A stretch of DNA of 64,000 bases from Pseudomonas cannabina (GTDB lineage Bacteria > Pseudomonadota > Gammaproteobacteria > Pseudomonadales > Pseudomonadaceae). Positions within the stretch are counted from its first letter, which is position 1; each line of letters begins with the position of its first letter. The notes beneath the pieces were generated by a model that was not told the origin of the DNA, ran no database searches, and saw nothing but the letters and a program-made list of their open reading frames with translations. This document shows positions 1-64,000 of this stretch, piece by piece. The translations under genes and the position numbers were made by a program. The DNA lies in assembly GCF_900100365.1 (NCBI RefSeq), contig NZ_FNKU01000001.1, positions 4,229,501 to 4,293,500 on the forward strand, given 5' to 3'.

Positions 1-2
1 TG

Positions 3-362
3 GAGAAAATCACGCCGATTGCCCGGCTGCTCGATCAGGCGCAGGGGATTGATGAGCACATCAAGTCGATTGCCGTGCAACAAGCCAAGATCGACGACAC
101 TTCCCTGACCCCGTCCGCTCAGGTATTGGCCAGTATGCAAGCGCATAACGAGGGCTTTACGGCTTTCTCCCTGCGCCAGAGCCAGGTCCATGCCGAATAC
201 TTCCGCACCCACCCGCTGAGCGCCGAAGAACAGGCGCACTTCGAAGCCCTGGCCAAAACCTCCATCGAGGAACAGGCCGAGCTGGAAGCCACGGAAGAAG
301 TGGTGGATTTTGACACCTTTGTCGGGTCGTACCAGGCGAGCATTCTGTCGATCAGTAACTGA
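3..362 (+). CDS. gshA: Glutamate-cysteine ligase, C-terminal end (partial)
   Basis: Only the last 119 codons are in the window; the frame is open from base 3 and ends in TGA. The product would make gamma-glutamylcysteine, the first step of glutathione synthesis. The assignment rests on the C-terminal sequence resembling Pseudomonas GshA and on position: gshA lies beside argA in pseudomonads. No catalytic residue can be checked because the ATP-grasp-like core is upstream of the window. A GTG at 75 is internal, not a start, since the frame continues upstream in conserved-looking sequence. Confidence 0.75.
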
Positions 363-375
363 GCCGCGCAATTAC

Positions 376-467
376 TGTGGGAGTGAGCTTGCTCACGAAA
401 GGGACGGTTCAAACGCCCCTTTCCTGGGGCTTGTACCAGCCTCTTCGTGAGCAAGCTCACTCCCACA
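376..467. repeat. REP-type inverted pair between gshA and argA
   Basis: Two 24-bp arms (376-399 and 444-467) are exact reverse complements and contain the core GAGCTTGCTC or its complement. They flank about 44 bp. The same arm recurs at 48737 and, varied, at 22405. This is the usual pseudomonad REP arrangement between convergent genes and can fold as a large hairpin, so it may also end transcription of gshA and argA. Confidence 0.85.
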
Positions 468-499
468 AAATATAGCCAAGAGTGCTCTGCGTCCCCTCC

Positions 500-1798
500 T
501 CAAATCGCTTTTTCGAAGATCTTCGAATTACGCTGGAAGTTGTACAGCGACGCGCGGGCGCTCGGCAGGCGGTCGACGCTGCTGGGCTCGAAGCCGCGCT
601 CGCGGAACCAGTGTGCGGTGCGCGTAGTAAGAACGAACAGGGTTTTGAGGCCCAGCGCTCGGGCGCGGTTTTCGATGCGCTCCAGCAGTTCGTCACCGCG
701 TCCGCCGTGACGGTATTCCGGGTTGACGGCCAGACACGCCAGCTCGCCCGCCTCCGAATCGGCAATCGGGTACAGCGCCGCACAGGCGATGATCAAACCT
801 TCCCGCTCAACCACGCTGAATTGAGTGATCTCACGTTCCAGCACTTCACGGGAACGGCGTACCAGAATGCCCTGCTCTTCGAGCGGCGTAATCAGGTCCA
901 TCAAACCACCGACGTCCTCGATGGCCGCCTCACGAACCAGCTCAAACTGCTCCTGCGCCACCAGCGTGCCGCCACCGTCGCGGGTAAACAGTTCGGTCAG
1001 CAGCGCGCCATCTTCGGCATAACTGACGATATGGCTGCGTGCCACACCGCCGCGACAGGCTTCGGCCGCCGCATCCAGCAACTCCGCCTGATAGTTGCCG
1101 CCCAGGCGCTGCAAATGCGCGGGCACCTGTTGCGGACGCAACTCACGCACCAGTCGGCCCTGCTCGTCCAGCAGACCGGTTTCCTCGCCGAACAGCAGCA
1201 GCTTGTCGGCCGCCAGATCGATGGCTGCGCGGGTGGCGACGTCTTCACAGGCCAGATTGAAAATCTCGCCGGTCGGTGAGTAGCCCAGCGGCGACAACAG
1301 CACGATATGACGCTCATCCAGCAAGCGATTGATGCCCTTGCGGTCGACCCGACGCACCTCGCCGGTGTGCTGGTAATCGACGCCCTCGAGCACCCCGATC
1401 GGCCGTGCAGTCACCACGTTGCCGCTGGTCACCCGCAGGCGTGAGCCCTGCATCGGCGAAGCCGCCATGTCCATCGACAGGCGCGCTTCGATGGCAATGC
1501 GCAACTGGCCTACGGCGTCGATCACGCATTCCAGGGTTTCGGTGTCAGTGATGCGCAAGTCACGGTGATAACGCGGCGTAATCCCGCGTTGGGCCAGACG
1601 GCTTTCGATCTGTGGACGCGAACCGTGAACCAGTACCAGACGCACGCCCAGGCTGTGCAGCAGCACCAGGTCGTGGACGATATTGCCGAAGTTGGGATGC
1701 TCTACGCCGTCGCCGGGGAGCATGACGACGAAGGTGCAATCGCGGTGGGCATTGATGTAAGGAGACGCATGGCGAAGCCAGTTGACGTATTCGGGCAT
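500..1798 (-). CDS. argA: N-acetylglutamate synthase
   Basis: Makes N-acetylglutamate from glutamate and acetyl-CoA, the first step of arginine synthesis. The 432-residue protein has an amino-acid-kinase-like N-terminal domain (about 1-290, with LVLVHGSRPQIE near 65) and a C-terminal GNAT acetyltransferase domain (about 290-432, with CLAVNPEYRHGGRGDEL). The start MPEYVNW at 1798 gives the usual family length; the frame stays open 16 codons further upstream but that extension looks unlike the family. Convergent with gshA, and argE lies upstream on the same strand, 126 bp away, giving a small arginine cluster. Confidence 0.96.
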   Translation of the reverse strand: MPEYVNWLRHASPYINAHRDCTFVVMLPGDGVEHPNFGNIVHDLVLLHSLGVRLVLVHGSRPQIESRLAQRGITPRYHRDLRITDTETLECVIDAVGQLRIAIEARLSMDMAASPMQGSRLRVTSGNVVTARPIGVLEGVDYQHTGEVRRVDRKGINRLLDERHIVLLSPLGYSPTGEIFNLACEDVATRAAIDLAADKLLLFGEETGLLDEQGRLVRELRPQQVPAHLQRLGGNYQAELLDAAAEACRGGVARSHIVSYAEDGALLTELFTRDGGGTLVAQEQFELVREAAIEDVGGLMDLITPLEEQGILVRRSREVLEREITQFSVVEREGLIIACAALYPIADSEAGELACLAVNPEYRHGGRGDELLERIENRARALGLKTLFVLTTRTAHWFRERGFEPSSVDRLPSARASLYNFQRNSKIFEKAI

Positions 1799-1924
1799 GA
1801 CAACAAGAGCCTGTAGATAAAATGGACGAAAAGAAAAAGCACGCACAACGGTGTGGTGGTTATCGTCGGAACAGGCTTGGCAACACGCGCAGTCTCCTTT
1901 TCTTCAATATGTGTGGAACCTGAC

Positions 1925-3073
1925 TCACTGGGGCGTCAGGCAGTAGTGCTCGATCAACTGACGTAACAGACGCACTGTAGGGTCCAGACGTGACATTTCG
2001 AGGTATTCCCCCGGCTGATGCGCGCAGGCGATATCACCCGGGCCGAGCACCAGTGTTTCACAACCAAGGCGCTGAAGATAAGGCGCTTCGGTGCCGAACG
2101 CTACTGCTGCGGCCGTATGACCGGTCAGCCGTTCAGCCACACGCACCAGTTCCGCGTCGGCCACCTGTTCGAACGGCGCACACTCGGGGAACAGTGGCGC
2201 GTAGTCGATCTGCACCTGATGCTTTTCGGCGAGTGGTTGCAGCTTCTGCCGGATCGCCGAACGCAGTACGTCCGGGTCCATGCCCGGCAGCGGGCGCAGG
2301 TCGAACTCCAGCGAACACTGACCGCAGATCCGGTTCGGGTTGTCGCCGCCATGAATGCAGCCCAGGTTGAGGGTCAGTTGCGGTACGGTAAATTGCGGAT
2401 TGCGGTATTCCAGCTGCCACTGGTTGCGCAGGCCCTTGAGTTCGCTGATCGCGTCGTGCATCGCTTCCAGCGCGCTGTGCCCGAGGCTCGGATCCGAAGA
2501 ATGACCGCTGCGCCCGAGAATGTGAATGCGCTCCATCATCACGCCTTTGTGCATGCGGATCGGCTTGAGCCCGGTCGGCTCGCCAATCACCGCCGCACGG
2601 CCCAGCGGGCGTCCGGCGTCTGCCAGCGCACGTGCCCCGGCCATCGAGCTTTCTTCATCGCAGGTCGCCAGGATCAGCAACGGCTGCTTGAACGGCTGAT
2701 CGAGCAGACCACGCACCGCCTCAATGACCAGCGCAAAGAAACCCTTCATGTCACAACTGCCCAGCCCGACCCAGCGACCATCGACTTCGGTCAGTTTCAG
2801 CGGGTCGGTTTTCCACAGCGCTTCGTCGAACGGCACAGTGTCGCTGTGCCCCGCCAGCACCAGGCCACCGGGCCCCGTGCCGAACGTCGCCAGCAGGTTG
2901 AACTTGCCGGGCGAAACCTGCTGGATATCACAGGCAAAACCCAGGTCACCGAGCCATCCGGCCAGCAGGTCGATGACAGGCCGGTTGGTCTGGTCCAGAG
3001 AAGGCTGAGTGCAGCTCACCGAGGGCGCAGCGATCAAGGCGGCAAACTGGTCTTTCATGGACGGCAACGGCAT
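1925..3073 (-). CDS. argE: Acetylornithine deacetylase
   Basis: Zinc-dependent M20-family hydrolase removing acetate from N-acetylornithine. The 382 residues include metal-binding landmarks LAGHSDTVPF (about 73-82), the LGSCDMKG segment and the catalytic acid pair in CDEESS (about 137). The central dimerisation domain follows, and the C-terminal histidine lies in ACAHQPGEY. The start at 3073 is preceded by AGGAAA. It lies upstream of argA on the same strand. The divergent gene at 3236 leaves a 162-bp shared promoter region. Confidence 0.95.
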   Translation of the reverse strand: MPLPSMKDQFAALIAAPSVSCTQPSLDQTNRPVIDLLAGWLGDLGFACDIQQVSPGKFNLLATFGTGPGGLVLAGHSDTVPFDEALWKTDPLKLTEVDGRWVGLGSCDMKGFFALVIEAVRGLLDQPFKQPLLILATCDEESSMAGARALADAGRPLGRAAVIGEPTGLKPIRMHKGVMMERIHILGRSGHSSDPSLGHSALEAMHDAISELKGLRNQWQLEYRNPQFTVPQLTLNLGCIHGGDNPNRICGQCSLEFDLRPLPGMDPDVLRSAIRQKLQPLAEKHQVQIDYAPLFPECAPFEQVADAELVRVAERLTGHTAAAVAFGTEAPYLQRLGCETLVLGPGDIACAHQPGEYLEMSRLDPTVRLLRQLIEHYCLTPQ

Positions 3074-3235
3074 GGACGTTTCCTGTAATCAAGACAAAAC
3101 AGGGATCATTATAGGGCCATAGCCACCCAGGAATAAACCGTTTCGGGCCATGTCCTGTACACTGCCGCCCTTAGCAGCCGTTCATCCATGGGCTGCGCTC
3201 CCGTTATCAGTATCAGCGTTTGGATTCCCCCGGCC

Positions 3236-4603
3236 ATGCAAAAAGAAACAGAAATCAAACTCCGCGTCAGCCGCGAGACCCTCGCTGCACTGCGCGAACA
3301 CCTGTTGCTCAAGAAGCGCAACAAAAGTGGCTGGGAGCGCCTGGAACTGTCGAACCAGTATTTCGACACCCCGGAGCGTGAGCTGGCGCAGGCCAAGGTG
3401 GCGCTGCGCATCCGTCGTGACGGCGATCAGATCATCCAGACCATGAAGACCCGCGGGCAAAGCGTGGCCGGCCTGTCCGAGCGCAACGAATACAACTGGG
3501 ACCTGACCAAAGCCAAGCTGGACCTGAAAAAACTCGAAGGCGATTGCTGGCCAGAGCAACTGGCCGAGCTGGACAAGAAAACCATCAAGCCGCTGTTCAC
3601 CACCGATTTCATCCGTGAAAAAGCTGAAATTGCCTGGGGTCGCGGCAAGACCAAAGTCGTGATCGAAGCTGCGCTGGACCTTGGCCAGGTGGTGGCAGGC
3701 AAGCAGAAGGAAGAAATATGCGAGCTGGAACTGGAGCTGCGCGAAGGTGATCCGGCCGCCCTGCTGGAACTGGCTGCCGAACTGGCCGCCAGCCTGCCGT
3801 TGATGCCGTGCGACATCAGCAAGGCCGAGCGCGGTTATCGCCTGCTCGACGCCAGCAGCTACGCGCTGAGCCTGCCTGCACCGACGCTGCACTCAGAAAC
3901 GCCGCTGGACGACGCCTACTCGGCGTTGGCCTGGCACCTGCTGGGCAGCAGCCAGCGTCTGGCCGAGCAATACCGTTTCAATGGCCACTGGCGACTGCTG
4001 CAGGACTGGGTCGAGATGCTGGCTGAGCTGCGGGCACTGACCAGCAGTCTGGGTCAGGCCGCACCGCGCAGTTCGTCGGCGCAACTGCGTACCGCACTGG
4101 ACGCCTTGCTGGAAGACTGGCGCCCGTTGGTTCAGGCCGGTCAGGAAGATGGCGATGTACGCGGCGCAGCGCACGAGCAGTTTCTGGAAGAGTTGCAGGA
4201 CACCCGCTGGGGCGAGTTCTCGCTGAACACTTCGCGCTGGTTGCTGGCCCGCAGCTGGACCGCCGAGCGCAATACCCGCGGCAACCGCCAGGGCGCTGCG
4301 CTGTTGAGCAGCTGGCTACCGCGCCTGCTGGGTGAAGAAGCGACCTCACTGCAACTGAGCCGTTATCAGCAGCAGCCGGAAGACCTTGCCGAGCAACTGC
4401 CGCGCATCGAGCGCATCCAGGCCTGGCTGCACTGGGCACGTGGCGCGCTGGACCTGCCGGAGCTGGACCGTCTGTACGGCGAACTGCGCAAACTGGAAGA
4501 ACTGGCTCACCTGGACATCAGCGACGAAGTCCTCGACGCCCGCGTTCAGCAAGCGATCACCGTGTTCCAGAGCCGCGCGTGGAAGACTTTGTTGCGTTTG
4601 TGA
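3236..4603 (+). CDS. CYTH and CHAD domain inorganic triphosphatase
   Basis: A 455-residue protein. The N-terminal CYTH domain opens with the ETEIKL signature (residues 4-9), whose glutamates and lysine bind metal and triphosphate; the tunnel continues to about residue 200. A CHAD domain, helical with many conserved basic residues and known to bind polyphosphate, fills roughly 220-455. E. coli YgiF has the same layout and hydrolyses inorganic triphosphate. The ATG at 3236 puts the signature at the N-terminus as in relatives; the frame extends 16 codons further up without family resemblance. Confidence 0.9.
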   Translation: MQKETEIKLRVSRETLAALREHLLLKKRNKSGWERLELSNQYFDTPERELAQAKVALRIRRDGDQIIQTMKTRGQSVAGLSERNEYNWDLTKAKLDLKKLEGDCWPEQLAELDKKTIKPLFTTDFIREKAEIAWGRGKTKVVIEAALDLGQVVAGKQKEEICELELELREGDPAALLELAAELAASLPLMPCDISKAERGYRLLDASSYALSLPAPTLHSETPLDDAYSALAWHLLGSSQRLAEQYRFNGHWRLLQDWVEMLAELRALTSSLGQAAPRSSSAQLRTALDALLEDWRPLVQAGQEDGDVRGAAHEQFLEELQDTRWGEFSLNTSRWLLARSWTAERNTRGNRQGAALLSSWLPRLLGEEATSLQLSRYQQQPEDLAEQLPRIERIQAWLHWARGALDLPELDRLYGELRKLEELAHLDISDEVLDARVQQAITVFQSRAWKTLLRL

Positions 4604-4663
4604 CAGTCCTCGAACCACGATGATTCTCGTGGCTACGCTGCGTGCTCGTCGTTATACATAAAT

Positions 4664-4693
4664 CCTGAAAGCCCAAAATACTGGGTTTTCAGG
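4664..4693 (+). terminator. Hairpin downstream of the CYTH-CHAD gene
   Basis: CCTGAAAGCCCA and TGGGTTTTCAGG form a near-perfect stem around a short loop 60 bp past the stop codon. The tail after the stem is not a strong U run, so termination efficiency is uncertain. Confidence 0.55.
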
Positions 4694-4721
4694 CTTCTGT
4701 CGGCAGGGCGCGGGACCGGAC

Positions 4722-4880
4722 CGGGGCGACGCTTCGCTTGTTCGCGAAGACGTCAGGCCCGCCACAACCTGATATACGGCAGCACAAATGGTGTTTCTGA
4801 ATTTATGCCTGAACGGCTTTCCTCAATGATCCATTTGGTGCCTGATGATCAGCCTTCGTGGACAAGTCCACTCCCACAGG
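4722..4880. repeat. REP-like half-sites in the 410-bp gap before the GspE gene
   Basis: A palindromic block at about 4722-4749 (CTTCGCTTGTTCGCGAAG) and a second at 4853-4880 (CGTGGACAAGTCCACTCCC) resemble the pair at 10686-10782. They are diverged REP elements. Apart from these and the hairpin at 4664, the gap 4604-5013 shows no gene. Confidence 0.6.
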
Positions 4881-5013
4881 GGCACATCCCCCCTCCCGGC
4901 TGAAACCATTTAGCTGCTACAGTAATTCCCGGTCGCACAGAAGGCGCAACGCTGTCACGCTTGGCGTCTACTCTTGCTCATCGTCTGATGATGAATAGTC
5001 TCAAGGAGCGCGC

Positions 5014-6798
5014 ATGGCAGCCCTGGCCCCCTCTTCACAGGATCGCTGGCTCGATCTGAACGATGTGTTGCGCGATCTGGTCGCGGAAGGCTCTCTCGGC
5101 CAGGACGACTCGGAAATCGCGCTTGTCCAGCGCCGCAGTGCGGCGAACATTCAGCTGCACCCTCTCGAATTTCTCGCTTCTCTACAGTTTGACGACCTGA
5201 AGCGGCCCGGCAAAAAGCTCGACCTGGAAACCCTCACCGCCTGGCTGGCGAAAGCCTGCGACCAGCCGTACATGCGCATCGACCCGCTGAAGATCAACGT
5301 GGCAGCCGTCACGCCATTGATGTCCTACGCCTTCGCCCAGCGGCACAAGATTCTCGCCGTGGCAGTGGACCGCGAGTCGGTGACCATCGCCAGCGCCCAG
5401 CCATATGTGCGCTCGTGGGAAGCCGACCTCGCCCACGTACTCAAACTGCAGGTGAAACGCGTCGTTGCCAACCCGACAGACATCCAGCGCATGGCGATGG
5501 AGTTTTTCCGGCTGGCGAAATCGGTCAGCGGTGCCAACGCGTCCGAACAGAAAATGAGCAACATGGGCAACTTCGAACAGTTGCTCAAGCTCGGTGCCAG
5601 CGATCAGGAACCGGACGCCAACGACGCGCACATCGTCAATATCGTCGACTGGCTGTTCCAGTACGCGTTCCAGCAACGTGCCAGCGACATTCATATCGAG
5701 CCGCGCCGCGAACAGGGCACCGTGCGTTTTCGCATCGACGGCGTGCTGCACAACGTCTATCAGTTTCCGGCGCAAGTGATCATGGCGATTGTCAGCCGCC
5801 TGAAAAGTCTGGGCCGGATGAACGTCGCTGAAAAGCGCAAGCCGCAGGACGGCCGCGTCAAGACCACTACGCCTGAGAACCGCGAAGTGGAGCTGCGCCT
5901 GTCGACCTTACCGACGGCGTTCGGCGAAAAGATGGTGATGCGGATTTTCAACCCCGAAGTGCTGCTCAAGGACTTCGACCAGTTGGGTTTTTCCAGTGAC
6001 GACCTGCGGCGCTGGCAGGACATGACCCGCCAGCCCAACGGCATCATTCTGGTCACCGGCCCGACCGGTTCGGGCAAGACCACCACGCTGTACACCACCC
6101 TCAAGAAGCTGGCGACCTCGGAGGTCAACCTCTGCACCATCGAAGACCCTATCGAAATGGTCGAGCCGGCCTTCAACCAGATGCAGGTGCAGCACAACAT
6201 CGATCTGAGCTTCGCTGCCGGTGTGCGCGCGCTGATGCGGCAAGACCCGGATATCATCATGATCGGCGAAATTCGCGACTTGGAGACGGCCGAAATGGCG
6301 ATTCAGGCCGCACTGACCGGTCACTTGGTGCTGTCGACCCTGCACACCAACGACGCGCCCAGCGCCATTAGCCGCATGCTCGAACTGGGCGTGCCGCATT
6401 ACCTGCTCAAGGCGACCATTCTCGGCGTCATGGCGCAACGCCTGGTGCGCACGCTGTGCCCGCACTGCAAGGCGCCGATCAACCTGAACGAAACCGACTG
6501 GCAAACCCTGACCCGCCCCTGGCAAGCGCCTGTACCGCCCGGCGCGCATCAGGCAGTCGGCTGCGTGGAATGTCGCGACACCGGTTATCGGGGCCGGGCC
6601 GGGGTCTACGAGATCATGGTCATGTCCGACAACATCAAGGCACTGATCTCCGCAGACCTGGACCTGACTGCCATGCGCCGTCAGGCGTTCAAGGAGGGCA
6701 CCCGCAGCTTGCGTCTGTCTGGCGCGCAAAAAGTCTCGGCCGGGCTGACTACACTTGAGGAAGTACTGCGGGTGACACCGCAAAGCGAACAGCGCTGA
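5014..6798 (+). CDS. GspE/PilB-family secretion or pilus assembly ATPase
   Basis: A 594-residue type II/IV secretion ATPase. The N-terminal domain (about 40-170) precedes the ATPase core, with Walker A GPTGSGKTT near 349, the Asp-box and Walker B MIGEIRDLETAE near 418, and a zinc motif made of CPHC near 482 and CVEC near 517. These hexamers power pseudopilus or pilus assembly at the inner membrane. No other secretion gene is adjacent, so whether it serves a type II system, type IV pilus or stands alone cannot be told here. RBS AAGGAG lies upstream of the ATG. Confidence 0.88.
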   Translation: MAALAPSSQDRWLDLNDVLRDLVAEGSLGQDDSEIALVQRRSAANIQLHPLEFLASLQFDDLKRPGKKLDLETLTAWLAKACDQPYMRIDPLKINVAAVTPLMSYAFAQRHKILAVAVDRESVTIASAQPYVRSWEADLAHVLKLQVKRVVANPTDIQRMAMEFFRLAKSVSGANASEQKMSNMGNFEQLLKLGASDQEPDANDAHIVNIVDWLFQYAFQQRASDIHIEPRREQGTVRFRIDGVLHNVYQFPAQVIMAIVSRLKSLGRMNVAEKRKPQDGRVKTTTPENREVELRLSTLPTAFGEKMVMRIFNPEVLLKDFDQLGFSSDDLRRWQDMTRQPNGIILVTGPTGSGKTTTLYTTLKKLATSEVNLCTIEDPIEMVEPAFNQMQVQHNIDLSFAAGVRALMRQDPDIIMIGEIRDLETAEMAIQAALTGHLVLSTLHTNDAPSAISRMLELGVPHYLLKATILGVMAQRLVRTLCPHCKAPINLNETDWQTLTRPWQAPVPPGAHQAVGCVECRDTGYRGRAGVYEIMVMSDNIKALISADLDLTAMRRQAFKEGTRSLRLSGAQKVSAGLTTLEEVLRVTPQSEQR

Positions 6799-6937
6799 CA
6801 GGGTTGGAAGCGCTGCTCCAGAAGCCTGACGTCATGGCGAGCCAGCTAAAGTGAACTAAGTGGTACACATTAATTGAACTAGTTCATGGCTTTAGCTATC
6901 CAACCCCTCAGAACAACCACAGTCGGAGTATCTCACC

Positions 6938-7258
6938 ATGCGTCTCAAGTTTGCTGTCGCCACCGTAGCCTTGCTTTCCATCCCGATGGGTTCAGCGATG
7001 GCTGACACCTTCTGGCGTAACGTATTGTCCTCGGGCGCCACCACTGGCTCGAGTTATCTCACCTTTAAGGATCACAAGCTGATCGTTGCTGCTCAGGATG
7101 ATGCAGGCAGCTACGTTGCCAGCAACGGCGACATTCGTGGCCCGTTTCTGGAAGCCGCTATCCAGCAGGTTCGTAAAGAAAATCCTGGTTTGAAAGCGAC
7201 CGACATGGAACTGGCCAACGCCATCCTGGACAAGAACCTGGTTGCAGAAAGCCAGTAA
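6938..7258 (+). CDS. Exported DUF2388 family protein
   Basis: A 106-residue protein with a clear signal peptide (hydrophobic residues 4-20, likely cleaved after SAMA near 22). The mature part contains TTGSSYLTF and a region rich in small residues, matching the small periplasmic DUF2388 family common in pseudomonads. Function is unknown. It stands alone between the secretion ATPase and gcvH and shares a bidirectional terminator with gcvH. RBS CGGAGT lies 8 to 12 bases before the ATG. Confidence 0.85.
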   Translation: MRLKFAVATVALLSIPMGSAMADTFWRNVLSSGATTGSSYLTFKDHKLIVAAQDDAGSYVASNGDIRGPFLEAAIQQVRKENPGLKATDMELANAILDKNLVAESQ

Positions 7259-7270
7259 GTGTCACGCATA

Positions 7271-7299
7271 AAAAATGCCGCTCGATGAGCGGCATTTTT
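7271..7299. terminator. Bidirectional terminator between the DUF2388 gene and gcvH
   Basis: AAAAATGCCGCTC and GAGCGGCATTTTT form a perfect stem with a three- to four-base loop, with A and T runs on both sides. It can end transcription from either convergent gene. Confidence 0.92.
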
Positions 7300-7310
7300 G
7301 TGTCCGGCGG

Positions 7311-7697
7311 TTACTCGCCGATCGCGCTTTTGTAGCCTGCGGCGTCCAGCAGCCTGGCCAGATCGGCCTCTGCACTGGCTGGCTTGAGCTTGAAGATCCA
7401 GCCCCCGTACGGATCGCTATTGAGCAACTCGGGCGAACCGGCCAACGCCTCATTGACCTCGACAACGTCACCGGCCACTGGCGAGTAGATGTCCGAAGCG
7501 GCCTTCACAGACTCGACAACCCCGGCAGTATCACCCGCTGCGAACACTTTACCGATTTCCGGCAGTTCGACGAACACCACATCGCCCAGCGCTTCCTGTG
7601 CGTGGTCGGAAATGCCGACGGTCACGGTGCCATCAGCTTCAAGGCGCGCCCACTCGTGACTTCCAGCGAAACGCAGCTCGGCGGGAATATTGCTCAT
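7311..7697 (-). CDS. gcvH: Glycine cleavage system H protein
   Basis: Lipoyl carrier of the glycine cleavage system, shuttling the methylamine group between the P, T and L proteins. The 128-residue length is normal. The lipoylation lysine lies in ESVKAASD (K65) and the GSHEWARLE motif is at 12-20. It is 43 bp downstream of gcvT on the same strand, so gcvT-gcvH form an operon. The P protein gene is not in the window. Confidence 0.96.
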
Positions 7698-7740
7698 TTA
7701 GTCATCCTCAACATCGGGTCAGAGGAAAACCCGCCATAGG

Positions 7741-8823
7741 TTAGATCAGGGTCTTGCCGTGGCGCACAAACGCTGGCTGCACCACCCGCACCGGATACCA
7801 CTTGCCGCGGATTTCCACCTCGGCCCGGTCGGCGGTTGCCATCGGAACGCGCGCCAGAGCAATGGATTTGCTCAGCGTAGGAGAGAAACTACCACTGGTG
7901 ATCTCACCTTCGCCAATTTCTGCGATTCTTACCACCTGCTGGGCCCGCAACACGCCGCGTTCTTCGAGCACCAGTCCAACCAGCTTGAAGGCTACGCCTT
8001 CGGCCCGTTCTCGTTCCAGAGCCTTGCGGCCGATGAAGTCACGGTCGGCAGGGTCCCAGGCGATGCTCCAGGCAATGTTCGAGACCAGCGGTGAAACACC
8101 TTCGCCGATGTCCTGACCGTACAGGTTCATACCGGCTTCAAGGCGCAAGGTATCGCGAGCGCCCAGGCCGATGGGGGAAATACCCGCGCCGACCAGCTCA
8201 TTGAAAAAGCTCGGGGCCTGCTCGGCCGGCAGCATGATTTCCAGGCCGTCTTCGCCGGTATAGCCCGTGCGGGCGATGAACCAGTCGGCATCATCGCGAC
8301 CTTCAAACGGTTTGAGCTCGGCAATCAACTTGCCGCGAGCACTGGAAACCAGTTCGGCAATTCTGGCCCGCGACCTTGGCCCCTGAATGGCGAGAATCGC
8401 CATCTCGCTGCGCTCGTTCAGCTGGACATCGAAATCGCCCAACTGCGCCTTCATCCAGGCAAGGTCTTTGGCACCGTTCGCCGCATTCACGACCAGACGA
8501 TAACCGTCGGCGGTGAGGTAGACGATCATGTCGTCGATAATTCCGCCAGCCTCATCCAGCATGGCACTGTAAAGCGCCCGACCTGATGTCTTCAGACGGT
8601 CGACATCATTGGCCAGCAGGTAGCGCAGCCAGGCGTTGGCCTGACGGCCGGTCACGTCGATCACGTTCATGTGAGAGACATCGAAGACCCCACAATCGCG
8701 GCGCACCTGATGGTGCTCCTCGACCTGCGATCCATAATGCAACGGCATGTCCCAGCCACCAAAATCGACCATTTTCGCGCCAAGGGCGAGGTGCAGGTCG
8801 AACAGGGGGGTACGCTGTCCCAT
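7741..8823 (-). CDS. gcvT: Aminomethyltransferase, glycine cleavage T protein
   Basis: Transfers the methylene group from the H-protein aminomethyl arm to tetrahydrofolate, releasing ammonia. 360 residues from the start MGQRTPLF at 8823, which is preceded by GGAGAAACCC. The longer frame starting 54 codons upstream would add unlike sequence, so this start is preferred. Family landmarks include FGGWDMPLHY near the N-terminus and GYTGEDGLEI near 200. The 154-bp leader before it has no recognisable glycine riboswitch. Confidence 0.95.
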   Translation of the reverse strand: MGQRTPLFDLHLALGAKMVDFGGWDMPLHYGSQVEEHHQVRRDCGVFDVSHMNVIDVTGRQANAWLRYLLANDVDRLKTSGRALYSAMLDEAGGIIDDMIVYLTADGYRLVVNAANGAKDLAWMKAQLGDFDVQLNERSEMAILAIQGPRSRARIAELVSSARGKLIAELKPFEGRDDADWFIARTGYTGEDGLEIMLPAEQAPSFFNELVGAGISPIGLGARDTLRLEAGMNLYGQDIGEGVSPLVSNIAWSIAWDPADRDFIGRKALERERAEGVAFKLVGLVLEERGVLRAQQVVRIAEIGEGEITSGSFSPTLSKSIALARVPMATADRAEVEIRGKWYPVRVVQPAFVRHGKTLI

Positions 8824-8977
8824 GGGTTTCTCCTTCCGGGCGTGGCGAAGGTGCGGGCAGAAACACTCGGCAAGCCCCCAATAGACCGGGGTTTGCAGCA
8901 CATTTACAACTGACCGAATAATCTGACAGACCGCACCGATTGCGGCGCATTGTAGCCGCAAGGTTGAGACCCCGCAC

Positions 8978-10621
8978 CTAACCAATCTGTCGGGCAGATC
9001 GCCGAATCAACCCGATGACCGGTAATAATCCTACAAGTACCAGCGTCAAAGCGGGCAGCGCCGCGCGTGCCCACTCGCCCTCGCTGGTCATTTCGAAGAT
9101 CCGCACCGCAAGCGTATCCCAGCCAAACGGGCGCATCAGCAGGGTGGCGGGCATTTCTTTGAGCACGTCGACAAACACCAGCAGCGCGGCGCTGAGGGCT
9201 CCCGGCACCAGCAGCGGCAGGTACACGTTAAGAAACAACTTCGGACCACTGACGCCCAGACTGCGCGCGGCTTCGGGCAATGACGGCCGTATGCGCGACA
9301 GGCTGTGCTCCAGAGGACCAAAGGCGACCGCGATGAACCGCACCAGATAGGCCAGCAACAGTGCCGACAGACTGCCCAGCAACAACGGTTTGCCCGCCCC
9401 GCCCAGCCAGCCGGACAATGGAATTACCAGCTCACGGTCCAGATAACTGAATGCCAGCATGATCGAAACAGCCAGTACCGAACCCGGCAGGGCATAGCCC
9501 AGGTTGGCGAGGCTGACACCGGAGCGAATCGCGGGCGTCGGTGCCATGCGTCGGGCGAAGGCCAGGATCAGCGCCACGCTGACCGTGATCAGGGCGGCGA
9601 TGCTGCCCAGATAGAGCGTATGCAGGATCAGGCCGATGTAGCGCTCATCCAGATCGAACCGGCCACGTTGCCAGACCCAGACGATCAGTTGCAGCACCGG
9701 CACGACGAAGGCGCAGAGAAACACCAGCCCACACCAGAAGCTGGCTCCCCAGGCCTTGAGGCCTTGTAGCGGGTAAAGCGCCTAGCCTCGTGGCCGTTCG
9801 TTGGTCGGACGGCTCGCGCCTCGCGCCCGACGCTCGCCGTACAGCAGGATCAGCACGGCCAACAGCAGCAGGCTCGCCAGTTGCGCGGCACTGGAGAGGC
9901 TGAAGAAGCCGTACCAGGTTTTGTAGATGGCCGTGGTGAAGGTGTCGAAGTTGAAGACCGAGACTGCGCCGAAGTCCGCCAGGGTTTCCATCAACGCCAG
10001 AGCGACGCCCGCACCGATGGCCGGACGCGCCATCGGCAGCGCCACTCGCCAGAACGCCTGTAAGGGTGTTTGCCCCAGGACGCGCGCGGCCTCCATCAAA
10101 CCCTTGCCCTGCGCCAGAAAAGCCGTACGTGCCAGCAGGTAGACGTAGGGGTAGAAAACCAGCACCAGCACGATGATCACGCCACCCGTGGAGCGCACAC
10201 GCGGCAAACGCAGGCCGGAGCCGAACCATTCACGCATCAGGGTTTGCAACGGGCCGGAAAAATCCAGCAGGCCGACAAAGACGAACGCCAGCACGTAGGC
10301 GGGAATCGCGAACGGCAGCATCAGCGCCCAGTCCAGCCAGCGCCGACCAGGGAATTCGCACAAGCTGGTCAGCCAGGCCAGGCTCACGCCCAGTAGCGTC
10401 ACACCTGCGCCGACCCCGAGCAGCAGGATCAGCGTGTTGCTCAGCAAGCGCGTCATCTGGGTTTCGAGCAAGTGCGACCAGATTTGCGTGTCAACCGTCC
10501 CCCACGACAGCAGCAACACACTCAGCGGCAACAACACAAGCGCTGCGATGGCAAAGACCAGTGGGTACCAGCGACGTTGGACAGGATGGGCCAAGGAGGT
10601 TCTCGAAATGAGGGGGTTCAA
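8978..10621 (-). pseudogene. Ferric-iron ABC importer permease, split by an in-frame amber stop
   Basis: The family (FbpB/HitB type) is one polypeptide of about 540 residues with two permease halves. Here the frame runs from 10621 to a TAG at 9782-9784 and then continues open, in the same frame, to 8978. Total length with the stop read through is 547 codons. Each half has about six membrane segments and its own EAA-type loop (LMEAARVLGQTPL in the first, PEAARSLGVSGPK in the second). The stop lies in the linker after RGASRPTNERPRG, and a GTG at 9724 could restart the second half. The substrate-binding gene lies upstream on the same strand. No ATPase gene of the system is adjacent. Confidence 0.85.
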
Positions 10622-10685
10622 GAGGGTAAGCAGAGGGTGCGCACAGATCTGCTTCTGATTCTGGCTGAAAGCCGTAGCAGCTGAC

Positions 10686-10782
10686 CGGGCGACGCTTCGT
10701 TTGTCCGCGAAAAGGCCGGTACATTCTCAGAAAATGCACTATCTGAACTGACGGCTTCGCGGACAAGTCCGCTCCTACGCCC
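10686..10782. repeat. REP-like pair between permease and binding-protein genes
   Basis: A block at about 10686-10712 (GGGCGACGCTTCGTTTGTCC) and an opposite block at 10753-10782 (CTTCGCGGACAAGTCCGC) resemble the elements at 4722-4880. They lie in the 258-bp gap between the two transporter genes. Confidence 0.6.
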
Positions 10783-10793
10783 TGCGGGCAGAA

Positions 10794-10817
10794 GCCTGAA
10801 AGCCACGCTTTTCGGGC
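10794..10817 (-). terminator. Hairpin in the gap after the iron-binding protein gene
   Basis: GCCTGAAAGC and GCTTTTCGGGC pair across three bases about 60 bp past the stop of the binding-protein gene. This could attenuate transcription into the permease gene. No long U tract is visible, so the call is tentative. Confidence 0.4.
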
Positions 10818-10879
10818 TATTCAAGATTTATTTAATGAGCGCGAAGCGTATCAACGAGAGTCAGGCGGTGGATATTAAA

Positions 10880-11881
10880 TCAATTCCAGCCGGCGCGATC
10901 CATCATGCGGATGGCTTCTGCCTGGCGCTTGCCTGCCACTTCGACCGGGATGGTGTCAGCCTTGAACTGACCCCAGCTCGCCACTTCTTCCGACGGTGCC
11001 ACGTTCGGGTTGGCCGGGAACTCCTGATTGACGCTGGAGAAAATCGTCTGCGCCTCGGGACCGGTCATCCATTCGACCAGTGCCTTGGCGGCTTCCGGGT
11101 GCGGTGCATGTCTGGTCAGACCAATGCCTGACAGGTTGACGTGCACACCGCGATCCGCCTGGTTCGGCCAAAACAGCTTCACCGCCAGCTTCGGGTTCTG
11201 CTTGTGCAGACGGCCGTAATAGTAAGTGTTGACGATGCCGACGTCGCACTGCCCGGCATTGATCGCCTCAAGCACCGCGATATCGTCGGAAAACACATCA
11301 GTGGACAGGTTGTTGACCCAGCCCTTGAGGATCTTCTCGGACGCTTCAGCGCCGTGGGTTTCGATCAATGTGGCGGTCAGCGACTGGTTGTAAACCTTCT
11401 TCGCCGTACGCAGGCACAGGCGCCCTTCCCAGTTCTTGTCGGCCAGCGCCTCGTAAGTGGTCAGCTCCGCCGGCTTCACCCGATCAGTGGAATAGGCGAT
11501 GGTGCGCGCGCGCAGGCTCAGGCCAGCCCAGCCGTGGGTGGATGAGCGGTATTGCGCGGGGATATTGGCTTCGATCACCGGCGAGGTAAACGGCTGCAGA
11601 ATACCCATTTGCTCGGCCTGCCAGAGGTTGCCGGCATCGACTGTCAGCAGCAGGTCGGCAGTCGCATTCTCGCCCTCGGCCTTGATGCGCTGCATCAACG
11701 GCGCTTCCTTGTCAGTGATGAATTTGATCTTCACCCCGGTTTTGGCGGTGTAGGCGTCGAATACCGGTTTGATCAGCTCGTCGATCCGGGAGGAATACAC
11801 CACCACCTCGTCGGCGGCCTGAGCGGTGCCGCCCAGCAAAGTCAGTGTCAGAGCAGCCAGAAGACGCTTGCTTGCCTGCAT
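10880..11881 (-). CDS. Ferric-iron ABC transporter substrate-binding protein
   Basis: Periplasmic iron-binding protein of the FbpA/HitA class. From the ATG at 11881 (preceded by CGAGATACCCCG) the 333-residue product has a signal peptide ending in GTAQA near 23, then [13 protein letters not shown], the typical class opening. The paired tyrosines in [10 protein letters not shown] fit the ferric-ion ligand site of the family. It is the upstream gene of the importer whose permease is broken. A candidate Fur site lies just upstream. Confidence 0.9.
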
Positions 11882-11914
11882 CGGGGTATCTCGCGTTCGC
11901 AAATGAGGCGAAAT

Positions 11915-11933
11915 GGTAGTGAATCCCATTTGC
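11915..11933 (-). promoter_or_regulatory. Candidate Fur box before the iron-binding protein gene
   Basis: Read on the minus strand, GCAAATGGGATTCACTACC matches 12 of 19 positions of the classical Fur consensus, including the central AATG and TCA blocks. It lies 34-52 bases before the start of an iron importer gene, where Fur repression would be expected. The match is moderate and was found by eye. Confidence 0.45.
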
Positions 11934-11996
11934 TATCTCAATCGAAGCGCGAACGGAGCCGTTACCGAATGTTTCCAAGCTTCTCCCTTCGCGTGA

Positions 11997-12701
11997 TCAG
12001 CACACCGCTTTTACCTTGGAAAAGTTCGCGATCCTGCGTAATTTTTCGACGTCGAACACTTCCAGTTGCCCTATCCCCAGGCGCACGACCTTGCGCTCGT
12101 GCAGGTCTTCAAGCACTTCCAGCAACGCCGACAGCGAGAGATCTTGCAGCGAGCTGATTTCATCCAGCGCGATCAAGCGCCGCGCATGACTCAGCGGCCC
12201 ATACCCCTCACTCAGCAACAGCAACCGCCAGGCGACCCGCGACCTGGGGGGCAGTTGTCGCAGCTTTTCGGGGTTTTGCAGGGGCAAGCCGAGTTTCTGG
12301 CTCAGCAGCGCGGCGAACGACCGCCAGTACTCGGGGTGCTGTTCGAGCAACGAGACGAGAAATGAATGGGGTACATGCAGAAAAATGGTCTGATCCAGTG
12401 AGCAGACATAGAACCGGCGAGGCAGGTTGTCGAACAGCGATACTTCACCGAACCAGTAAGGCCGCGGGATCGGCTCCTGCCTGGGGCCCAGGCGCTGTAG
12501 ATGGGCACCGCCGATGCGCACGTTGCCTTCCATCAGCACATAAAGCCCACAGGGCGTGGCGCCTTTTTCGAACAGCAGCTTGCCCGGTGTCTTGCGGACC
12601 TGGCGAGCGGCATGCAGCAAGCTATCCTGCAAAGCGGCGGGCAGGTGAGAAAACCAGTAGCCGGACAGCAACGATGACCGCCATAGCACTCCGTTTGTCA
12701 T
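11997..12701 (-). CDS. Crp/Fnr-family transcriptional regulator
   Basis: A 234-residue protein with an N-terminal cyclic-nucleotide-binding-like domain (about 20-140; LLFEKGATPCGLYVLMEGNVRI, and YWFGEVSLFDNLPRR in place of the classic PGE-containing cAMP loop) and a C-terminal winged-helix region ending near 225. There is no N-terminal cysteine cluster, so it is not an oxygen-sensing Fnr. The ligand is unknown. It is divergent from the Mpo1-like gene across 84 bp and may regulate it. RBS GGGAGC precedes the ATG. Confidence 0.82.
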   Translation of the reverse strand: MTNGVLWRSSLLSGYWFSHLPAALQDSLLHAARQVRKTPGKLLFEKGATPCGLYVLMEGNVRIGGAHLQRLGPRQEPIPRPYWFGEVSLFDNLPRRFYVCSLDQTIFLHVPHSFLVSLLEQHPEYWRSFAALLSQKLGLPLQNPEKLRQLPPRSRVAWRLLLLSEGYGPLSHARRLIALDEISSLQDLSLSALLEVLEDLHERKVVRLGIGQLEVFDVEKLRRIANFSKVKAVC

Positions 12702-12785
12702 TTTTGCTCCCTTTTATTGCGGGCAATCGTATTGCAAAGGCGATACGTTAACCAAACCCGATTATCGTCGCAGGCAGGAATAATA

Positions 12786-13310
12786 ATGAAAACCCTTGTC
12801 GATCATCTCAGCCAATACGCGTCCTATCATCGTGATTCGCGCAATATCGTGACGCACTTCGTGGGTATCCCTTTAATTGTGCTGGCGGTGGCGGTGCTGC
12901 TGTCGCGTCCGGGCTGGGACATTGGCGGGCTATGGTTTTCGCCTGCGGCCGTGGTGACACTGGCGTCGACGGTCTTTTACCTGAAACTGGACCGTGCGCT
13001 GGGTGTGGTGATGGCGGGTTTGCTGGCGCTGTGCGTCTGGGCTGGCGCACTTGTGGCGCAGCAGGCCACCATGGTCTGGCTGAGTGCAGGAGTCGGGTTG
13101 TTCGTCTTCGGCTGGATCATCCAGTTCATCGGCCATTACTACGAAGGCCGCAAACCGGCGTTTATCGATGATGTGACCGGACTGATCATCGGCCCTTTGT
13201 TCGTGGTCGCGGAACTGGCATTCCTGATGGGCCTGCGCAAACCGCTGCGCCACGCCATCGAAGAACGCTCCGGCCCGGTGGGACGAAATGTGCGCAAAGC
13301 GGCGGTGTGA
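12786..13310 (+). CDS. Mpo1/YGL010w-like (DUF962) membrane protein
   Basis: A 174-residue membrane protein with about four hydrophobic spans. It carries the family's N-terminal HRDSRNIVTHFVGIP and the central IQFIGHYYEGRKPA, whose histidines are the metal-binding set in yeast Mpo1, a 2-hydroxy fatty acid dioxygenase. The same activity here is inference from family. The ATG at 12786 places the conserved start correctly; a longer open frame from 12717 looks unrelated. Divergent from the Crp-like regulator. Confidence 0.85.
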   Translation: MKTLVDHLSQYASYHRDSRNIVTHFVGIPLIVLAVAVLLSRPGWDIGGLWFSPAAVVTLASTVFYLKLDRALGVVMAGLLALCVWAGALVAQQATMVWLSAGVGLFVFGWIIQFIGHYYEGRKPAFIDDVTGLIIGPLFVVAELAFLMGLRKPLRHAIEERSGPVGRNVRKAAV

Positions 13311-13425
13311 CGGCTTTGCTCGCGTTGCACAAGCATTTATAGCGATGCAGAGCTTCTGCCCGAAGGGCATGGGAGTGGACCTGAGTACAGCGATTGACGC
13401 TGGAGCATCGATCCAGCTCAGCCCC

Positions 13426-14406
13426 TCAAAGCTTCTGCCACACCTTCGGTTTGAAGAACAGGGTCTCGCCCCTCGCCAGCCCGACCAGGCTGTCGTGATC
13501 CTTCACCACTTCGGCTTCGATCAGTTCGCTCTGCCCTTCCACCTTCAGCGTGACCCGTGTGGTCGCACCCAGCGGGCGGATGTCGCGGACTTCGGCGGCG
13601 TAGTGGTCTTCGATTTCCTGACGCGACAACGAAACCTCGTGCGGGCGGAACAAGACGTGACCCTCTTCACCCAGGCTCAGGCGATTGGAGTCACCCAGGA
13701 AGTGGTAGACGAAATCGTTGGACGGGTGCTCGTACACCTCGCCCGGTGAGCCGATCTGTTCGATCACGCCTTTGTTCATGACCACAATACGGTCAGCCAC
13801 TTCCATGGCCTCTTCCTGATCGTGGGTCACGAACACCGAGGTCAGGTTGATGTCTTCGTGCAAGCGCGCCAGCCAGCGCCGCAGTTCCTTGCGGACCTTG
13901 GCGTCCAGCGCGCCGAACGGCTCATCCAGCAACAACACTTTCGGCTCGACCGCCAACGCCCGGGCCAGTGCGATACGCTGCCGCTGACCGCCCGACAACT
14001 GCTCGGGGTAGCGATCAGCCAGCCAGTCCAGTTGCACCATGTTCAGCAGTTCGTGGACTTTTTCGGCGATGCGCGTTTCGTTCGGGCGCTCGCGCTTGGG
14101 CTTCATGCGCAAGCCGAAGGCAACGTTGTCGAACACGGTCATGTGGCGGAACAGCGCGTAATGCTGAAACACGAACCCGACGTTACGATCACGCACGTCA
14201 TGCCCGGACACATCTTCGCCATGAAACACGATGCTGCCGTCGTCCGGGGTTTCCAGACCGGCAATGATACGCAGCAGTGTGGTCTTGCCGCAGCCTGACG
14301 GGCCGAGCAAAGCCACCAGCTCGCCACTCTGGATGTCCAGACTGATGCTGTTCAGGGCTTTGAAGGCGTTGAAATTCTTGCTGACGTTACGGACTTCGAT
14401 CGACAT
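13426..14406 (-). CDS. cysA: Sulfate/thiosulfate ABC transporter ATP-binding protein
   Basis: ATPase of the sulfate importer. 326 residues with Walker [11 protein letters not shown] near 35, signature [13 protein letters not shown] near 136 and Walker [13 protein letters not shown] near 156, followed by a C-terminal regulatory TOBE-like domain (about 240-326). It is the last gene of the oscA-sbp-cysT-cysW-cysA run on the minus strand, two bases after cysW. It converges with the Mpo1-like gene across 115 bp that hold no obvious gene. Confidence 0.96.
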
Positions 14407-14408
14407 GA

Positions 14409-15281
14409 TTATTCCTCCGCCGCGTTATGGCGCAGACGGTTAATGCGGGATTCGCTCCACTGCTTGAGCAGCAGGATGAACAGCGCCAGGATCAGCAACA
14501 GGCTCGCCACGGCAAAGGCTGCGACGTGGTTGTACTCGTTGTAGAGAATTTCGACGTGCAACGGCAGGGTGTTGGTAACGCCGCGAATGTGCCCGGACAC
14601 CACCGATACCGCGCCAAACTCGCCCATCGCCCGTGCGGTACACAGCACCACGCCGTAGATCAGGCCCCATTTGATGTTCGGCACCGTGACGTGCCAGAAC
14701 ATCTGCCAGCCATTGGCGCCGAGCAGTCGCGCGGCTTCCTCGTCCTGCGTGCCCTGCTCCTGCATCAGCGGGATCAGCTCACGCGCCACGAACGGCACGG
14801 TGACGAAGATGGTCGCCAGCACGATGCCCGGCAGGGCAAACACGATCTGGATGTCATGATCCTGCAACCACGGCCCGAACAGGCCCTGCGCGCCGAACAT
14901 CAGCACGTAGACCAGACCGGCAATGACCGGCGTCACCGAGAACGGCAGGTCGATCAGCGTGACCAGAATGCTCTTGCCACGGAACGAGTATTTACTCACG
15001 CACCAGGCCGCGCTGACACCGAACACCAGATTGAGCGGCACCGAAATCAGCACGGCAATCACGGTCAGCTTGAGCGCCGACAAGGCGTCCGGCTCGAGGA
15101 TCGCGGTGAAGAACGCGCCCAGACCGTTTTTCAGTCCCTGGGAGACCACGATAAACAGCGGCAAACCCAGAAACAGCACGAACACCAGCCAGCACAGGCC
15201 GATCAGGATGCGTCGCGACACCGCGCTGCCACGACGGGCGGCGTTGGCGGAGGCGGCGGCTGAAACAGATGAATAAGACAT
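14409..15281 (-). CDS. cysW: Sulfate ABC transporter permease CysW
   Basis: One of two inner-membrane subunits of the sulfate importer. 290 residues, with a variable Ala/Ser-rich cytoplasmic head (1-20), about six membrane segments and the EAA-type coupling loop at [16 protein letters not shown] near 185. It lies 13 bp after cysT and 2 bp before cysA, indicating tight co-transcription. Confidence 0.95.
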
Positions 15282-15294
15282 GTTCTGCGCCTCC

Positions 15295-16116
15295 TCAGGA
15301 TGGGGTTTCGATGCGCCGCTGCAACAGATTGATCAGCAGCAGCAGAATGAAAGACACCACCAGCATCATCACGCCGATAGCCGTTGCGCCGGTGTAATCG
15401 TACTGGTCGAGCTTGACCATGATCAGCAGCGGCAGGATTTCGGTTTTCATCGGCATGTTGCCGGCGATGAAGATCACCGAACCGTACTCGCCCACGCCGC
15501 GGGCAAACGCCAGGGCGAAACCGGTCAACCAGGCGGGCAGCAAGGCCGGAACGAGAATATGGCGAAACACCTGCCACGGACGCGCCCCGAGACAGGCAGC
15601 GGCTTCTTCGACTTCACGGGGGATATCGGCCAGCACCGGCTGCACGGTCCGCACCACGAACGGCAGCGTCACGAACGTCAGCGCGAGGGTGATACCCAAT
15701 GGCGTATAGGCGATCTTGAAGCCCAGATCCGCAGCGAACTGCCCGACCCAGCCATTCGGCGCGTACAGCGCTGTCAGGGCGATACCGGCCACCGCAGTCG
15801 GCAGGGCGAACGGCAGATCGATCATCGCGTCGATGATCTTGCGTCCGGGGAAGGTGTAACGCACCAGCACCCAGGCCAGCAGCGTACCGATCACGCCATT
15901 GATCAGGGCCGCATAGAACGCGGTGCCGAAACTCAGCTTGAGCGCCGCAATCACGCGAGGCGCCGTGATGATGGTCCAGAACTGATCCCAGGTGAGCTGC
16001 GCGGCATGCACGAACATGGCGGCCAGCGGTATTAGCACAATCAGACTGAGGTACACCAAGGTGTAACCCAGCGTCAGCCCGAAGCCGGGTATGACGGGGG
16101 AAATGCGACGCGACAT
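15295..16116 (-). CDS. cysT: Sulfate ABC transporter permease CysT
   Basis: Partner permease of CysW (also called CysU). 273 residues from [13 protein letters not shown] at 16116; an ATG six codons upstream is possible but less typical. Six membrane spans, EAA-type loop at [17 protein letters not shown] near 170. It sits between sbp and cysW in the sulfate operon, 94 bp after sbp. Confidence 0.95.
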
Positions 16117-16210
16117 AAAAGTCCCTGGTTTCACTTACACGAAGCCCGGACGTTAATCCGGGCCGCTTGACCTGACCTGCGGTGCCACTCGCGCGGCATC
16201 GCCATTCGGT

Positions 16211-17221
16211 TTATTGCGCCTGGTAAATCTGGTCGAACACGCCGCCATCATTGAAAAACTTCGGCTGCGCAGTCTTCCAGCCGCCAAAGTCTTTGTCGAT
16301 AGTCACCAGATCCAGTTTTGGAAACTGGCTCTCGTATTTGGCAGCGATTTCTTTGTCACGTGGACGATAGAAGTTTTTTGCGGCAATTTCCTGCCCTTCC
16401 TTGCTGTACAGGTGCTTGAGGTACTCGGTCGCGATCTCGGTGTTGCCCTTCTTCTCGGCATTTTTGTCGACCACGGCCACTGGCGGCTCGGCGAGAATCG
16501 ACAGCGACGGCACGACGATGTCGAACTTGTCCTTGCCGCCCTCCTCTTTCAACGCCAGAAACGCTTCGTTTTCCCAGGCCAGCAACACGTCACCCTGGCC
16601 GTTGTTGACGAAGGTGATGGTCGAGCCACGAGCGCCGGTGTCCAGAATCGGCACATGCTTGAACAACGTCTGCACGTATTCCTTGGCTTTGGCTTCATCG
16701 CCGCCGCCCGCTTTCAGGCCGTAAGCCCATGCAGCCAGGAAATTCCAGCGAGCGCCGCCGGAGGTTTTCGGGTTAGGCGTGATCACGGAAACGTCTTTCT
16801 TGATCAGGTCGCCCCAGTCCTTGATGCCTTTCGGGTTGCCCTTGCGCACCAGAAACACGATGGTCGAGGTGTACGGGGTGCTCGCGTCCGGCAGGCGGGT
16901 CTGCCAGTTTTCAGGCAGGGACTTACCGAGTTTGGCGATTTCGTCGATGTCACCGGCCAGCGCCAGGGTCACCACGTCGGCACGCAGGCCGTCGATCACA
17001 CCACGCGCCTGCTTGCCCGAGCCGCCGTGAGACTGCTTGATCTCGACCTTGTCGTCCGGATGAGTCTTCTTCCAGTGGCTGACGAATTCTGCGTTGTAAT
17101 CCTGATACAGCTCGCGCGTCGGGTCGTAAGACACGTTGAGCAGTTCGTAATCCTTGGCAACAGCCGAACCTGCGAAAACGGCACTGGCGATAGCGGCCAG
17201 TGCAAAGCGGCGAATGGACAT
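16211..17221 (-). CDS. sbp: Periplasmic sulfate-binding protein
   Basis: High-affinity sulfate receptor for the CysTWA importer. 336 residues with a signal peptide ([16 protein letters not shown], cleavage near SAVA 22) and family motifs [29 protein letters not shown] and [16 protein letters not shown], which contain the sulfate-coordinating main-chain and serine contacts. It lies between oscA and cysT on the same strand. In pseudomonads this group is induced by sulfur limitation; no specific binding site was identified here. Confidence 0.96.
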
Positions 17222-17368
17222 AGATGAAGCTCCCGGGAATTCTGTGTGTCGGCTTTTTGATTTCTTCTTGGCGCGTCAGAACGGCATCCGTACTGCCGAG
17301 CTGCTTGTGTTCAGCGGTGCATCAGGAGTCAGGATGAAGCCCTCCGGTTGACCAGTCGGGTTACAACG

Positions 17369-17551
17369 TCAGCTTTGCTTGGCGGCTGGGTTCTGCAAGC
17401 GGAATTTTTCCTTGCGCTCGATCTGCACCACCTGTGCGTTGTGCACAGTGATTTCGACGGCGCCGAAACGCAGGTCACGCAACGCACTCTGTATCTCACG
17501 CAGAATTGCTGCTTCGTCCTGACCGTCAACACTACGTAGAGATGCGCTCAT
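17369..17551 (-). CDS. oscA: OscA-like small protein (YezD/DUF2292 type)
   Basis: A 60-residue protein in the place of oscA, the small gene upstream of sbp linked in other pseudomonads to use of organic sulfur and to chromate tolerance. The conserved block is RDLRFGAVEITVHNAQVVQI with a basic tail. The ATG at 17551 (MSASLRSVDG) is preferred over the longer frame from 17623 because homologous sequence begins there. It is 147 bp before sbp. Molecular function is unknown. Confidence 0.82.
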   Translation of the reverse strand: MSASLRSVDGQDEAAILREIQSALRDLRFGAVEITVHNAQVVQIERKEKFRLQNPAAKQS

Positions 17552-17751
17552 TATCTTATTCCTTGAAAGGTGAGAAACCTGCCGTCGTGACTGGGCCGAT
17601 GGCTGTGGCGATGGACCAATCATAGTGAGCCGGAGATATTCTTAAAAAGACTATTTAAGAATGCAGATATAACCAAAAGACATTTAGCACGAAGGCTTAT
17701 GGTCAGGATGCATTGCACATCCCGACGCCGGTCACGCGCGGGTAAAGCGGG

Positions 17752-19671
17752 CTAGTTGAAAGCGGGCGCGTGAGACCAGTCGATTGCCTGCGCGGCCATG
17801 GGTCGGGCAAACCAGTAACCCTGGCCCAACTGACAACCGTTGCTCAGCAGAAATGACGCTTGGCTGGCATGTTCGATGCCCTCCGCCAGCACGTGCATGC
17901 CAAGGCTTGAGGCCAGCGCGATGACCGCCCGCACGATTGCGATGTCATCGTCGTCGCCAGGCAGCCCGGCGACGAAGCCCTGATCGATCTTCAGCTTCTG
18001 CACCGGCATGCTCTTGAGCCGCAGAAGTGACGAGTAGCCCGTGCCGAAATCGTCGATGGCCAGGCTCAGGCCCAGCTCACGCAGCCGGTGCAGCTGCTCG
18101 ATGGCCTGCTCGGGGTCTTCCATGACGGCGCTTTCCGTGACTTCCAGCTCAAGAAACACGGGATCGAGCCCGGTCTCGCTCAAGACCTGAGCCACTTGCC
18201 GGTCCAGATCACCCCGGCTGAACAGACGACTGGACACATTGACCGCAACAGACGCAATCGGAACGCCCGCCGCCAGCCAGGTCTGCATTTGCCGACAGGC
18301 AGTATTCAATACCCAGGCGTCGATATCGACGATCAGCCCGTTCTGCTCGGCGATGGGGATGAATTCGCCGGGCGATACCATGCCGCGTGTCGGGTGCTGC
18401 CAACGCACCAGCGCTTCGGCAGCGCAAATTCGCCCGGTATTCAGGTCGTAAACCGGCTGATAAAACACCCGCAACTCTTCCTGCTCGATCGCCTGACGCA
18501 GCTCGCTGGCCAGTTGCACCCGTTGCTGGGCCTGGGCGGTCAGCTCCTCGGTGTACAGGGCAAAGCCCTCCCGACCATCGTTTTTGGCCTTGAACAGCGC
18601 CGAATCGGCATTGCGCAACAGTTGTTCCGCAGTCAGGGCGTCACCGGGAAACAGGCTGATGCCGATGCTGGCAGTGACAAACAACTGATGCCCGGCAATT
18701 GCATAAGGCGGCTTGAACGCATTGATGACCTGCTGCGCAAGGGCGGCAGCGTGCACCATCTGTGTACAATTTTTGACCAACAGTGCGAATTCATCGCCGC
18801 CCAGACGCGAGACCGTCGTGTCACTGCCGGACAGCACCTTGAGCCGTTCGGCAGCCGCCTTGAGCACCTCGTCGCCGATGTTATGGCCGAGGCTATCGTT
18901 GATGTTTCTGAAGTTATCCAGGTCCACCAGCAGCAACGCACAACCGCGCCTGCTGGAGCGAGCGGACGTCAGCGCCTGGCTGATACGGTCGGTCAGCAGC
19001 AGGCGGTTGGGCAGCTCCGTCAACGCATCGTAGTGCGCCAGTTGCGCCAGCTCCTGCTCGGAGCGCTTGATGGCGGTGATGTCGGAAAACACCGCCACGT
19101 AATGCCTGGCTTTGCCGTCATCGCCCTTGATGCTGCGGATGGTCTGCCACTGCGGGTAGATCTCGCCGCTTTTGCGCCGATTCCAGATCTCGCCGCTCCA
19201 CTGCCCGGCACTGAGCAGCGAGTGGTACATCTGTCGATAAAACTCCGGGCCATGGCGGCCGGACTTGAATTTGCTGGGGTTGAAACCCAGCACTTCTTCG
19301 GCCTGATAGCCGGTGATGTCCACAAAGGCGCGGTTGACGTGGACAATGCGCCCGTCTGCATCACTGACCAGCACGCCCTCACGCGTGCTGTCGAACACCA
19401 CCGCCGCGAGCAGCAGCCGGTCATAGTCCTCCTGCTGTCGCGCGAACGTCGCTTCGCCGCCGACGATGCCCTTCAGTCTGTCACGCACAATGAAGATCAT
19501 GACGGCGCTGAGCAGCGCCCAGCTGTAACCGATCATCTGTTGGCCGAAGGCCAGTCGCGCCGGATCTTCGACAAAAACCGACAGCAAGTAGTCGCCGGTC
19601 ACGAACCACAGAATCGACAGCAGCCCATACAGGACGGCGGTTCGCAGCGCGCCACGGGAATATTCGGACAT
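17752..19671 (-). CDS. Membrane PAS-GGDEF-EAL cyclic-di-GMP enzyme
   Basis: A 639-residue protein: two N-terminal membrane segments (about 10-65), a PAS/PAC domain (about 90-205, STREGVLVSDADGRIVHVN), a GGDEF domain with intact RLGGDEFALL near 289 and an EAL domain with intact AEALVRWQHP near 416 plus the DDFGTGYSS loop. Both catalytic motifs look complete, so synthesis and breakdown of c-di-GMP are both possible; which dominates cannot be told. Position beside oscA and desA matches PipA (PA0285) of P. aeruginosa from memory. Divergent from desA. Confidence 0.9.
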   Translation of the reverse strand: MSEYSRGALRTAVLYGLLSILWFVTGDYLLSVFVEDPARLAFGQQMIGYSWALLSAVMIFIVRDRLKGIVGGEATFARQQEDYDRLLLAAVVFDSTREGVLVSDADGRIVHVNRAFVDITGYQAEEVLGFNPSKFKSGRHGPEFYRQMYHSLLSAGQWSGEIWNRRKSGEIYPQWQTIRSIKGDDGKARHYVAVFSDITAIKRSEQELAQLAHYDALTELPNRLLLTDRISQALTSARSSRRGCALLLVDLDNFRNINDSLGHNIGDEVLKAAAERLKVLSGSDTTVSRLGGDEFALLVKNCTQMVHAAALAQQVINAFKPPYAIAGHQLFVTASIGISLFPGDALTAEQLLRNADSALFKAKNDGREGFALYTEELTAQAQQRVQLASELRQAIEQEELRVFYQPVYDLNTGRICAAEALVRWQHPTRGMVSPGEFIPIAEQNGLIVDIDAWVLNTACRQMQTWLAAGVPIASVAVNVSSRLFSRGDLDRQVAQVLSETGLDPVFLELEVTESAVMEDPEQAIEQLHRLRELGLSLAIDDFGTGYSSLLRLKSMPVQKLKIDQGFVAGLPGDDDDIAIVRAVIALASSLGMHVLAEGIEHASQASFLLSNGCQLGQGYWFARPMAAQAIDWSHAPAFN

Positions 19672-19825
19672 AAAAAACGCAAGCCTGGCGAAAAGTCTGA
19701 ATTATAAAGCAGGAAACATCCTGCGACTCTTATCTGCAAGGGTGACTGGTTTTCTGTGGAATGTCAGTGATAATGCTCGTGCGACTTTTTTCTTCACAGG
19801 TACTTTTACGAGGGCCAAACAGCCT

Positions 19826-21010
19826 ATGTGGTACAACGGTTTGCTCGACCTTTCAGTCTGGCAGGTAATAGCAGTCACGCTGGTAATGACCCATGTAACA
19901 ATTATTGGCGTCACGGTCTATCTGCACCGCTATTCAGCTCACCGCTCGCTCGAACTCAATGCCGGGCTGAAGCACTTCTTCCGGTTCTGGCTGTGGCTGA
20001 CCACTGCCCAGAACACCCGCGAATGGACCGCCATCCACCGCAAGCATCACGCAAAATGCGAAACCGCCGACGACCCACACAGCCCGGTCGTCAAAGGCTT
20101 GTCCACCGTGCTGCGCAAAGGTGCCGAGCTGTATCGCGAAGAAGCCCGGAATCAGGATACCCTGCGCATCTACGGCAAAAACTGCCCGGAAGACTGGATC
20201 GAGCGCAATCTGTATTCGCGCTACAAACTGCTGGGTATCGCCCTCATGGCAGTAATCGACCTGGCGCTGTTCGGCGCGCTCGGTATCACGGTCTGGGCTG
20301 TGCAGATGATGTGGATTCCGTTCTGGGCCGCAGGCGTGGTCAATGGTCTCGGCCATGCGGTCGGCTATCGCAATTTCGAATGCCGTGACGCGGCGACCAA
20401 TCTGGTGCCATGGGGCATCGTGATCGGCGGCGAAGAGCTGCACAACAATCACCACACTTACCCCAACTCGGCCAAGCTGTCGGTCAAGCCCTGGGAATTC
20501 GACATGGGCTGGGCGTGGATCAAGGTATTCAGCTTCCTGCGTCTGGCGAAGGTCCAGCGGGTCGCGCCTATCGTCCACCGGGTCGAAGGCAAGGGCAGCA
20601 TGGACATGGACACAGCCATGGCGATCCTCAACAACCGCTTCCAGATCATGGCGCAGTACCGCAAGCTGGTCATCGCGCCGCTGGTTGCTCAGGAGCTGGG
20701 CAAGGCTGACGAATCGGTGCGTCATCAGTTCCGTCGGGCCAAACGCCTGCTGTCGCGTGAAACCAGCCTGCTCGATGACAGGCACCACGTGCGCATCCAG
20801 ACCATGCTGGAACACAGCCACGCGCTGAAGGTGATCTACGAAAAACGCCTCGCGCTGCAACAGATCTGGGTCAAGACCAGCAGCAATGGCCACGACATGC
20901 TGTCCGCCATCAAAGAGTGGATTCACGAAGCCGAAGCCAGTGGCATTAAGTCCCTGCGCGACTTCGCTGACCAGTTGAAAACCTACTCGCTGCGCACTGC
21001 GCACGCCTGA
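19826..21010 (+). CDS. desA: Acyl-lipid delta-9 fatty acid desaturase
   Basis: Integral membrane di-iron desaturase that introduces double bonds into phospholipid acyl chains. The 394-residue product has all three histidine boxes: HRYSAH (34-39), HRKHH near 71 and HNNHH near 206, with hydrophobic spans between them. A long cytoplasmic helical C-terminus follows. The ATG at 19826 matches the family start MWYNGLL; the open frame extends 28 codons upstream without resemblance. Alone on the plus strand, divergent from the PAS-GGDEF-EAL gene. Confidence 0.94.
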   Translation: MWYNGLLDLSVWQVIAVTLVMTHVTIIGVTVYLHRYSAHRSLELNAGLKHFFRFWLWLTTAQNTREWTAIHRKHHAKCETADDPHSPVVKGLSTVLRKGAELYREEARNQDTLRIYGKNCPEDWIERNLYSRYKLLGIALMAVIDLALFGALGITVWAVQMMWIPFWAAGVVNGLGHAVGYRNFECRDAATNLVPWGIVIGGEELHNNHHTYPNSAKLSVKPWEFDMGWAWIKVFSFLRLAKVQRVAPIVHRVEGKGSMDMDTAMAILNNRFQIMAQYRKLVIAPLVAQELGKADESVRHQFRRAKRLLSRETSLLDDRHHVRIQTMLEHSHALKVIYEKRLALQQIWVKTSSNGHDMLSAIKEWIHEAEASGIKSLRDFADQLKTYSLRTAHA

Positions 21011-21142
21011 TACCGTTGATCGGCGCGCCCCTCACGGGCGCGTCCGCTTCGGAACTTCCCCCCATTCAGCCTATCTCATCAACTTTCCCGGGAAATATGG
21101 GAAAGGGTTTGGCAGTGCCGCCAATGCTTGAGATACGTGCTC

Positions 21143-22141
21143 ATGGAAAAGCAGTCCCCTATCGCCTCAGCTGGCGCACCGATCACAGATATGCCCGCAG
21201 CCGCAGAAACCCTGTTAGCCCTGATGCACGCTCAGGCCGAAGTTACCCGCCTGAGCGAGCGCGAACAATTGTTCAGCTCGCTGCTGGTGAGTGTGAACGC
21301 CGTTCTGTGGGCGTTCGACTGGGAAACCCAGCATATGGTCTACGTCAGCCCGGCCTACGAGCGTATCTTCGGCCGCTCAGCGGGCTTGCTCTTGGCCGAC
21401 TACGGCGAATGGCGGGACAGCATCTACCCGGATGATCTCAACTACGCCGAACGCAGCCTGAGCGAAGTCATCGAGAAAGGCGCCATCGAAGATCGCGAGT
21501 ACCGGATCATTCGTGCCGACGGCGAAGTCCGCTGGCTCAGCGACAAATGCTTCCTCAGCCATCGCGCCGACGCCAGTCAGCGCTTGATCGTGGTGGGTAT
21601 CGCTGAAGACATCACCGAGAAAAAACACCTCGAAGATGAACTGCAACGCCTGGCGACGACCGATGTGCTGACCCAGAGCAGCAACCGCCGCCACTTCTTC
21701 GAGTGCGCCCAGCGAGAGTTCGAACTGGCGCGGCTGAACGGCACGCCGCTGGCCTTTCTGCTGCTTGATATCGATGACTTCAAACTGGTGAACGACACCT
21801 ACGGCCACCAGGAAGGCGACACGGTATTGCAACGCATCGCCGAAAGCGGTCGCTCGGCCTTGAGGCGCGGTGATCTGTTCGGGCGTATTGGCGGCGAAGA
21901 ATTCGCGGCGTTATTCCCCGGCTGCGCGCCGGAAATGGCCATGCAGATTGCCGAGCGCCTGCAACGCGAGATTCAGCGGCAGAATTTTCAGGCAGGCGGC
22001 GTCACATTCAGCATCACCGCCAGCCAGGGCCTGACCAACCTCGGCCCCGAAGACCAAGGCCTCGAAGCCCTCTACGGCCGCGCCGACGCCGCGATGTATC
22101 AGGCCAAGCGCCAGGGCAAGAATCAGATCGTGCTGGTTTGA
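21143..22141 (+). CDS. PAS-GGDEF diguanylate cyclase
   Basis: About 332 residues from the ATG at 21143, or 337 from 21128. A PAS/PAC sensor domain lies at about 45-160 (MVYVSPAYERIFGRS and REYRIIRADGEVRWL) and a GGDEF domain at about 170-330 with an intact GRIGGEEFAALF motif near 250. No membrane segment is visible, so it should be cytosolic. It makes c-di-GMP; the signal is unknown. An RxxD inhibitory site upstream of GGEEF is not evident. Confidence 0.88.
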   Translation: MEKQSPIASAGAPITDMPAAAETLLALMHAQAEVTRLSEREQLFSSLLVSVNAVLWAFDWETQHMVYVSPAYERIFGRSAGLLLADYGEWRDSIYPDDLNYAERSLSEVIEKGAIEDREYRIIRADGEVRWLSDKCFLSHRADASQRLIVVGIAEDITEKKHLEDELQRLATTDVLTQSSNRRHFFECAQREFELARLNGTPLAFLLLDIDDFKLVNDTYGHQEGDTVLQRIAESGRSALRRGDLFGRIGGEEFAALFPGCAPEMAMQIAERLQREIQRQNFQAGGVTFSITASQGLTNLGPEDQGLEALYGRADAAMYQAKRQGKNQIVLV

Positions 22142-22160
22142 AGCGCCTTAAATAATCTGA

Positions 22161-22391
22161 GTTATCGTGCGACGCTCCGCGTTGCATGCCCGCCTTGGAC
22201 GCTCTGCGTCCGATCCTGAGTAGGCGGCGCGGCGCAGATTGTGACGCAGAGCGTCACGCAAGGCATTCCGACGCTGGAGCGCGCGGAACGATAATCTCAA
22301 CTACCGAGTTATCGTGCGACGCTCAGCGTCGCATGCCGCCCTGGACGCTCTGCGTCCGATCCTGAGTAGGCGGCGCGGCGCAGAGCGTCAG
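22161..22391. repeat. Tandem 147-bp intergenic repeat, one and a half copies
   Basis: A unit beginning GTTATCGTGCGACGCTC starts at 22161 and again at 22308. The second copy matches through TGAGTAGGCGGCGCGGCGCA and ends near 22391. Internal palindromes such as GACGCTCTGCGTC and ACGCAGAGCGTC make it highly structured. It fills much of the 413-bp gap 22142-22554 together with the REP pair. Similar GACGC/GCGTC-rich words occur at 48645-48660 and 53040-53090. Confidence 0.75.
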
Positions 22392-22404
22392 GATGATGTT
22401 CACT

Positions 22405-22499
22405 TGTGGGAGCGAGCTTGCTCGCGAAGGCGGAGTCATTGATCAGCAAATCTTCATTGGCTGTTCCGGCCTCTTCGTGAGCAATGCGGATCGCCGCCG
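22405..22499. repeat. REP-type pair with one diverged arm
   Basis: The left arm TGTGGGAGCGAGCTTGCTCG at 22405-22424 is a standard pseudomonad REP. The right arm near 22470-22499 starts TTCGTGAGCAATGCGGATCG and departs from the palindrome after GAGCAA. The same diverged right arm is at 48803-48829, so this hybrid is itself a repeated form. Confidence 0.7.
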
Positions 22500-22554
22500 C
22501 GCCCATTCCCATAGGACGATGTTCACTTGCTAGCGAAGAAGCTTGGCCACGCTC

Positions 22555-23946
22555 TTATTTCTTCGGTACATCCTGAACCGCATCTCCCGGGTCCTCAATC
22601 GCCGCTGGTTGCTCGGCAGGCGGTTCAGGCGCCAAGTCCAGCAGATCAGGCTCATCGTCCTCAACCACCTCAGCAGCGGCCTCAGGCTCGACCGCGACCG
22701 GTCTCAGCAGACTCGGATCAGTCACGCCGGTCAGTTTTTTGCGCAGCCGCTGTAAATCGCCCACGCTCAATTTCAGCAGCTTGGCCGACTTGGTCTTGAT
22801 CAGCGCGGTGACGCTTTCCTCCTCGCCCAGTCGCGCCATTTGGCCCGCCAGGTTCATGGTCAGCACTTCGCGCGTATAGATGCCGGTGTTGTACTGATAC
22901 ACCGCAGCGATCAGTTCACGCAGTTCCAGCGGCAAGCGCCAGCGAGTGCGCAGTGCCGAACCAAACGCGGCGGAATACTGCTCCAGCGATTGCTCGATGG
23001 CCTGCTCGTTCAGTTCGCCGCCCGCCAGCAGCCATTCTTGCAGGCAGCCCAACACCGCCAGATCACCCAGCGATTGCAGCAGCCCGGCGCAGAAACAGCG
23101 TTCGACATCCAGTTCCAGCATGCCGCCCAGAATGCGCGCGTACTCAGCGGTGCGTTGCGACATCGTCCACAGCTCGCTGGCCCGCGCCAACAACGCGTCA
23201 TGGGTCAGAACGGCCATGCGCTTTTTGGCCAGGCCCGATGCGATGTTTGCCCCCTGAACCGGACCCAGAACGGCCAGCGCCCCGGCCAGCGACTGAATCG
23301 GCTTGCCCAGATGCTGGGCGGCGCTGTTGGCGGCAGCAACCAGCACCGCCGTGATATGCGGATCATTGCGCAACTCTTGCTCGAGCAGCACCGGATCCGT
23401 TCCGTTCGGCGTCTGACTGAGCTTGATCGCCGTCGCGACATCGACATACAGCGGTGCACCGTCGGCAATATCGCGACGCTTTTCGAGAAACTTGCTCAGC
23501 GTCAGCCCCGGCGCAAGCGCGGGCACCTCGCCCGGAGCCAGCGCACGATGTTCCAGCAACAGGCCTTCGAGGCGATGGCGCAAACCTTCGGTGTTCAGCG
23601 GCTTGGTCAGGTAGGCGGTCGGCGCCAGCGGCACGACCTCGCGCACACTGGCGCTGTCATTGCGATTGCTGATCAGGATAAACGGTATGGCAGGCTGACG
23701 ACGCAGGTTGCGCACGCCGCGCAACAGACTCAATCCATCGATACCCGGCAGCTCGCGAGCGGCGATGACCAGGTCAGGAAGATGCTTTTTCATCCACTCG
23801 ACAGCCTGTTTGCCATCAGTGCACATTTCCAGCTCGACATCCGCACGCACGCTCAGCACCAGATCACTGAGCGTCTCGCGAACCCACGGGTCAGACTCAG
23901 CAATCAATACGCGAGGAACCGCGGGCAAAACTACAGCAGTCATCAT
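22555..23946 (-). CDS. Response-regulator receiver protein with HDOD output domain
   Basis: A 463-residue protein. Residues about 12-130 form a receiver-like domain (VLIAESDPWVRETL; TAYLTKPL has the conserved Thr/Lys side), but the phospho-acceptor position falls in DLVIAARELPG, where the usual Asp is replaced by Ala, so it may not be phosphorylated. An HDOD domain fills about 165-370. The C-terminal 70 residues are acidic and proline-rich and probably disordered. HDOD proteins act in signalling and c-di-GMP-linked behaviours; the exact role is unknown. Confidence 0.83.
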   Translation of the reverse strand: MMTAVVLPAVPRVLIAESDPWVRETLSDLVLSVRADVELEMCTDGKQAVEWMKKHLPDLVIAARELPGIDGLSLLRGVRNLRRQPAIPFILISNRNDSASVREVVPLAPTAYLTKPLNTEGLRHRLEGLLLEHRALAPGEVPALAPGLTLSKFLEKRRDIADGAPLYVDVATAIKLSQTPNGTDPVLLEQELRNDPHITAVLVAAANSAAQHLGKPIQSLAGALAVLGPVQGANIASGLAKKRMAVLTHDALLARASELWTMSQRTAEYARILGGMLELDVERCFCAGLLQSLGDLAVLGCLQEWLLAGGELNEQAIEQSLEQYSAAFGSALRTRWRLPLELRELIAAVYQYNTGIYTREVLTMNLAGQMARLGEEESVTALIKTKSAKLLKLSVGDLQRLRKKLTGVTDPSLLRPVAVEPEAAAEVVEDDEPDLLDLAPEPPAEQPAAIEDPGDAVQDVPKK

Positions 23947-24030
23947 GACTCTCCGATGTCGATGCGCTCACCTTAGCCAATGCAATCGCCCGTATATAGC
24001 CAAAAGAGCGAAAAACCTCGCTCCAGACGA

Positions 24031-24059
24031 AAAAAAACCCGTCGAAACGGGCTTTTTTT
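24031..24059. terminator. Strong terminator between the HDOD gene and gabT
   Basis: AAAAAAACCCGT and ACGGGCTTTTTTT form a stem around CGAA. It is 44 bp past the gabT stop on the minus strand, with U runs in both orientations. Confidence 0.92.
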
Positions 24060-24102
24060 GTCTGTTTGGTCACAAATTAATCAATTCGTGACGTCACACT
24101 TT

Positions 24103-25383
24103 TCAGGCGATTTCAGCGAAACATTCTTCCAGAATCGCCAGACCACGGCTCAGAATTTCATCTTCGGCGGTCAGCGGGACAAGCACGCGCAACACGTTGC
24201 CATAAGTACCGCACGACAGCAGGATCAGGCCCTTGTCACGTGCCTTGGCGACGACCTGAGCGACGGCCGCCGCGTTCGGCTTGTGCGAGTCGCCGTCTTC
24301 GAACAGCTCGACAGCAATCATCGCACCCAGCGCGCGCACTTCACCGATCACCGGATACTTGGCTTGCATCGCCTTGAGCGACGTCACCAGATGCTCACCC
24401 AGTGCCTGGCAACGCTCCAGCAGGTGCTCTTCTTCGAAGATATCCAGAACCGCCAGTGCCGCCGCGCAAGCGACCGGGCTGCCCGCATAGGTGCCGCCCA
24501 GTCCGCCTGGCGCGATGGCGTCCATGTATTCAGCCTTGCCGCACACGCCCGCCAGCGGGAAGCCGCCTGCGATGGACTTGGCAAAGGTCGTCAGGTCAGC
24601 AGCAACGCCCATCTGCTCCATGGCGAAGAACGTGCCGGTACGGCCAGCGCCGGTCTGCACTTCGTCCGCGATCAGCAGGATGCCGTGCTTGTCGCACAGC
24701 TCGCGCAGACGCTTCATGAACGCCTTCGGCGCCACGTAGAAACCACCCTCGCCCTGCACCGGCTCGATGATGATGGCAGCGATATCTTTAGGCTCGGCGT
24801 CGTTCTTGAAGATGCGCTCGATGCTGGCGATGGAATCGTCAACGCTCACGCCATGCAGCTCGCACGGGTACAGCGCGCGGAAGATCCCGCCCGGCATCAG
24901 GCCCATGCCGGCCGAGTAAGGCACCACCTTGCCGGTCAGACCGAGGGTCATCATGGTGCGACCGTGGTAAGCGCCGGTGAAGGCGATCACGCCCGCACGG
25001 CCAGTGGCAGCGCGCGCGATCTTCACGGCGTTTTCCACCGCTTCGGAGCCCGTGGTCACCAGCAGGGTTTTCTTCTCGAAATCACCCGGGACCTTGGCGT
25101 TGACCTTCTCGCACAGCTCAACGTATGGCTCGTAAGCCAGGACCTGGAAGCAGGTGTGAGTCAGCTTGGTCAATTGCTCTTGCACCGCCGCAACGATTTT
25201 CGGGTGCAGGTGCCCGGTGTTCAATACCGCGATACCGCCCGCGAAGTCGATGAACTCACGACCTTCTACGTCGGTGACGGTCGCGTTCTTCGCCGAAGCA
25301 GCAAAAATCGGGTGGATCTGCCCAACGCCGCGCGGGACGGCTGCATGGCGGCGTTGCATCAGGGAGTCGTTAGTCTTGCTCAT
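24103..25383 (-). CDS. gabT: 4-Aminobutyrate aminotransferase
   Basis: Class III PLP aminotransferase converting GABA and 2-oxoglutarate to succinate semialdehyde and glutamate. The 426-residue protein has the PLP-contact segment TGSEAVENAVKIARAATGR, the aspartate motif LIADEVQTGAGRTG and the Schiff-base lysine in TTFAKSIAGG near 268. It follows gabD with a 180-bp gap; the two steps complete GABA conversion to succinate. A strong terminator ends it. Confidence 0.96.
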   Translation of the reverse strand: MSKTNDSLMQRRHAAVPRGVGQIHPIFAASAKNATVTDVEGREFIDFAGGIAVLNTGHLHPKIVAAVQEQLTKLTHTCFQVLAYEPYVELCEKVNAKVPGDFEKKTLLVTTGSEAVENAVKIARAATGRAGVIAFTGAYHGRTMMTLGLTGKVVPYSAGMGLMPGGIFRALYPCELHGVSVDDSIASIERIFKNDAEPKDIAAIIIEPVQGEGGFYVAPKAFMKRLRELCDKHGILLIADEVQTGAGRTGTFFAMEQMGVAADLTTFAKSIAGGFPLAGVCGKAEYMDAIAPGGLGGTYAGSPVACAAALAVLDIFEEEHLLERCQALGEHLVTSLKAMQAKYPVIGEVRALGAMIAVELFEDGDSHKPNAAAVAQVVAKARDKGLILLSCGTYGNVLRVLVPLTAEDEILSRGLAILEECFAEIA

Positions 25384-25563
25384 GTATTCCTCATTCGCCG
25401 CTCATCGGTCGGCGTGGCTCAAGGATCAAGCGGGCTGGATCAACTGCGGCAGCATACGATGATCGACTGCTGCAGCCTTCAGGCCACCAAGAAACTGCTG
25501 TGCTGCAAAAAACCGATGACACGTCGCTCTCGCGCGCCATCGGCTGCAATACTTCTGCGCCAG

Positions 25564-27006
25564 TCAGACCGACAGGCAGAGGTATTTGATTTCCAGATAA
25601 TCTTCGATGCCGTACTTGGAGCCTTCACGGCCCAGGCCCGACGACTTGATACCGCCGAACGGTGCCAGTTCGTTGGAGATCAGGCCGGTGTTGATACCCA
25701 CCATGCCATATTCCAGCGCTTCGGCAACCCGGAACACCCGGCTCATGTTCTGCGCGTAGAAGTACGACGCCAGACCGAACTCGGTGTCGTTGGCCAGCGC
25801 AATCGCTTCGGCCTCGTCCTTGAAACGGAACAGCGGGGCCAGCGGGCCGAAAGTTTCTTCTTTGGCAACGGCAGCATCTTTCGACACGTTAACCAGAATA
25901 GTCGGCTCGAAGAACGAACCTTCCAGACTGTTGCCGCCGGTCAGCACGGTTGCGCCTTTGCTGACCGCGTCGGCGATGTGCTCCTTGACCTTGGCAACCG
26001 CCTTGTCGTCGATCAGCGGGCCAGTGGTGATGCCGTCTTCCAGACCGTTACCGATCTTCAGCTTGCCGACCGCGGCCTTGAGCTTCTCGGCGAACGCGTC
26101 ATACACCGCGTCCTGCACATAGATGCGGTTGGCGCAGACGCAGGTCTGGCCGTTGTTGCGGTACTTGGAGATCATCGCGCCCTCGACCGCCTTGTCGAGG
26201 TCAGCATCGTCGAACACGATGAACGGCGCGTTACCGCCCAGCTCCAGCGATACTTTCTTGATGTCCTTGGCGCATTCGGCCATCAGCTGGCGACCGATCT
26301 CGGTCGAGCCGGTGAAGGACAATTTACGCACAATCGGGTTGCCGGTCAGCTCGCTGCCGATATCGCCCGCACTGCCCGTTACCACGCTGAACACGCCAGC
26401 CGGGATACCCGCACGCTCGGCCAGTTCAGCCAGCGCCAGTGCCGAAAACGGCGTTTGCGACGCAGGCTTGAGCACCATTGTACAACCCGCCGCCAGCGCA
26501 GGACCGGCCTTGCGGGTGATCATCGCCGCCGGGAAGTTCCACGGGGTAATCGCCGCTGTCACACCAATCGGCTGCTTGAGCACGATCAGACGCTTGTCCG
26601 GCTGGTGACCAGGAATCACATCGCCGTACACGCGCTTGGCTTCTTCCGCGAACCACTCGATAAAGGACGCTGCATAAGTAATCTCGCCCTTGGCCTCAGC
26701 CAGCGGCTTGCCCTGCTCCAAAGTCATCAACAGGCCCAGGTCGTCCTGGTTCTCGATCATCAGCTCGAACCAGCGACGCAGCTTGTTACCGCGCTCTTTG
26801 GCGGTCAGCGCACGCCAGGCCGGCAGCGCCTTGTCAGCAGCCTCAATCGCCCGACGCGTCTCGCCTGCGCCCATTTTCGGCACCGTACCGAGGATCTCGT
26901 TGGTCGCCGGGTTGTTGACCTTGATCGACTGACCACCGTCCGCGTCCAGCCACTGACCGTTGATATAGGCTTGCTGGCGGAACAGAGTGGAATCTTTAAG
27001 CTGCAT
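25564..27006 (-). CDS. gabD: Succinate-semialdehyde dehydrogenase, NADP-dependent
   Basis: Oxidises succinate semialdehyde to succinate, the second GABA-degradation step. 480 residues from the ATG at 27006, which follows AGGAGG at a good distance; the frame runs 38 codons further upstream without family likeness. Catalytic glutamate lies in SLELGGNAPF near 254, catalytic cysteine in NNGQTCVCANR near 288, and the C-terminal motif is IKSSGLGREGSKYGIEDY. Upstream gene of the gabD-gabT pair. Confidence 0.96.
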   Translation of the reverse strand: MQLKDSTLFRQQAYINGQWLDADGGQSIKVNNPATNEILGTVPKMGAGETRRAIEAADKALPAWRALTAKERGNKLRRWFELMIENQDDLGLLMTLEQGKPLAEAKGEITYAASFIEWFAEEAKRVYGDVIPGHQPDKRLIVLKQPIGVTAAITPWNFPAAMITRKAGPALAAGCTMVLKPASQTPFSALALAELAERAGIPAGVFSVVTGSAGDIGSELTGNPIVRKLSFTGSTEIGRQLMAECAKDIKKVSLELGGNAPFIVFDDADLDKAVEGAMISKYRNNGQTCVCANRIYVQDAVYDAFAEKLKAAVGKLKIGNGLEDGITTGPLIDDKAVAKVKEHIADAVSKGATVLTGGNSLEGSFFEPTILVNVSKDAAVAKEETFGPLAPLFRFKDEAEAIALANDTEFGLASYFYAQNMSRVFRVAEALEYGMVGINTGLISNELAPFGGIKSSGLGREGSKYGIEDYLEIKYLCLSV

Positions 27007-27215
27007 GTCGGGCCTCCTAAACAGCGCCGCACAAAGGCAGAGCGAACAATTGAATATCGATGCACCCCGTTTGGAAGCCATCGTCAGGAAAACATTCCAT
27101 CGGGTTCCAGCGATGCGCAACGCATAAAAGCAGGAAGACCGAACAAGAGCGTTTGAAATCTCAAACGAATCCTAGGCATTGCGGGGGCAAAGGACAATAG
27201 GCTGTTCGAAAAAAA

Positions 27216-27227
27216 GAACGGTCGTTC
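27216..27227. promoter_or_regulatory. Short inverted repeat upstream of gabD
   Basis: GAACG-GT-CGTTC is an inverted repeat in the 271-bp region between the end of the monooxygenase gene and the gabD start. The form resembles small-repressor operators, but no regulator gene is adjacent. A separate GC hairpin near 27254-27271 (CAGCCCC/GGGGCTG) may end the monooxygenase transcript. Confidence 0.25.
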
Positions 27228-27277
27228 AGGGCTGTGTGGTTTTCGGATCAGTGTCAGCCCCGGAGGGGGCTGCAGCA

Positions 27278-28480
27278 CTATCGATAATCCGGCAGCGTGA
27301 ACGCCTGCACTGCCGGGGTCAGCGCCTTGGCAGCACGCTTGCTGATAAAAGGCGTTGCCACCAGCCGCTGCACGGCGCGCAGGATTTTCACCCCGGTCTG
27401 AGTGCGAGGATGTACCAGACGCGGAACAAGTTTCGGCACGCTCTGCGACTTTTTCACCACAGGGCGCAGGACATATTCGTACGAGGCAAGCGCCTCTGCA
27501 ATCGTATCGGTCTTGGTGAGTTCGCCCGCCAGCACATACGCGCCAATAAGCGATAACGAAGCACCGACTCCGCCCAGCGGCGTGACACACCACGCCGCAT
27601 CGCCCAGCAGGACCACCGGGCCATTCGACCAGCGATCGATCTTCACCTGACGCAAGTCATCGAACCAGAAATCCTCCGCAGCCTCCATCCCTTCCAGCAG
27701 ACGAGGCACCTCCCAGCCCGCGCCTGCAAAGGACGCCCGAAGAAACGCCTTCTGCTCGGCAACACTGTTGCCGACCGTCATGTGGCTTCGGCCCTGCACA
27801 TTAAAAAACGCCCGCGTCGTCCCGCGGTTATCCGGACGCACACCTGCACTGCGACCGCCCACCGCGTTGTACCAACGCGCAGTCTGGCTGTCCGTCGGCG
27901 CACGGGGCACGGTAAAGAACGCGCTCGCCAGGTCCATTCTGCGAGGCTGGTTCTCACCGGGGAACACCAGCTCCCGGGTGTGCGAGCCGACACCTTCCGC
28001 GATGATCAACAGGTCAAAACGCTCCACGCCACCGCTGCCGAACGTGACGGACACACCCGCCTCATCGCGCTCGACCGAAACGATGCGATCACCAAAGCGA
28101 TAGAACGCGTCGGCAGACGAAGCCTCATAAAGCAGCCGGGCAAGGTCACCGCGCAGCACCTCAAGCTCAGCCGTCGGCCCATCGCCCTCCAGACCGGACA
28201 GATCAATGCGCGCCGCTGTGCGATTGTCCTCATCCACCCACGCCAGCCCGGTCTCGCCGGTATTAAGGTCCTTCACCGCCTGCTCAAGGCCCATCAAACG
28301 CAAGACCTCCCGAGCCGCGCCGCGCACATCCACATTCTGCCCGCCATCGCGAAAGGCAGGCGCCTGCTCGACAACCGTGACATCGCAATTGCGCTGCGTC
28401 AGCCACCATGCCGCTGCGCAGCCTGCGATGCTGGCCCCGGTGATGAGAACGCGGCACGGGCTGCGCTCGATGCTTTTGAA
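27278..28480 (-). pseudogene. FAD-dependent monooxygenase with no usable in-frame start codon
   Basis: PHBH-fold flavin monooxygenase. The coding frame contains the dinucleotide-binding LITGASIAGCAAAWWL, a central DLLIIAEGVGSHTRE and the FAD motif VVLLGDAAWCVTPLGG, and ends at 27278. It stays open upstream to a TGA at 28535-28537, yet no ATG, GTG or TTG lies in frame before GTG 28333, which is past the first FAD motif. Two ATGs just beyond (28536-28541) are one frame off across a run of six Cs near 28522. The extent given starts at codon 28480 by resemblance. Either a frameshift or start loss, or a sequencing error. Confidence 0.65.
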
Positions 28481-28713
28481 CTGGTTGATAAGATGGCCTC
28501 GGTGAGAACGAGCTGGCTGGGGGGTATTGGGGCATCATGCACCACGTGGTGGTTGTGCCGGAAGCGGTGGCCTGTCCCTTTGTGGGCGTCAGTGGATGTG
28601 GGGTGATGAAAGGCCTACCGGCGTCCGCATACAGGGGGCGCTGGATGATTTGCGTTGCAGGCCGACCGCAACTGGACGCCCCGTACCCATGTGAGTATCA
28701 TGGCGCCCGCGTC

Positions 28714-28790
28714 GCACCAGTAGCTCAGCTGGATAGAGTACTGCCCTCCGAAGGCAGGGGTCGTGGGTTCGAATCCCGCCATCTAATCCA
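28714..28790 (+). tRNA. tRNA-Arg(CCG) with mismatched 3' acceptor strand at an element junction
   Basis: The 5' acceptor strand GCACCAG, D arm, anticodon stem CTGCC/GGCAG with loop CTCCGAA (anticodon CCG), and T arm GTGGG-TTCGAAT-CCCGC all fold normally through 28780. The 3' acceptor strand should read CTGGTGC but reads CATCTAA, pairing at only two of seven positions. A CCA nevertheless sits at exactly the expected position (28788-28790). An integrase gene begins 110 bp downstream. This looks like an attachment junction that left the tRNA with a foreign or decayed end; it is probably non-functional. Confidence 0.75.
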
Positions 28791-28899
28791 GTATCGCTAA
28801 ACGATTGTCAAATCTACATTTTTCGACAATAGCAGGACAGAACAAGCTGGTGGGGCACTGTTGAGTGCTTTTAGGTGGGGCATCGCAACGGTGCCAACC

Positions 28900-30723
28900 A
28901 TGCCAATCCGACCCGCATTCCTCACCACGAGCCGTCACGGAACTTACTATTTCAGAATCGTGACTCCGAAGCCCTTGCGCTCAGCATTCGGCCTGCAACG
29001 AGAAATCCGGCGCTCATTGAAAACCGACAGTCTTAGACTGGCGCTTCGCTGCGCACGGCAATACGCTGCACGCTTTGAAGCTGCTTTTGACAGGGTGCTA
29101 CGCGTGGTTGACCAAGACGATTACGTTCCGACAGACGCAGATTACGAGCTCTACATTCATGAGATAGAGCAAGCTGAGTCTGCTGGCGCATGGGCGAGCC
29201 ACTCGGCTGAACCAGCACAGAGCACCAAATCGGCCATTTCAGACGAAGATTGGCAAAAAATCGAAATTCAGCAACGCTGGAATGCCATAGCTGAAGTGCT
29301 AACCGGCAATGCTAAGCGGGCTATCCCTGAGAGCCAGAGGGGCCTCGCAGATCAGATTTTTACCGCAGGCAATGGAATCCCGTTCACAAGATTCCGGAAG
29401 CTGCTGCCAAAGCTATTAGATGAGCTAGCTCTGCAACAGCTCAGTAGGCCGGACGCAACCGCAGCAGCGCCAGCCTCGGCCCCCGCACCGTTAGTGCCAA
29501 AACTTCCAGGCCCTACCCTGTATGAGCTTTGGATGCTTTTACGTGAGACTGACCAGCGCCTGAACAGAAAAAAATCAGCCAGCGCCCACGCTGACGAAAA
29601 GGGACACGCCCTCAGGCTAACCATTCTGAGCGGTAACAGGCCGTTTGACTCTCTTTCGCTAGAAGATATCAACCAGCTGTATCAAGCCACTAGGCAGGTC
29701 AAGGCCCTTCGCGGCAGAAAAATTCCGCCGCCGGACTCACCTATTGAATCGATCCTTGCCTCGCAAGGGGATGATCTGATTAGCGGCCCAACCATTGAAA
29801 AGATGATAATCCGGCTCAGCGTGCTGCATAAATTCGCTTACGCCAAAGGCTACACAGACATCGAGCCAGGCAAAACTGAAGTTCCATCTGTCAACACTGA
29901 GGCCGGGCGTATCGCTCGACAGGACAAACCGTTCTCAACCCAAGAGCTGCACGCGATCTTCTCAGGCTATCTCTATGAAGGAACTGATAGCGGCTCAGCC
30001 AATCTTGTCTTCCCGTACCAATTCTGGCTTCCGCTGCTTGGCATCTTTACTGGAGGGCGACTCAATGAACTCTGCCAGTTGGAAACTGCTGACATTACTC
30101 AAGAGGTGGGTACCGGAATTTGGTTTGCTCGACTCGTTGAAGAAGGCACAAAATCGCTGAAGAACGATAACAGCAATCGATTCATGCCTATCCATAGCGA
30201 ACTGATCAGAATCGGCTTCTTGGATTTTGTGGCGCAAGCTCAAAAAGAAGGTCGGAAAAACCTATTTTCGGATGGGCTCACCTATCAGAAAATCAAAGGC
30301 TGGGGCGGAATCGCGACCACCTTCTTTACCCGGATGCCAAGCGCTAGCACAACGTATGGAGGCTATTTCTATAGCATCGGTATTCGCAAGCGTCTCTCTG
30401 ATGGCAAGCCCGACGGAAAGAAATTCCATGCTTTCCGCCATACCTTTGTTGATCTGCTTCGGAACACCAGTGATGAGGCTGACCGACTAATCCCAGCCTT
30501 CACTGGGCACGCGGCGAAGAACAAAAATCAGTCTGATGATTACGGTTCAGGGTATTCGCTCTCAAAACTCCATCGGGTGCTGCACACCGTACAGTTTCCC
30601 GTATGCCTCTCAGGCATCACCTATGCCGACTTTGAACAGCGACTGGGGCACATACTGAATCCTTGTATTCAAGAGCACCGCGATACACACGGCCTGAACC
30701 CAGCGCAGCAGCCGGTCGGCTAA
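28900..30723 (+). CDS. Tyrosine-type site-specific integrase
   Basis: A 607-residue phage-type recombinase. The N-terminus (TTSRHGTYYFRIV, about 5-60) resembles the DUF6538 domain of genomic-island integrases. The catalytic part has the first arginine in GGRLNELCQL near 386, the HxxR pair in HAFRHTF near 510, the later histidine in FTGHAA near 536 and a candidate nucleophile tyrosine in YGSGYSLSKLH shortly after. The start at 28900 (MPIRPAF) is preferred over 28861 by family resemblance. Its place beside the altered tRNA-Arg marks the left end of an integrated element. Its AT content and codon use differ from the core genes. Confidence 0.88.
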   Translation: MPIRPAFLTTSRHGTYYFRIVTPKPLRSAFGLQREIRRSLKTDSLRLALRCARQYAARFEAAFDRVLRVVDQDDYVPTDADYELYIHEIEQAESAGAWASHSAEPAQSTKSAISDEDWQKIEIQQRWNAIAEVLTGNAKRAIPESQRGLADQIFTAGNGIPFTRFRKLLPKLLDELALQQLSRPDATAAAPASAPAPLVPKLPGPTLYELWMLLRETDQRLNRKKSASAHADEKGHALRLTILSGNRPFDSLSLEDINQLYQATRQVKALRGRKIPPPDSPIESILASQGDDLISGPTIEKMIIRLSVLHKFAYAKGYTDIEPGKTEVPSVNTEAGRIARQDKPFSTQELHAIFSGYLYEGTDSGSANLVFPYQFWLPLLGIFTGGRLNELCQLETADITQEVGTGIWFARLVEEGTKSLKNDNSNRFMPIHSELIRIGFLDFVAQAQKEGRKNLFSDGLTYQKIKGWGGIATTFFTRMPSASTTYGGYFYSIGIRKRLSDGKPDGKKFHAFRHTFVDLLRNTSDEADRLIPAFTGHAAKNKNQSDDYGSGYSLSKLHRVLHTVQFPVCLSGITYADFEQRLGHILNPCIQEHRDTHGLNPAQQPVG

Positions 30724-30757
30724 TCTCCGTAGCCATTATCAGAGTGACCCAATCAAA

Positions 30758-30958
30758 TTGTCACCGGGTCGGCTCGCTCCGATTGCAGGCAGTCTTGTTG
30801 TACAGACTCAACCGTTCTACGATCAAGCGGCATCATGGCGGTGGCACTACACACGGGTCGACCTGGATAGTCGTCTAACCGGACACAGGGGCCGTCGAAT
30901 TACTGTTCACGAGGATGGCTTCATAGACGGGCACCCTCGAATGATCCCGGATAACTAA
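30758..30958 (+). CDS. Possible small protein coupled to the truncated ATPase
   Basis: A 66-codon frame starting TTG and ending one base before the ATG of the ATPase gene. The C-terminal half (SWRWHYTRVDLDSRLTGHRG) looks protein-like, and the tight spacing suggests translational coupling. No RBS of note is visible and no family is recognised. It fills most of the 236-bp gap between integrase and ATPase. Confidence 0.35.
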   Translation: MSPGRLAPIAGSLVVQTQPFYDQAASWRWHYTRVDLDSRLTGHRGRRITVHEDGFIDGHPRMIPDN

Positions 30959-30959
30959 C

Positions 30960-31379
30960 ATGTCATTCTCGTTCTCAATCCCTATTAACGGGCCGAAAGA
31001 TACTCTAAAGCTGACGGTAAACGCTGGGCAGATGCTATTTGTCCTTGGTGCGAATGGCACTGGAAAATCGAGCCTTCTACAGTTGTTTGCTTCGGTTGGT
31101 GGCGACCAGACGCGGCGCATCACCGCTCACCGCCAGACTTGGTTTCGATCAGGATCACCCACGTTCACCGGCAAACAGCGCGCAGATTATGGGCAGCATG
31201 TACTCAATCATGATCGGCAGGTAGACGCGCGTTGGAAGGATGAATACTCCGAGCAGCGCGCTCAGATGGCGATCTACGACTTAGTCAACTCTGAGAACGT
31301 GCGAGCCCGCGAAATCACGCGGGCCGTGGACGCAAAAAAAGTAGACGACATCGAAAGGCTTTCCGCTAAGAGGGTGTAG
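30960..31379 (+). pseudogene. N-terminal part of an AAA/ABC-like P-loop ATPase, truncated by an IS end
   Basis: About 136 native residues: opening SFSFSIPINGP, Walker A FVLGANGTGKSSLL near 30-42, then ISAH-like RITAHRQTWF near 55 and a charged helical stretch. The frame is cut at 31370 by an IS terminal repeat whose GTGTAG supplies the stop codon. The ABC signature and Walker B half is absent. The opening resembles stand-alone ATPases of genomic islands, often paired with a nuclease or effector gene in defence loci; that role is inference. It follows the integrase directly. Confidence 0.75.
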
Positions 31380-31434
31380 ACAAAATAAAGTAAGCTGTTT
31401 GTCCTTTGCCTACACAGCATTGCACCATGCCTAA
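31370..31434. mobile_element. Left-end remnant of an IS related to the 1178-bp element
   Basis: It starts with the same GAGGGTGTAGACAAAATAA end as the intact copies, then diverges, and reaches ATGCCTAA, the first codons of the transposase. It is cut there by the 100-bp MITE. The remainder of this IS is missing. Confidence 0.8.
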
Positions 31435-31534
31435 GGAAGGTCTGAAAAAGCCTTTTCTTCAAAAGTCGAAGCCAGTAAATACAGGCGCTCCAGCCCGGTT
31501 CCTCTCCAAAAAAATGGGCTTTTTCAGAGGATAC
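31435..31534. mobile_element. 100-bp MITE, copy 1
   Basis: The ends carry inverted TCTGAAAAAGCC blocks (left GGAAGGTCTGAAAAAGCC; right end complementary from GGCTTTTTCAGA). It is flanked by CTAA at 31431-31434 and 31535-31538. A second copy at 55695 is flanked by CTAG. The left terminus GGAAGGTCTGAA equals that of the IS5-type element at 56311, which probably mobilises it. Confidence 0.85.
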
Positions 31535-31538
31535 CTAA

Positions 31539-32716
31539 GAGGGTGTAGACAAAATCATGTAGTGAGTCGGCGCGCGAGTATTCGAGCCTCAGCCAACCAA
31601 ACCCATGCCTCGCTTACCGCAAAAAGGCGATCATGATGCATGATCAGTCGCCGAGCTCTCTCATTCCAGGCATGAGTTCGCTCCACTACCCATCGCTTGG
31701 GCATGACCACAAATCCAGTCTGAACAGGCTCCACGGAAAATAGATCGCCTTGTTCAGAGTGCCATTGCCCTGTTCTTCTGTTATTCGGGCCACGGATCAC
31801 TTGAACATCGATAGCGTGCAGTTGATGGGTGCGCTGTGCCCATTTTCCTGCGTACGCACTATCAACAAAAAGCGTGCTCAGTGACGGATATTTTTCCTTC
31901 GAGTACGCCACCGCATCATCCGCCGCGTCACGATCCTGCACGCTTGCAGCACTGATACTGACAGCCAGCAGCAGGCCCAATGTATCGACAATCAGACTTC
32001 GTTTACGCCCCTTCACTTTTTTGCCTGCGTCGTAGCCGCTGTCACCGCCTTGAGGAGAACTGCGGGTCGACTGTGAATCCAGGATCGCTGCTGACGGGCT
32101 GTCAGCGCGTTCTTCCCGCTCACGCCATTGAGCTCGCAAGCGATCATGCATTTGCTCGAACTTGCCTTGAGCGCTCCACCGGCGGAACGTTTTGTAGACA
32201 TTGTCCCAATGAGGAAAATCGCGGGGTAGCATTCGCCATGAGCACCCCGTGCGTACGACATAGCAACAGGCTTCCAGCAACGTGCGCCGAGAGTGAAGCG
32301 GTGGCACTCCTCGTCCGCCCTGGCTTTCAAACAGGTCGGCGACCAGTGCCCACTCGGTATCTGTCAAGCAACTCGGATATAGCTGCTCCGGCAGTTGGCG
32401 GCGGTGGGTTTCATTGTAGCCATAGGCTTTATTAGGTTCAGGTGACTGAAAACTTCCCTTGGCCCGCTGCTTTACACGCGTAATCCCTGCCATTTTCAAC
32501 GCTTTTGCAAAGGTGTCGGGATGCGCAGTGATACCGGTTTCGGCGAAGAATACGAGCGCCAATTCGGCCTGGCTGGAATAGGGCTGTGCATGAGCGAGTT
32601 TCACCAGCACGGGATAGTGCTCGGCGGCAATCGAGCGAGGACGTCCGGTTTTAGGCATGGCTTGAGGGCTATTCAGACAAGGGAGTGAAAGTTTAATTTA
32701 TTTTGTCTACACCCTC
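31539..32716 (-). mobile_element. IS5-family (IS427-like) element, 1178 bp, copy 1
   Basis: Terminal inverted repeats GAGGGTGTAGACAAAAT at both ends, one transposase gene, flanked by TAA on each side. It appears identical to the copy at 57508-58685, in opposite orientation. It sits exactly between the 100-bp and 99-bp MITEs. Confidence 0.92.
31555..32658 (-). CDS. IS5-family transposase, copy 1
   Basis: A 367-residue DDE transposase. The N-terminal part (MPKTGRPRSIAAEHYPVLV) is helix-turn-helix-like and DNA-binding. The catalytic core has the first Asp in AILDSQSTRSSPQGG, the second in TLFVDSAYAGKW and the Glu in VVERTHAWNERARR. Intact and identical in sequence to the copy at 57566-58669, which suggests recent movement. 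Single-frame, so no frameshift is needed. Confidence 0.93.
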   Translation of the reverse strand: MPKTGRPRSIAAEHYPVLVKLAHAQPYSSQAELALVFFAETGITAHPDTFAKALKMAGITRVKQRAKGSFQSPEPNKAYGYNETHRRQLPEQLYPSCLTDTEWALVADLFESQGGRGVPPLHSRRTLLEACCYVVRTGCSWRMLPRDFPHWDNVYKTFRRWSAQGKFEQMHDRLRAQWREREERADSPSAAILDSQSTRSSPQGGDSGYDAGKKVKGRKRSLIVDTLGLLLAVSISAASVQDRDAADDAVAYSKEKYPSLSTLFVDSAYAGKWAQRTHQLHAIDVQVIRGPNNRRTGQWHSEQGDLFSVEPVQTGFVVMPKRWVVERTHAWNERARRLIMHHDRLFAVSEAWVWLAEARILARRLTT

Positions 32717-32719
32717 TAA

Positions 32720-32818
32720 GGAGACGCTGATTTATTCTAAAACCCAGCTGTTGCCCCCAGATAAATCAAGGCCTCCAGAGCGTTGCAGGGACGAAAAATC
32801 GAATAAATCAGCGCCTCC
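32720..32818. mobile_element. 99-bp MITE, copy 1
   Basis: Imperfect palindrome with ends GGAGACGCTGATTTATTC and GAATAAATCAGCGCCTCC. Flanked by CTAA at 32716-32719 and 32819-32822. Other copies are at 55015, 55995 and 59402. It has no coding capacity. Confidence 0.88.
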
Positions 32819-32860
32819 CTAAGGAACTTAAATTCAAAAACACAGTCTCAGGTTACTTGC

Positions 32861-32893
32861 AAAAGGCCCGTTTCAAATGAAACGGGCCTTTTT
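32861..32893. terminator. Terminator after the FdhF-like gene
   Basis: AAAAGGCCCGTTTC and GAAACGGGCCTTTTT pair perfectly around a short loop, 28 bp past the stop of the minus-strand oxidoreductase gene. Confidence 0.92.
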
Positions 32894-32920
32894 CATGGGC
32901 GACTCAAATTACTCTGAGCG

Positions 32921-35257
32921 TCAGACAATCCGCGCCGATTCTACCGAGCGCTCAAGACGGATCGCCACGAACTTCGACGTTGGCGTGCTGCTGCCTTCGC
33001 CGACGCTCTCCAGCGGCACCAGCGGGTTGACCTCGGGATAGTAAGCCGCAGCCTGACCTGCCGGGATATCGAACGGCAGCAGCGTGAAGCCTTTGACGCG
33101 GCGTTCGCGGTTGTCGCCCCAGATCGAAATCAGGTCGGCCTTTTGACCCGGCTGGAAGCCCAGGCGAATGATGTCCGCCTCATTGACGAACAGCACGTCG
33201 CGCTGACCTTTCACGCCGCGATAACGGTCGTCCAGGCCATAAATAGTGGTGTTGTACTGATCGTGGGAGCGCATCGACTGCATGATCAGGTCCGGCACCT
33301 CACCGGTCGAGCTGATGCCTTCGTGGATCAGTTTGAGCGGCAGCGTATTGGACTTGAAGTTGGCGCGGGTCGACGCGGTATTCCAGCGCCGCGCACCGGC
33401 TGCGTTGCCCAGATAAAACCCGCCAGGATGCTTGATGCGCTCGTTGAAGTCCTTGAAGCCGGGAATGGTGTCGGCGATCAGCTCACGAATACGGTTGTAG
33501 TCTTCCACCAGCCACAACCAGTCCACCGGTTTTTTGCCCAGTGTCGCGTTGGCGATACCGGCAATGATGGCAGGCTCCGAGCGCATCTGCTTCGACAGCG
33601 GCTGCAACTGGCCGTTGGAGGCGTGCACCATGCTGAACGAATCTTCCACGGTGACGGCTTGCGGGCCGTTGGCCTGAATGTCGATGTCGGTACGACCAAA
33701 GCACGGCAGAATCAGTGCGTCTTTGCCGTGGAACAGGTGGCTGCGGTTGAGCTTGGTGCTGATCTGCACCGTCAAATCACAGTTGCTGAGGGCTTCGGCG
33801 GTACGATGGCTGTCCGGGGTCGCCTGCGCGAAGTTGCCGCCCAGCGCGATGAACACCTTGGCGCGGCCTTCGGCCATGGCGTGGATCGCTTCGACCACGT
33901 TGTGCCCGTTGTCACGCGGCACCTGGAACTGAAAGCGTTTTTCCAGCGCATCGAGGAAGAACACCGGCGGGCGCTCGTTGATGCCCATGGTGCGGTCGCC
34001 TTGCACGTTACTGTGACCGCGCACCGGGCACAGACCAGCTCCAGGGCGGCCAATGTTGCCGCGCAGCAGCATCAGGTTAGCGATTTCCTGAATGGTCGCC
34101 ACCGAGTGACGATGCTGAGTGATGCCCATCGCCCAGCACATGATGACGTTCTTGCCTTTGGCGTACATGCGCGCCGACTGCTCGATGTCAGTCAGCGGCA
34201 GGCCGGACTGCTCGACGATCTCGTCCCACGATGTTTCATCGATGGCCGCCAGGTAATCCAGCACGCCTTCGGTGTGTTCGTTGAGGAATGCGTGGTCAAA
34301 AACCGACGGTTCATTCGCCAGTTGTGCATCACGTTCCCATTGCAGCAGGAACTTGGCCATGCCGCGCAGCAGCGCCATGTCACCGCCCAGCGCAGGGCGG
34401 AAATAAGCGGTATTGGTCGGGCGGTCGCCGTTGGTGAGCATTTCAACCGGGTGCTGCGGGTGCTGGAAACGCTCCAGACCGCGCTCTTTGAGCGGGTTGA
34501 CGCAGACCACCTGAGCGCCGCGCTGTACCGCTTCACGCAACGGTTCCAGCATGCGCGGGTGGTTGGTGCCGGGGTTCTGGCCGAGGACGAAGATGGCATC
34601 AGCGTGTTCGAAATCATCGAACGTCACGGTGCCTTTGCCGACACCGACGCTTTGCGACAGTGCAACGCCACTGGCTTCGTGGCACATGTTCGAGCAGTCA
34701 GGGAAGTTGTTGGTGCCGTAGGCGCGCACGAACAGCTGATATAGATAAGCCGCTTCGTTGCTGGCGCGGCCCGAGGTGTAGAACTCGGCCATGTTCGGGC
34801 TGGGCAGGTTGTTCAGGTGTTTAGCGATCAACGCATACGCGTTATCCCAGCTGATGGGCTTGTAACGGTCGGTTTCTGCGTCGTAAACCATCGGCTCGGT
34901 CAGGCGACCCTGATATTCGAGCCAGTAATCGCTCTGCTCCAGCAGCGAGCTGACGCTGTAGCGCGCAAAAAAGGCCGGGTCAACGCGGCGCTTGGTGGCC
35001 TCCCAGTTGACCGCCTTGGCGCCGTTCTCGCAAAACTTGACCATGCCGCTTTCCGGCGAATCACCCCATGCGCAGCCCGGGCAGTCGAAGCCGCCGTTCT
35101 GGTTGGTCTTGAGCATAATGCGCAGGTTTTTCAGCGCGTTGTCACTGCCCAGCCATGCCTGAGTCACGCTGATCAGTGCGCCCCAGCCGCCTGCTGCGCC
35201 TTTGTACGGCTTGTAGCGGGGGGTAGGTGTCTTGTCGGCTTGATGATGAGTGCTCAC
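32921..35257 (-). CDS. FdhF/YdeP-family molybdopterin oxidoreductase
   Basis: A 778-residue bis-MGD oxidoreductase of the formate-dehydrogenase-like YdeP group. An N-terminal FDCPGCAWGD motif near 55 suggests a partial iron-sulfur site, followed by molybdopterin-domain signatures (FYTSGRASNEAAYLYQLF near 160; IFVLGQNPGTNHPRML near 230; CPVRGHSNVQGDRTMG near 415) and a C-terminal dinucleotide-binding domain. Substrate is unknown; E. coli YdeP is linked to acid resistance. Its start overlaps the fdhD stop by four bases, so they are co-translated, fitting a need for FdhD sulfuration. Confidence 0.88.
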   Translation of the reverse strand: MSTHHQADKTPTPRYKPYKGAAGGWGALISVTQAWLGSDNALKNLRIMLKTNQNGGFDCPGCAWGDSPESGMVKFCENGAKAVNWEATKRRVDPAFFARYSVSSLLEQSDYWLEYQGRLTEPMVYDAETDRYKPISWDNAYALIAKHLNNLPSPNMAEFYTSGRASNEAAYLYQLFVRAYGTNNFPDCSNMCHEASGVALSQSVGVGKGTVTFDDFEHADAIFVLGQNPGTNHPRMLEPLREAVQRGAQVVCVNPLKERGLERFQHPQHPVEMLTNGDRPTNTAYFRPALGGDMALLRGMAKFLLQWERDAQLANEPSVFDHAFLNEHTEGVLDYLAAIDETSWDEIVEQSGLPLTDIEQSARMYAKGKNVIMCWAMGITQHRHSVATIQEIANLMLLRGNIGRPGAGLCPVRGHSNVQGDRTMGINERPPVFFLDALEKRFQFQVPRDNGHNVVEAIHAMAEGRAKVFIALGGNFAQATPDSHRTAEALSNCDLTVQISTKLNRSHLFHGKDALILPCFGRTDIDIQANGPQAVTVEDSFSMVHASNGQLQPLSKQMRSEPAIIAGIANATLGKKPVDWLWLVEDYNRIRELIADTIPGFKDFNERIKHPGGFYLGNAAGARRWNTASTRANFKSNTLPLKLIHEGISSTGEVPDLIMQSMRSHDQYNTTIYGLDDRYRGVKGQRDVLFVNEADIIRLGFQPGQKADLISIWGDNRERRVKGFTLLPFDIPAGQAAAYYPEVNPLVPLESVGEGSSTPTSKFVAIRLERSVESARIV

Positions 35258-36090
35258 GGTTGAATCTCCATCGCAGGGCTATAAACCCGCGGCGCACTGT
35301 GCTGCGGCAGGTGAATTAAATTGAGGTTGTGACGGCGAGCCCATTGCAGGGCAAGTCCGGTGGGCGAAGACAGGCTGACCAGGGTCTGGATGCCGGCGCG
35401 CAATACTTTCTGAATCAGTTCCAGGCTGCAGCGGCTGGTCACGATAGCAACGCCGCCGACGGTCGAAATGTCCTGGCGCACCAGCGCGCCGATCAGCTTG
35501 TCCAGCGCGTTGTGGCGGCCGATGTCTTCACGGCCCATCAGCAACTGGCCATTACCGTCCATGAACACCGCCGCGTGCACGGCGCCGCAATGACGGCCGA
35601 GGGGCTGGAATTCGCCGATGCGTTGGCGCAGACCTTCCAGCCACTCAATCGGCGGCAAAGGCGCGCCGGGCAGGACGTTCAGTTCCGGCAGCGCCTGTTC
35701 GACCGCTTCAACACCGCACAATCCGCAGCCGCTGGTGCCCGCCAGTTGCCGACGCTGCTGCTTGAGTTCCCAGAAAGCGCGGCTGGCGATTTCGACCTCG
35801 GCCTGCATCGCCGAGGCGCAACCGCTGAGTTTGAAGTCGTAGATTTCATCGGGCGAGGCAATGATGCCGCTGCCCAGGCTGAAGCCGACGATGAAGTCTT
35901 CCAGATCGGTTGGGCTGACCAGCATGACGGCCTGGCTGATGCCGTTGTAAGCGATGGCCAGCGCCACTTCTTCGGCAAGCGCGTTGCGTGCAGCGTCCTT
36001 GCCCTCGAGATTCGAGTAGCTGTAAGACTGACTTGCGTCGGGGGCGGGCGCAGAAACGGGCGCCGAGCTGACCTTGCGCGTAACGGGCAT
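35254..36090 (-). CDS. fdhD: Formate dehydrogenase accessory sulfurtransferase
   Basis: Passes sulfur to the molybdenum cofactor of formate-dehydrogenase-type enzymes. 278 residues with the sulfur-relay CGLC motif near 120 and conserved REDIGRHNALDKLIG near 192. It overlaps the downstream oxidoreductase gene by ATGA. The LysR regulator lies 103 bp upstream on the same strand and may control both. Confidence 0.93.
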   Translation of the reverse strand: MPVTRKVSSAPVSAPAPDASQSYSYSNLEGKDAARNALAEEVALAIAYNGISQAVMLVSPTDLEDFIVGFSLGSGIIASPDEIYDFKLSGCASAMQAEVEIASRAFWELKQQRRQLAGTSGCGLCGVEAVEQALPELNVLPGAPLPPIEWLEGLRQRIGEFQPLGRHCGAVHAAVFMDGNGQLLMGREDIGRHNALDKLIGALVRQDISTVGGVAIVTSRCSLELIQKVLRAGIQTLVSLSSPTGLALQWARRHNLNLIHLPQHSAPRVYSPAMEIQP

Positions 36091-36193
36091 GGGCTTAGAT
36101 ACCGGCAGATTGACATCTGCAAGACTAGGCGTCTTATCAGCTACCGTCTAATCGCTAGTGCCAATGCCCCGATAGATAACGTCGATCAGCGTT

Positions 36194-37075
36194 TCAGCGG
36201 GGGATCTCCGCGACCAGTGCAAAGCACGCTTCAGCCAGCGCAGACCGCGGTGCACTGCGGCGCATGATCAGCCCGAGCCGCGCCAACGTGCGCGCATCGG
36301 CAATCGGATGCAGGCGCAAATGCTCGGTGAGCGTTTCCAGGCCACCGTCCAGCGGCATGATTGCGCAGCAGAATCCGCCATGCACCGCTTGTAGCAACTG
36401 ATGAACGGCATCGGTCTGGATCAGTGGATGAGGCTGCAGGTTGCGACTGTGGAAGTTATGGTCGATTGATTGGCGAAAATGCATGCCGCTGGTCAGCATG
36501 CCCAAGGGCAGCTCGACCAGATCCGCCCAGCTCAGCGGTTCCTCGCCACACGAAAAATGCCGCTGGTCGTACAGCAACCCCATGCGCGTGTCGTCCAGGG
36601 TCAGCGAATCGAAACGCTCGTTGTCCAGTCGCTCCAGATAAGACACGCCCAGATCGATGCGATTGCTCGCCAATTGCTCAAGCACTTGTTCGGAACTGAG
36701 TGATGACAGCTCGAAGCGCAGGTTGGGGTGCATCTGATGCAGCCGGTGCAACAGCGGCAACGGATCGAAACTCGACAGTGGCACTACACCCAGGCGCAGG
36801 GTGCCGACCAGATGGCCTCGGCACGCGGCGGCCTCAGCCTGCAGGCCGTCATAGGCTGCCAATACGGTACGCGCCCACGCCAGGACCCGTTCGCCGGGCG
36901 CCGTGAAACCTTCAAAGCGCTGGCCGCGATTGACCAGTGGCAAGCCAAGCTCTTCCTCCAGATTGCGCAAACGCATCGACAGCGTCGGCTGGGTGATATT
37001 GCAGCGCGCAGCCGCCTGGCCGAAATGTCTCGTTTCATCGAGGGCGATCAGAAATTTGAGTTGCTTGATGTCCAT
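36194..37075 (-). CDS. LysR-family transcriptional regulator
   Basis: A 293-residue regulator with the N-terminal winged HTH (MDIKQLKFLIALDETRHFGQ, with QPTLSMRLRNLEEELG as recognition region) and a substrate-binding co-inducer domain (about 90-290). It reads in the same direction as fdhD and the FdhF-like gene, so it could be the first gene of that group or act on it. The effector is unknown. Confidence 0.88.
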   Translation of the reverse strand: MDIKQLKFLIALDETRHFGQAAARCNITQPTLSMRLRNLEEELGLPLVNRGQRFEGFTAPGERVLAWARTVLAAYDGLQAEAAACRGHLVGTLRLGVVPLSSFDPLPLLHRLHQMHPNLRFELSSLSSEQVLEQLASNRIDLGVSYLERLDNERFDSLTLDDTRMGLLYDQRHFSCGEEPLSWADLVELPLGMLTSGMHFRQSIDHNFHSRNLQPHPLIQTDAVHQLLQAVHGGFCCAIMPLDGGLETLTEHLRLHPIADARTLARLGLIMRRSAPRSALAEACFALVAEIPR

Positions 37076-37226
37076 ATTCTCTCCGGTGGGCAGTCCAGAC
37101 CGCCGATTCTACGCGTCCAGGCTGAACCATGGTCGAGCAACGTTGGTCGGAAGCCTGCAGCCCTTGATTTACAAGGGCTACACTTTTAGCGGCATTCATC
37201 GAACCACACTATGGGAGAACCAGAGA

Positions 37227-37667
37227 ATGAGCCTTATCAGTTTCCTGAAAGAAGCAGGCGAGAAAATTCTGGACGCGCTGACGCCAGACAAGGCCAACGC
37301 CGACGAAGTGTTGAAAGAGCATATTTCCAAAGTCGGTCTGGGCAATCCCAATGTGCAGACCGAAGTCAACGGCAGCACTGTGATCGTCAAAGGCCAGGTC
37401 GCCAATCAGGAGGAAAGGGAAAAGATTGTCGTGACGCTGGGCAATATTCATGGCGTGGATAAGGTCGACGACCAAATGACTGTTGCGGGCGGCGAGACTG
37501 CTGAATCTCAATACGTCGAAGTGAAGTCGGGCGACACCCTAAGCGCTATTTCCAAGCGCGTGTATGGCGATGCCAACCAGTACCAGAAAATATTCGAAGC
37601 CAACAAGCCGATGCTGAAGAGTGTCGACAAGATTTATCCGGGTCAGAAGCTTCGTATTCCGAAGTGA
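37227..37667 (+). CDS. kbp: BON and LysM domain protein, potassium-binding type
   Basis: 146 residues: an amphipathic N-terminus, a BON domain (about 20-90, VQTEVNGSTVIVKGQV) and a C-terminal LysM domain (about 96-146, YVEVKSGDTLSAISKRVYGD ending in YPGQKLRIPK). The layout equals E. coli Kbp (YgaU), a cytoplasmic potassium sensor. The ATG at 37227 lies after GGGAGAACCAGAGA. There is no signal peptide, matching Kbp. Divergent from the LysR gene. Confidence 0.88.
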   Translation: MSLISFLKEAGEKILDALTPDKANADEVLKEHISKVGLGNPNVQTEVNGSTVIVKGQVANQEEREKIVVTLGNIHGVDKVDDQMTVAGGETAESQYVEVKSGDTLSAISKRVYGDANQYQKIFEANKPMLKSVDKIYPGQKLRIPK

Positions 37668-37677
37668 TCTGAAGCAC

Positions 37678-37699
37678 GTGCCCACTGAGAAGTGGGCAC
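37678..37699. terminator. Hairpin between kbp and yrfG
   Basis: GTGCCCACT and AGTGGGCAC pair around GAGA in the 41-bp gap between convergent genes. No U tract follows on either strand, so it may be a weak or Rho-assisted terminator. Confidence 0.55.
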
Positions 37700-37708
37700 G
37701 CATTCGCT

Positions 37709-38371
37709 TCACAACCCTTTAACCAACTCGCGATAGTCGTCTACTGCGGCAAACTCTTCGGTGTCTTTCGGGCCTTTCTGGCTGTTCGGTTGACGGACTG
37801 CCAACAGATGGGCCACGCCAAATTGCCGGGCGCTGCGCAGGACCGGCAAGGTGTCGTCGATAAACAGGCTGCGTGCCGGATCAAAATCCGTTTCGGCCTG
37901 CAAGGCGTCCCAGAATTGCTGGTTTTCTTTCGGGAAACCGTAGTCATGAGAGCTGATCATGAGCTCGAAGTAGGGCGCCAGCTCGATGCGCTCCATTTTC
38001 AGCGACAACGAATCTCGATGCGCGTTGGTGATCATGATCACGCGCTTACCGGCGTCCTTGATGGCGGCCAGAAAGGTTTCTGCATCGGGGCGCAGGGCAA
38101 TCATGTGCGCGATTTCACGTTTCAGGTCGCGCACCGATAGTTTCAGCTCTTTACTCCAGAAATCCAGGCAATACCAGTTGAGCGTGCCCGCGTTGTTTTC
38201 GAACAGGGGTTTGAGTTCCAGCCAGGCCATGGCGAAGCTGACGCCATGTAATTCGGCATAACGCTGCGGCAGGTGTTGCATCCAGAAGTGTTCGTCGTAA
38301 TGCAGGTCGAGCAACGTGCCGTCCATATCCAGCAGGACGGTATCGATTTCGCTCCAGGGCATGGAAAGCAT
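37709..38371 (-). CDS. yrfG: HAD-family GMP/IMP nucleotidase
   Basis: A 220-residue haloacid-dehalogenase phosphatase. Motif I is LLDMDGTLLDL near residue 12, motif II ITNAHRDS near 118 and motif III FPKENQQFWDAL followed by FIDDTLPVL. E. coli YrfG dephosphorylates GMP and IMP. The start is taken at 38371 (MLSMPWSEID), with 38362 also possible; longer upstream reading is unlike the family. Divergent from nudE, which sits beside it in many gammaproteobacteria. Confidence 0.88.
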   Translation of the reverse strand: MLSMPWSEIDTVLLDMDGTLLDLHYDEHFWMQHLPQRYAELHGVSFAMAWLELKPLFENNAGTLNWYCLDFWSKELKLSVRDLKREIAHMIALRPDAETFLAAIKDAGKRVIMITNAHRDSLSLKMERIELAPYFELMISSHDYGFPKENQQFWDALQAETDFDPARSLFIDDTLPVLRSARQFGVAHLLAVRQPNSQKGPKDTEEFAAVDDYRELVKGL

Positions 38372-38467
38372 TCTGGCCTCGTCAGGGGTGAGTGTCGGGC
38401 AAGCATATCCGACACAGACTTCAGGAAAAGCTCGGTATAGTACCTCGTTCATGTAAAGGAGCCTGTC

Positions 38468-39031
38468 ATGCGTCAGAAACCTACCGTACTTGCTCGTGCA
38501 ATCGTTGCCAGCAGTCGTCTGTTCCGCGTTGAAGAGCTGCAACTGCGCTTTACCAATGGCGTCGAGCGGACCTATGAGCGTCTGGCCAGCAAAGGCGGCC
38601 CCGGCGCAGTGATGATCGTGGCCATGCTGGATGCCGATCACGCCGTCTTGATCGAAGAATATTGCGGTGGCACCGATGAGTACGAGTTGTCTTTGCCCAA
38701 AGGTTTGATCGAGCCGGGCGAAGACGTGCTGGACGCCGCCAACCGTGAACTCAAGGAAGAAGCGGGGTTCGGTGCGCGCCATCTGGAGCTGCTTACTGAA
38801 CTGTCGCTGTCCCCGGGCTACATGAGCCAGAAAATCAAGGTGGTGCTGGCGACCGACCTTTACGAGGAGCGGCTGGAGGGTGACGAGCCCGAGCCGATTC
38901 GGGTCGACCGGATCAACCTGCGGGAACTGTCGAGCCTGGCGCAGAATGCCCAGTTCAGCGAAGGCCGCGCGCTGGCGGCGCTGTACCTCACCCGTGACCT
39001 GTTGACCCAGCGTGGACTGTTCCAGCCATGA
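38468..39031 (+). CDS. nudE: ADP compounds hydrolase (Nudix)
   Basis: A 187-residue Nudix hydrolase acting on ADP-ribose, AP3A, NADH and similar compounds in E. coli. The Nudix box is GLIEPGEDVLDAANRELKEE with EAGFG following, spanning about 78-101. RBS AAAGGAG precedes the ATG. Its stop overlaps the cysQ start by four bases, so the two are translationally coupled; both act on nucleotide by-products. Confidence 0.93.
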   Translation: MRQKPTVLARAIVASSRLFRVEELQLRFTNGVERTYERLASKGGPGAVMIVAMLDADHAVLIEEYCGGTDEYELSLPKGLIEPGEDVLDAANRELKEEAGFGARHLELLTELSLSPGYMSQKIKVVLATDLYEERLEGDEPEPIRVDRINLRELSSLAQNAQFSEGRALAALYLTRDLLTQRGLFQP

Positions 39032-39870
39032 CCGATTCGCTGAAAAACCTGCCCCATCCGCTGCTCGCCCCGGTGATAGAGCTGGCACGACTGGCCGGGG
39101 ACGTGATCCTGCCGTTCTGGCGTGCCAACGTCACCGTGACCACCAAAACGGACGATTCCCCGGTAACCGCTGCCGATCTGGCTGCCCATCAGGTGCTGGT
39201 CGAGGGCTTGCAAGCGCTTGATCCGAGTATTCACGTGCTGTCCGAAGAGGACGCCGACATCCCGCTCAGTGAACGGGCAACGTGGCAGCGCTGGTGGCTG
39301 GTCGATCCGCTGGACGGTACCAAGGAATTCATTTCCGGCAGTGAAGAGTTCACCGTCAACGTGGCGCTGATAGAGAATGGTCGCGTGGTGTTCGGTGTGG
39401 TCTCGATGCCGACCAACAACCGTTGTTATTTCGGCGGTGCCGGGCTGGGTGCCTGGCGCAGCGATGATATTGATCATGCCGAGCCGATTGCGGTGCGCAA
39501 TGAGATTGGCAGCGGGCAGACGTTTACCGTGGTCGCCAGCCGCCGCCATTCCAGCCCCGAGCAGGAGCATTTGCTGGCCGGCCTGGCGAACGGGCTTGGG
39601 CCGCTGCAATTGACCAATATCGGCAGTTCACTGAAGTTCTGCTTGCTGGCCGAAGGCGCTGCCGACTGCTATCCAAGGCTGGCCCCGACCTCGCAATGGG
39701 ACACCGCTGCGGCACAAGGCGTGCTTGAAGGCGCTGGAGGCGCGGTGTTGCAACTGGACGGCAAACCTTTCAGCTACCCGCCCCGCGAATCGCTACTCAA
39801 CCCATTCTTCCTGGCCCTGCCCGCCAACGCCGCCTGGCGCGAGAAACTGCTGGTGCTGGCACAGTCCTGA
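39028..39870 (+). CDS. cysQ: 3'(2'),5'-bisphosphate nucleotidase
   Basis: Hydrolyses PAP, the by-product of sulfate assimilation, to AMP and phosphate. 280 residues of the inositol-monophosphatase fold with metal sites in LSEEDAD near 70 and WLVDPLDGTKEF near 92, and the C-terminal WDTAAAQGVLEGAGG. It overlaps nudE by ATGA. It links functionally to the sulfate uptake operon elsewhere in the window. Confidence 0.94.
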   Translation: MTDSLKNLPHPLLAPVIELARLAGDVILPFWRANVTVTTKTDDSPVTAADLAAHQVLVEGLQALDPSIHVLSEEDADIPLSERATWQRWWLVDPLDGTKEFISGSEEFTVNVALIENGRVVFGVVSMPTNNRCYFGGAGLGAWRSDDIDHAEPIAVRNEIGSGQTFTVVASRRHSSPEQEHLLAGLANGLGPLQLTNIGSSLKFCLLAEGAADCYPRLAPTSQWDTAAAQGVLEGAGGAVLQLDGKPFSYPPRESLLNPFFLALPANAAWREKLLVLAQS

Positions 39871-39973
39871 AGGCAGGGGTGATCCGCATTGCTCGCCCGG
39901 CTCACACATAAGCTCGTCAACCCTGCAGATCGCGAAGACGATGGTTCAGACGATGAGTTTTCGTGCGCTGGCT

Positions 39974-40447
39974 TCACCGGTGCAACACAAACTGCCCGAC
40001 AAACCGCACGGCCTGTTCTTCGCTGTCCTGCGCGCTGATGCCGGTGTGCAGGGTCAGGCGGGCGCGGCCTCGGCGTTGGTAGGTGGTGATGAATTTTTCC
40101 CACTGCGTCGCATCCGGCGCATCGCACCGGGCAATTGCATCGCATCGCACCGGCAGTGGATAACTGATCTGCCCGTCCTGAATCACGATATGGCCGTCGG
40201 TGATTCCCGCTTCGTGCAGCCTCAGGTGTAACCAGCCCCAGCCTGCCAGCACTGCGCCGCAATACAGGCTGCCGCCGAACAGCGTGCTCTTGTGATTGAC
40301 GTTGGGGGCCAGCGGCAGGTGCAAACGCAGCGTATGGTCGCGCCAGTCAATCACCCGCATGCCCATGTCGCGGGTCAGCGGAATGTCGTGGTGCAGCACC
40401 CGTTCCAGCTCGCGGGCTGCGTCGCCTTCGGGCTCAATCGTTGTCAT
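39974..40447 (-). CDS. Hotdog-fold thioesterase-like protein (YiiD C-terminal type)
   Basis: About 157 residues from MTTIEPEGDA at 40447. It resembles the thioesterase domain found at the C-terminus of E. coli YiiD: LHLPLAPNVNHKSTLFGGSL, with the active-site region at HKSTLFGG. Substrate unknown. Its start overlaps the end of dctD by 14 bp on the same strand, so it may be co-expressed with dctBD, but a functional link is not evident. Confidence 0.75.
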   Translation of the reverse strand: MTTIEPEGDAARELERVLHHDIPLTRDMGMRVIDWRDHTLRLHLPLAPNVNHKSTLFGGSLYCGAVLAGWGWLHLRLHEAGITDGHIVIQDGQISYPLPVRCDAIARCDAPDATQWEKFITTYQRRGRARLTLHTGISAQDSEEQAVRFVGQFVLHR

Positions 40448-41819
40448 CGGAGGCTCCGCTGCTGTCGCCAAAATTCAGACCGTGCTTGCGCAGTTTGTCG
40501 TGCAGGGTTTTGCGTGGCACGCCCAGCGCTTCGGCCAGGCTGCGCACCGAGCTGTGCGGACGCGCCAGCTCGGCGGCGATCAACGCTCGCTCGAAGCTTT
40601 CGACCTGATCGCTCAAGCCTCCGCCCGGCGGCGGAGCCTGCTCGGCGTCACCGCCTTCCAGCTCCAGTTCCAGTCCCAGCGCGAAGCGTTCGGCGGCGTT
40701 TTGCAGTTCGCGGACATTGCCTGGCCAGTTATGGCGCAACAATAGCGCCCGCTGGCCAGGCTTGAGCTCCTGTTTGGGAATACCGTGGCGCATGCTGGCC
40801 GCATCGGCGTTGTGCTCGAACAGCATAAGCGCGTCTTCACCACGCTCGCGCAACGGCGGAATGCGCAGCGAAGCCACGTTCAGCCGGTAATACAAGTCAG
40901 CCCGGAAGCGGCCCTGATCGGCAGCCTGACGCAGATCTTCCTTGGTCGCCGCGATGATGCGGATATCCAGCGGGATCTGCTGATTGCTGCCCATCCGCTC
41001 AACCACGCGCTCTTGCAGCAGACGCAGCAGCTTGACCTGTACATCCAGGCTCATGCTTTCGATTTCATCGAGGAACAGCGTGCCGCCATTGGCAAACTCG
41101 AACTTGCCGATGCGCCGCTTTTGCGCGCCGGTAAACGCGCCGGGCTCGTGGCCGAACAGTTCGCTTTCAACCACCGACTCGGCCAGTGCCCCGGCGTTGA
41201 TCGCCACGAACGGGCCGTTGCGGCGGTTGGACAAATCATGCAGCGCGCGGGCGACGACTTCTTTGCCGGCGCCGGTTTCACCCAGGATCAGCACATCGGC
41301 GCGCGTTCCGGCCAGAGCGCCGATCTGTTCGCGCAGACGCAATATCGAAGGCGACTGGCCGATCAGCCGGGTGCTCAGTTGCTGGCGGTCGCTCAGTGCC
41401 AGACGCAGGCTGCGGTTATCCAGCACCAGTCGGCGTAATGCCAGGGCGCGGCGCACGCTGTCGAGCATGGCGTCGCTGGCAAAGGGCTTTTCCAGAAAAT
41501 CGTAAGCACCGGCGCGCATGGCTTTCACCGCCAGCGGCACATCGCCATGGCCGGTGATCAGCAGCACTGGCAGGTCGGGGTCCTGTTCGTGAAGTTGATC
41601 GAGCAGCTCCAGACCGTCCATGCCCTGCATGCGGATATCACTGACCACCACGCCCGGCCAGTCGCGACCGATGCGTTCGGCCAGGCCAGTGGCCTGGGGC
41701 AGCGACAGAACGTTCAGGCCGGCCAGGTCCAGCGTCTGGCGCAAGGCCTGGCGCAGGTGCGAATCGTCGTCGATCAGCACCACTTGAATCTGGCCGTCGA
41801 TGGCTGTGTCCGAACTCAT
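40434..41819 (-). CDS. dctD: C4-dicarboxylate sigma-54-dependent response regulator
   Basis: NtrC-type activator, 461 residues from MSSDTAIDG at 41819. The receiver domain has acceptor Asp61 (VVVSDIRMQGMD) and Lys near 111 (FLEKPF). The AAA+ sigma-54 activation domain has Walker A ILGETGAGKE near 176 and the sigma-54-contact GAFTGA loop near 223. A Fis-type HTH at the C-terminus contains LAEALGVPRKTLHDKLRK. It overlaps dctB by ATGA. It should activate dicarboxylate transporter genes with RpoN; none is adjacent. Confidence 0.93.
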   Translation of the reverse strand: MSSDTAIDGQIQVVLIDDDSHLRQALRQTLDLAGLNVLSLPQATGLAERIGRDWPGVVVSDIRMQGMDGLELLDQLHEQDPDLPVLLITGHGDVPLAVKAMRAGAYDFLEKPFASDAMLDSVRRALALRRLVLDNRSLRLALSDRQQLSTRLIGQSPSILRLREQIGALAGTRADVLILGETGAGKEVVARALHDLSNRRNGPFVAINAGALAESVVESELFGHEPGAFTGAQKRRIGKFEFANGGTLFLDEIESMSLDVQVKLLRLLQERVVERMGSNQQIPLDIRIIAATKEDLRQAADQGRFRADLYYRLNVASLRIPPLRERGEDALMLFEHNADAASMRHGIPKQELKPGQRALLLRHNWPGNVRELQNAAERFALGLELELEGGDAEQAPPPGGGLSDQVESFERALIAAELARPHSSVRSLAEALGVPRKTLHDKLRKHGLNFGDSSGASDDND

Positions 41820-43630
41820 GCGGAAAGGTCCTCTGGCGGTTGAAGATTGGCCCCGGAAGCCCCCGCACGCAGGCGCAGGGTGAGTAGCGCGCCGCCGCCG
41901 GGATGGTTGGCGAACAGCAATTCGCCGCCCAGCGCACGCATCAGCGTATCGCAAATCGCCAGGCCCAGCCCGAGACCCTGAGTACGCGTCTTGGTGGTGA
42001 AGAACGGCTCGCGGGCCCGCGCCAGTGCTTCCTGAGAAAAGCCGGGACCGTTGTCGCGAATGTACAGGTTGACGCCCTCGGCGGTTTGCTCGGCACTTAT
42101 CCACAGCCTGCGCGGCGGACCTTTTTCGGTGAGGGCGTCCAGCGCGTTGGCCAGCAGGTTGCCCAGCACTTGTCGCAAACGGGTCTCGCCAGCCTGCACC
42201 CACAGCGTCGCGTCCGGCAGATCGCGGATCAGCTCGACTTCCATGGCCCGCCGCCGCTTGGCCAGCAACGCCAGTGCGTCGTCCAGCGCCGGTTGCAGCG
42301 CGACACTTTCAGGCGCGTGACGGTCACGTCGGGCGAAGGCGCGCAGGTGAGCGATGATCGAGGCCATGCGCCCGGTCAGTTCGCTGATCAGCTTGAGGTT
42401 GCCGCGCGCCTCTTCGGTGCGCTGGTGATCGAGCAGCACTTCGGCGTTCTCCGCGTAACTGCGGATGGCGGCCAGCGGTTGATTCAGTTCATGGCTGATG
42501 CTCGCCGACATGGTGCCCAGCGCGGTGAGTTTGCTGGTCTGGACCAGTTCGTCCTGAGCCTGCACCAATTCCTGCTGCGCCTGTTCGCGCTCCAGCACTT
42601 CCTGACGCAGGCGGCTGTTGAGGCCTTCCAGATCGCTGGTACGTTCGATCACGCGCATCTCCAGCTCGCGCCGCGCTTTGGCTTCGAAGGCGATACGGTC
42701 CAGATAATGGCGACGACGCTGCATCATCAGGCCCAACAGCAGCATCAGCACCAGAAGTGTCGCGCCGCCAATCGCCAGCACGGTGCGTACCGGGCGGTCG
42801 ATCAGGGCACGCGGGGCGAGGATGTTCACGTTCCAGCCGGTTTCTTCGATGGCTTGGGTCTGGGTCAGCCAGGCATGTTCATCGATGCGCAACGGTCGCG
42901 GATCATGAGTCGGATAGGGCTGTATGGCGGTGATGGTTTTTTTCTCTTCCTCCGACAGGTCGCGGGTCGCCCGGAAGCGCCATTCGGGGTTGGAGGTCAG
43001 AATCACCACGCCGTTCTGGTCGGTCAGCAGCAGTTGTTCGGGTGTCTTGCCCCACAGGGTTTCAGTGTGGTCCAGATCGACTTTGATCACCAGCACGCCG
43101 ATAACCCGATCACCGTCACGTACTGGCGCGGCGAAGAAGTAGCCGCGCTTGACCGACGTGGTGCCCAGGCCGAAAAAGCGTCCGGTCCGGCCCGCCAGCG
43201 CATCGATGAAATACGGGCGGAACGAGAAGTTGCGGCCGATGAAGCTGTCTTTCTGCTCCGAATTCGAAGCGGCCAGGGTCAGGCCGTTAGCGTCCATCAG
43301 GTACATGACATCCGCGCCGGTCTGGCGCGTGATGTCGCTGAGCAAGCGATTGGCGTTTTCCAGCGTCGTGCTGTCTTTCGGGTCGGCCAGCAGGCCGCGT
43401 AACGCGGGCAGGTCGCCGAGAATCTGCGGCAGGGTTTCGTAGCGGTGCAGGGTGCCCAGCAGGTTGGCGACGTACAGGTCGAGGGTCTGACGGTTCTGAT
43501 TAGCCAGCACGTTTCGGTAGTAACGCTCGGCCAGGTGTTCCAGCGGCCACAGCAGCGGCGCCAGGCACAGCGCCAACAGGGCAAGGCTGCGCCAGCGGGG
43601 GCGGGGCGGCAGAGTGGGGGTCATGGTCAT
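41816..43630 (-). CDS. dctB: C4-dicarboxylate sensor histidine kinase
   Basis: 604 residues from 43630. Membrane span near 15-35, a periplasmic double-PAS-like (dCache) sensor with SFRPYFIDALAGRTGRFFG near 130, a second span near 290, a coiled-coil linker, the phospho-acceptor His in SASISHELNQPL near 380 and an HATPase domain with DNGPGF and TKTRTQGLGLGL near 560. It senses succinate, fumarate or malate and phosphorylates DctD. The signal-anchor start is preferred over the frame opening 22 codons upstream. Confidence 0.93.
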   Translation of the reverse strand: MTMTPTLPPRPRWRSLALLALCLAPLLWPLEHLAERYYRNVLANQNRQTLDLYVANLLGTLHRYETLPQILGDLPALRGLLADPKDSTTLENANRLLSDITRQTGADVMYLMDANGLTLAASNSEQKDSFIGRNFSFRPYFIDALAGRTGRFFGLGTTSVKRGYFFAAPVRDGDRVIGVLVIKVDLDHTETLWGKTPEQLLLTDQNGVVILTSNPEWRFRATRDLSEEEKKTITAIQPYPTHDPRPLRIDEHAWLTQTQAIEETGWNVNILAPRALIDRPVRTVLAIGGATLLVLMLLLGLMMQRRRHYLDRIAFEAKARRELEMRVIERTSDLEGLNSRLRQEVLEREQAQQELVQAQDELVQTSKLTALGTMSASISHELNQPLAAIRSYAENAEVLLDHQRTEEARGNLKLISELTGRMASIIAHLRAFARRDRHAPESVALQPALDDALALLAKRRRAMEVELIRDLPDATLWVQAGETRLRQVLGNLLANALDALTEKGPPRRLWISAEQTAEGVNLYIRDNGPGFSQEALARAREPFFTTKTRTQGLGLGLAICDTLMRALGGELLFANHPGGGALLTLRLRAGASGANLQPPEDLSA

Positions 43631-43792
43631 CGATTGGCCGTCGCCGAAGGGTTGACGATGCCGGTTGCGAGGAGTCGCAACCGGCAACAGAAACACCCGG
43701 TCGATCCTGACGTGGGCATCAGGCGCTTATTATGCCCGCCGCCGACGTGTCAGGCACCCGGACATTGCGCCACGGTGCCTGCGGTTATTCAC

Positions 43793-44338
43793 TCAGGGAA
43801 ACAGATCGGCTTCTTTCAGGCGTTTGCCTTGCTGATCCTTGGCCGACAGACTCGGCTGGCCGTCCAGCTGCCAGTCGATGGCCAGGTCCGGGTCGTCCCA
43901 GGCGATGCAGCGCTCGGCCGAAGGCGTGTAGTAGTCGGTGGTCTTGTAGAGGAACTCGGCATGCTCGCTAAGTACCACGAAGCCATGCGCAAACCCTTCC
44001 GGAACCCATAACTGACGGGCGTTTTCAGCGGACAGCTCGACGCCGACCCACTGACCGAAGTTCGGCGAACTGCGGCGGATGTCCACAGCCACATCCAGCA
44101 CTTTGCCGACGGTGACGCGCACCAGTTTGCCCTGGGCGTTTTCGATCTGATAATGCAGGCCGCGCAGCACGCCTTGTTGCGAGCGCGAATGGTTGTCCTG
44201 CACGAACTGCCGGGTCAGGCCGGTAGCTTCCTGAAAGGCTTTGGCGTTGAAGCTTTCATAGAAAAAGCCTCGTTCATCACCAAAAACTCTGGGTTCCAGA
44301 ATAAGGACTTCCGGCAATTGTGTGGCTACTACGTTCAC
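43793..44338 (-). CDS. rfbC: dTDP-4-dehydrorhamnose 3,5-epimerase
   Basis: 181-residue cupin epimerase, third step of dTDP-L-rhamnose synthesis. The catalytic His is in GVLRGLHYQI near 62 and the Tyr in HAEFLYKTTDYY near 131. The start is taken as GTG at 44338, preceded by GGGGAAG, because the family opening (xNVVATQLPEVLILEP) begins there; an ATG 17 codons upstream adds unlike sequence. It is 80 bp after the broken rfbB. rfbA and rfbD are not in the window. Confidence 0.92.
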   Translation of the reverse strand: MNVVATQLPEVLILEPRVFGDERGFFYESFNAKAFQEATGLTRQFVQDNHSRSQQGVLRGLHYQIENAQGKLVRVTVGKVLDVAVDIRRSSPNFGQWVGVELSAENARQLWVPEGFAHGFVVLSEHAEFLYKTTDYYTPSAERCIAWDDPDLAIDWQLDGQPSLSAKDQQGKRLKEADLFP

Positions 44339-44418
44339 GTGACTTCCCCTGCAATCTTCGATAAATAGTGGCTGTTCGACAGTCTGCACTCAGGTGTGCC
44401 AATCGAAAAGTGCGGCGA

Positions 44419-45501
44419 TCAGGCGATCAGATCTTTGTTTTCGCTGAAGCCCAGTCGCTCGCCCTGATAGCTGCCGTCCTGAACCCTGCGGCACCAGTCC
44501 AGATTGTCCAGATACCACTGCACCGTCTTGCGCAGCCCGGACTCGAAGGTTTCTTCAGGTGTCCAGCCGAGGTCTTTGTCGATCTTGCTGGCGTCGATGG
44601 CGTAACGCTGGTCGTGGCCCGGCCGATCAACCACGTAGGTGATCAGGTCGCTATAGTGCTGAACGCCTGCCGGATGGTGCGGGGTCAGTTCATCGAGCAG
44701 CGTGCAGATACCGCGTACCACGTCGATGTTCTTCTGCTCGTTATGGCCGCCGATGTTATAGGTCTCGCCGACCTCGCCCTCGGTGACCACTTTGAGCAGT
44801 GCCCGCGCGTGGTCTTCGACGTACTACCAGTCGCGCACTTGCAGGCCATTGCCGTACACCGGTAGCGGCTTGCCCGCGAGGGCGTTGAGAATCACCAGCG
44901 GGATCAGTTTTTCGGGGAAATGGAACGGGCCATAGTTATTGGAACAGTTGGTCACCACCACCGGCAGGCCATAAGTGCGATGCCAGGCGCGAACCAGGTG
45001 ATCGGACGCAGCCTTGCTTGCCGAGTACGGCGAGCTGGGCGCATAGGGTGTGGTTTCGGTGAATAGATCGTCGACACCGTGCAGGTCGCCATACACTTCA
45101 TCGGTGGAAATATGGTGGAAACGGAAGGCCTGACGTTCGGCCTCCGGCAGCTTCAGCCAGTAGGCGCGCGTGGCCTCCAGCAGGCTGTAAGTGCCGACGA
45201 TGTTGGTTTGCACAAACTCTGCCGGGCCATCGATGGAACGGTCGACGTGGGATTCAGCCGCCAGGTGCATGATCGCGTGCGGTGCGAACCGCTCCAGCAC
45301 TGCGCTGACCTTGGCTTGATCGCAGATATCGGCCTGCACGAACTCATAGCGTGTGTTGGTCGCAATCGACTGCAGCGACTCAAGGTTGCCGGCGTACGTC
45401 AATTTGTCGAAGTTCAGCACGTCGTGTTCGGTGTTGTTTATCAGATGGCGGATCAGTGCGGAGCCGATGAAGCCCGCGCCCCCAGTGACGAGTATTCGCA
45501 T
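44419..45501 (-). pseudogene. rfbB: dTDP-glucose 4,6-dehydratase with in-frame amber stop
   Basis: The frame from ATG 45501 has NAD motif [10 protein letters not shown], catalytic TDEVYGD near 133 and the SDR-type YSASKAASD. It meets TAG at 44824-44826 (codon 226, after GLQVRDW) and continues in the same frame for 134 more family-like codons ([12 protein letters not shown]) to 44419. Relatives have a hydrophobic residue at that place, so one base change from TTG would create the stop. Without suppression, rhamnose donor synthesis would depend on another rfbB copy. A GTG at 44790 could restart only a non-catalytic tail. Confidence 0.88.
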
Positions 45502-45728
45502 GAACTGACCTTCTTGTGAGTTCTGAAAGTAGTGCAGCATAGCGCTTGAGCGTGTATGACAGGATGAGGCCATTAAACCTGAGTGGGGCGCTGAATAGAA
45601 CTGCCGCAGATTTCCCGACCTGAGGTGCCGCGCCGGTTTGGTGGCGAGCGTCAATCGCCCTATAGTTGTCCGATTGCCCGTGAAGCGCTGTCCATTGCAT
45701 CGGGGTGTGACAATAATTGAGGTCTCCC

Positions 45729-48641
45729 ATGCCGCTCGCCACGCTTATCCGCCGCTCCAGCCTGCCTTGCCCCGATGTCAGTGTGGATCAGGCGCGGCAA
45801 TTGCTCGCGCAACATTACGGGCTGAGCGGCGTGTTGAGCGCCTTGGGGAGCCAACAGGATCGTAACTTTTTGCTGCAAACCGACACGCGGCGGTACGTTC
45901 TTAAAATCTGCCATGGCGCTTATTCGACTGCCGAACTGAGCGCCCAGCACGCGGCCTTGCAACACCTCGGCCGCCACGGCGCTGTCAACGTGCCTGGCGT
46001 GATCCGTGCCAATGATACCGAGCAATTGTTGTCCGTCGAGATCGATGGGCAGGCGGTGCATGTGCGCGTGCTAGAATTTATCGACGGGCAATCGTTGGGG
46101 CACGCCGGGCATCTGAGCCGCGCGGTCGTGGTCGGGCTTGGCGAGCTGTGCGCGCGGGTCGATCTGGCGCTGGCCGATTTCGCACACCCAGGCCTTGAGC
46201 GTATTCTGCAATGGGACCCGCGTCATGCCCATGCGCTGATCAAGCATCTGTTGCCGGTGCTCAAGGATGCCGGCGCCCGCGCCTGCGTGATCGAGGCGGC
46301 AGAGCAGGCTCATCATCGTTTGTTGCCATTGATTGCGGCGCTACCGATGCAGGCGGTGCATCTGGACATCACCGAGCACAACGTGGTCTGGCAACGTGAT
46401 GGTCGCCGTCAATGGCAGATACAGGGGCTGATCGATTTCGGTGATCTGCTCAGCACCTGGCGAGTGGCCGATCTGTCGGTCACCTGCGCCGCACTGCTGC
46501 ACCACGCCGATGGCGATCCGCTGTACATCGTGCCTGCGGTGGTTGCTTATCACGCGCTCAATCCACTGAAGACCGAAGAGTTGCAGGCGCTCTGGCCGCT
46601 GATCGTCGCCCGCTCTGCCGTGCTGGTGCTCAGTAGCGAGCAACAGGCGAGTGTCGAGCCTGACAACACTTATATTCAGGCCAATCTGGCGGGCGAATGG
46701 AACATTTTTGACGTTGCCACTTCGCTGCCAATGGCGTTGATGGAGACGGCAATCCTGCAGGCCGTGGGGATGGATTTACCTTCCGTCGAGCAGCCAGCTT
46801 ACCAACCGCTGCTGCCCGGTCTGCAAGGGCTCAAGCCGACACAGGTCGATCTGGGCGTGCTCAGCGAGCATTTCGTGGCAGGCAATTGGGAGCAGAGCGG
46901 GATTGATGAATATTTGCTCTCGCAAGCGGCCGGTGGTCACGGGCTGGCGGTCAGCCGTTTTGGTGAGTACCGCCTGTCACGCACTCTGCCTGACTGCGCG
47001 AAGGAGCCTGAAACATTCGCGTTGCACGTCGAACTGCATGTACCGGCCGAGACAGCGCTGCATGCGCCGTTCAACGGCACGCTGCGCCTGACCGCCGATG
47101 CTGCGTTGCTGCTGGTCGGCGACGGCATCACGTTGAAACTGTGGGGCGTGCTGCCGGATGCTGCGTTGTCTGGTCAGGTTCAGGCTGGCGCGCTGATCGG
47201 GCAGGGAGGCGGCTCGCTGCTGCTGCAATTGTGTACGGCGCCAGAGCTCAACCCGCCGCTGTTCACCACACCGTCATGGGCCGCTGCCTGGCGCCGGTTT
47301 TGCCCATCACCCTCGACCTTGCTGGGCTTCGATTGCGACGCGCCAGCACTGGAAGATGCCGCGCTGTTGCTGGCGCGTCGTGATGCCAGTTTTGCCCGTT
47401 CGCAGAAACACTATTATCAGGCACCGCCGCAGATCGAGCGCGGCTGGCGCAATCATTTGATCGACATGCACGGCCGCTCGTATCTGGACATGCTGAATAA
47501 CGTCGCGGTCCTCGGCCATGGCCATCCGCGCATGGCCCACGAAGCGGCTCGGCAGTGGTCATTGCTCAACACCAACTCGCGTTTTCATTACGCGGCGATT
47601 GCCGAGTTTTCCGAACGCCTGCTCAAGCTGGCACCTGACGGCATGGACCGGGTGTTTCTGGTCAACAGCGGCACCGAGGCCAATGATTTGGCAATCCGGC
47701 TGGCGTGGGCCTTCAGCGGCGGGCGCGACATGCTCAGTGTCTTGGAGGCCTATCACGGCTGGTCGGTGGCGACCGATGCCATTTCCACTTCAATCGCCGA
47801 CAACCCGCAGGCACTCAGCACCCGGCCGGACTGGGTGCACCCGGTCACCGCACCCAACACGTATCGCGGGCCGTTTCGTGGCGCGGACAGTGCGCCGGAG
47901 TATGTTCGCAGCGTCGATCAGGTGCTGGTAACGCTGGCCGGGCAAGCGCGCCAGGTGGCGGGGTTCATCTGCGAACCGGTGTACGGCAATGCAGGCGGTA
48001 TTTCGTTGCCGCCTGGCTATCTGCAACAGGTCTATCAGAACGTTCGCGCGGTCGGCGGTGTGTGCATCGCCGATGAAGTGCAGGTGGGTTATGGCCGTCT
48101 CGGTCATTATTTCTGGGGCTTTGAAGAGCAGGGCGTGGTGCCGGACATCATCACTCTGGCCAAAGGCATGGGCAACGGCCATCCGCTGGGCGCGGTCATC
48201 ACCCGTCGCGAGATTGCCGAGGCGTTGGAGGCCGAGGGCTATTTCTTCTCGTCCTCCGGTGGCAGCCCGGTGAGTTGCCGGATCGGCATGGCGGTGCTGG
48301 ATGTCATGGAAGAAGAAAAGCTGCGGGACAACGCGCGGATTGTCGGTGATCACTTCAAGGCGCGATTGCAGGCGTTTGCCGATAAACATCCGCTGGTGGG
48401 CGCGGTGCACGGCATGGGTTTCTACCTGGGCGTGGAACTGGTTCGCGACCGCCAGACCCTCGAACCCGCCAGCGAAGAAACCGCCCGGCTCTGCGAGCGC
48501 TTGCGCGAACTGGGCATCTTCATGCAGCCCACCGGCGATTACCTGAACATCCTGAAAATCAAACCCCCGATGTGCACCACCCGCCAGAGTGTGGATTTTT
48601 TCGTCGATAACGTGTCGAAGGTCCTTTACGAACTGGAATAG
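45729..48641 (+). CDS. Three-domain aminoglycoside-phosphotransferase-like kinase / M23-like / class III aminotransferase
   Basis: A 970-residue fusion. An APH/homoserine-kinase-like domain (about 1-330) carries the catalytic [11 protein letters not shown] near 212 and the DFGDL metal site. A middle beta-rich region (about 400-520, APFNGTLRL and [20 protein letters not shown]) resembles the lipoyl/M23 hybrid domain. The C-terminal PLP aminotransferase (about 560-970) has [29 protein letters not shown] and the Schiff-base Lys in [12 protein letters not shown] near 812. Similar fusions are annotated in other proteobacteria. It may phosphorylate and then process an amino alcohol; that is inference. 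Start 45729 is preferred over TTG 45717. Confidence 0.85.
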
Positions 48642-48736
48642 AGGACGCAGAGCGTCCGGAACGGCATACCCACGCAGAGTGAAGTGACCCCGAAAAATGG
48701 GGCTAAAACCGCAGCATCATCCGGAGTCAAGATCAC

Positions 48737-48829
48737 TGTGGGAGTGAGCTTGCTCACGAAGATGATAGTCCAGGCGGCCTATTTCCTGGGGCTGTACCGC
48801 GCTTTTCGTGAGCAATGCGGATCGCCGCC
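48737..48829. repeat. REP pair with diverged right arm
   Basis: The left arm at 48737-48760 is the same 24 bases as the arm at 376-399. The right arm at about 48803-48829 begins TTTTCGTGAGCAATGCGGAT, the same hybrid seen at 22470-22499. The remaining gap 48642-49076 holds GACGC-type palindromes and an AT-rich stretch at 48918-49010 that may contain the aguB promoter. Confidence 0.75.
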
Positions 48830-49076
48830 TTGGTTGCCCCACGAGACTTGTATATAACGCTGGGCACTCCAGCGTCGGAACGCATTGCCCGCCACGAGTG
48901 AGTGCCAAGCCAGACAGATATGCAGATTTATATCGGTATAAATTCTATCTATTCATTTTTATTATCGGCTTTAACCTTTTAATACCGATTTTTATCCGCT
49001 ATAAAGCCCCCCATAATCGTCATCGCTTGTCTGCTATGGTGTTAAGTCCCCTGCAACCGCCCCTGGAGAAATTTTC

Positions 49077-49955
49077 ATGAGCCGTATCGTTTCTGTCGCC
49101 GCTACCCAGATGGCCTGCTCCTGGGATCTGGAAGCCAACATCGAGACCGCTGAAAAGCTGGTGCGTGAAGCTGCCGCCAAGGGCGCACAGATCATCCTGA
49201 TTCAGGAGCTGTTCGAAACTCCGTACTTCTGCCAGAAGCCGAACCCGGACTATCTGCAGCTGGCGACCACCCTTGAAGCCAACGTCGCGATCAAGCATTT
49301 CCAGAAAATCGCCAAAGAACTGCAAGTCGTATTGCCGATCAGCTTTTTCGAGCTGGCGGGTCGTGCGCGTTTCAACACCGTTGCAATCATCGACGCAGAC
49401 GGCACCAACCTGGGCATCTACCGCAAGAGCCATATCCCGGACGGCCCTGGCTACCACGAAAAGTACTACTTCAACCCGGGCGACACCGGCTTCAAGGTCT
49501 GGCAGACTCGTTACGCAAAAATCGGCGTCGGCATCTGCTGGGATCAGTGGTTCCCGGAGTGCGCGCGCAGCATGGCGTTGCAGGGCGCAGAAATCCTCTT
49601 CTACCCGACCGCCATCGGCAGCGAGCCGCATGACAAGACCATCAGCTCCCGCGACCACTGGCAGCGCGTGCAACAAGGCCATGCCGGCGCGAACCTGATG
49701 CCGCTGATCGCCAGCAACCGTATCGGCAATGAAGAGCAGGACGGCTACGACATCACTTTCTACGGCTCGTCGTTCATCGCCAACCAGTTCGGTGAAAAAG
49801 TCGCCGAACTCGACGAAACCGAAGAAGGCGTGCTGGTGCATAGCTTCGACCTGGACGAACTGGAGCACATTCGCAGCGCCTGGGGCACGTTCCGTGATCG
49901 CCGTCCGAACCTGTACGGTGCGATCAAGACCCTCGACGGTTCGCTGGAGTCCTGA
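49077..49955 (+). CDS. aguB: N-carbamoylputrescine amidase
   Basis: Nitrilase-superfamily amidase converting N-carbamoylputrescine to putrescine. 292 residues with the catalytic triad: Glu in [11 protein letters not shown] near 43, Lys in [12 protein letters not shown] near 122, Cys in [12 protein letters not shown] near 157. RBS CTGGAGA precedes the ATG. It is followed after five bases by aguA, giving the agmatine-to-putrescine operon aguBA. Confidence 0.96.
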
Positions 49956-49960
49956 TCGCC

Positions 49961-51067
49961 ATGACCACGCTCAACAGCACGCCACGCGCCGACGGTTTCC
50001 ACATGCCAGCCGAATGGGCGCCGCAGACCCAGATCTGGATGGTCTGGCCCGAGCGCCCGGACAACTGGCGCCTCGGCGGCAAGCCCGCGCAGGCCGCCCA
50101 CGTTGCCATCGCCAAGGCCATCGCCCGCTTCGAGCCGGTTACGGTGGCGGTGTCTGCCGGGCAATACGACAACGCCCGAGCACGTCTCGACATGCCGAAC
50201 ATCCGTGTTGTGGAAATGAGCAGCAACGATGCCTGGGTGCGCGACAGTGGGCCGACCTTCGTCATCAACGACCGGGGCGAAGTGCGTGGCGTGAACTGGG
50301 AATTCAATGCCTGGGGCGGCTTCAACGGCGGGCTGTATGCGCCGTGGAACCTTGACTCGCAGCTGGGCAGCAAGGTGCTGGAAATAGAGCGTTGCCCCCG
50401 TTACGCCACCGAAGGTTTCGTGCTGGAAGGCGGCTCGATCCACGTCGATGGCGAAGGCACCCTGATTACCACTGAAGAGTGCCTGCTCAATCGCAATCGT
50501 AATCCGCACCTGACCCGCGAGCAGATCGAAACAGTGCTCAGCGATTATCTGGCTGTGGATAAGATCATTTGGCTGCCTGATGGCCTGTTCAATGACGAAA
50601 CCGACGGGCATGTGGATAACTTTTGCTGCTATGTGCGTCCGGGTGAAGTGTTACTGGCGTGGACCGATGATCCCGAAGACCCCAACTACTCGCGTTGTCA
50701 TGCGGCGATGAGTATTTTCGAAAACACCCTGGATGCGCAGGGGCGCTCGTTTATCGTTCATAAAATGCCGATTCCCGGCCCATTGTTCGCCACAGAAGAA
50801 GAATGTGCCGGTGTGGATCAGGTGCACGGCAGTCAGGAACGCAACCCATCGGTGCGTCTGGCCGGTTCCTACGTGAACTTTCTGATCGTCAATGGCGGCA
50901 TTATCGCGCCGAGCTTCGATGATCCGATGGACGAAAAAGCCCGTGAAATCCTGCAAAAGCTGTTTCCAGAGCACGAGGTGGTGATGGCACCTGGCCGGGA
51001 ATTGTTGCTGGGTGGCGGCAATATCCACTGCCTGACGCAGCAACAACCAGCCCCCTACAAAGGGTAA
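49961..51067 (+). CDS. aguA: Agmatine deiminase
   Basis: Converts agmatine to N-carbamoylputrescine. 368 residues of the peptidylarginine-deiminase fold; substrate motifs [13 protein letters not shown] near 90 and [13 protein letters not shown] near 155, with the catalytic Cys in [16 protein letters not shown] near 357. It starts five bases after aguB. In P. aeruginosa the pair is induced by agmatine through AguR; no aguR gene is in the window. Confidence 0.96.
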
Positions 51068-51123
51068 TACTTCGTAACTAGTTGTATCTTGCAGTAACTT
51101 AATGGTCTCGATCTTGCTCTACT

Positions 51124-51149
51124 AAGCCCATCATCTGATGGGCTTTTTT
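51124..51149 (+). terminator. Terminator after aguBA
   Basis: AAGCCCATCA and TGATGGGCTTTTTT form a stem with a short loop and a U run, 57 bp past the aguA stop. Confidence 0.92.
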
Positions 51150-51286
51150 ATACGTTACTGTATAACCTCCCTCATCAGATTTATCAGCGTTGACAGTAAA
51201 TTCGATTGGCGTAAACCCGTTTTACTAGCTTGACTGTCACATGGCATCAGTAGATTTAGCCCCTCATGAATCAAGAGGTTTTCGTT

Positions 51287-51493
51287 ATGAACGCAGTGAT
51301 GAGCCCGCAGTACGTTCGTGGTTTATCTGCTTCTCACAGTAACGAGGCCCGCCAGGTAATGGCGGATTGGTTAAGGATGACCAGGCCCGCGAAACCCAGG
51401 CCAGACGTGCGCGCAATGCTGTTGCAGCGTTACCCGGCCGGCCTGTTCAACGACGCCGAGTTTGAAGCGCTGCTTCACGTGCTGACAGATTAA
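51287..51493 (+). CDS. Small hypothetical protein
   Basis: 68 residues from the ATG at 51287, which has AGAGG about nine bases upstream; an ATG seven codons earlier is less well placed. The sequence (VMADWLRMTRPAKPRPDVRA, ending FEALLHVLTD) is basic in the middle with a helical tail and has no signal peptide. No family is recognised. It lies between aguA and the porin gene, with its own 220-bp upstream region. Confidence 0.6.
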   Translation: MNAVMSPQYVRGLSASHSNEARQVMADWLRMTRPAKPRPDVRAMLLQRYPAGLFNDAEFEALLHVLTD

Positions 51494-51723
51494 GTCACAC
51501 ACCGGGCTTCAGAGCGGCCACTTGTGCGTTTGACACCCTCAGGCACCGGGACTAGGATTCGCGCCCCACTGCCTGTGGCCCCATTCCTTGTACGTGCATC
51601 AGTAGTCCTCCACTGCAATGACTTTGTGCGGCTCTCTATACTGCTTGTTCAGAGGCTGGAAGCCAGGACGGCCATGAGCCGTCGCCACAGCGCATGTCAA
51701 TTTGCAGGAAAAAGGAAGACAAG

Positions 51724-52998
51724 ATGCTTAACAAACGTATGGGTATGCTCGCTTTGGGCATCATCAGCGCCAGTCAGGCCATGGCCCAGGGACAGGCAGA
51801 TTCAAAAGGGTTTGTCGAAGACAGCAGTCTGAACGTCAACCTGCGCAACGCTTACATCAATCGCGACTTCAAGAATGGCCGTGAAGACAAGTCCGAATGG
51901 GGTCAGGCCTTCATGGGCACCTTCGCGTCCGGTTTCACTCAAGGCACGGTTGGCGTGGGCGTCGATGCCTTCGCGTTGTACGGCATTCGCCTTGATGGTG
52001 GCAAAGGCCGCAGTGGTAATGGCGGCATCGACTTCTTCAAGCAGGGTGACAGCGGCGCTGCTGCAGATGACCTGTCCCGCGCAGGTGCTGCGGTAAAAGC
52101 GCGCTTCTCGAACACCGTCATCAAGTACGGCGACCAGATGCCGCTACTGCCGGTACTGAGCTACGACAACTCCCGACTGCTGCCGGAAAGCTATACCGGC
52201 ACGATGATCACCTCCAAAGAGATCGACGGGCTTGAAGTGGTTGCCGGACGTTTCACGCAGGAAGCGCGCAAAAGCGCCGAAGGCCGCGACAGCGGTGACC
52301 TGAAAAGCATCAACGTCTATGGCGCCAGCTACAAATTCACCGATGAATTCAGCGCCGCGTTCTACGCCTCCGACAACGAAGACGTGCTCAAAAAGCAGTA
52401 CCTGAACCTGAACTACGTTTTTGCCTTGCCGGAAGATCAGTCGCTGACCCTCGACTTCAACGGCTACAAGACCACGCTGGATAAAGACTTCACCACCAGC
52501 GATGCGCGTGACAACAAAATCTGGAGCCTGGGGGCGACCTGGGCAGTCGGCATTCATTCCTTCACCCTGGCGCATCAGCGCAGCAGCGGCGACATGGGTT
52601 ACGCCTACGGCGGCTACCGCAACGACGGCGGTTTCGGCGATGGCGGCAACACCATCTACCTCGCCAACTCCTACTGGTCCGACTTCAACGGCAAGGACGA
52701 GCGCTCGTGGCAAGCAGCCTACGGCATCGACCTGTCCGGGCTGGTCCTGCCCGGCCTGAGCTACAAAGCCGCCTACGTGCGCGGCGACAACATCGATGAT
52801 GGCACCGTTGGCAGCGGCGACGGCACCGAGCGCGAGATCTTCAGCCAGCTGACCTACGTCGTCCAGAACGGCCCGGCCAAAGACCTCTCGATCCGCCTGC
52901 GCAACTCATTTCTGCGCGTGTCAGACGATGCACAGGCTTACAACAGCGACGGTAACGAGACCCGCATTTTTGTCGATTACCCGATTAGCGTTTTTTGA
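51724..52998 (+). CDS. OprD-family outer-membrane porin
   Basis: 424 residues: signal peptide (MLNKRMGMLALGIISASQ, cleaved after AMA near 22), then the OprD-family opening of the mature barrel (GFVEDSSLNVNLRNAYINRD). Repeating amphipathic strands end in the terminal beta signal VDYPISVF with C-terminal Phe. Such porins admit amino acids or small organic acids. Position after aguBA matches oprE (PA0291) in P. aeruginosa from memory; substrate cannot be inferred from sequence. RBS GGAAAAAGGAAG precedes the ATG. Confidence 0.9.
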   Translation: MLNKRMGMLALGIISASQAMAQGQADSKGFVEDSSLNVNLRNAYINRDFKNGREDKSEWGQAFMGTFASGFTQGTVGVGVDAFALYGIRLDGGKGRSGNGGIDFFKQGDSGAAADDLSRAGAAVKARFSNTVIKYGDQMPLLPVLSYDNSRLLPESYTGTMITSKEIDGLEVVAGRFTQEARKSAEGRDSGDLKSINVYGASYKFTDEFSAAFYASDNEDVLKKQYLNLNYVFALPEDQSLTLDFNGYKTTLDKDFTTSDARDNKIWSLGATWAVGIHSFTLAHQRSSGDMGYAYGGYRNDGGFGDGGNTIYLANSYWSDFNGKDERSWQAAYGIDLSGLVLPGLSYKAAYVRGDNIDDGTVGSGDGTEREIFSQLTYVVQNGPAKDLSIRLRNSFLRVSDDAQAYNSDGNETRIFVDYPISVF

Positions 52999-53041
52999 TG
53001 GGGGAGGCGGCTTGACGAAAAAGTCGCCTGCGTCTTGATCG

Positions 53042-53063
53042 TGCCCACCGCTCCAGCGTGGGC
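53042..53063 (+). terminator. Hairpin after the porin gene
   Basis: TGCCCAC and GTGGGCA pair around CGCTCCAGC about 45 bp past the stop. No U run follows; the loop has GACGCTC-like words seen in other intergenic repeats, so it may be repeat-derived. Confidence 0.4.
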
Positions 53064-53139
53064 ATGCCTCTCGTGACGCTCTGCTTCACAGGCGGCCATT
53101 GCAGGGCTACGTCTACCTCCGCTCTAAAGCCGATGGCCC

Positions 53140-53670
53140 TCAGTCCGCGATCAACTGCACGAACACTGCGAAGCTGCCAAGGAAAATCCAGAAAAAGCTG
53201 AACAGCCAAGGGGTGCGCTTGGAGAACAGCAGGGACTTTTTCGGCCCGGTCTCGCTGGATTCCCAGTCGCTGAACAGTGGCGAGTCATCATAGGTCAGCC
53301 CGATCACCGGTTCGCTGCGCAACAGTTGTGCTTGCTTGTGATGCCAGTGCTGAATGATGTCGCACGCCGCCCGAATACCGGGCCAGGCGAACAGCGTGCT
53401 GAGCAATCCCAGCAACGCCAGCATGGGCGGAACGACGAGCGTGAACATCACGCCCCACTCCGGGTTCATGTTCGCCATCGACGACGCATAGGCAATCACC
53501 AGAAACGACTGTGCCGACAGATACGCGTTGGTGCGGTTGGACAAGTTGGTGGTTTCGTAATGAATTTCGCGCCGATAAAAATCCAGCCGTTCCTTGGGCG
53601 AGCCAAATAGCTTGGTCTGCTGCTCATCTGCCACAGTCTGAGGCGTCTGATCCGTAATGATTCTGGGCAC
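53140..53670 (-). CDS. Hypothetical membrane protein
   Basis: 176 residues with hydrophobic segments at about 55-70, 72-95 (VMFTLVVPPMLALLGLLSTL) and 155-173 at the C-terminus. The cytoplasmic head (ERLDFYRREIHYETTNLSNR) looks like the start of bacterial membrane proteins with a small RipA-like helical core. No function is assigned. It converges with the porin gene and is divergent from the acetyltransferase gene. Confidence 0.7.
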   Translation of the reverse strand: MPRIITDQTPQTVADEQQTKLFGSPKERLDFYRREIHYETTNLSNRTNAYLSAQSFLVIAYASSMANMNPEWGVMFTLVVPPMLALLGLLSTLFAWPGIRAACDIIQHWHHKQAQLLRSEPVIGLTYDDSPLFSDWESSETGPKKSLLFSKRTPWLFSFFWIFLGSFAVFVQLIAD

Positions 53671-53792
53671 TAGGCTTTCCGATGTATAAAAGATGTTGCA
53701 TAGACCTTGATTCGCGTCGCACAGTTCGGCGTAAATCCCCGGTACAGAGACCGTTCATCCTGTAGGAACTACTGACCGAGAAGGAATTCGTC

Positions 53793-54341
53793 GTGAGCGC
53801 CACACCGACTTTGCAGACTGATCGGCTATTGCTGACACCACTTCGGCTGGAGGATGCAGCCAGCGTCCAGCGGTGCTTCCCGCACTGGGACATCGTGCGC
53901 TATCTCAATAACCGCGTCCCTTGGCCCTACCCGGAAGAGGGTGCGCTGCGTTACATCGAGGACGTCGCACTGCCCGCCATCGCCCGAGGCACGGAGTGGC
54001 ACTGGATGATCCGTCTGCAAAGCGCTCCTGACGACATTATCGGCAGCATCACCCTCATGACCCAGCCCGGTAACAACCGCGGCTTCTGGCTGCACCCGAA
54101 CTACCAGCGCAACGGCTATATGACGGAAGCGTGCCAGGCCTTCAACCGTTACTGGTTTGAAGTGCTGAACATGGACCTGATGCAGGTTCCCAAGGCCGTC
54201 CTGAATGAAGCGTCCCGCCGCATCTCGATCAATGAGGGCATGCGGGTGGTGGGCACGCATGAAGATGAGTTTGTTGGTGGGCGGTATGCGGTCGAGGTCT
54301 GGGAGATGACGAGGGAGGAGTGGAGGGCGAGGGGGCAATAG
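53793..54341 (+). CDS. GNAT-family N-acetyltransferase
   Basis: 182 residues of the RimJ/RimL-type group: N-terminal LQTDRLLLTPLRLEDAASVQ, acetyl-CoA-binding region GFWLHPNYQRNGYMTEACQA near 100-120 and a C-terminal VLNEASRRISINEGMRVVGT. The start is GTG at 53793, with AAGGAA about seven bases upstream. The substrate is unknown. It stands alone, followed after 95 bp by relB. Confidence 0.85.
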   Translation: MSATPTLQTDRLLLTPLRLEDAASVQRCFPHWDIVRYLNNRVPWPYPEEGALRYIEDVALPAIARGTEWHWMIRLQSAPDDIIGSITLMTQPGNNRGFWLHPNYQRNGYMTEACQAFNRYWFEVLNMDLMQVPKAVLNEASRRISINEGMRVVGTHEDEFVGGRYAVEVWEMTREEWRARGQ

Positions 54342-54436
54342 TTTGGTCCATGCTTTGATCAGTCCTCTCCTGCTTGCAAAAACGAGCCTTTACCTCAGCG
54401 TAAAGACTAATGTCATTACACATGGAGGCCGCTCTG

Positions 54437-54676
54437 ATGGCATCTATAAATATTCGTATCGATGACGATCTCAAAGCGCGTGCTTTCCGGGAACTGGAAA
54501 AGCTTGGCGTTACCCCATCTGAACTGATGCGTCAGACCCTGCAGTACGTAGCAGAGCGCGGACAGCTACCATTCAAGACAGTCTTGATGACCGAGGAAGA
54601 TGCAGCGCTACTGGCGAAAGTGCGTGAGCGTCTTGTTGCTCCACAACGGGTCAAGGTTTCATTGGATGACTTATAG
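54437..54676 (+). CDS. RelB/DinJ-family antitoxin
   Basis: 79 residues from ATG 54437, eight bases after GGAGG. The N-terminal ribbon-helix-helix (MASINIRIDDDLKARAFREL, then LGVTPSELMRQTLQYVAERG) binds DNA; the C-terminal tail would bind the toxin. Its stop overlaps the start of a relE-like frame by 11 bases, the normal operon layout, but that toxin gene is truncated, leaving this as an orphan antitoxin. Confidence 0.87.
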   Translation: MASINIRIDDDLKARAFRELEKLGVTPSELMRQTLQYVAERGQLPFKTVLMTEEDAALLAKVRERLVAPQRVKVSLDDL

Positions 54677-54806
54677 CCTTGAGTTCGATGCCCGTGCTTT
54701 GAAGGAGTGGCGCAAATTAGGTCCCATAGAAAATTTTTTTGGGGTTAACGGCAGTGGTAAGGACTCTCGCTGCGCAGTTCCTCGCCGGTCTTGGCGTCAC
54801 GAATGA
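54666..54806 (+). pseudogene. RelE-type toxin, 5' stub only
   Basis: The ATG at 54666 starts a typical RelE opening (MTYSLEFDARALKEWRKLG, 54666-54722). After the LG codons the sequence changes abruptly: the expected DTVRQQ-like continuation and all catalytic residues are missing, and the remaining frame to 54806 is antisense to the lipoprotein gene. The break looks like a recombination or deletion junction near 54722. Confidence 0.85.
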
Positions 54807-54999
54807 TCACCGTAGCACCCGGTGCGTTAAGGCAGAAGGCGTTACGTATAGGGTAAATGTTATGGCCCTGGGCGACGAAAGTGCCGAGCTTTTCTATCTG
54901 TGCGCCGGAAGCGTCGTGGGCCGTCACGGTGTATTCGCCCGACATGGTCAAGCAGCCGCTCAGAGCCAGTAGCAAGGTGACGCAGATTGTATGTTTCAC
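54745..54999 (-). CDS. Small predicted lipoprotein
   Basis: 84 residues from GTG 54999 with a lipobox LALSGC at 12-17, so it should be a membrane-anchored lipoprotein with a short mature domain (SGEYTVTAHDASGAQIEKLG). Function unknown. The Shine-Dalgarno TTAAGGA (55005-55011) borders the 99-bp MITE copy 2, whose target duplication is the TTAA of that signal. Its native promoter has therefore been pushed about 100 bp away. Confidence 0.75.
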   Translation of the reverse strand: MKHTICVTLLLALSGCLTMSGEYTVTAHDASGAQIEKLGTFVAQGHNIYPIRNAFCLNAPGATVIIRDAKTGEELRSESPYHCR

Positions 55000-55014
55000 A
55001 GGTAATGTCCTTAA

Positions 55015-55113
55015 GGAGGCGCTGATTTATTCGATTTTTCGTCCCTGCAACGCTCTGGAGGCCTTGATTTATCTGGGGGCAACAGCTGGGTTTTAGAATA
55101 AATCAGCGTCTCC
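55015..55113. mobile_element. 99-bp MITE, copy 2
   Basis: The same element as at 32720, in the opposite orientation, flanked by TTAA at 55011-55014 and 55114-55117. It is inserted directly upstream of the lipoprotein gene's ribosome-binding site. Confidence 0.9.
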
Positions 55114-55281
55114 TTAAAGATTTCAATGCCGATTCTTCCAGAATTGAGCGATGTATTTGTAGCTTCATTCTGCCGATTCACAGGCTTTCAACGGTTCCTC
55201 AGTGCGCAATGCACAGACATCGAAACCATAACGCCGGGTGTAGCCCGCTCGGCTCATACATACAAATCGCTATGCCCTCTC

Positions 55282-55554
55282 CTAAAAGCCGATACCGACG
55301 CCGGCGCTGCTGCCTTTGCTGTCGGTGTTTTGCTGGCTGGTGTTGTTGGCGGCCAGCAGGTTGATGTCGCCGTCGGCCATCAGGCTGGCATCTCGCCCGG
55401 CCTTGATCTGGCTGCCTTGTACGGTGATGTCGCTGTCTGCACCGGCGCCGGTCGCGCGCAGGCGCACGTCGTTACCGGCGGTGATGGTCGACCCGGCGGC
55501 GCTGTCGCTGGTCTGGGTGGTTTTGCTTTCGTTTTTCTTGGTGCCCAGCGACAA
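55282..55554 (-). pseudogene. Filamentous haemagglutinin / CdiA-type fragment
   Basis: About 85 residues with typical two-partner-secretion adhesin repeats: SAAGSTITAGNDVRLRATGA, GSQIKAGRDASLMADGDINL and NSSQQ-like turns ending SSAGVGIGF. Such blocks occur near the C-terminal half of FhaB/CdiA proteins thousands of residues long. Here both sides break off: a TAG follows GIGF and unrelated AT-rich sequence precedes the fragment. It indicates a former haemagglutinin or contact-dependent-inhibition locus. Confidence 0.8.
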
Positions 55555-55694
55555 GGGAACTATTGGTTTTTCTGATAACTGCGTTATTCGTAATGATAAT
55601 TTTTTAAGTAGAGTATTTTTTCTGAGTAATCCTCATGTATCTTTTTGTACAAATGTCATCCAGTAGTCATACGCCTCCCGGAGCCGTTTGCTAG

Positions 55695-55794
55695 GGAAGG
55701 TCTGAAAAAGCCTTTTCTTCAAAAGTCGAAGCCAGTAAATACAGGCGCTCCAGCCCGGTTCCTCTCCAAAAAAATGGGCTTTTTCAGAGGATAC
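55695..55794. mobile_element. 100-bp MITE, copy 2
   Basis: Matches copy 1 at 31435 over its length by eye. Flanked by CTAG at 55691-55694 and 55795-55798. Inserted in the split ORF. Confidence 0.92.
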
Positions 55795-55994
55795 CTAGTT
55801 TTTGTTCCGTCAGCGATACCGCATATAAAAGCATTAACGACTCTTATCGGGTTTATCGGCATGACGTTCTGCCCGAGTATTACGGGTTGACCGTAATCTG
55901 CATTCTTTTTACTTCCTTTGAGTTGTGCCCAATGTAATTTTGTATTGTTCTTCACAGAAACTTCGCCATAATACATCCCTGCATGAACTGCTAG

Positions 55995-56093
55995 GGAGGC
56001 GCTGATTTATTCGATTTTTCGTCCCTGCAACGCTCTGGAGGCCTTGATTTATCTGGGGGCAACAGCTGGGTTTTAGAATAAATCAGCGTCTCC
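55995..56093. mobile_element. 99-bp MITE, copy 3
   Basis: Same orientation as copy 2 at 55015. Flanked by CTAG at 55991-55994 and 56094-56097. Inserted in the split ORF, 200 bp from the 100-bp MITE. Confidence 0.92.
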
Positions 56094-56310
56094 CTAGCGA
56101 TAATTCTTCATCAGTTAAGCTAGTTTTTTCTGGTGGTTTTTTACTGATATTAGGCTCTGCTTGTTTTTCACCTTTTCCGTGGTGTGAGCGATTTTTCATA
56201 ATTCTATGGGCAAGCCATTCGCCAAGAGTATCTAAAGAGCTTGGAGTAAAGTCCGCGCTCCAATCCTCAAATCCAGGCGTCTTCCATATTTCATGGATTA
56301 AGTCGTCTAG

Positions 56311-57504
56311 GGAAGGTCTGAAGTAGCCGGATGTTTTCCGGCTACCGAGTCCTCAGCACTTTTCAAAAAACGATGCATGTCGAAATTTGCTCAATTATCT
56401 TCGCTTTTTAGCTCTTTCGGCCGCTGCAAAGCCTTTTGCGGTAACCATTTCCTGCATTACACGCGCACCTCTCCTGCGCTCGCCAACAAATGTCGGCGGG
56501 CCATCCACAGGTTTGACAGGGCGAACAACGTCACCATCTGCGCGGTGTTCTTGGCCAAGCCCCGAAAGCGCACTTTTTCATAGCCAAACTGGCGTTTGAT
56601 GACCCGAAACGGATGCTCGACCTTGGCGCGAACCTGGGCCTTGGCCTTCTCGATTTTGCGGATCGCCTTGTACAAAATACTGCGTTTTCCGTGCTTTTTG
56701 TAAGTGCTGCGGCGGGCGGCAATCTGCCAAATGACCTTGCGCCCAGCGTGTTCTTCGCGCTTCTCGACCCCGGTGTAACCTGCGTCGGCGCAGACTACGT
56801 TTTCCTCGCCGTGCAGCAGTTTGGCAACCTGCGTGACGTCTGCCACATTGGCCGCTGTTACTACCACGCTGTGCACCAGGCCTGACTCGTCGTCGGCGCC
56901 GATGTGAGCCTTGGCGCCGAAATAGTACTGGTTACCTTTCTTGGTTTGATGCATCTCAGGATCGCGTTTGCCATCCTTGTTCTTGGTCGAACTGGGCGCG
57001 TGAATCAGCGTGGCATCGACGATGGTGCCTTGACGCAACGACAAGCCACGGTCGCCCAGATAACCATTAATTACGCCGAGAATCCCGGTCGCCAACTCGT
57101 GCTTTTCCAGCAGACGACGGAAGTTGAGAATGGTGGTTTCGTCTGGAATTCGCTCCAGGCTCAGGCCTGAAAACTGACGCAGGATGGTCGTCTCATACAG
57201 CGCTTCTTCCATCGCCGGATCGCTGTAGCCGAACCAGTTCTGCATCAGATGAACACGCAGCATCGCCATCAGTGGGTAGGCGGGCCGGCCACCTTCTCCT
57301 TTTGGATAATAGGGCTCAATCAGGGCAATCAAACCTTTCCAGGGCACCACCTGATCCATCTCGATCAGGAACAATTCCTTACGGGTCTGCTTGCGCTTGC
57401 CGGCATACTCGGCGTCGGCGAAGGTCATCTGTTTCATCATCGAAAAGCTCGGCGACTGGTGTCCGGAGATTTTGCCAAATTAGGAAGTCTTTTTCAGAGT
57501 TTCC
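56311..57504 (-). mobile_element. IS5-type insertion sequence, 1194 bp
   Basis: Ends GGAAGGTCTGAA and TTCAGAGTTTCC are imperfect inverted repeats. The left CTAG duplication is 56307-56310; the right CTAG at 57505 has itself been split by the 1178-bp element (CTA before it, TAG after it). The shared GGAAGGTCTGAA terminus links it to the 100-bp MITE. Confidence 0.9.
56457..57440 (-). CDS. IS5-group transposase
   Basis: 327 residues of the IS5 subgroup: N-terminal MTFADAEYAGKRKQTRKELF, catalytic Asp in GTIVDATLIHAPSSTKN, second Asp in VVCADAGYTGVEKREEH and Glu in VRAKVEHPFRVIKRQFGYEK. The frame is intact, so the element may be active. The true start may be the second methionine or a later one. 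Confidence 0.92.
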   Translation of the reverse strand: MMKQMTFADAEYAGKRKQTRKELFLIEMDQVVPWKGLIALIEPYYPKGEGGRPAYPLMAMLRVHLMQNWFGYSDPAMEEALYETTILRQFSGLSLERIPDETTILNFRRLLEKHELATGILGVINGYLGDRGLSLRQGTIVDATLIHAPSSTKNKDGKRDPEMHQTKKGNQYYFGAKAHIGADDESGLVHSVVVTAANVADVTQVAKLLHGEENVVCADAGYTGVEKREEHAGRKVIWQIAARRSTYKKHGKRSILYKAIRKIEKAKAQVRAKVEHPFRVIKRQFGYEKVRFRGLAKNTAQMVTLFALSNLWMARRHLLASAGEVRV

Positions 57505-57507
57505 CTA

Positions 57508-58685
57508 GAGGGTGTAGACAAAATAAATTAAACTTTCACTCCCTTGTCTGAATAGCCCTCAAGCCATGCCTAAAACCGGACGTCCTCGCTCGATTGCCGC
57601 CGAGCACTATCCCGTGCTGGTGAAACTCGCTCATGCACAGCCCTATTCCAGCCAGGCCGAATTGGCGCTCGTATTCTTCGCCGAAACCGGTATCACTGCG
57701 CATCCCGACACCTTTGCAAAAGCGTTGAAAATGGCAGGGATTACGCGTGTAAAGCAGCGGGCCAAGGGAAGTTTTCAGTCACCTGAACCTAATAAAGCCT
57801 ATGGCTACAATGAAACCCACCGCCGCCAACTGCCGGAGCAGCTATATCCGAGTTGCTTGACAGATACCGAGTGGGCACTGGTCGCCGACCTGTTTGAAAG
57901 CCAGGGCGGACGAGGAGTGCCACCGCTTCACTCTCGGCGCACGTTGCTGGAAGCCTGTTGCTATGTCGTACGCACGGGGTGCTCATGGCGAATGCTACCC
58001 CGCGATTTTCCTCATTGGGACAATGTCTACAAAACGTTCCGCCGGTGGAGCGCTCAAGGCAAGTTCGAGCAAATGCATGATCGCTTGCGAGCTCAATGGC
58101 GTGAGCGGGAAGAACGCGCTGACAGCCCGTCAGCAGCGATCCTGGATTCACAGTCGACCCGCAGTTCTCCTCAAGGCGGTGACAGCGGCTACGACGCAGG
58201 CAAAAAAGTGAAGGGGCGTAAACGAAGTCTGATTGTCGATACATTGGGCCTGCTGCTGGCTGTCAGTATCAGTGCTGCAAGCGTGCAGGATCGTGACGCG
58301 GCGGATGATGCGGTGGCGTACTCGAAGGAAAAATATCCGTCACTGAGCACGCTTTTTGTTGATAGTGCGTACGCAGGAAAATGGGCACAGCGCACCCATC
58401 AACTGCACGCTATCGATGTTCAAGTGATCCGTGGCCCGAATAACAGAAGAACAGGGCAATGGCACTCTGAACAAGGCGATCTATTTTCCGTGGAGCCTGT
58501 TCAGACTGGATTTGTGGTCATGCCCAAGCGATGGGTAGTGGAGCGAACTCATGCCTGGAATGAGAGAGCTCGGCGACTGATCATGCATCATGATCGCCTT
58601 TTTGCGGTAAGCGAGGCATGGGTTTGGTTGGCCGAGGCTCGAATACTCGCGCGCCGACTCACTACATGATTTTGTCTACACCCTC
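57508..58685 (+). mobile_element. IS5-family (IS427-like) element, 1178 bp, copy 2
   Basis: Same length, ends and coding sequence as copy 1, in inverse orientation. Flanked by CTA on the left and TAG on the right, i.e. inserted at the TA of the right-hand CTAG duplication of the neighbouring IS5-type element. This shows the order of insertion. Confidence 0.93.
57566..58669 (+). CDS. IS5-family transposase, copy 2
   Basis: 367 residues, identical to the protein at 31555-32658, with intact DDE residues (DSQST, VDSAYAG, VVERTHAW). Being intact and identical to copy 1 implies recent transposition. Confidence 0.93.
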   Translation: MPKTGRPRSIAAEHYPVLVKLAHAQPYSSQAELALVFFAETGITAHPDTFAKALKMAGITRVKQRAKGSFQSPEPNKAYGYNETHRRQLPEQLYPSCLTDTEWALVADLFESQGGRGVPPLHSRRTLLEACCYVVRTGCSWRMLPRDFPHWDNVYKTFRRWSAQGKFEQMHDRLRAQWREREERADSPSAAILDSQSTRSSPQGGDSGYDAGKKVKGRKRSLIVDTLGLLLAVSISAASVQDRDAADDAVAYSKEKYPSLSTLFVDSAYAGKWAQRTHQLHAIDVQVIRGPNNRRTGQWHSEQGDLFSVEPVQTGFVVMPKRWVVERTHAWNERARRLIMHHDRLFAVSEAWVWLAEARILARRLTT

Positions 58686-58848
58686 TAGGAAACCAGGGGC
58701 GATTCAGTTAGCTGCCACCACTCATAAAAATGGCCCCTACGCTATTGTCGAGCGAAGGGGCCAATTTGAAATCGCACCTGTTATGGATATTTCAACAGCT
58801 TACCGACCTTGGAAAGGCACTGGCACCGTCAGACTGTCGGCACGTTAA
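58686..58848 (+). pseudogene. C-terminal fragment of an unidentified protein
   Basis: An open frame emerging from the IS right end and running about 50 codons (KNGPYAIVERRGQFEIAPVM, then TAYRPWKGTGTVRLSAR) to TAA. It looks coding but has no start of its own: the only upstream methionine lies inside the IS. It overlaps the convergent membrane protein gene by four bases. Family not recognised. Confidence 0.5.
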
Positions 58849-59384
58849 ACCTCACGTGAGGGGTTAACGGCCTGCTCGGCCTGCAGGATAGTTTGATGCA
58901 TGCGATTGATGTGCTCGACAGCGGTGTGACCTTGGGCCAGATGATAGACAAAAATCTCGCTCGTCTTGGTGAACCTATGGCCTATGCGCACGGTGTACGA
59001 ACGGAACATCCAGCTGAAAAACCCCGTGTAGTACATGGCATCTTCAATGTCACGCCATTTGACACCGCGAACCCCTTTGCTCCAAGGCAAAATTCCTCGA
59101 AAAATCCATACGCCAATATCATCTGTATAGAGGCGAACACTTTTGAGGAAAAGTATCCTGTAAATACCTATAGCCAGCGAGACCACCAGTACGAACACGC
59201 TGAACGTAATGCCAATCTTAAAGGCCGAATCAGATTGAGCATTATGTTTCGTCCACGAGCCGATGCCTAACGACACAGCAATCAAAAAAATTGACGTCAT
59301 GATCACGTTGGCATATGCAAGCCAAGACAATCTGTAGACAGCGTGCGCCGGGGTGTCGCGGGTAGGGTGTTCATATCCGTTCAC
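58845..59384 (-). CDS. Membrane protein with PH-like C-terminal domain
   Basis: 179 residues from GTG 59384, which follows AAAGGAG at eight bases. Two hydrophobic segments at about 22-42 and 57-80 are followed by a soluble region (VRLYTDDIGVWIFRGILPW; VKWRDIEDAMYYTGF) resembling bacterial PH domains. Function unknown. The 99-bp MITE copy 4 lies directly before its Shine-Dalgarno, so its original upstream region is displaced. Confidence 0.7.
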   Translation of the reverse strand: MNGYEHPTRDTPAHAVYRLSWLAYANVIMTSIFLIAVSLGIGSWTKHNAQSDSAFKIGITFSVFVLVVSLAIGIYRILFLKSVRLYTDDIGVWIFRGILPWSKGVRGVKWRDIEDAMYYTGFFSWMFRSYTVRIGHRFTKTSEIFVYHLAQGHTAVEHINRMHQTILQAEQAVNPSREV

Positions 59385-59401
59385 GGTGCTAGCTCCTTTA
59401 A

Positions 59402-59500
59402 GGAGACGCTGATTTATTCTAAAACCCAGCTGTTGCCCCCAGATAAATCAAGGCCTCCAGAGCGTTGCAGGGACGAAAAATCGAATAAATCAGCGCCTCC
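59402..59500. mobile_element. 99-bp MITE, copy 4
   Basis: Same orientation as copy 1. Flanked by TTAA at 59398-59401 and 59501-59504, the left duplication merging with the AAAGGAG ribosome-binding site of the minus-strand gene. Confidence 0.92.
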
Positions 59501-59740
59501 TTAAAGACGACTGTTGGTTGAGAGATAACGGTTTCATACGGTCACTCCCTGTTTCATTCCTTGAACGCTATCGAGCCACCTCGTTAGGGCTTCTGCCACG
59601 CATGGCGGAGCCATGTGGCCAGCAAATTCTCTCAGTAGATGCAAATATTTTGGGTCTGAAAGCTGACATAAGTGCAGGTTTCGGACTGTGTTATATTCTC
59701 GCTCGGACATCATCTTCTCTCACAGGTTGGTTTTGTTCAC

Positions 59741-59777
59741 GCTGGGGGATGGTTACAGCCATTCCCCAGCATCTTTT
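59741..59777 (+). terminator. Plus-strand terminator-like hairpin in a 367-bp gap
   Basis: GCTGGGGGATGG and CCATTCCCCAGC pair around TTACAG and are followed by ATCTTTT. No convincing plus-strand gene precedes it; an 88-codon frame at 59518-59784 runs through the hairpin and looks non-coding. It may end a small RNA or be a remnant. The rest of 59505-59867 shows only TGACGC repeats near 59831. Confidence 0.5.
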
Positions 59778-59830
59778 AAACTGATTCGATTTCACCCTCC
59801 TACAAATCCGCTCAAACGCTGAATGCTTCA

Positions 59831-59846
59831 AATGACGCAATGACGC
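59831..59846. repeat. TGACGC repeats downstream of the RHH gene
   Basis: AATGACGCAATGACGC contains two copies of TGACGC eight bases apart. The same word occurs between parA and the RHH gene and upstream of parA. Confidence 0.5.
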
Positions 59847-59867
59847 TATTTTTTGCTTTCCGTGAGG

Positions 59868-60122
59868 CTATTGGGCAGCTCCGGCTCTATTCATAAATTC
59901 TTCCAGTGCCTGCATAGTGACTTTCTTCACGCTGACTCTGTGGTCCAAAGCAAATTGGTCTACACGCCTTTTAAACTCATCTGGGACGCGCAGATTCATA
60001 GGCACGTCTTTTTTGGCTTATGGTTTTTCGGTGTTGTTACCAACAACCGTTGATAGGTCGTCGCTGCGGGGTGGCGTGCCTTTGCCTGTTACTCGTGAAG
60101 GCGGCTTAGGAATGTTAACCAT
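59868..60122 (-). pseudogene. ParG-like ribbon-helix-helix partition protein with internal ochre stop
   Basis: From ATG 60122 (after GAGGAG) the frame reads MVNIPKPPSRVTGKG to codon 34, meets TAA at 60018-60020, then continues in frame as KKDVPMNLRVPDEFKRRVDQ and VSVKKVTMQALEEF to TAG at 59868, 84 codons in all. The second part is a typical RHH fold. It starts 27 bases after parA on the same strand, matching parA-parG layouts. The stop separates the flexible N-terminus from the DNA-binding domain; an ATG at about codon 41 could start a minimal RHH protein. Confidence 0.8.
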
Positions 60123-60138
60123 TTGAACTCCTCATATA

Positions 60139-60160
60139 GCGTCAATGCGTCAAATGACGC
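60139..60160. repeat. GCGTCA repeats between parA and its RHH partner
   Basis: GCGTCAATGCGTCA followed by AATGACGC gives two direct copies and one inverted copy of GCGTCA in 22 bp. It overlaps the parA stop codon and lies just before the RHH ribosome-binding site, a likely operator or centromere subsite. Confidence 0.55.
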
Positions 60161-60585
60161 TTTTGTCATTTTGCGGCAGAGAGCTTATGCGGTCAACAAT
60201 AGATTGGACCAAACGATCTGCCTGTTCTCGAAGCCCTTTGTGAGAAACTTCGGTCACGGAAAATCCAGAGTCATGGGCACGGCGATACAACACTTTTTCA
60301 TACAGCGTGCCAGCAAGTAAATGATAAGGTGTTGCAGAGAGATACGAGCGAGCCTCCACAATTTCTTTGTCACTGTCGCCTCCACGAACTAATGCCAAAG
60401 CGATTCGGTCTGGTGAAATGCCGTGTTTATCCACCAACCTGTTAGCCAGTCGAACGGTAGGGGTTAGGTCATCAAGACTGAGACCGGTCGGAAGAATCAT
60501 AAGATCAACTGATTTACCCATGTCGACCGTACCGGCATGTCAACGCCAACTAAAAAGTGACCCCCTTCCGTGCTAAATCGCCAAC

Positions 60586-62414
<1,829 letters not shown>

Positions 62415-62882
62415 ATTGGCAGCTCAAAGCCGCCAGTTTTACCCAGGGGGGTCAATTCTAGGTTGGCGTTAGGGGGTCATTTTTACAGTGGCGGTGACAC
62501 CGGCAGTCGCTTGAGGGCCCCCATCAAATATAAGCAAATCTACGTCATCTGAGCTGGAAGCCTTGAGCGCTTGGCTAAAAGTTCCAAACGTCTCCACCCT
62601 TATTATGGGCTCAATCCCAGCTTTCATACGGCGCAGGTTCCAGTCGTGACACGTGGATTGGTCAATGTCCAAGTCGCAGATTTTGACTGTCCATCCAGCT
62701 GATGCATACGTCGTAGCAAGAGCGCGAGCAATGGCGCTCTTGTAAACGCCCCCTTTTTGAGATGCCGTACCGATACGAAGTGCCATACCGCCTCCAGTCA
62801 AGTTCAGTGCGTTATTGCGTTATTGCGTCAATTAACGCAAGTAATCGTAATCCTCATTCATTGCACAAGCAAGAGAATTATA

Positions 62883-62918
62883 ACGCTTTGACGCTTTGAC
62901 GCTTTGACGCTTTGACGC
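62883..62918. repeat. Four tandem ACGCTTTG repeats upstream of parA, candidate centromere
   Basis: ACGCTTTG is repeated four times without spacing and followed by ACGC. Nearby 62814-62836 has GCGTTATTGCGTCAATTAACGC. Tandem 8-mers just upstream of a parA-RHH operon are typical of ParG/ParR-type centromere and operator sites. The region 62787-63071 has no other gene. Confidence 0.6.
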
Positions 62919-63083
62919 AAAATTAGGTAGGGATATAGCTCAGAACGTAATATGGAAGGAAACCAATCATCATGGCGTAAAAGGTAGGCTCATTGTGACC
63001 TAGCTCTAAAGGGTCGCGTTTAGGCCGATTGATCCATAGCTAATGAGCAGAGCTTCGTCGGGTATACCAAAATGGGCCATATG

Positions 63084-63716
63084 ATGACGACTCTCAATGT
63101 TGCGCGGGTGTACCTGCGTGTCAGTACTGAAGACCAGGACTTGCAGCGCCAAGAAGCGATCATTGGCAATGCGCGAGCATCGGGCTACTACGTGGCTGCG
63201 GTCTATCGCGAAAAAGCCTCGGGCGCTCGATCCGACCGTCCCGAGCTGTTGCGCATGATCGAGGACCTGCAACCAGGTGAAGTCGTCATCGCTGAGAAGA
63301 TCGACCGAATCAGCCGTCTTCCCTTGCTCGAAGCAGAAAGGCTTGTAGACGCGATCAAGGCTAAGGGCGCACGCTTGGCGGTGCCTGGCATCGTCGATTT
63401 ATCGGAATTGGCTGAGGCATCCAGTGGCGTCGCCAAGGTGGTGTTGCAAGGCGTACAAGACATGCTGTTGCGTGTGGCACTGCAAATTGCGCGTGACGAC
63501 TTCGAGGACCGGCGAGAGCGACAGCGGCAAGGCATCGACTTGGCCAAGAGCGCTGGTCTATATAGAGGACGCAAGCCGAATGCTAAAGTGCATGAACAGA
63601 TCATTGCCCTTAAAAGCGGCGGGTGTAGCATTGCAGAGACTGCGCGGCTGGCGGGTGTCAGTGTCAGCCAGGTAAAGCGTGTCTGGGCTCAGAACCAAGA
63701 AAAAACTAAGTTCTGA
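63084..63716 (+). CDS. Serine recombinase (resolvase family)
   Basis: About 210 residues. The catalytic N-terminal domain begins VARVYLRVSTEDQDLQRQ with the nucleophile Ser in RVST near residue 12, continues with the GARSDRPELLRMIEDL and EKIDRISR segments, and has a C-terminal HTH (AKVHEQIIALKSGGCSIAET, then AGVSVSQVKRVW). Plasmid-type resolvases separate dimers, fitting the partition module next to it. The start is ambiguous among ATGs at 63072, 63081 and 63084; the last fits the family N-terminus best. No clear RBS. Confidence 0.9.
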   Translation: MTTLNVARVYLRVSTEDQDLQRQEAIIGNARASGYYVAAVYREKASGARSDRPELLRMIEDLQPGEVVIAEKIDRISRLPLLEAERLVDAIKAKGARLAVPGIVDLSELAEASSGVAKVVLQGVQDMLLRVALQIARDDFEDRRERQRQGIDLAKSAGLYRGRKPNAKVHEQIIALKSGGCSIAETARLAGVSVSQVKRVWAQNQEKTKF

Positions 63717-63828
63717 ACGTAGCAAGACGAGGCAGTGCAGGCGCATGATTTTTAACTATAAACAGAAAGGAAGCCTATGGCTTGGATCTGAATATAATAG
63801 GCCATCATTCAAGCAAGGAGCAGTATCT

Positions 63829-64000
63829 ATGCCCATTGAAGACATTAAGCAGCTGATTACCAAGACGCATCAAGGTCCGGCCCAGAAACTTCTAGATGAC
63901 GGCTGGACGCTGCTGGCCGTATGCGTGAAGCAGGACGGTGCTGATCAATACGCAGAATATCACTTAGGGCATACTGAAAAGGCCGAGACGACGGCAATGA
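63829..64000 (+). CDS. Hypothetical protein, partial at window end
   Basis: Open from ATG 63829, nine bases after AAGGAG, to the window end (57 codons, no stop). The sequence (MPIEDIKQLITKTHQG, then LLDDGWTLLAVCVKQDG) looks coding and small-domain-like; function is unknown. It lies 112 bp after the resolvase gene, in the same direction. Confidence 0.65.
   Translation, partial: MPIEDIKQLITKTHQGPAQKLLDDGWTLLAVCVKQDGADQYAEYHLGHTEKAETTAM

Follow-up and report, generated by a model that had tools for sequence, protein, structure and literature searches.

A single small minus-strand gene in the 64,000-bp window of the Pseudomonas cannabina genome analysed here is interrupted by two MITEs and ends abruptly at a pair of IS elements, which raises the questions of what this gene encoded, how it was taken apart and whether such a cluster of insertions means that its loss was favoured. 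We consider it very probable that the locus is what remains of a predicted CdiI-type immunity gene that was split into three pieces by the two MITEs and that, next to an ISPsy2-ISPsy19 pair, lacks its first 36 codons, likely owing to a deletion at ISPsy19.

All three pieces are read from the minus strand: piece 1 (56098 to 56310) has 71 codons corresponding to residues 37-107 of the intact relative P0025 described below, piece 2 (55800 to 55991) has 64 codons corresponding to residues 109-172 and piece 3 (55636 to 55692) has 19 codons corresponding to residues 174-192, followed by the stop codon at 55633-55635. The pieces contain no internal stop or frameshift and are AT-rich, with a GC content of 41-45% as compared to 58.6% for the window. 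Pieces 1 and 2 are separated by a 99-nt MITE, here called MITE2 (55995 to 56093, plus strand), which lies between CTAG at 55991-55994 and CTAG at 56094-56097, and pieces 2 and 3 by the 100-nt MITEPsy1 (55695 to 55794, plus strand), between CTAG at 55691-55694 and CTAG at 55795-55798. At the other end of piece 1, directly after the CTAG at 56307-56310, begins ISPsy2 (IS5 family, 1194 nt, 56311 to 57504, minus strand), with an IS5-type transposase (ORF 56457-57440, minus strand) and 99.7% identity to the best annotated copy. It is abutted by ISPsy19 (IS5 family, 1178 nt, 57508 to 58685, plus strand), which has perfect 17-nt ends and a 367-aa IS5-type transposase (ORF 57566-58669); the CTAG at 57505-57508 is common to both elements. 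The limits of the two MITEs and the left IS end at 56311 had been placed correctly in the preliminary description. That account spoke of two unrelated element families, which holds for the separate 99-nt MITE but not for MITEPsy1 and ISPsy2; these have ends in common, and MITEPsy1 can therefore not be called unrelated to the adjoining IS. ISPsy19, like the 99-nt MITE, is a separate element.

MITE2 has about 256 copies genome-wide (its ends gave 256 matches in forward and 257 in reverse orientation, with at most one mismatch) and occurs in 48 of the 72,556 records of a plasmid collection, all of them from Pseudomonas. At either end, its ten outermost bases are those of an IS5-type element at locus L101 (223-1431), which is likely to be the source of its transposase. 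On plasmids, the latter element carries no annotation beyond "IS5 family"; it has a CTAG in common with a MITE2 copy and is 1209 nt long, which we take to be the length of IS52. Two further MITE2 copies, at 55015-55113 and 59402-59500, are oppositely oriented, have TTAA on both sides and enclose the broken gene, and at another locus (L015, 945-1603) four copies are packed into 660 bp, each at a separate YTAR target. In the plasmid records NZ_LT963411.1, NZ_CP026557.1 and NZ_LT985195.1, the MITE2 copies are covered by features with the annotation CesT-family chaperone. Two adjoining minus-strand ORFs elsewhere in the window (60586-62414) presumably resemble an IS21-type pair.

The MITEPsy1 copy here has the length, both 18-nt terminal repeats and the target of the published element, which is given in Bardaji et al. 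2011 (PMC3189936) as 100 nt long, with 18-nt terminal repeats and a CTAG or YTAA target, CTAG being duplicated on both sides in the present case. The number of copies differs, with 64 left ends in the window's genome as compared to six copies reported for strain 1448A in the same text; ISPsy2 has 11 left ends and ISPsy19 has 58 and 56 matches to its two ends. Judged from these elements, the host likely belongs to the P. syringae group. As a short, high-copy and gene-breaking element MITE2 is similar to MITEPsy3 of P. syringae pv. actinidiae (102 bp, 78 copies, attributed to ISPsy25 of the IS630 family), which breaks accessory genes and in one case is part of a gene hit by two MITEs and an IS (PMC6053426). 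The 4-nt YTAR target and the IS5-type ends of MITE2 set it apart from MITEPsy3 as described, although kinship between them is possible.

According to the preliminary description, excision of each MITE together with one CTAG restores the reading frame. When the pieces were translated and searched separately they gave ordered matches in intact proteins of about 190 aa, and each joint was found to correspond to one codon containing target bases. A profile search yielded 338 homologous proteins, and among the 120 of these that were listed, 29 of 31 with a measurable distance showed a spacing of one residue between pieces 1 and 2 (six residues in the other two) and 94 of 97 the same spacing between pieces 2 and 3, which bears out the restored frame. 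The nearest intact relative among the same 120 was P0025 (192 aa, labelled P. syringae), with 73%, 75% and 68% identity to pieces 1, 2 and 3, respectively. Given that the alignment to P0025 is gap-free over residues 37-192 (156 codons), the MITE joints are exact and, judged from the sequence, the three pieces are the remnant of one gene.

Matches in other genomes were obtained at 17 loci (L062-L078), some of which represent the same genome twice. All three pieces were matched in order at the 13 Pseudomonas loci (L062-L074); at the four loci that are more distant (L075-L078) pieces 1 and 2 were matched, and piece 3 only weakly or not at all. Piece 2 alone as query matched 12 named loci and was present in 6 of 298 genomes of the genus, including the genome of the window itself. 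An allele with empty sites was not found in the genomes searched, which comprised one per species and none with an allele close to that of the window. Family searches with the protein and its relatives gave no covering Pfam or NCBIfam family, and a Metallophos_C match to piece 2 (E 0.19) and a VpdC match (16.9 bits versus a cut-off of 1000) were rejected as noise.

The function of the protein can be approached from the context of its relatives. An immunity-type protein had been proposed on the basis of an adjacent haemagglutinin fragment. The fragment (55282 to 55554, minus strand; PF13332, E 8.9e-19) lies downstream of the broken gene and would not in itself be indicative. The proposal is supported by the finding that 7 of 12 named loci have, directly upstream of the gene, the end of a CdiA-type toxin or the final 28-80 residues of that end (L067, where it has a frame break, L070, L071, L072, L073, L074 and L078). 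The proposed neighbourhood of a full-length homologue and cdiA or a toxin gene was thus observed in these seven loci, at some of them with toxin fragments only, and in two (L071 and L072) the protein encoded upstream is an FHA protein with haemagglutinin repeats and a PT-VENN pre-toxin domain. These findings support that the broken gene encoded a predicted CdiI-type immunity protein. At L067 (4104-4671), the toxin end is frameshifted and the adjoining immunity gene is intact. Among the 27 relatives of the toxin end, six bear the name filamentous hemagglutinin and one that of RHS repeat-associated protein; no curated family was found for this toxin end. Its structural model (pLDDT 75.7) gave no strong Foldseek match and resembles mainly nucleases of restriction-enzyme fold, the matches including three solved CdiA-CT toxins (4g6u, 4zqu and 4g6v), and a nuclease fold is predicted for the toxin partner in the relatives, which may be a CdiA-CT toxin of the PD-(D/E)XK type. 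The model of the immunity protein (pLDDT 88.6) is mainly helical, with no clear match among solved structures. In intact relatives the protein would bind and block the nuclease end of the CdiA encoded just upstream.

Orphan cdiA-CT/cdiI modules, some of them interrupted by IS elements, are known (PMC3150448), and the present locus is similar to the modules described there in that an immunity gene belongs after a CdiA toxin end behind VENN and in the interruption by IS elements. It differs from them in that the gene is broken, lacks a Pfam or NCBIfam entry and has no toxin end: the upstream DNA has been replaced by the ISPsy2-ISPsy19 pair and other sequence, with no toxin match in the window, and a search of the genome (E up to 1, run without a positive control) gave no match to the toxin end. 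Because no such match was found, the gene was likely a spare (orphan) immunity gene, the loss of which would have been cheap.

Two other readings of the gene and its missing start have to be weighed. The protein could be an unrelated accessory protein that is often encoded near FHA genes, which would fit with its lack of a curated family and with the 5 of 12 named loci that have no toxin end upstream and where some relatives may do something else. We regard this as unlikely given that at L070, L071 and L072 the gene adjoins the toxin frame or overlaps it (by four bases, when the earliest possible start is taken) and that L073, L074 and L078 have retained fragments of the same toxin end immediately upstream. 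With regard to the start, a reading of 157 codons as the whole gene was rejected since the relatives have about 36 additional residues ahead of piece 1 (two of 11 full-length rows differ at the start). The expected place of these codons is the DNA beyond ISPsy19 (58686 to 58850), where the gene is not resumed and the frame reaches a TGA stop at its sixth codon. Nothing like residues 1-36 was found beside the gene in the window, nor in the window's genome, where two full-length relatives used as queries matched pieces 1 and 2 only (neither search included a positive control).

The flanks of ISPsy19 are informative to a limited extent. Its insertion is reported to duplicate 3 nt (PMC3189936), and equal 3-nt flanks were seen in 12 of 17 distinct copies read and unequal flanks in five. 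The copy beside the broken gene is preceded by CTA and followed by TAG, and the same flanks are found in a copy at L044 that is also next to an ISPsy2 end. Such flanks fit halves derived from two copies, but also the simple insertion of ISPsy19 into a CTAG of which just TA was duplicated, and since the latter would look identical, the missing codons constitute the main evidence for a deletion. If ISPsy2 and ISPsy19 were both plain insertions and the gene start in this lineage were different rather than lost, one would expect the CTAG that is seen on both outer sides of the pair and between its members, and CTA/TAG flanks resulting from a 2-nt duplication would be compatible. Matching CTAGs were nevertheless not accepted as proof, because CTAG-like sites are the usual targets of these elements, and the TGA stop and the absence from the window and genome of residues carried by the relatives make this alternative rather improbable. 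We infer that codons 1-36 were likely removed by a deletion at ISPsy19, most likely through recombination between two ISPsy19 copies. Adjacent ISPsy2 and ISPsy19 are known from 1448A (PMC3189936); the pair here marks the missing start of a gene.

As regards the clustering of insertions, a hotspot and a favoured loss had both been suggested. CTAG is rare in the window (29 observed versus 112 expected from shuffles), and within its 471 bp the gene has four different CTAGs, of which three are occupied, as compared to 29 in 64,000 bp. YTAR sites number nine in the gene and 174 in the window. The genes of the relatives (n = 13, at least one counted twice) have 0 or 1 CTAG and 2 to 12 YTAR sites each, and compared with these the gene is unusual in CTAG only and not in total YTAR. 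Given that nine YTAR sites is not a high number for this family, the argument from target supply depends on the comparison with the window. One short target (C/T-TA-A/G, or its core) serves all of these elements, the gene happened to contain four CTAGs, and target bases are duplicated at each insertion; the first hit would kill the gene and later hits would be neutral and accumulate. With CTAGs this dense and the target duplicated at each insertion the cluster can be explained without selection, and target supply is the likely cause if the window is the right yardstick. In this sense, as target supply relative to the window together with common stacking of elements in the genome, the hotspot is supported. 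Selection for loss of the gene, with insertions that were favoured and not neutral, could be suspected from three separate insertion sites within 471 bp of one gene and from pieces free of stops and frameshifts, the damage seemingly being of recent date and caused by nothing but mobile elements. However, a single insertion is enough to break the gene and selection leaves the later ones unexplained, whereas CTAG density and genome-wide stacking account for the cluster, and we therefore find selected loss improbable.

The stacking was seen in several comparisons. Of 40 scored MITEPsy1 copies 30 were fetched, and in 21 of the 30 the target was directly common with another element, as compared to 3 of 30 fetched MITE2 copies; the copies were picked by similarity to CTAG-flanked queries and are thus a non-random sample. 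On the contig C1, at least 18 of 48 MITEPsy1 and at least 4 of 7 ISPsy2 copies abut ISPsy19 (100 of its 114 ends included), whereas 0.008 would be expected under uniform placement, which is a crude null. Within the bases up to 3,379,161, the part covered for MITE2, ISPsy19 was abutted by MITEPsy1 or ISPsy2 in 10 of 25 cases and by MITE2 in 6 of 85 (Fisher's Exact Test, p = 0.0002). For strain 1448A, PMC3189936 gives ISPsy19 as adjacent to ISPsy2 in nine cases and to MITEPsy1 in three. A second stack in the window (31435-32818) is formed by MITEPsy1, ISPsy19 and MITE2, one directly after the other, and has targets of the CTAA type. Stacked elements may also move as one unit. It is quite possible, if short of probable, that several P. 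syringae IS5-type elements use one target (YTAR) that is rebuilt at each insertion and serves as a landing pad for the next, with ISPsy19 seeking the CTAG at MITEPsy1 and ISPsy2 ends, so that a first hit initiates a growing stack and the decay of a gene becomes self-accelerating.

In its setting this is an accessory gene that has decayed in the ordinary way in a genome rich in elements, although an unusually dense case, and the frame argument is in itself exact. The locus provides a clean and readable example of an accessory immunity gene dying under such conditions, and draws attention to predicted immunity proteins of an uncurated family, for which a nuclease is predicted as the partner. What deserves to be followed is the bias in stacking: if it is true, target-regenerating elements can create their own hotspots, and clustered hits in a gene need not imply that its loss was selected.
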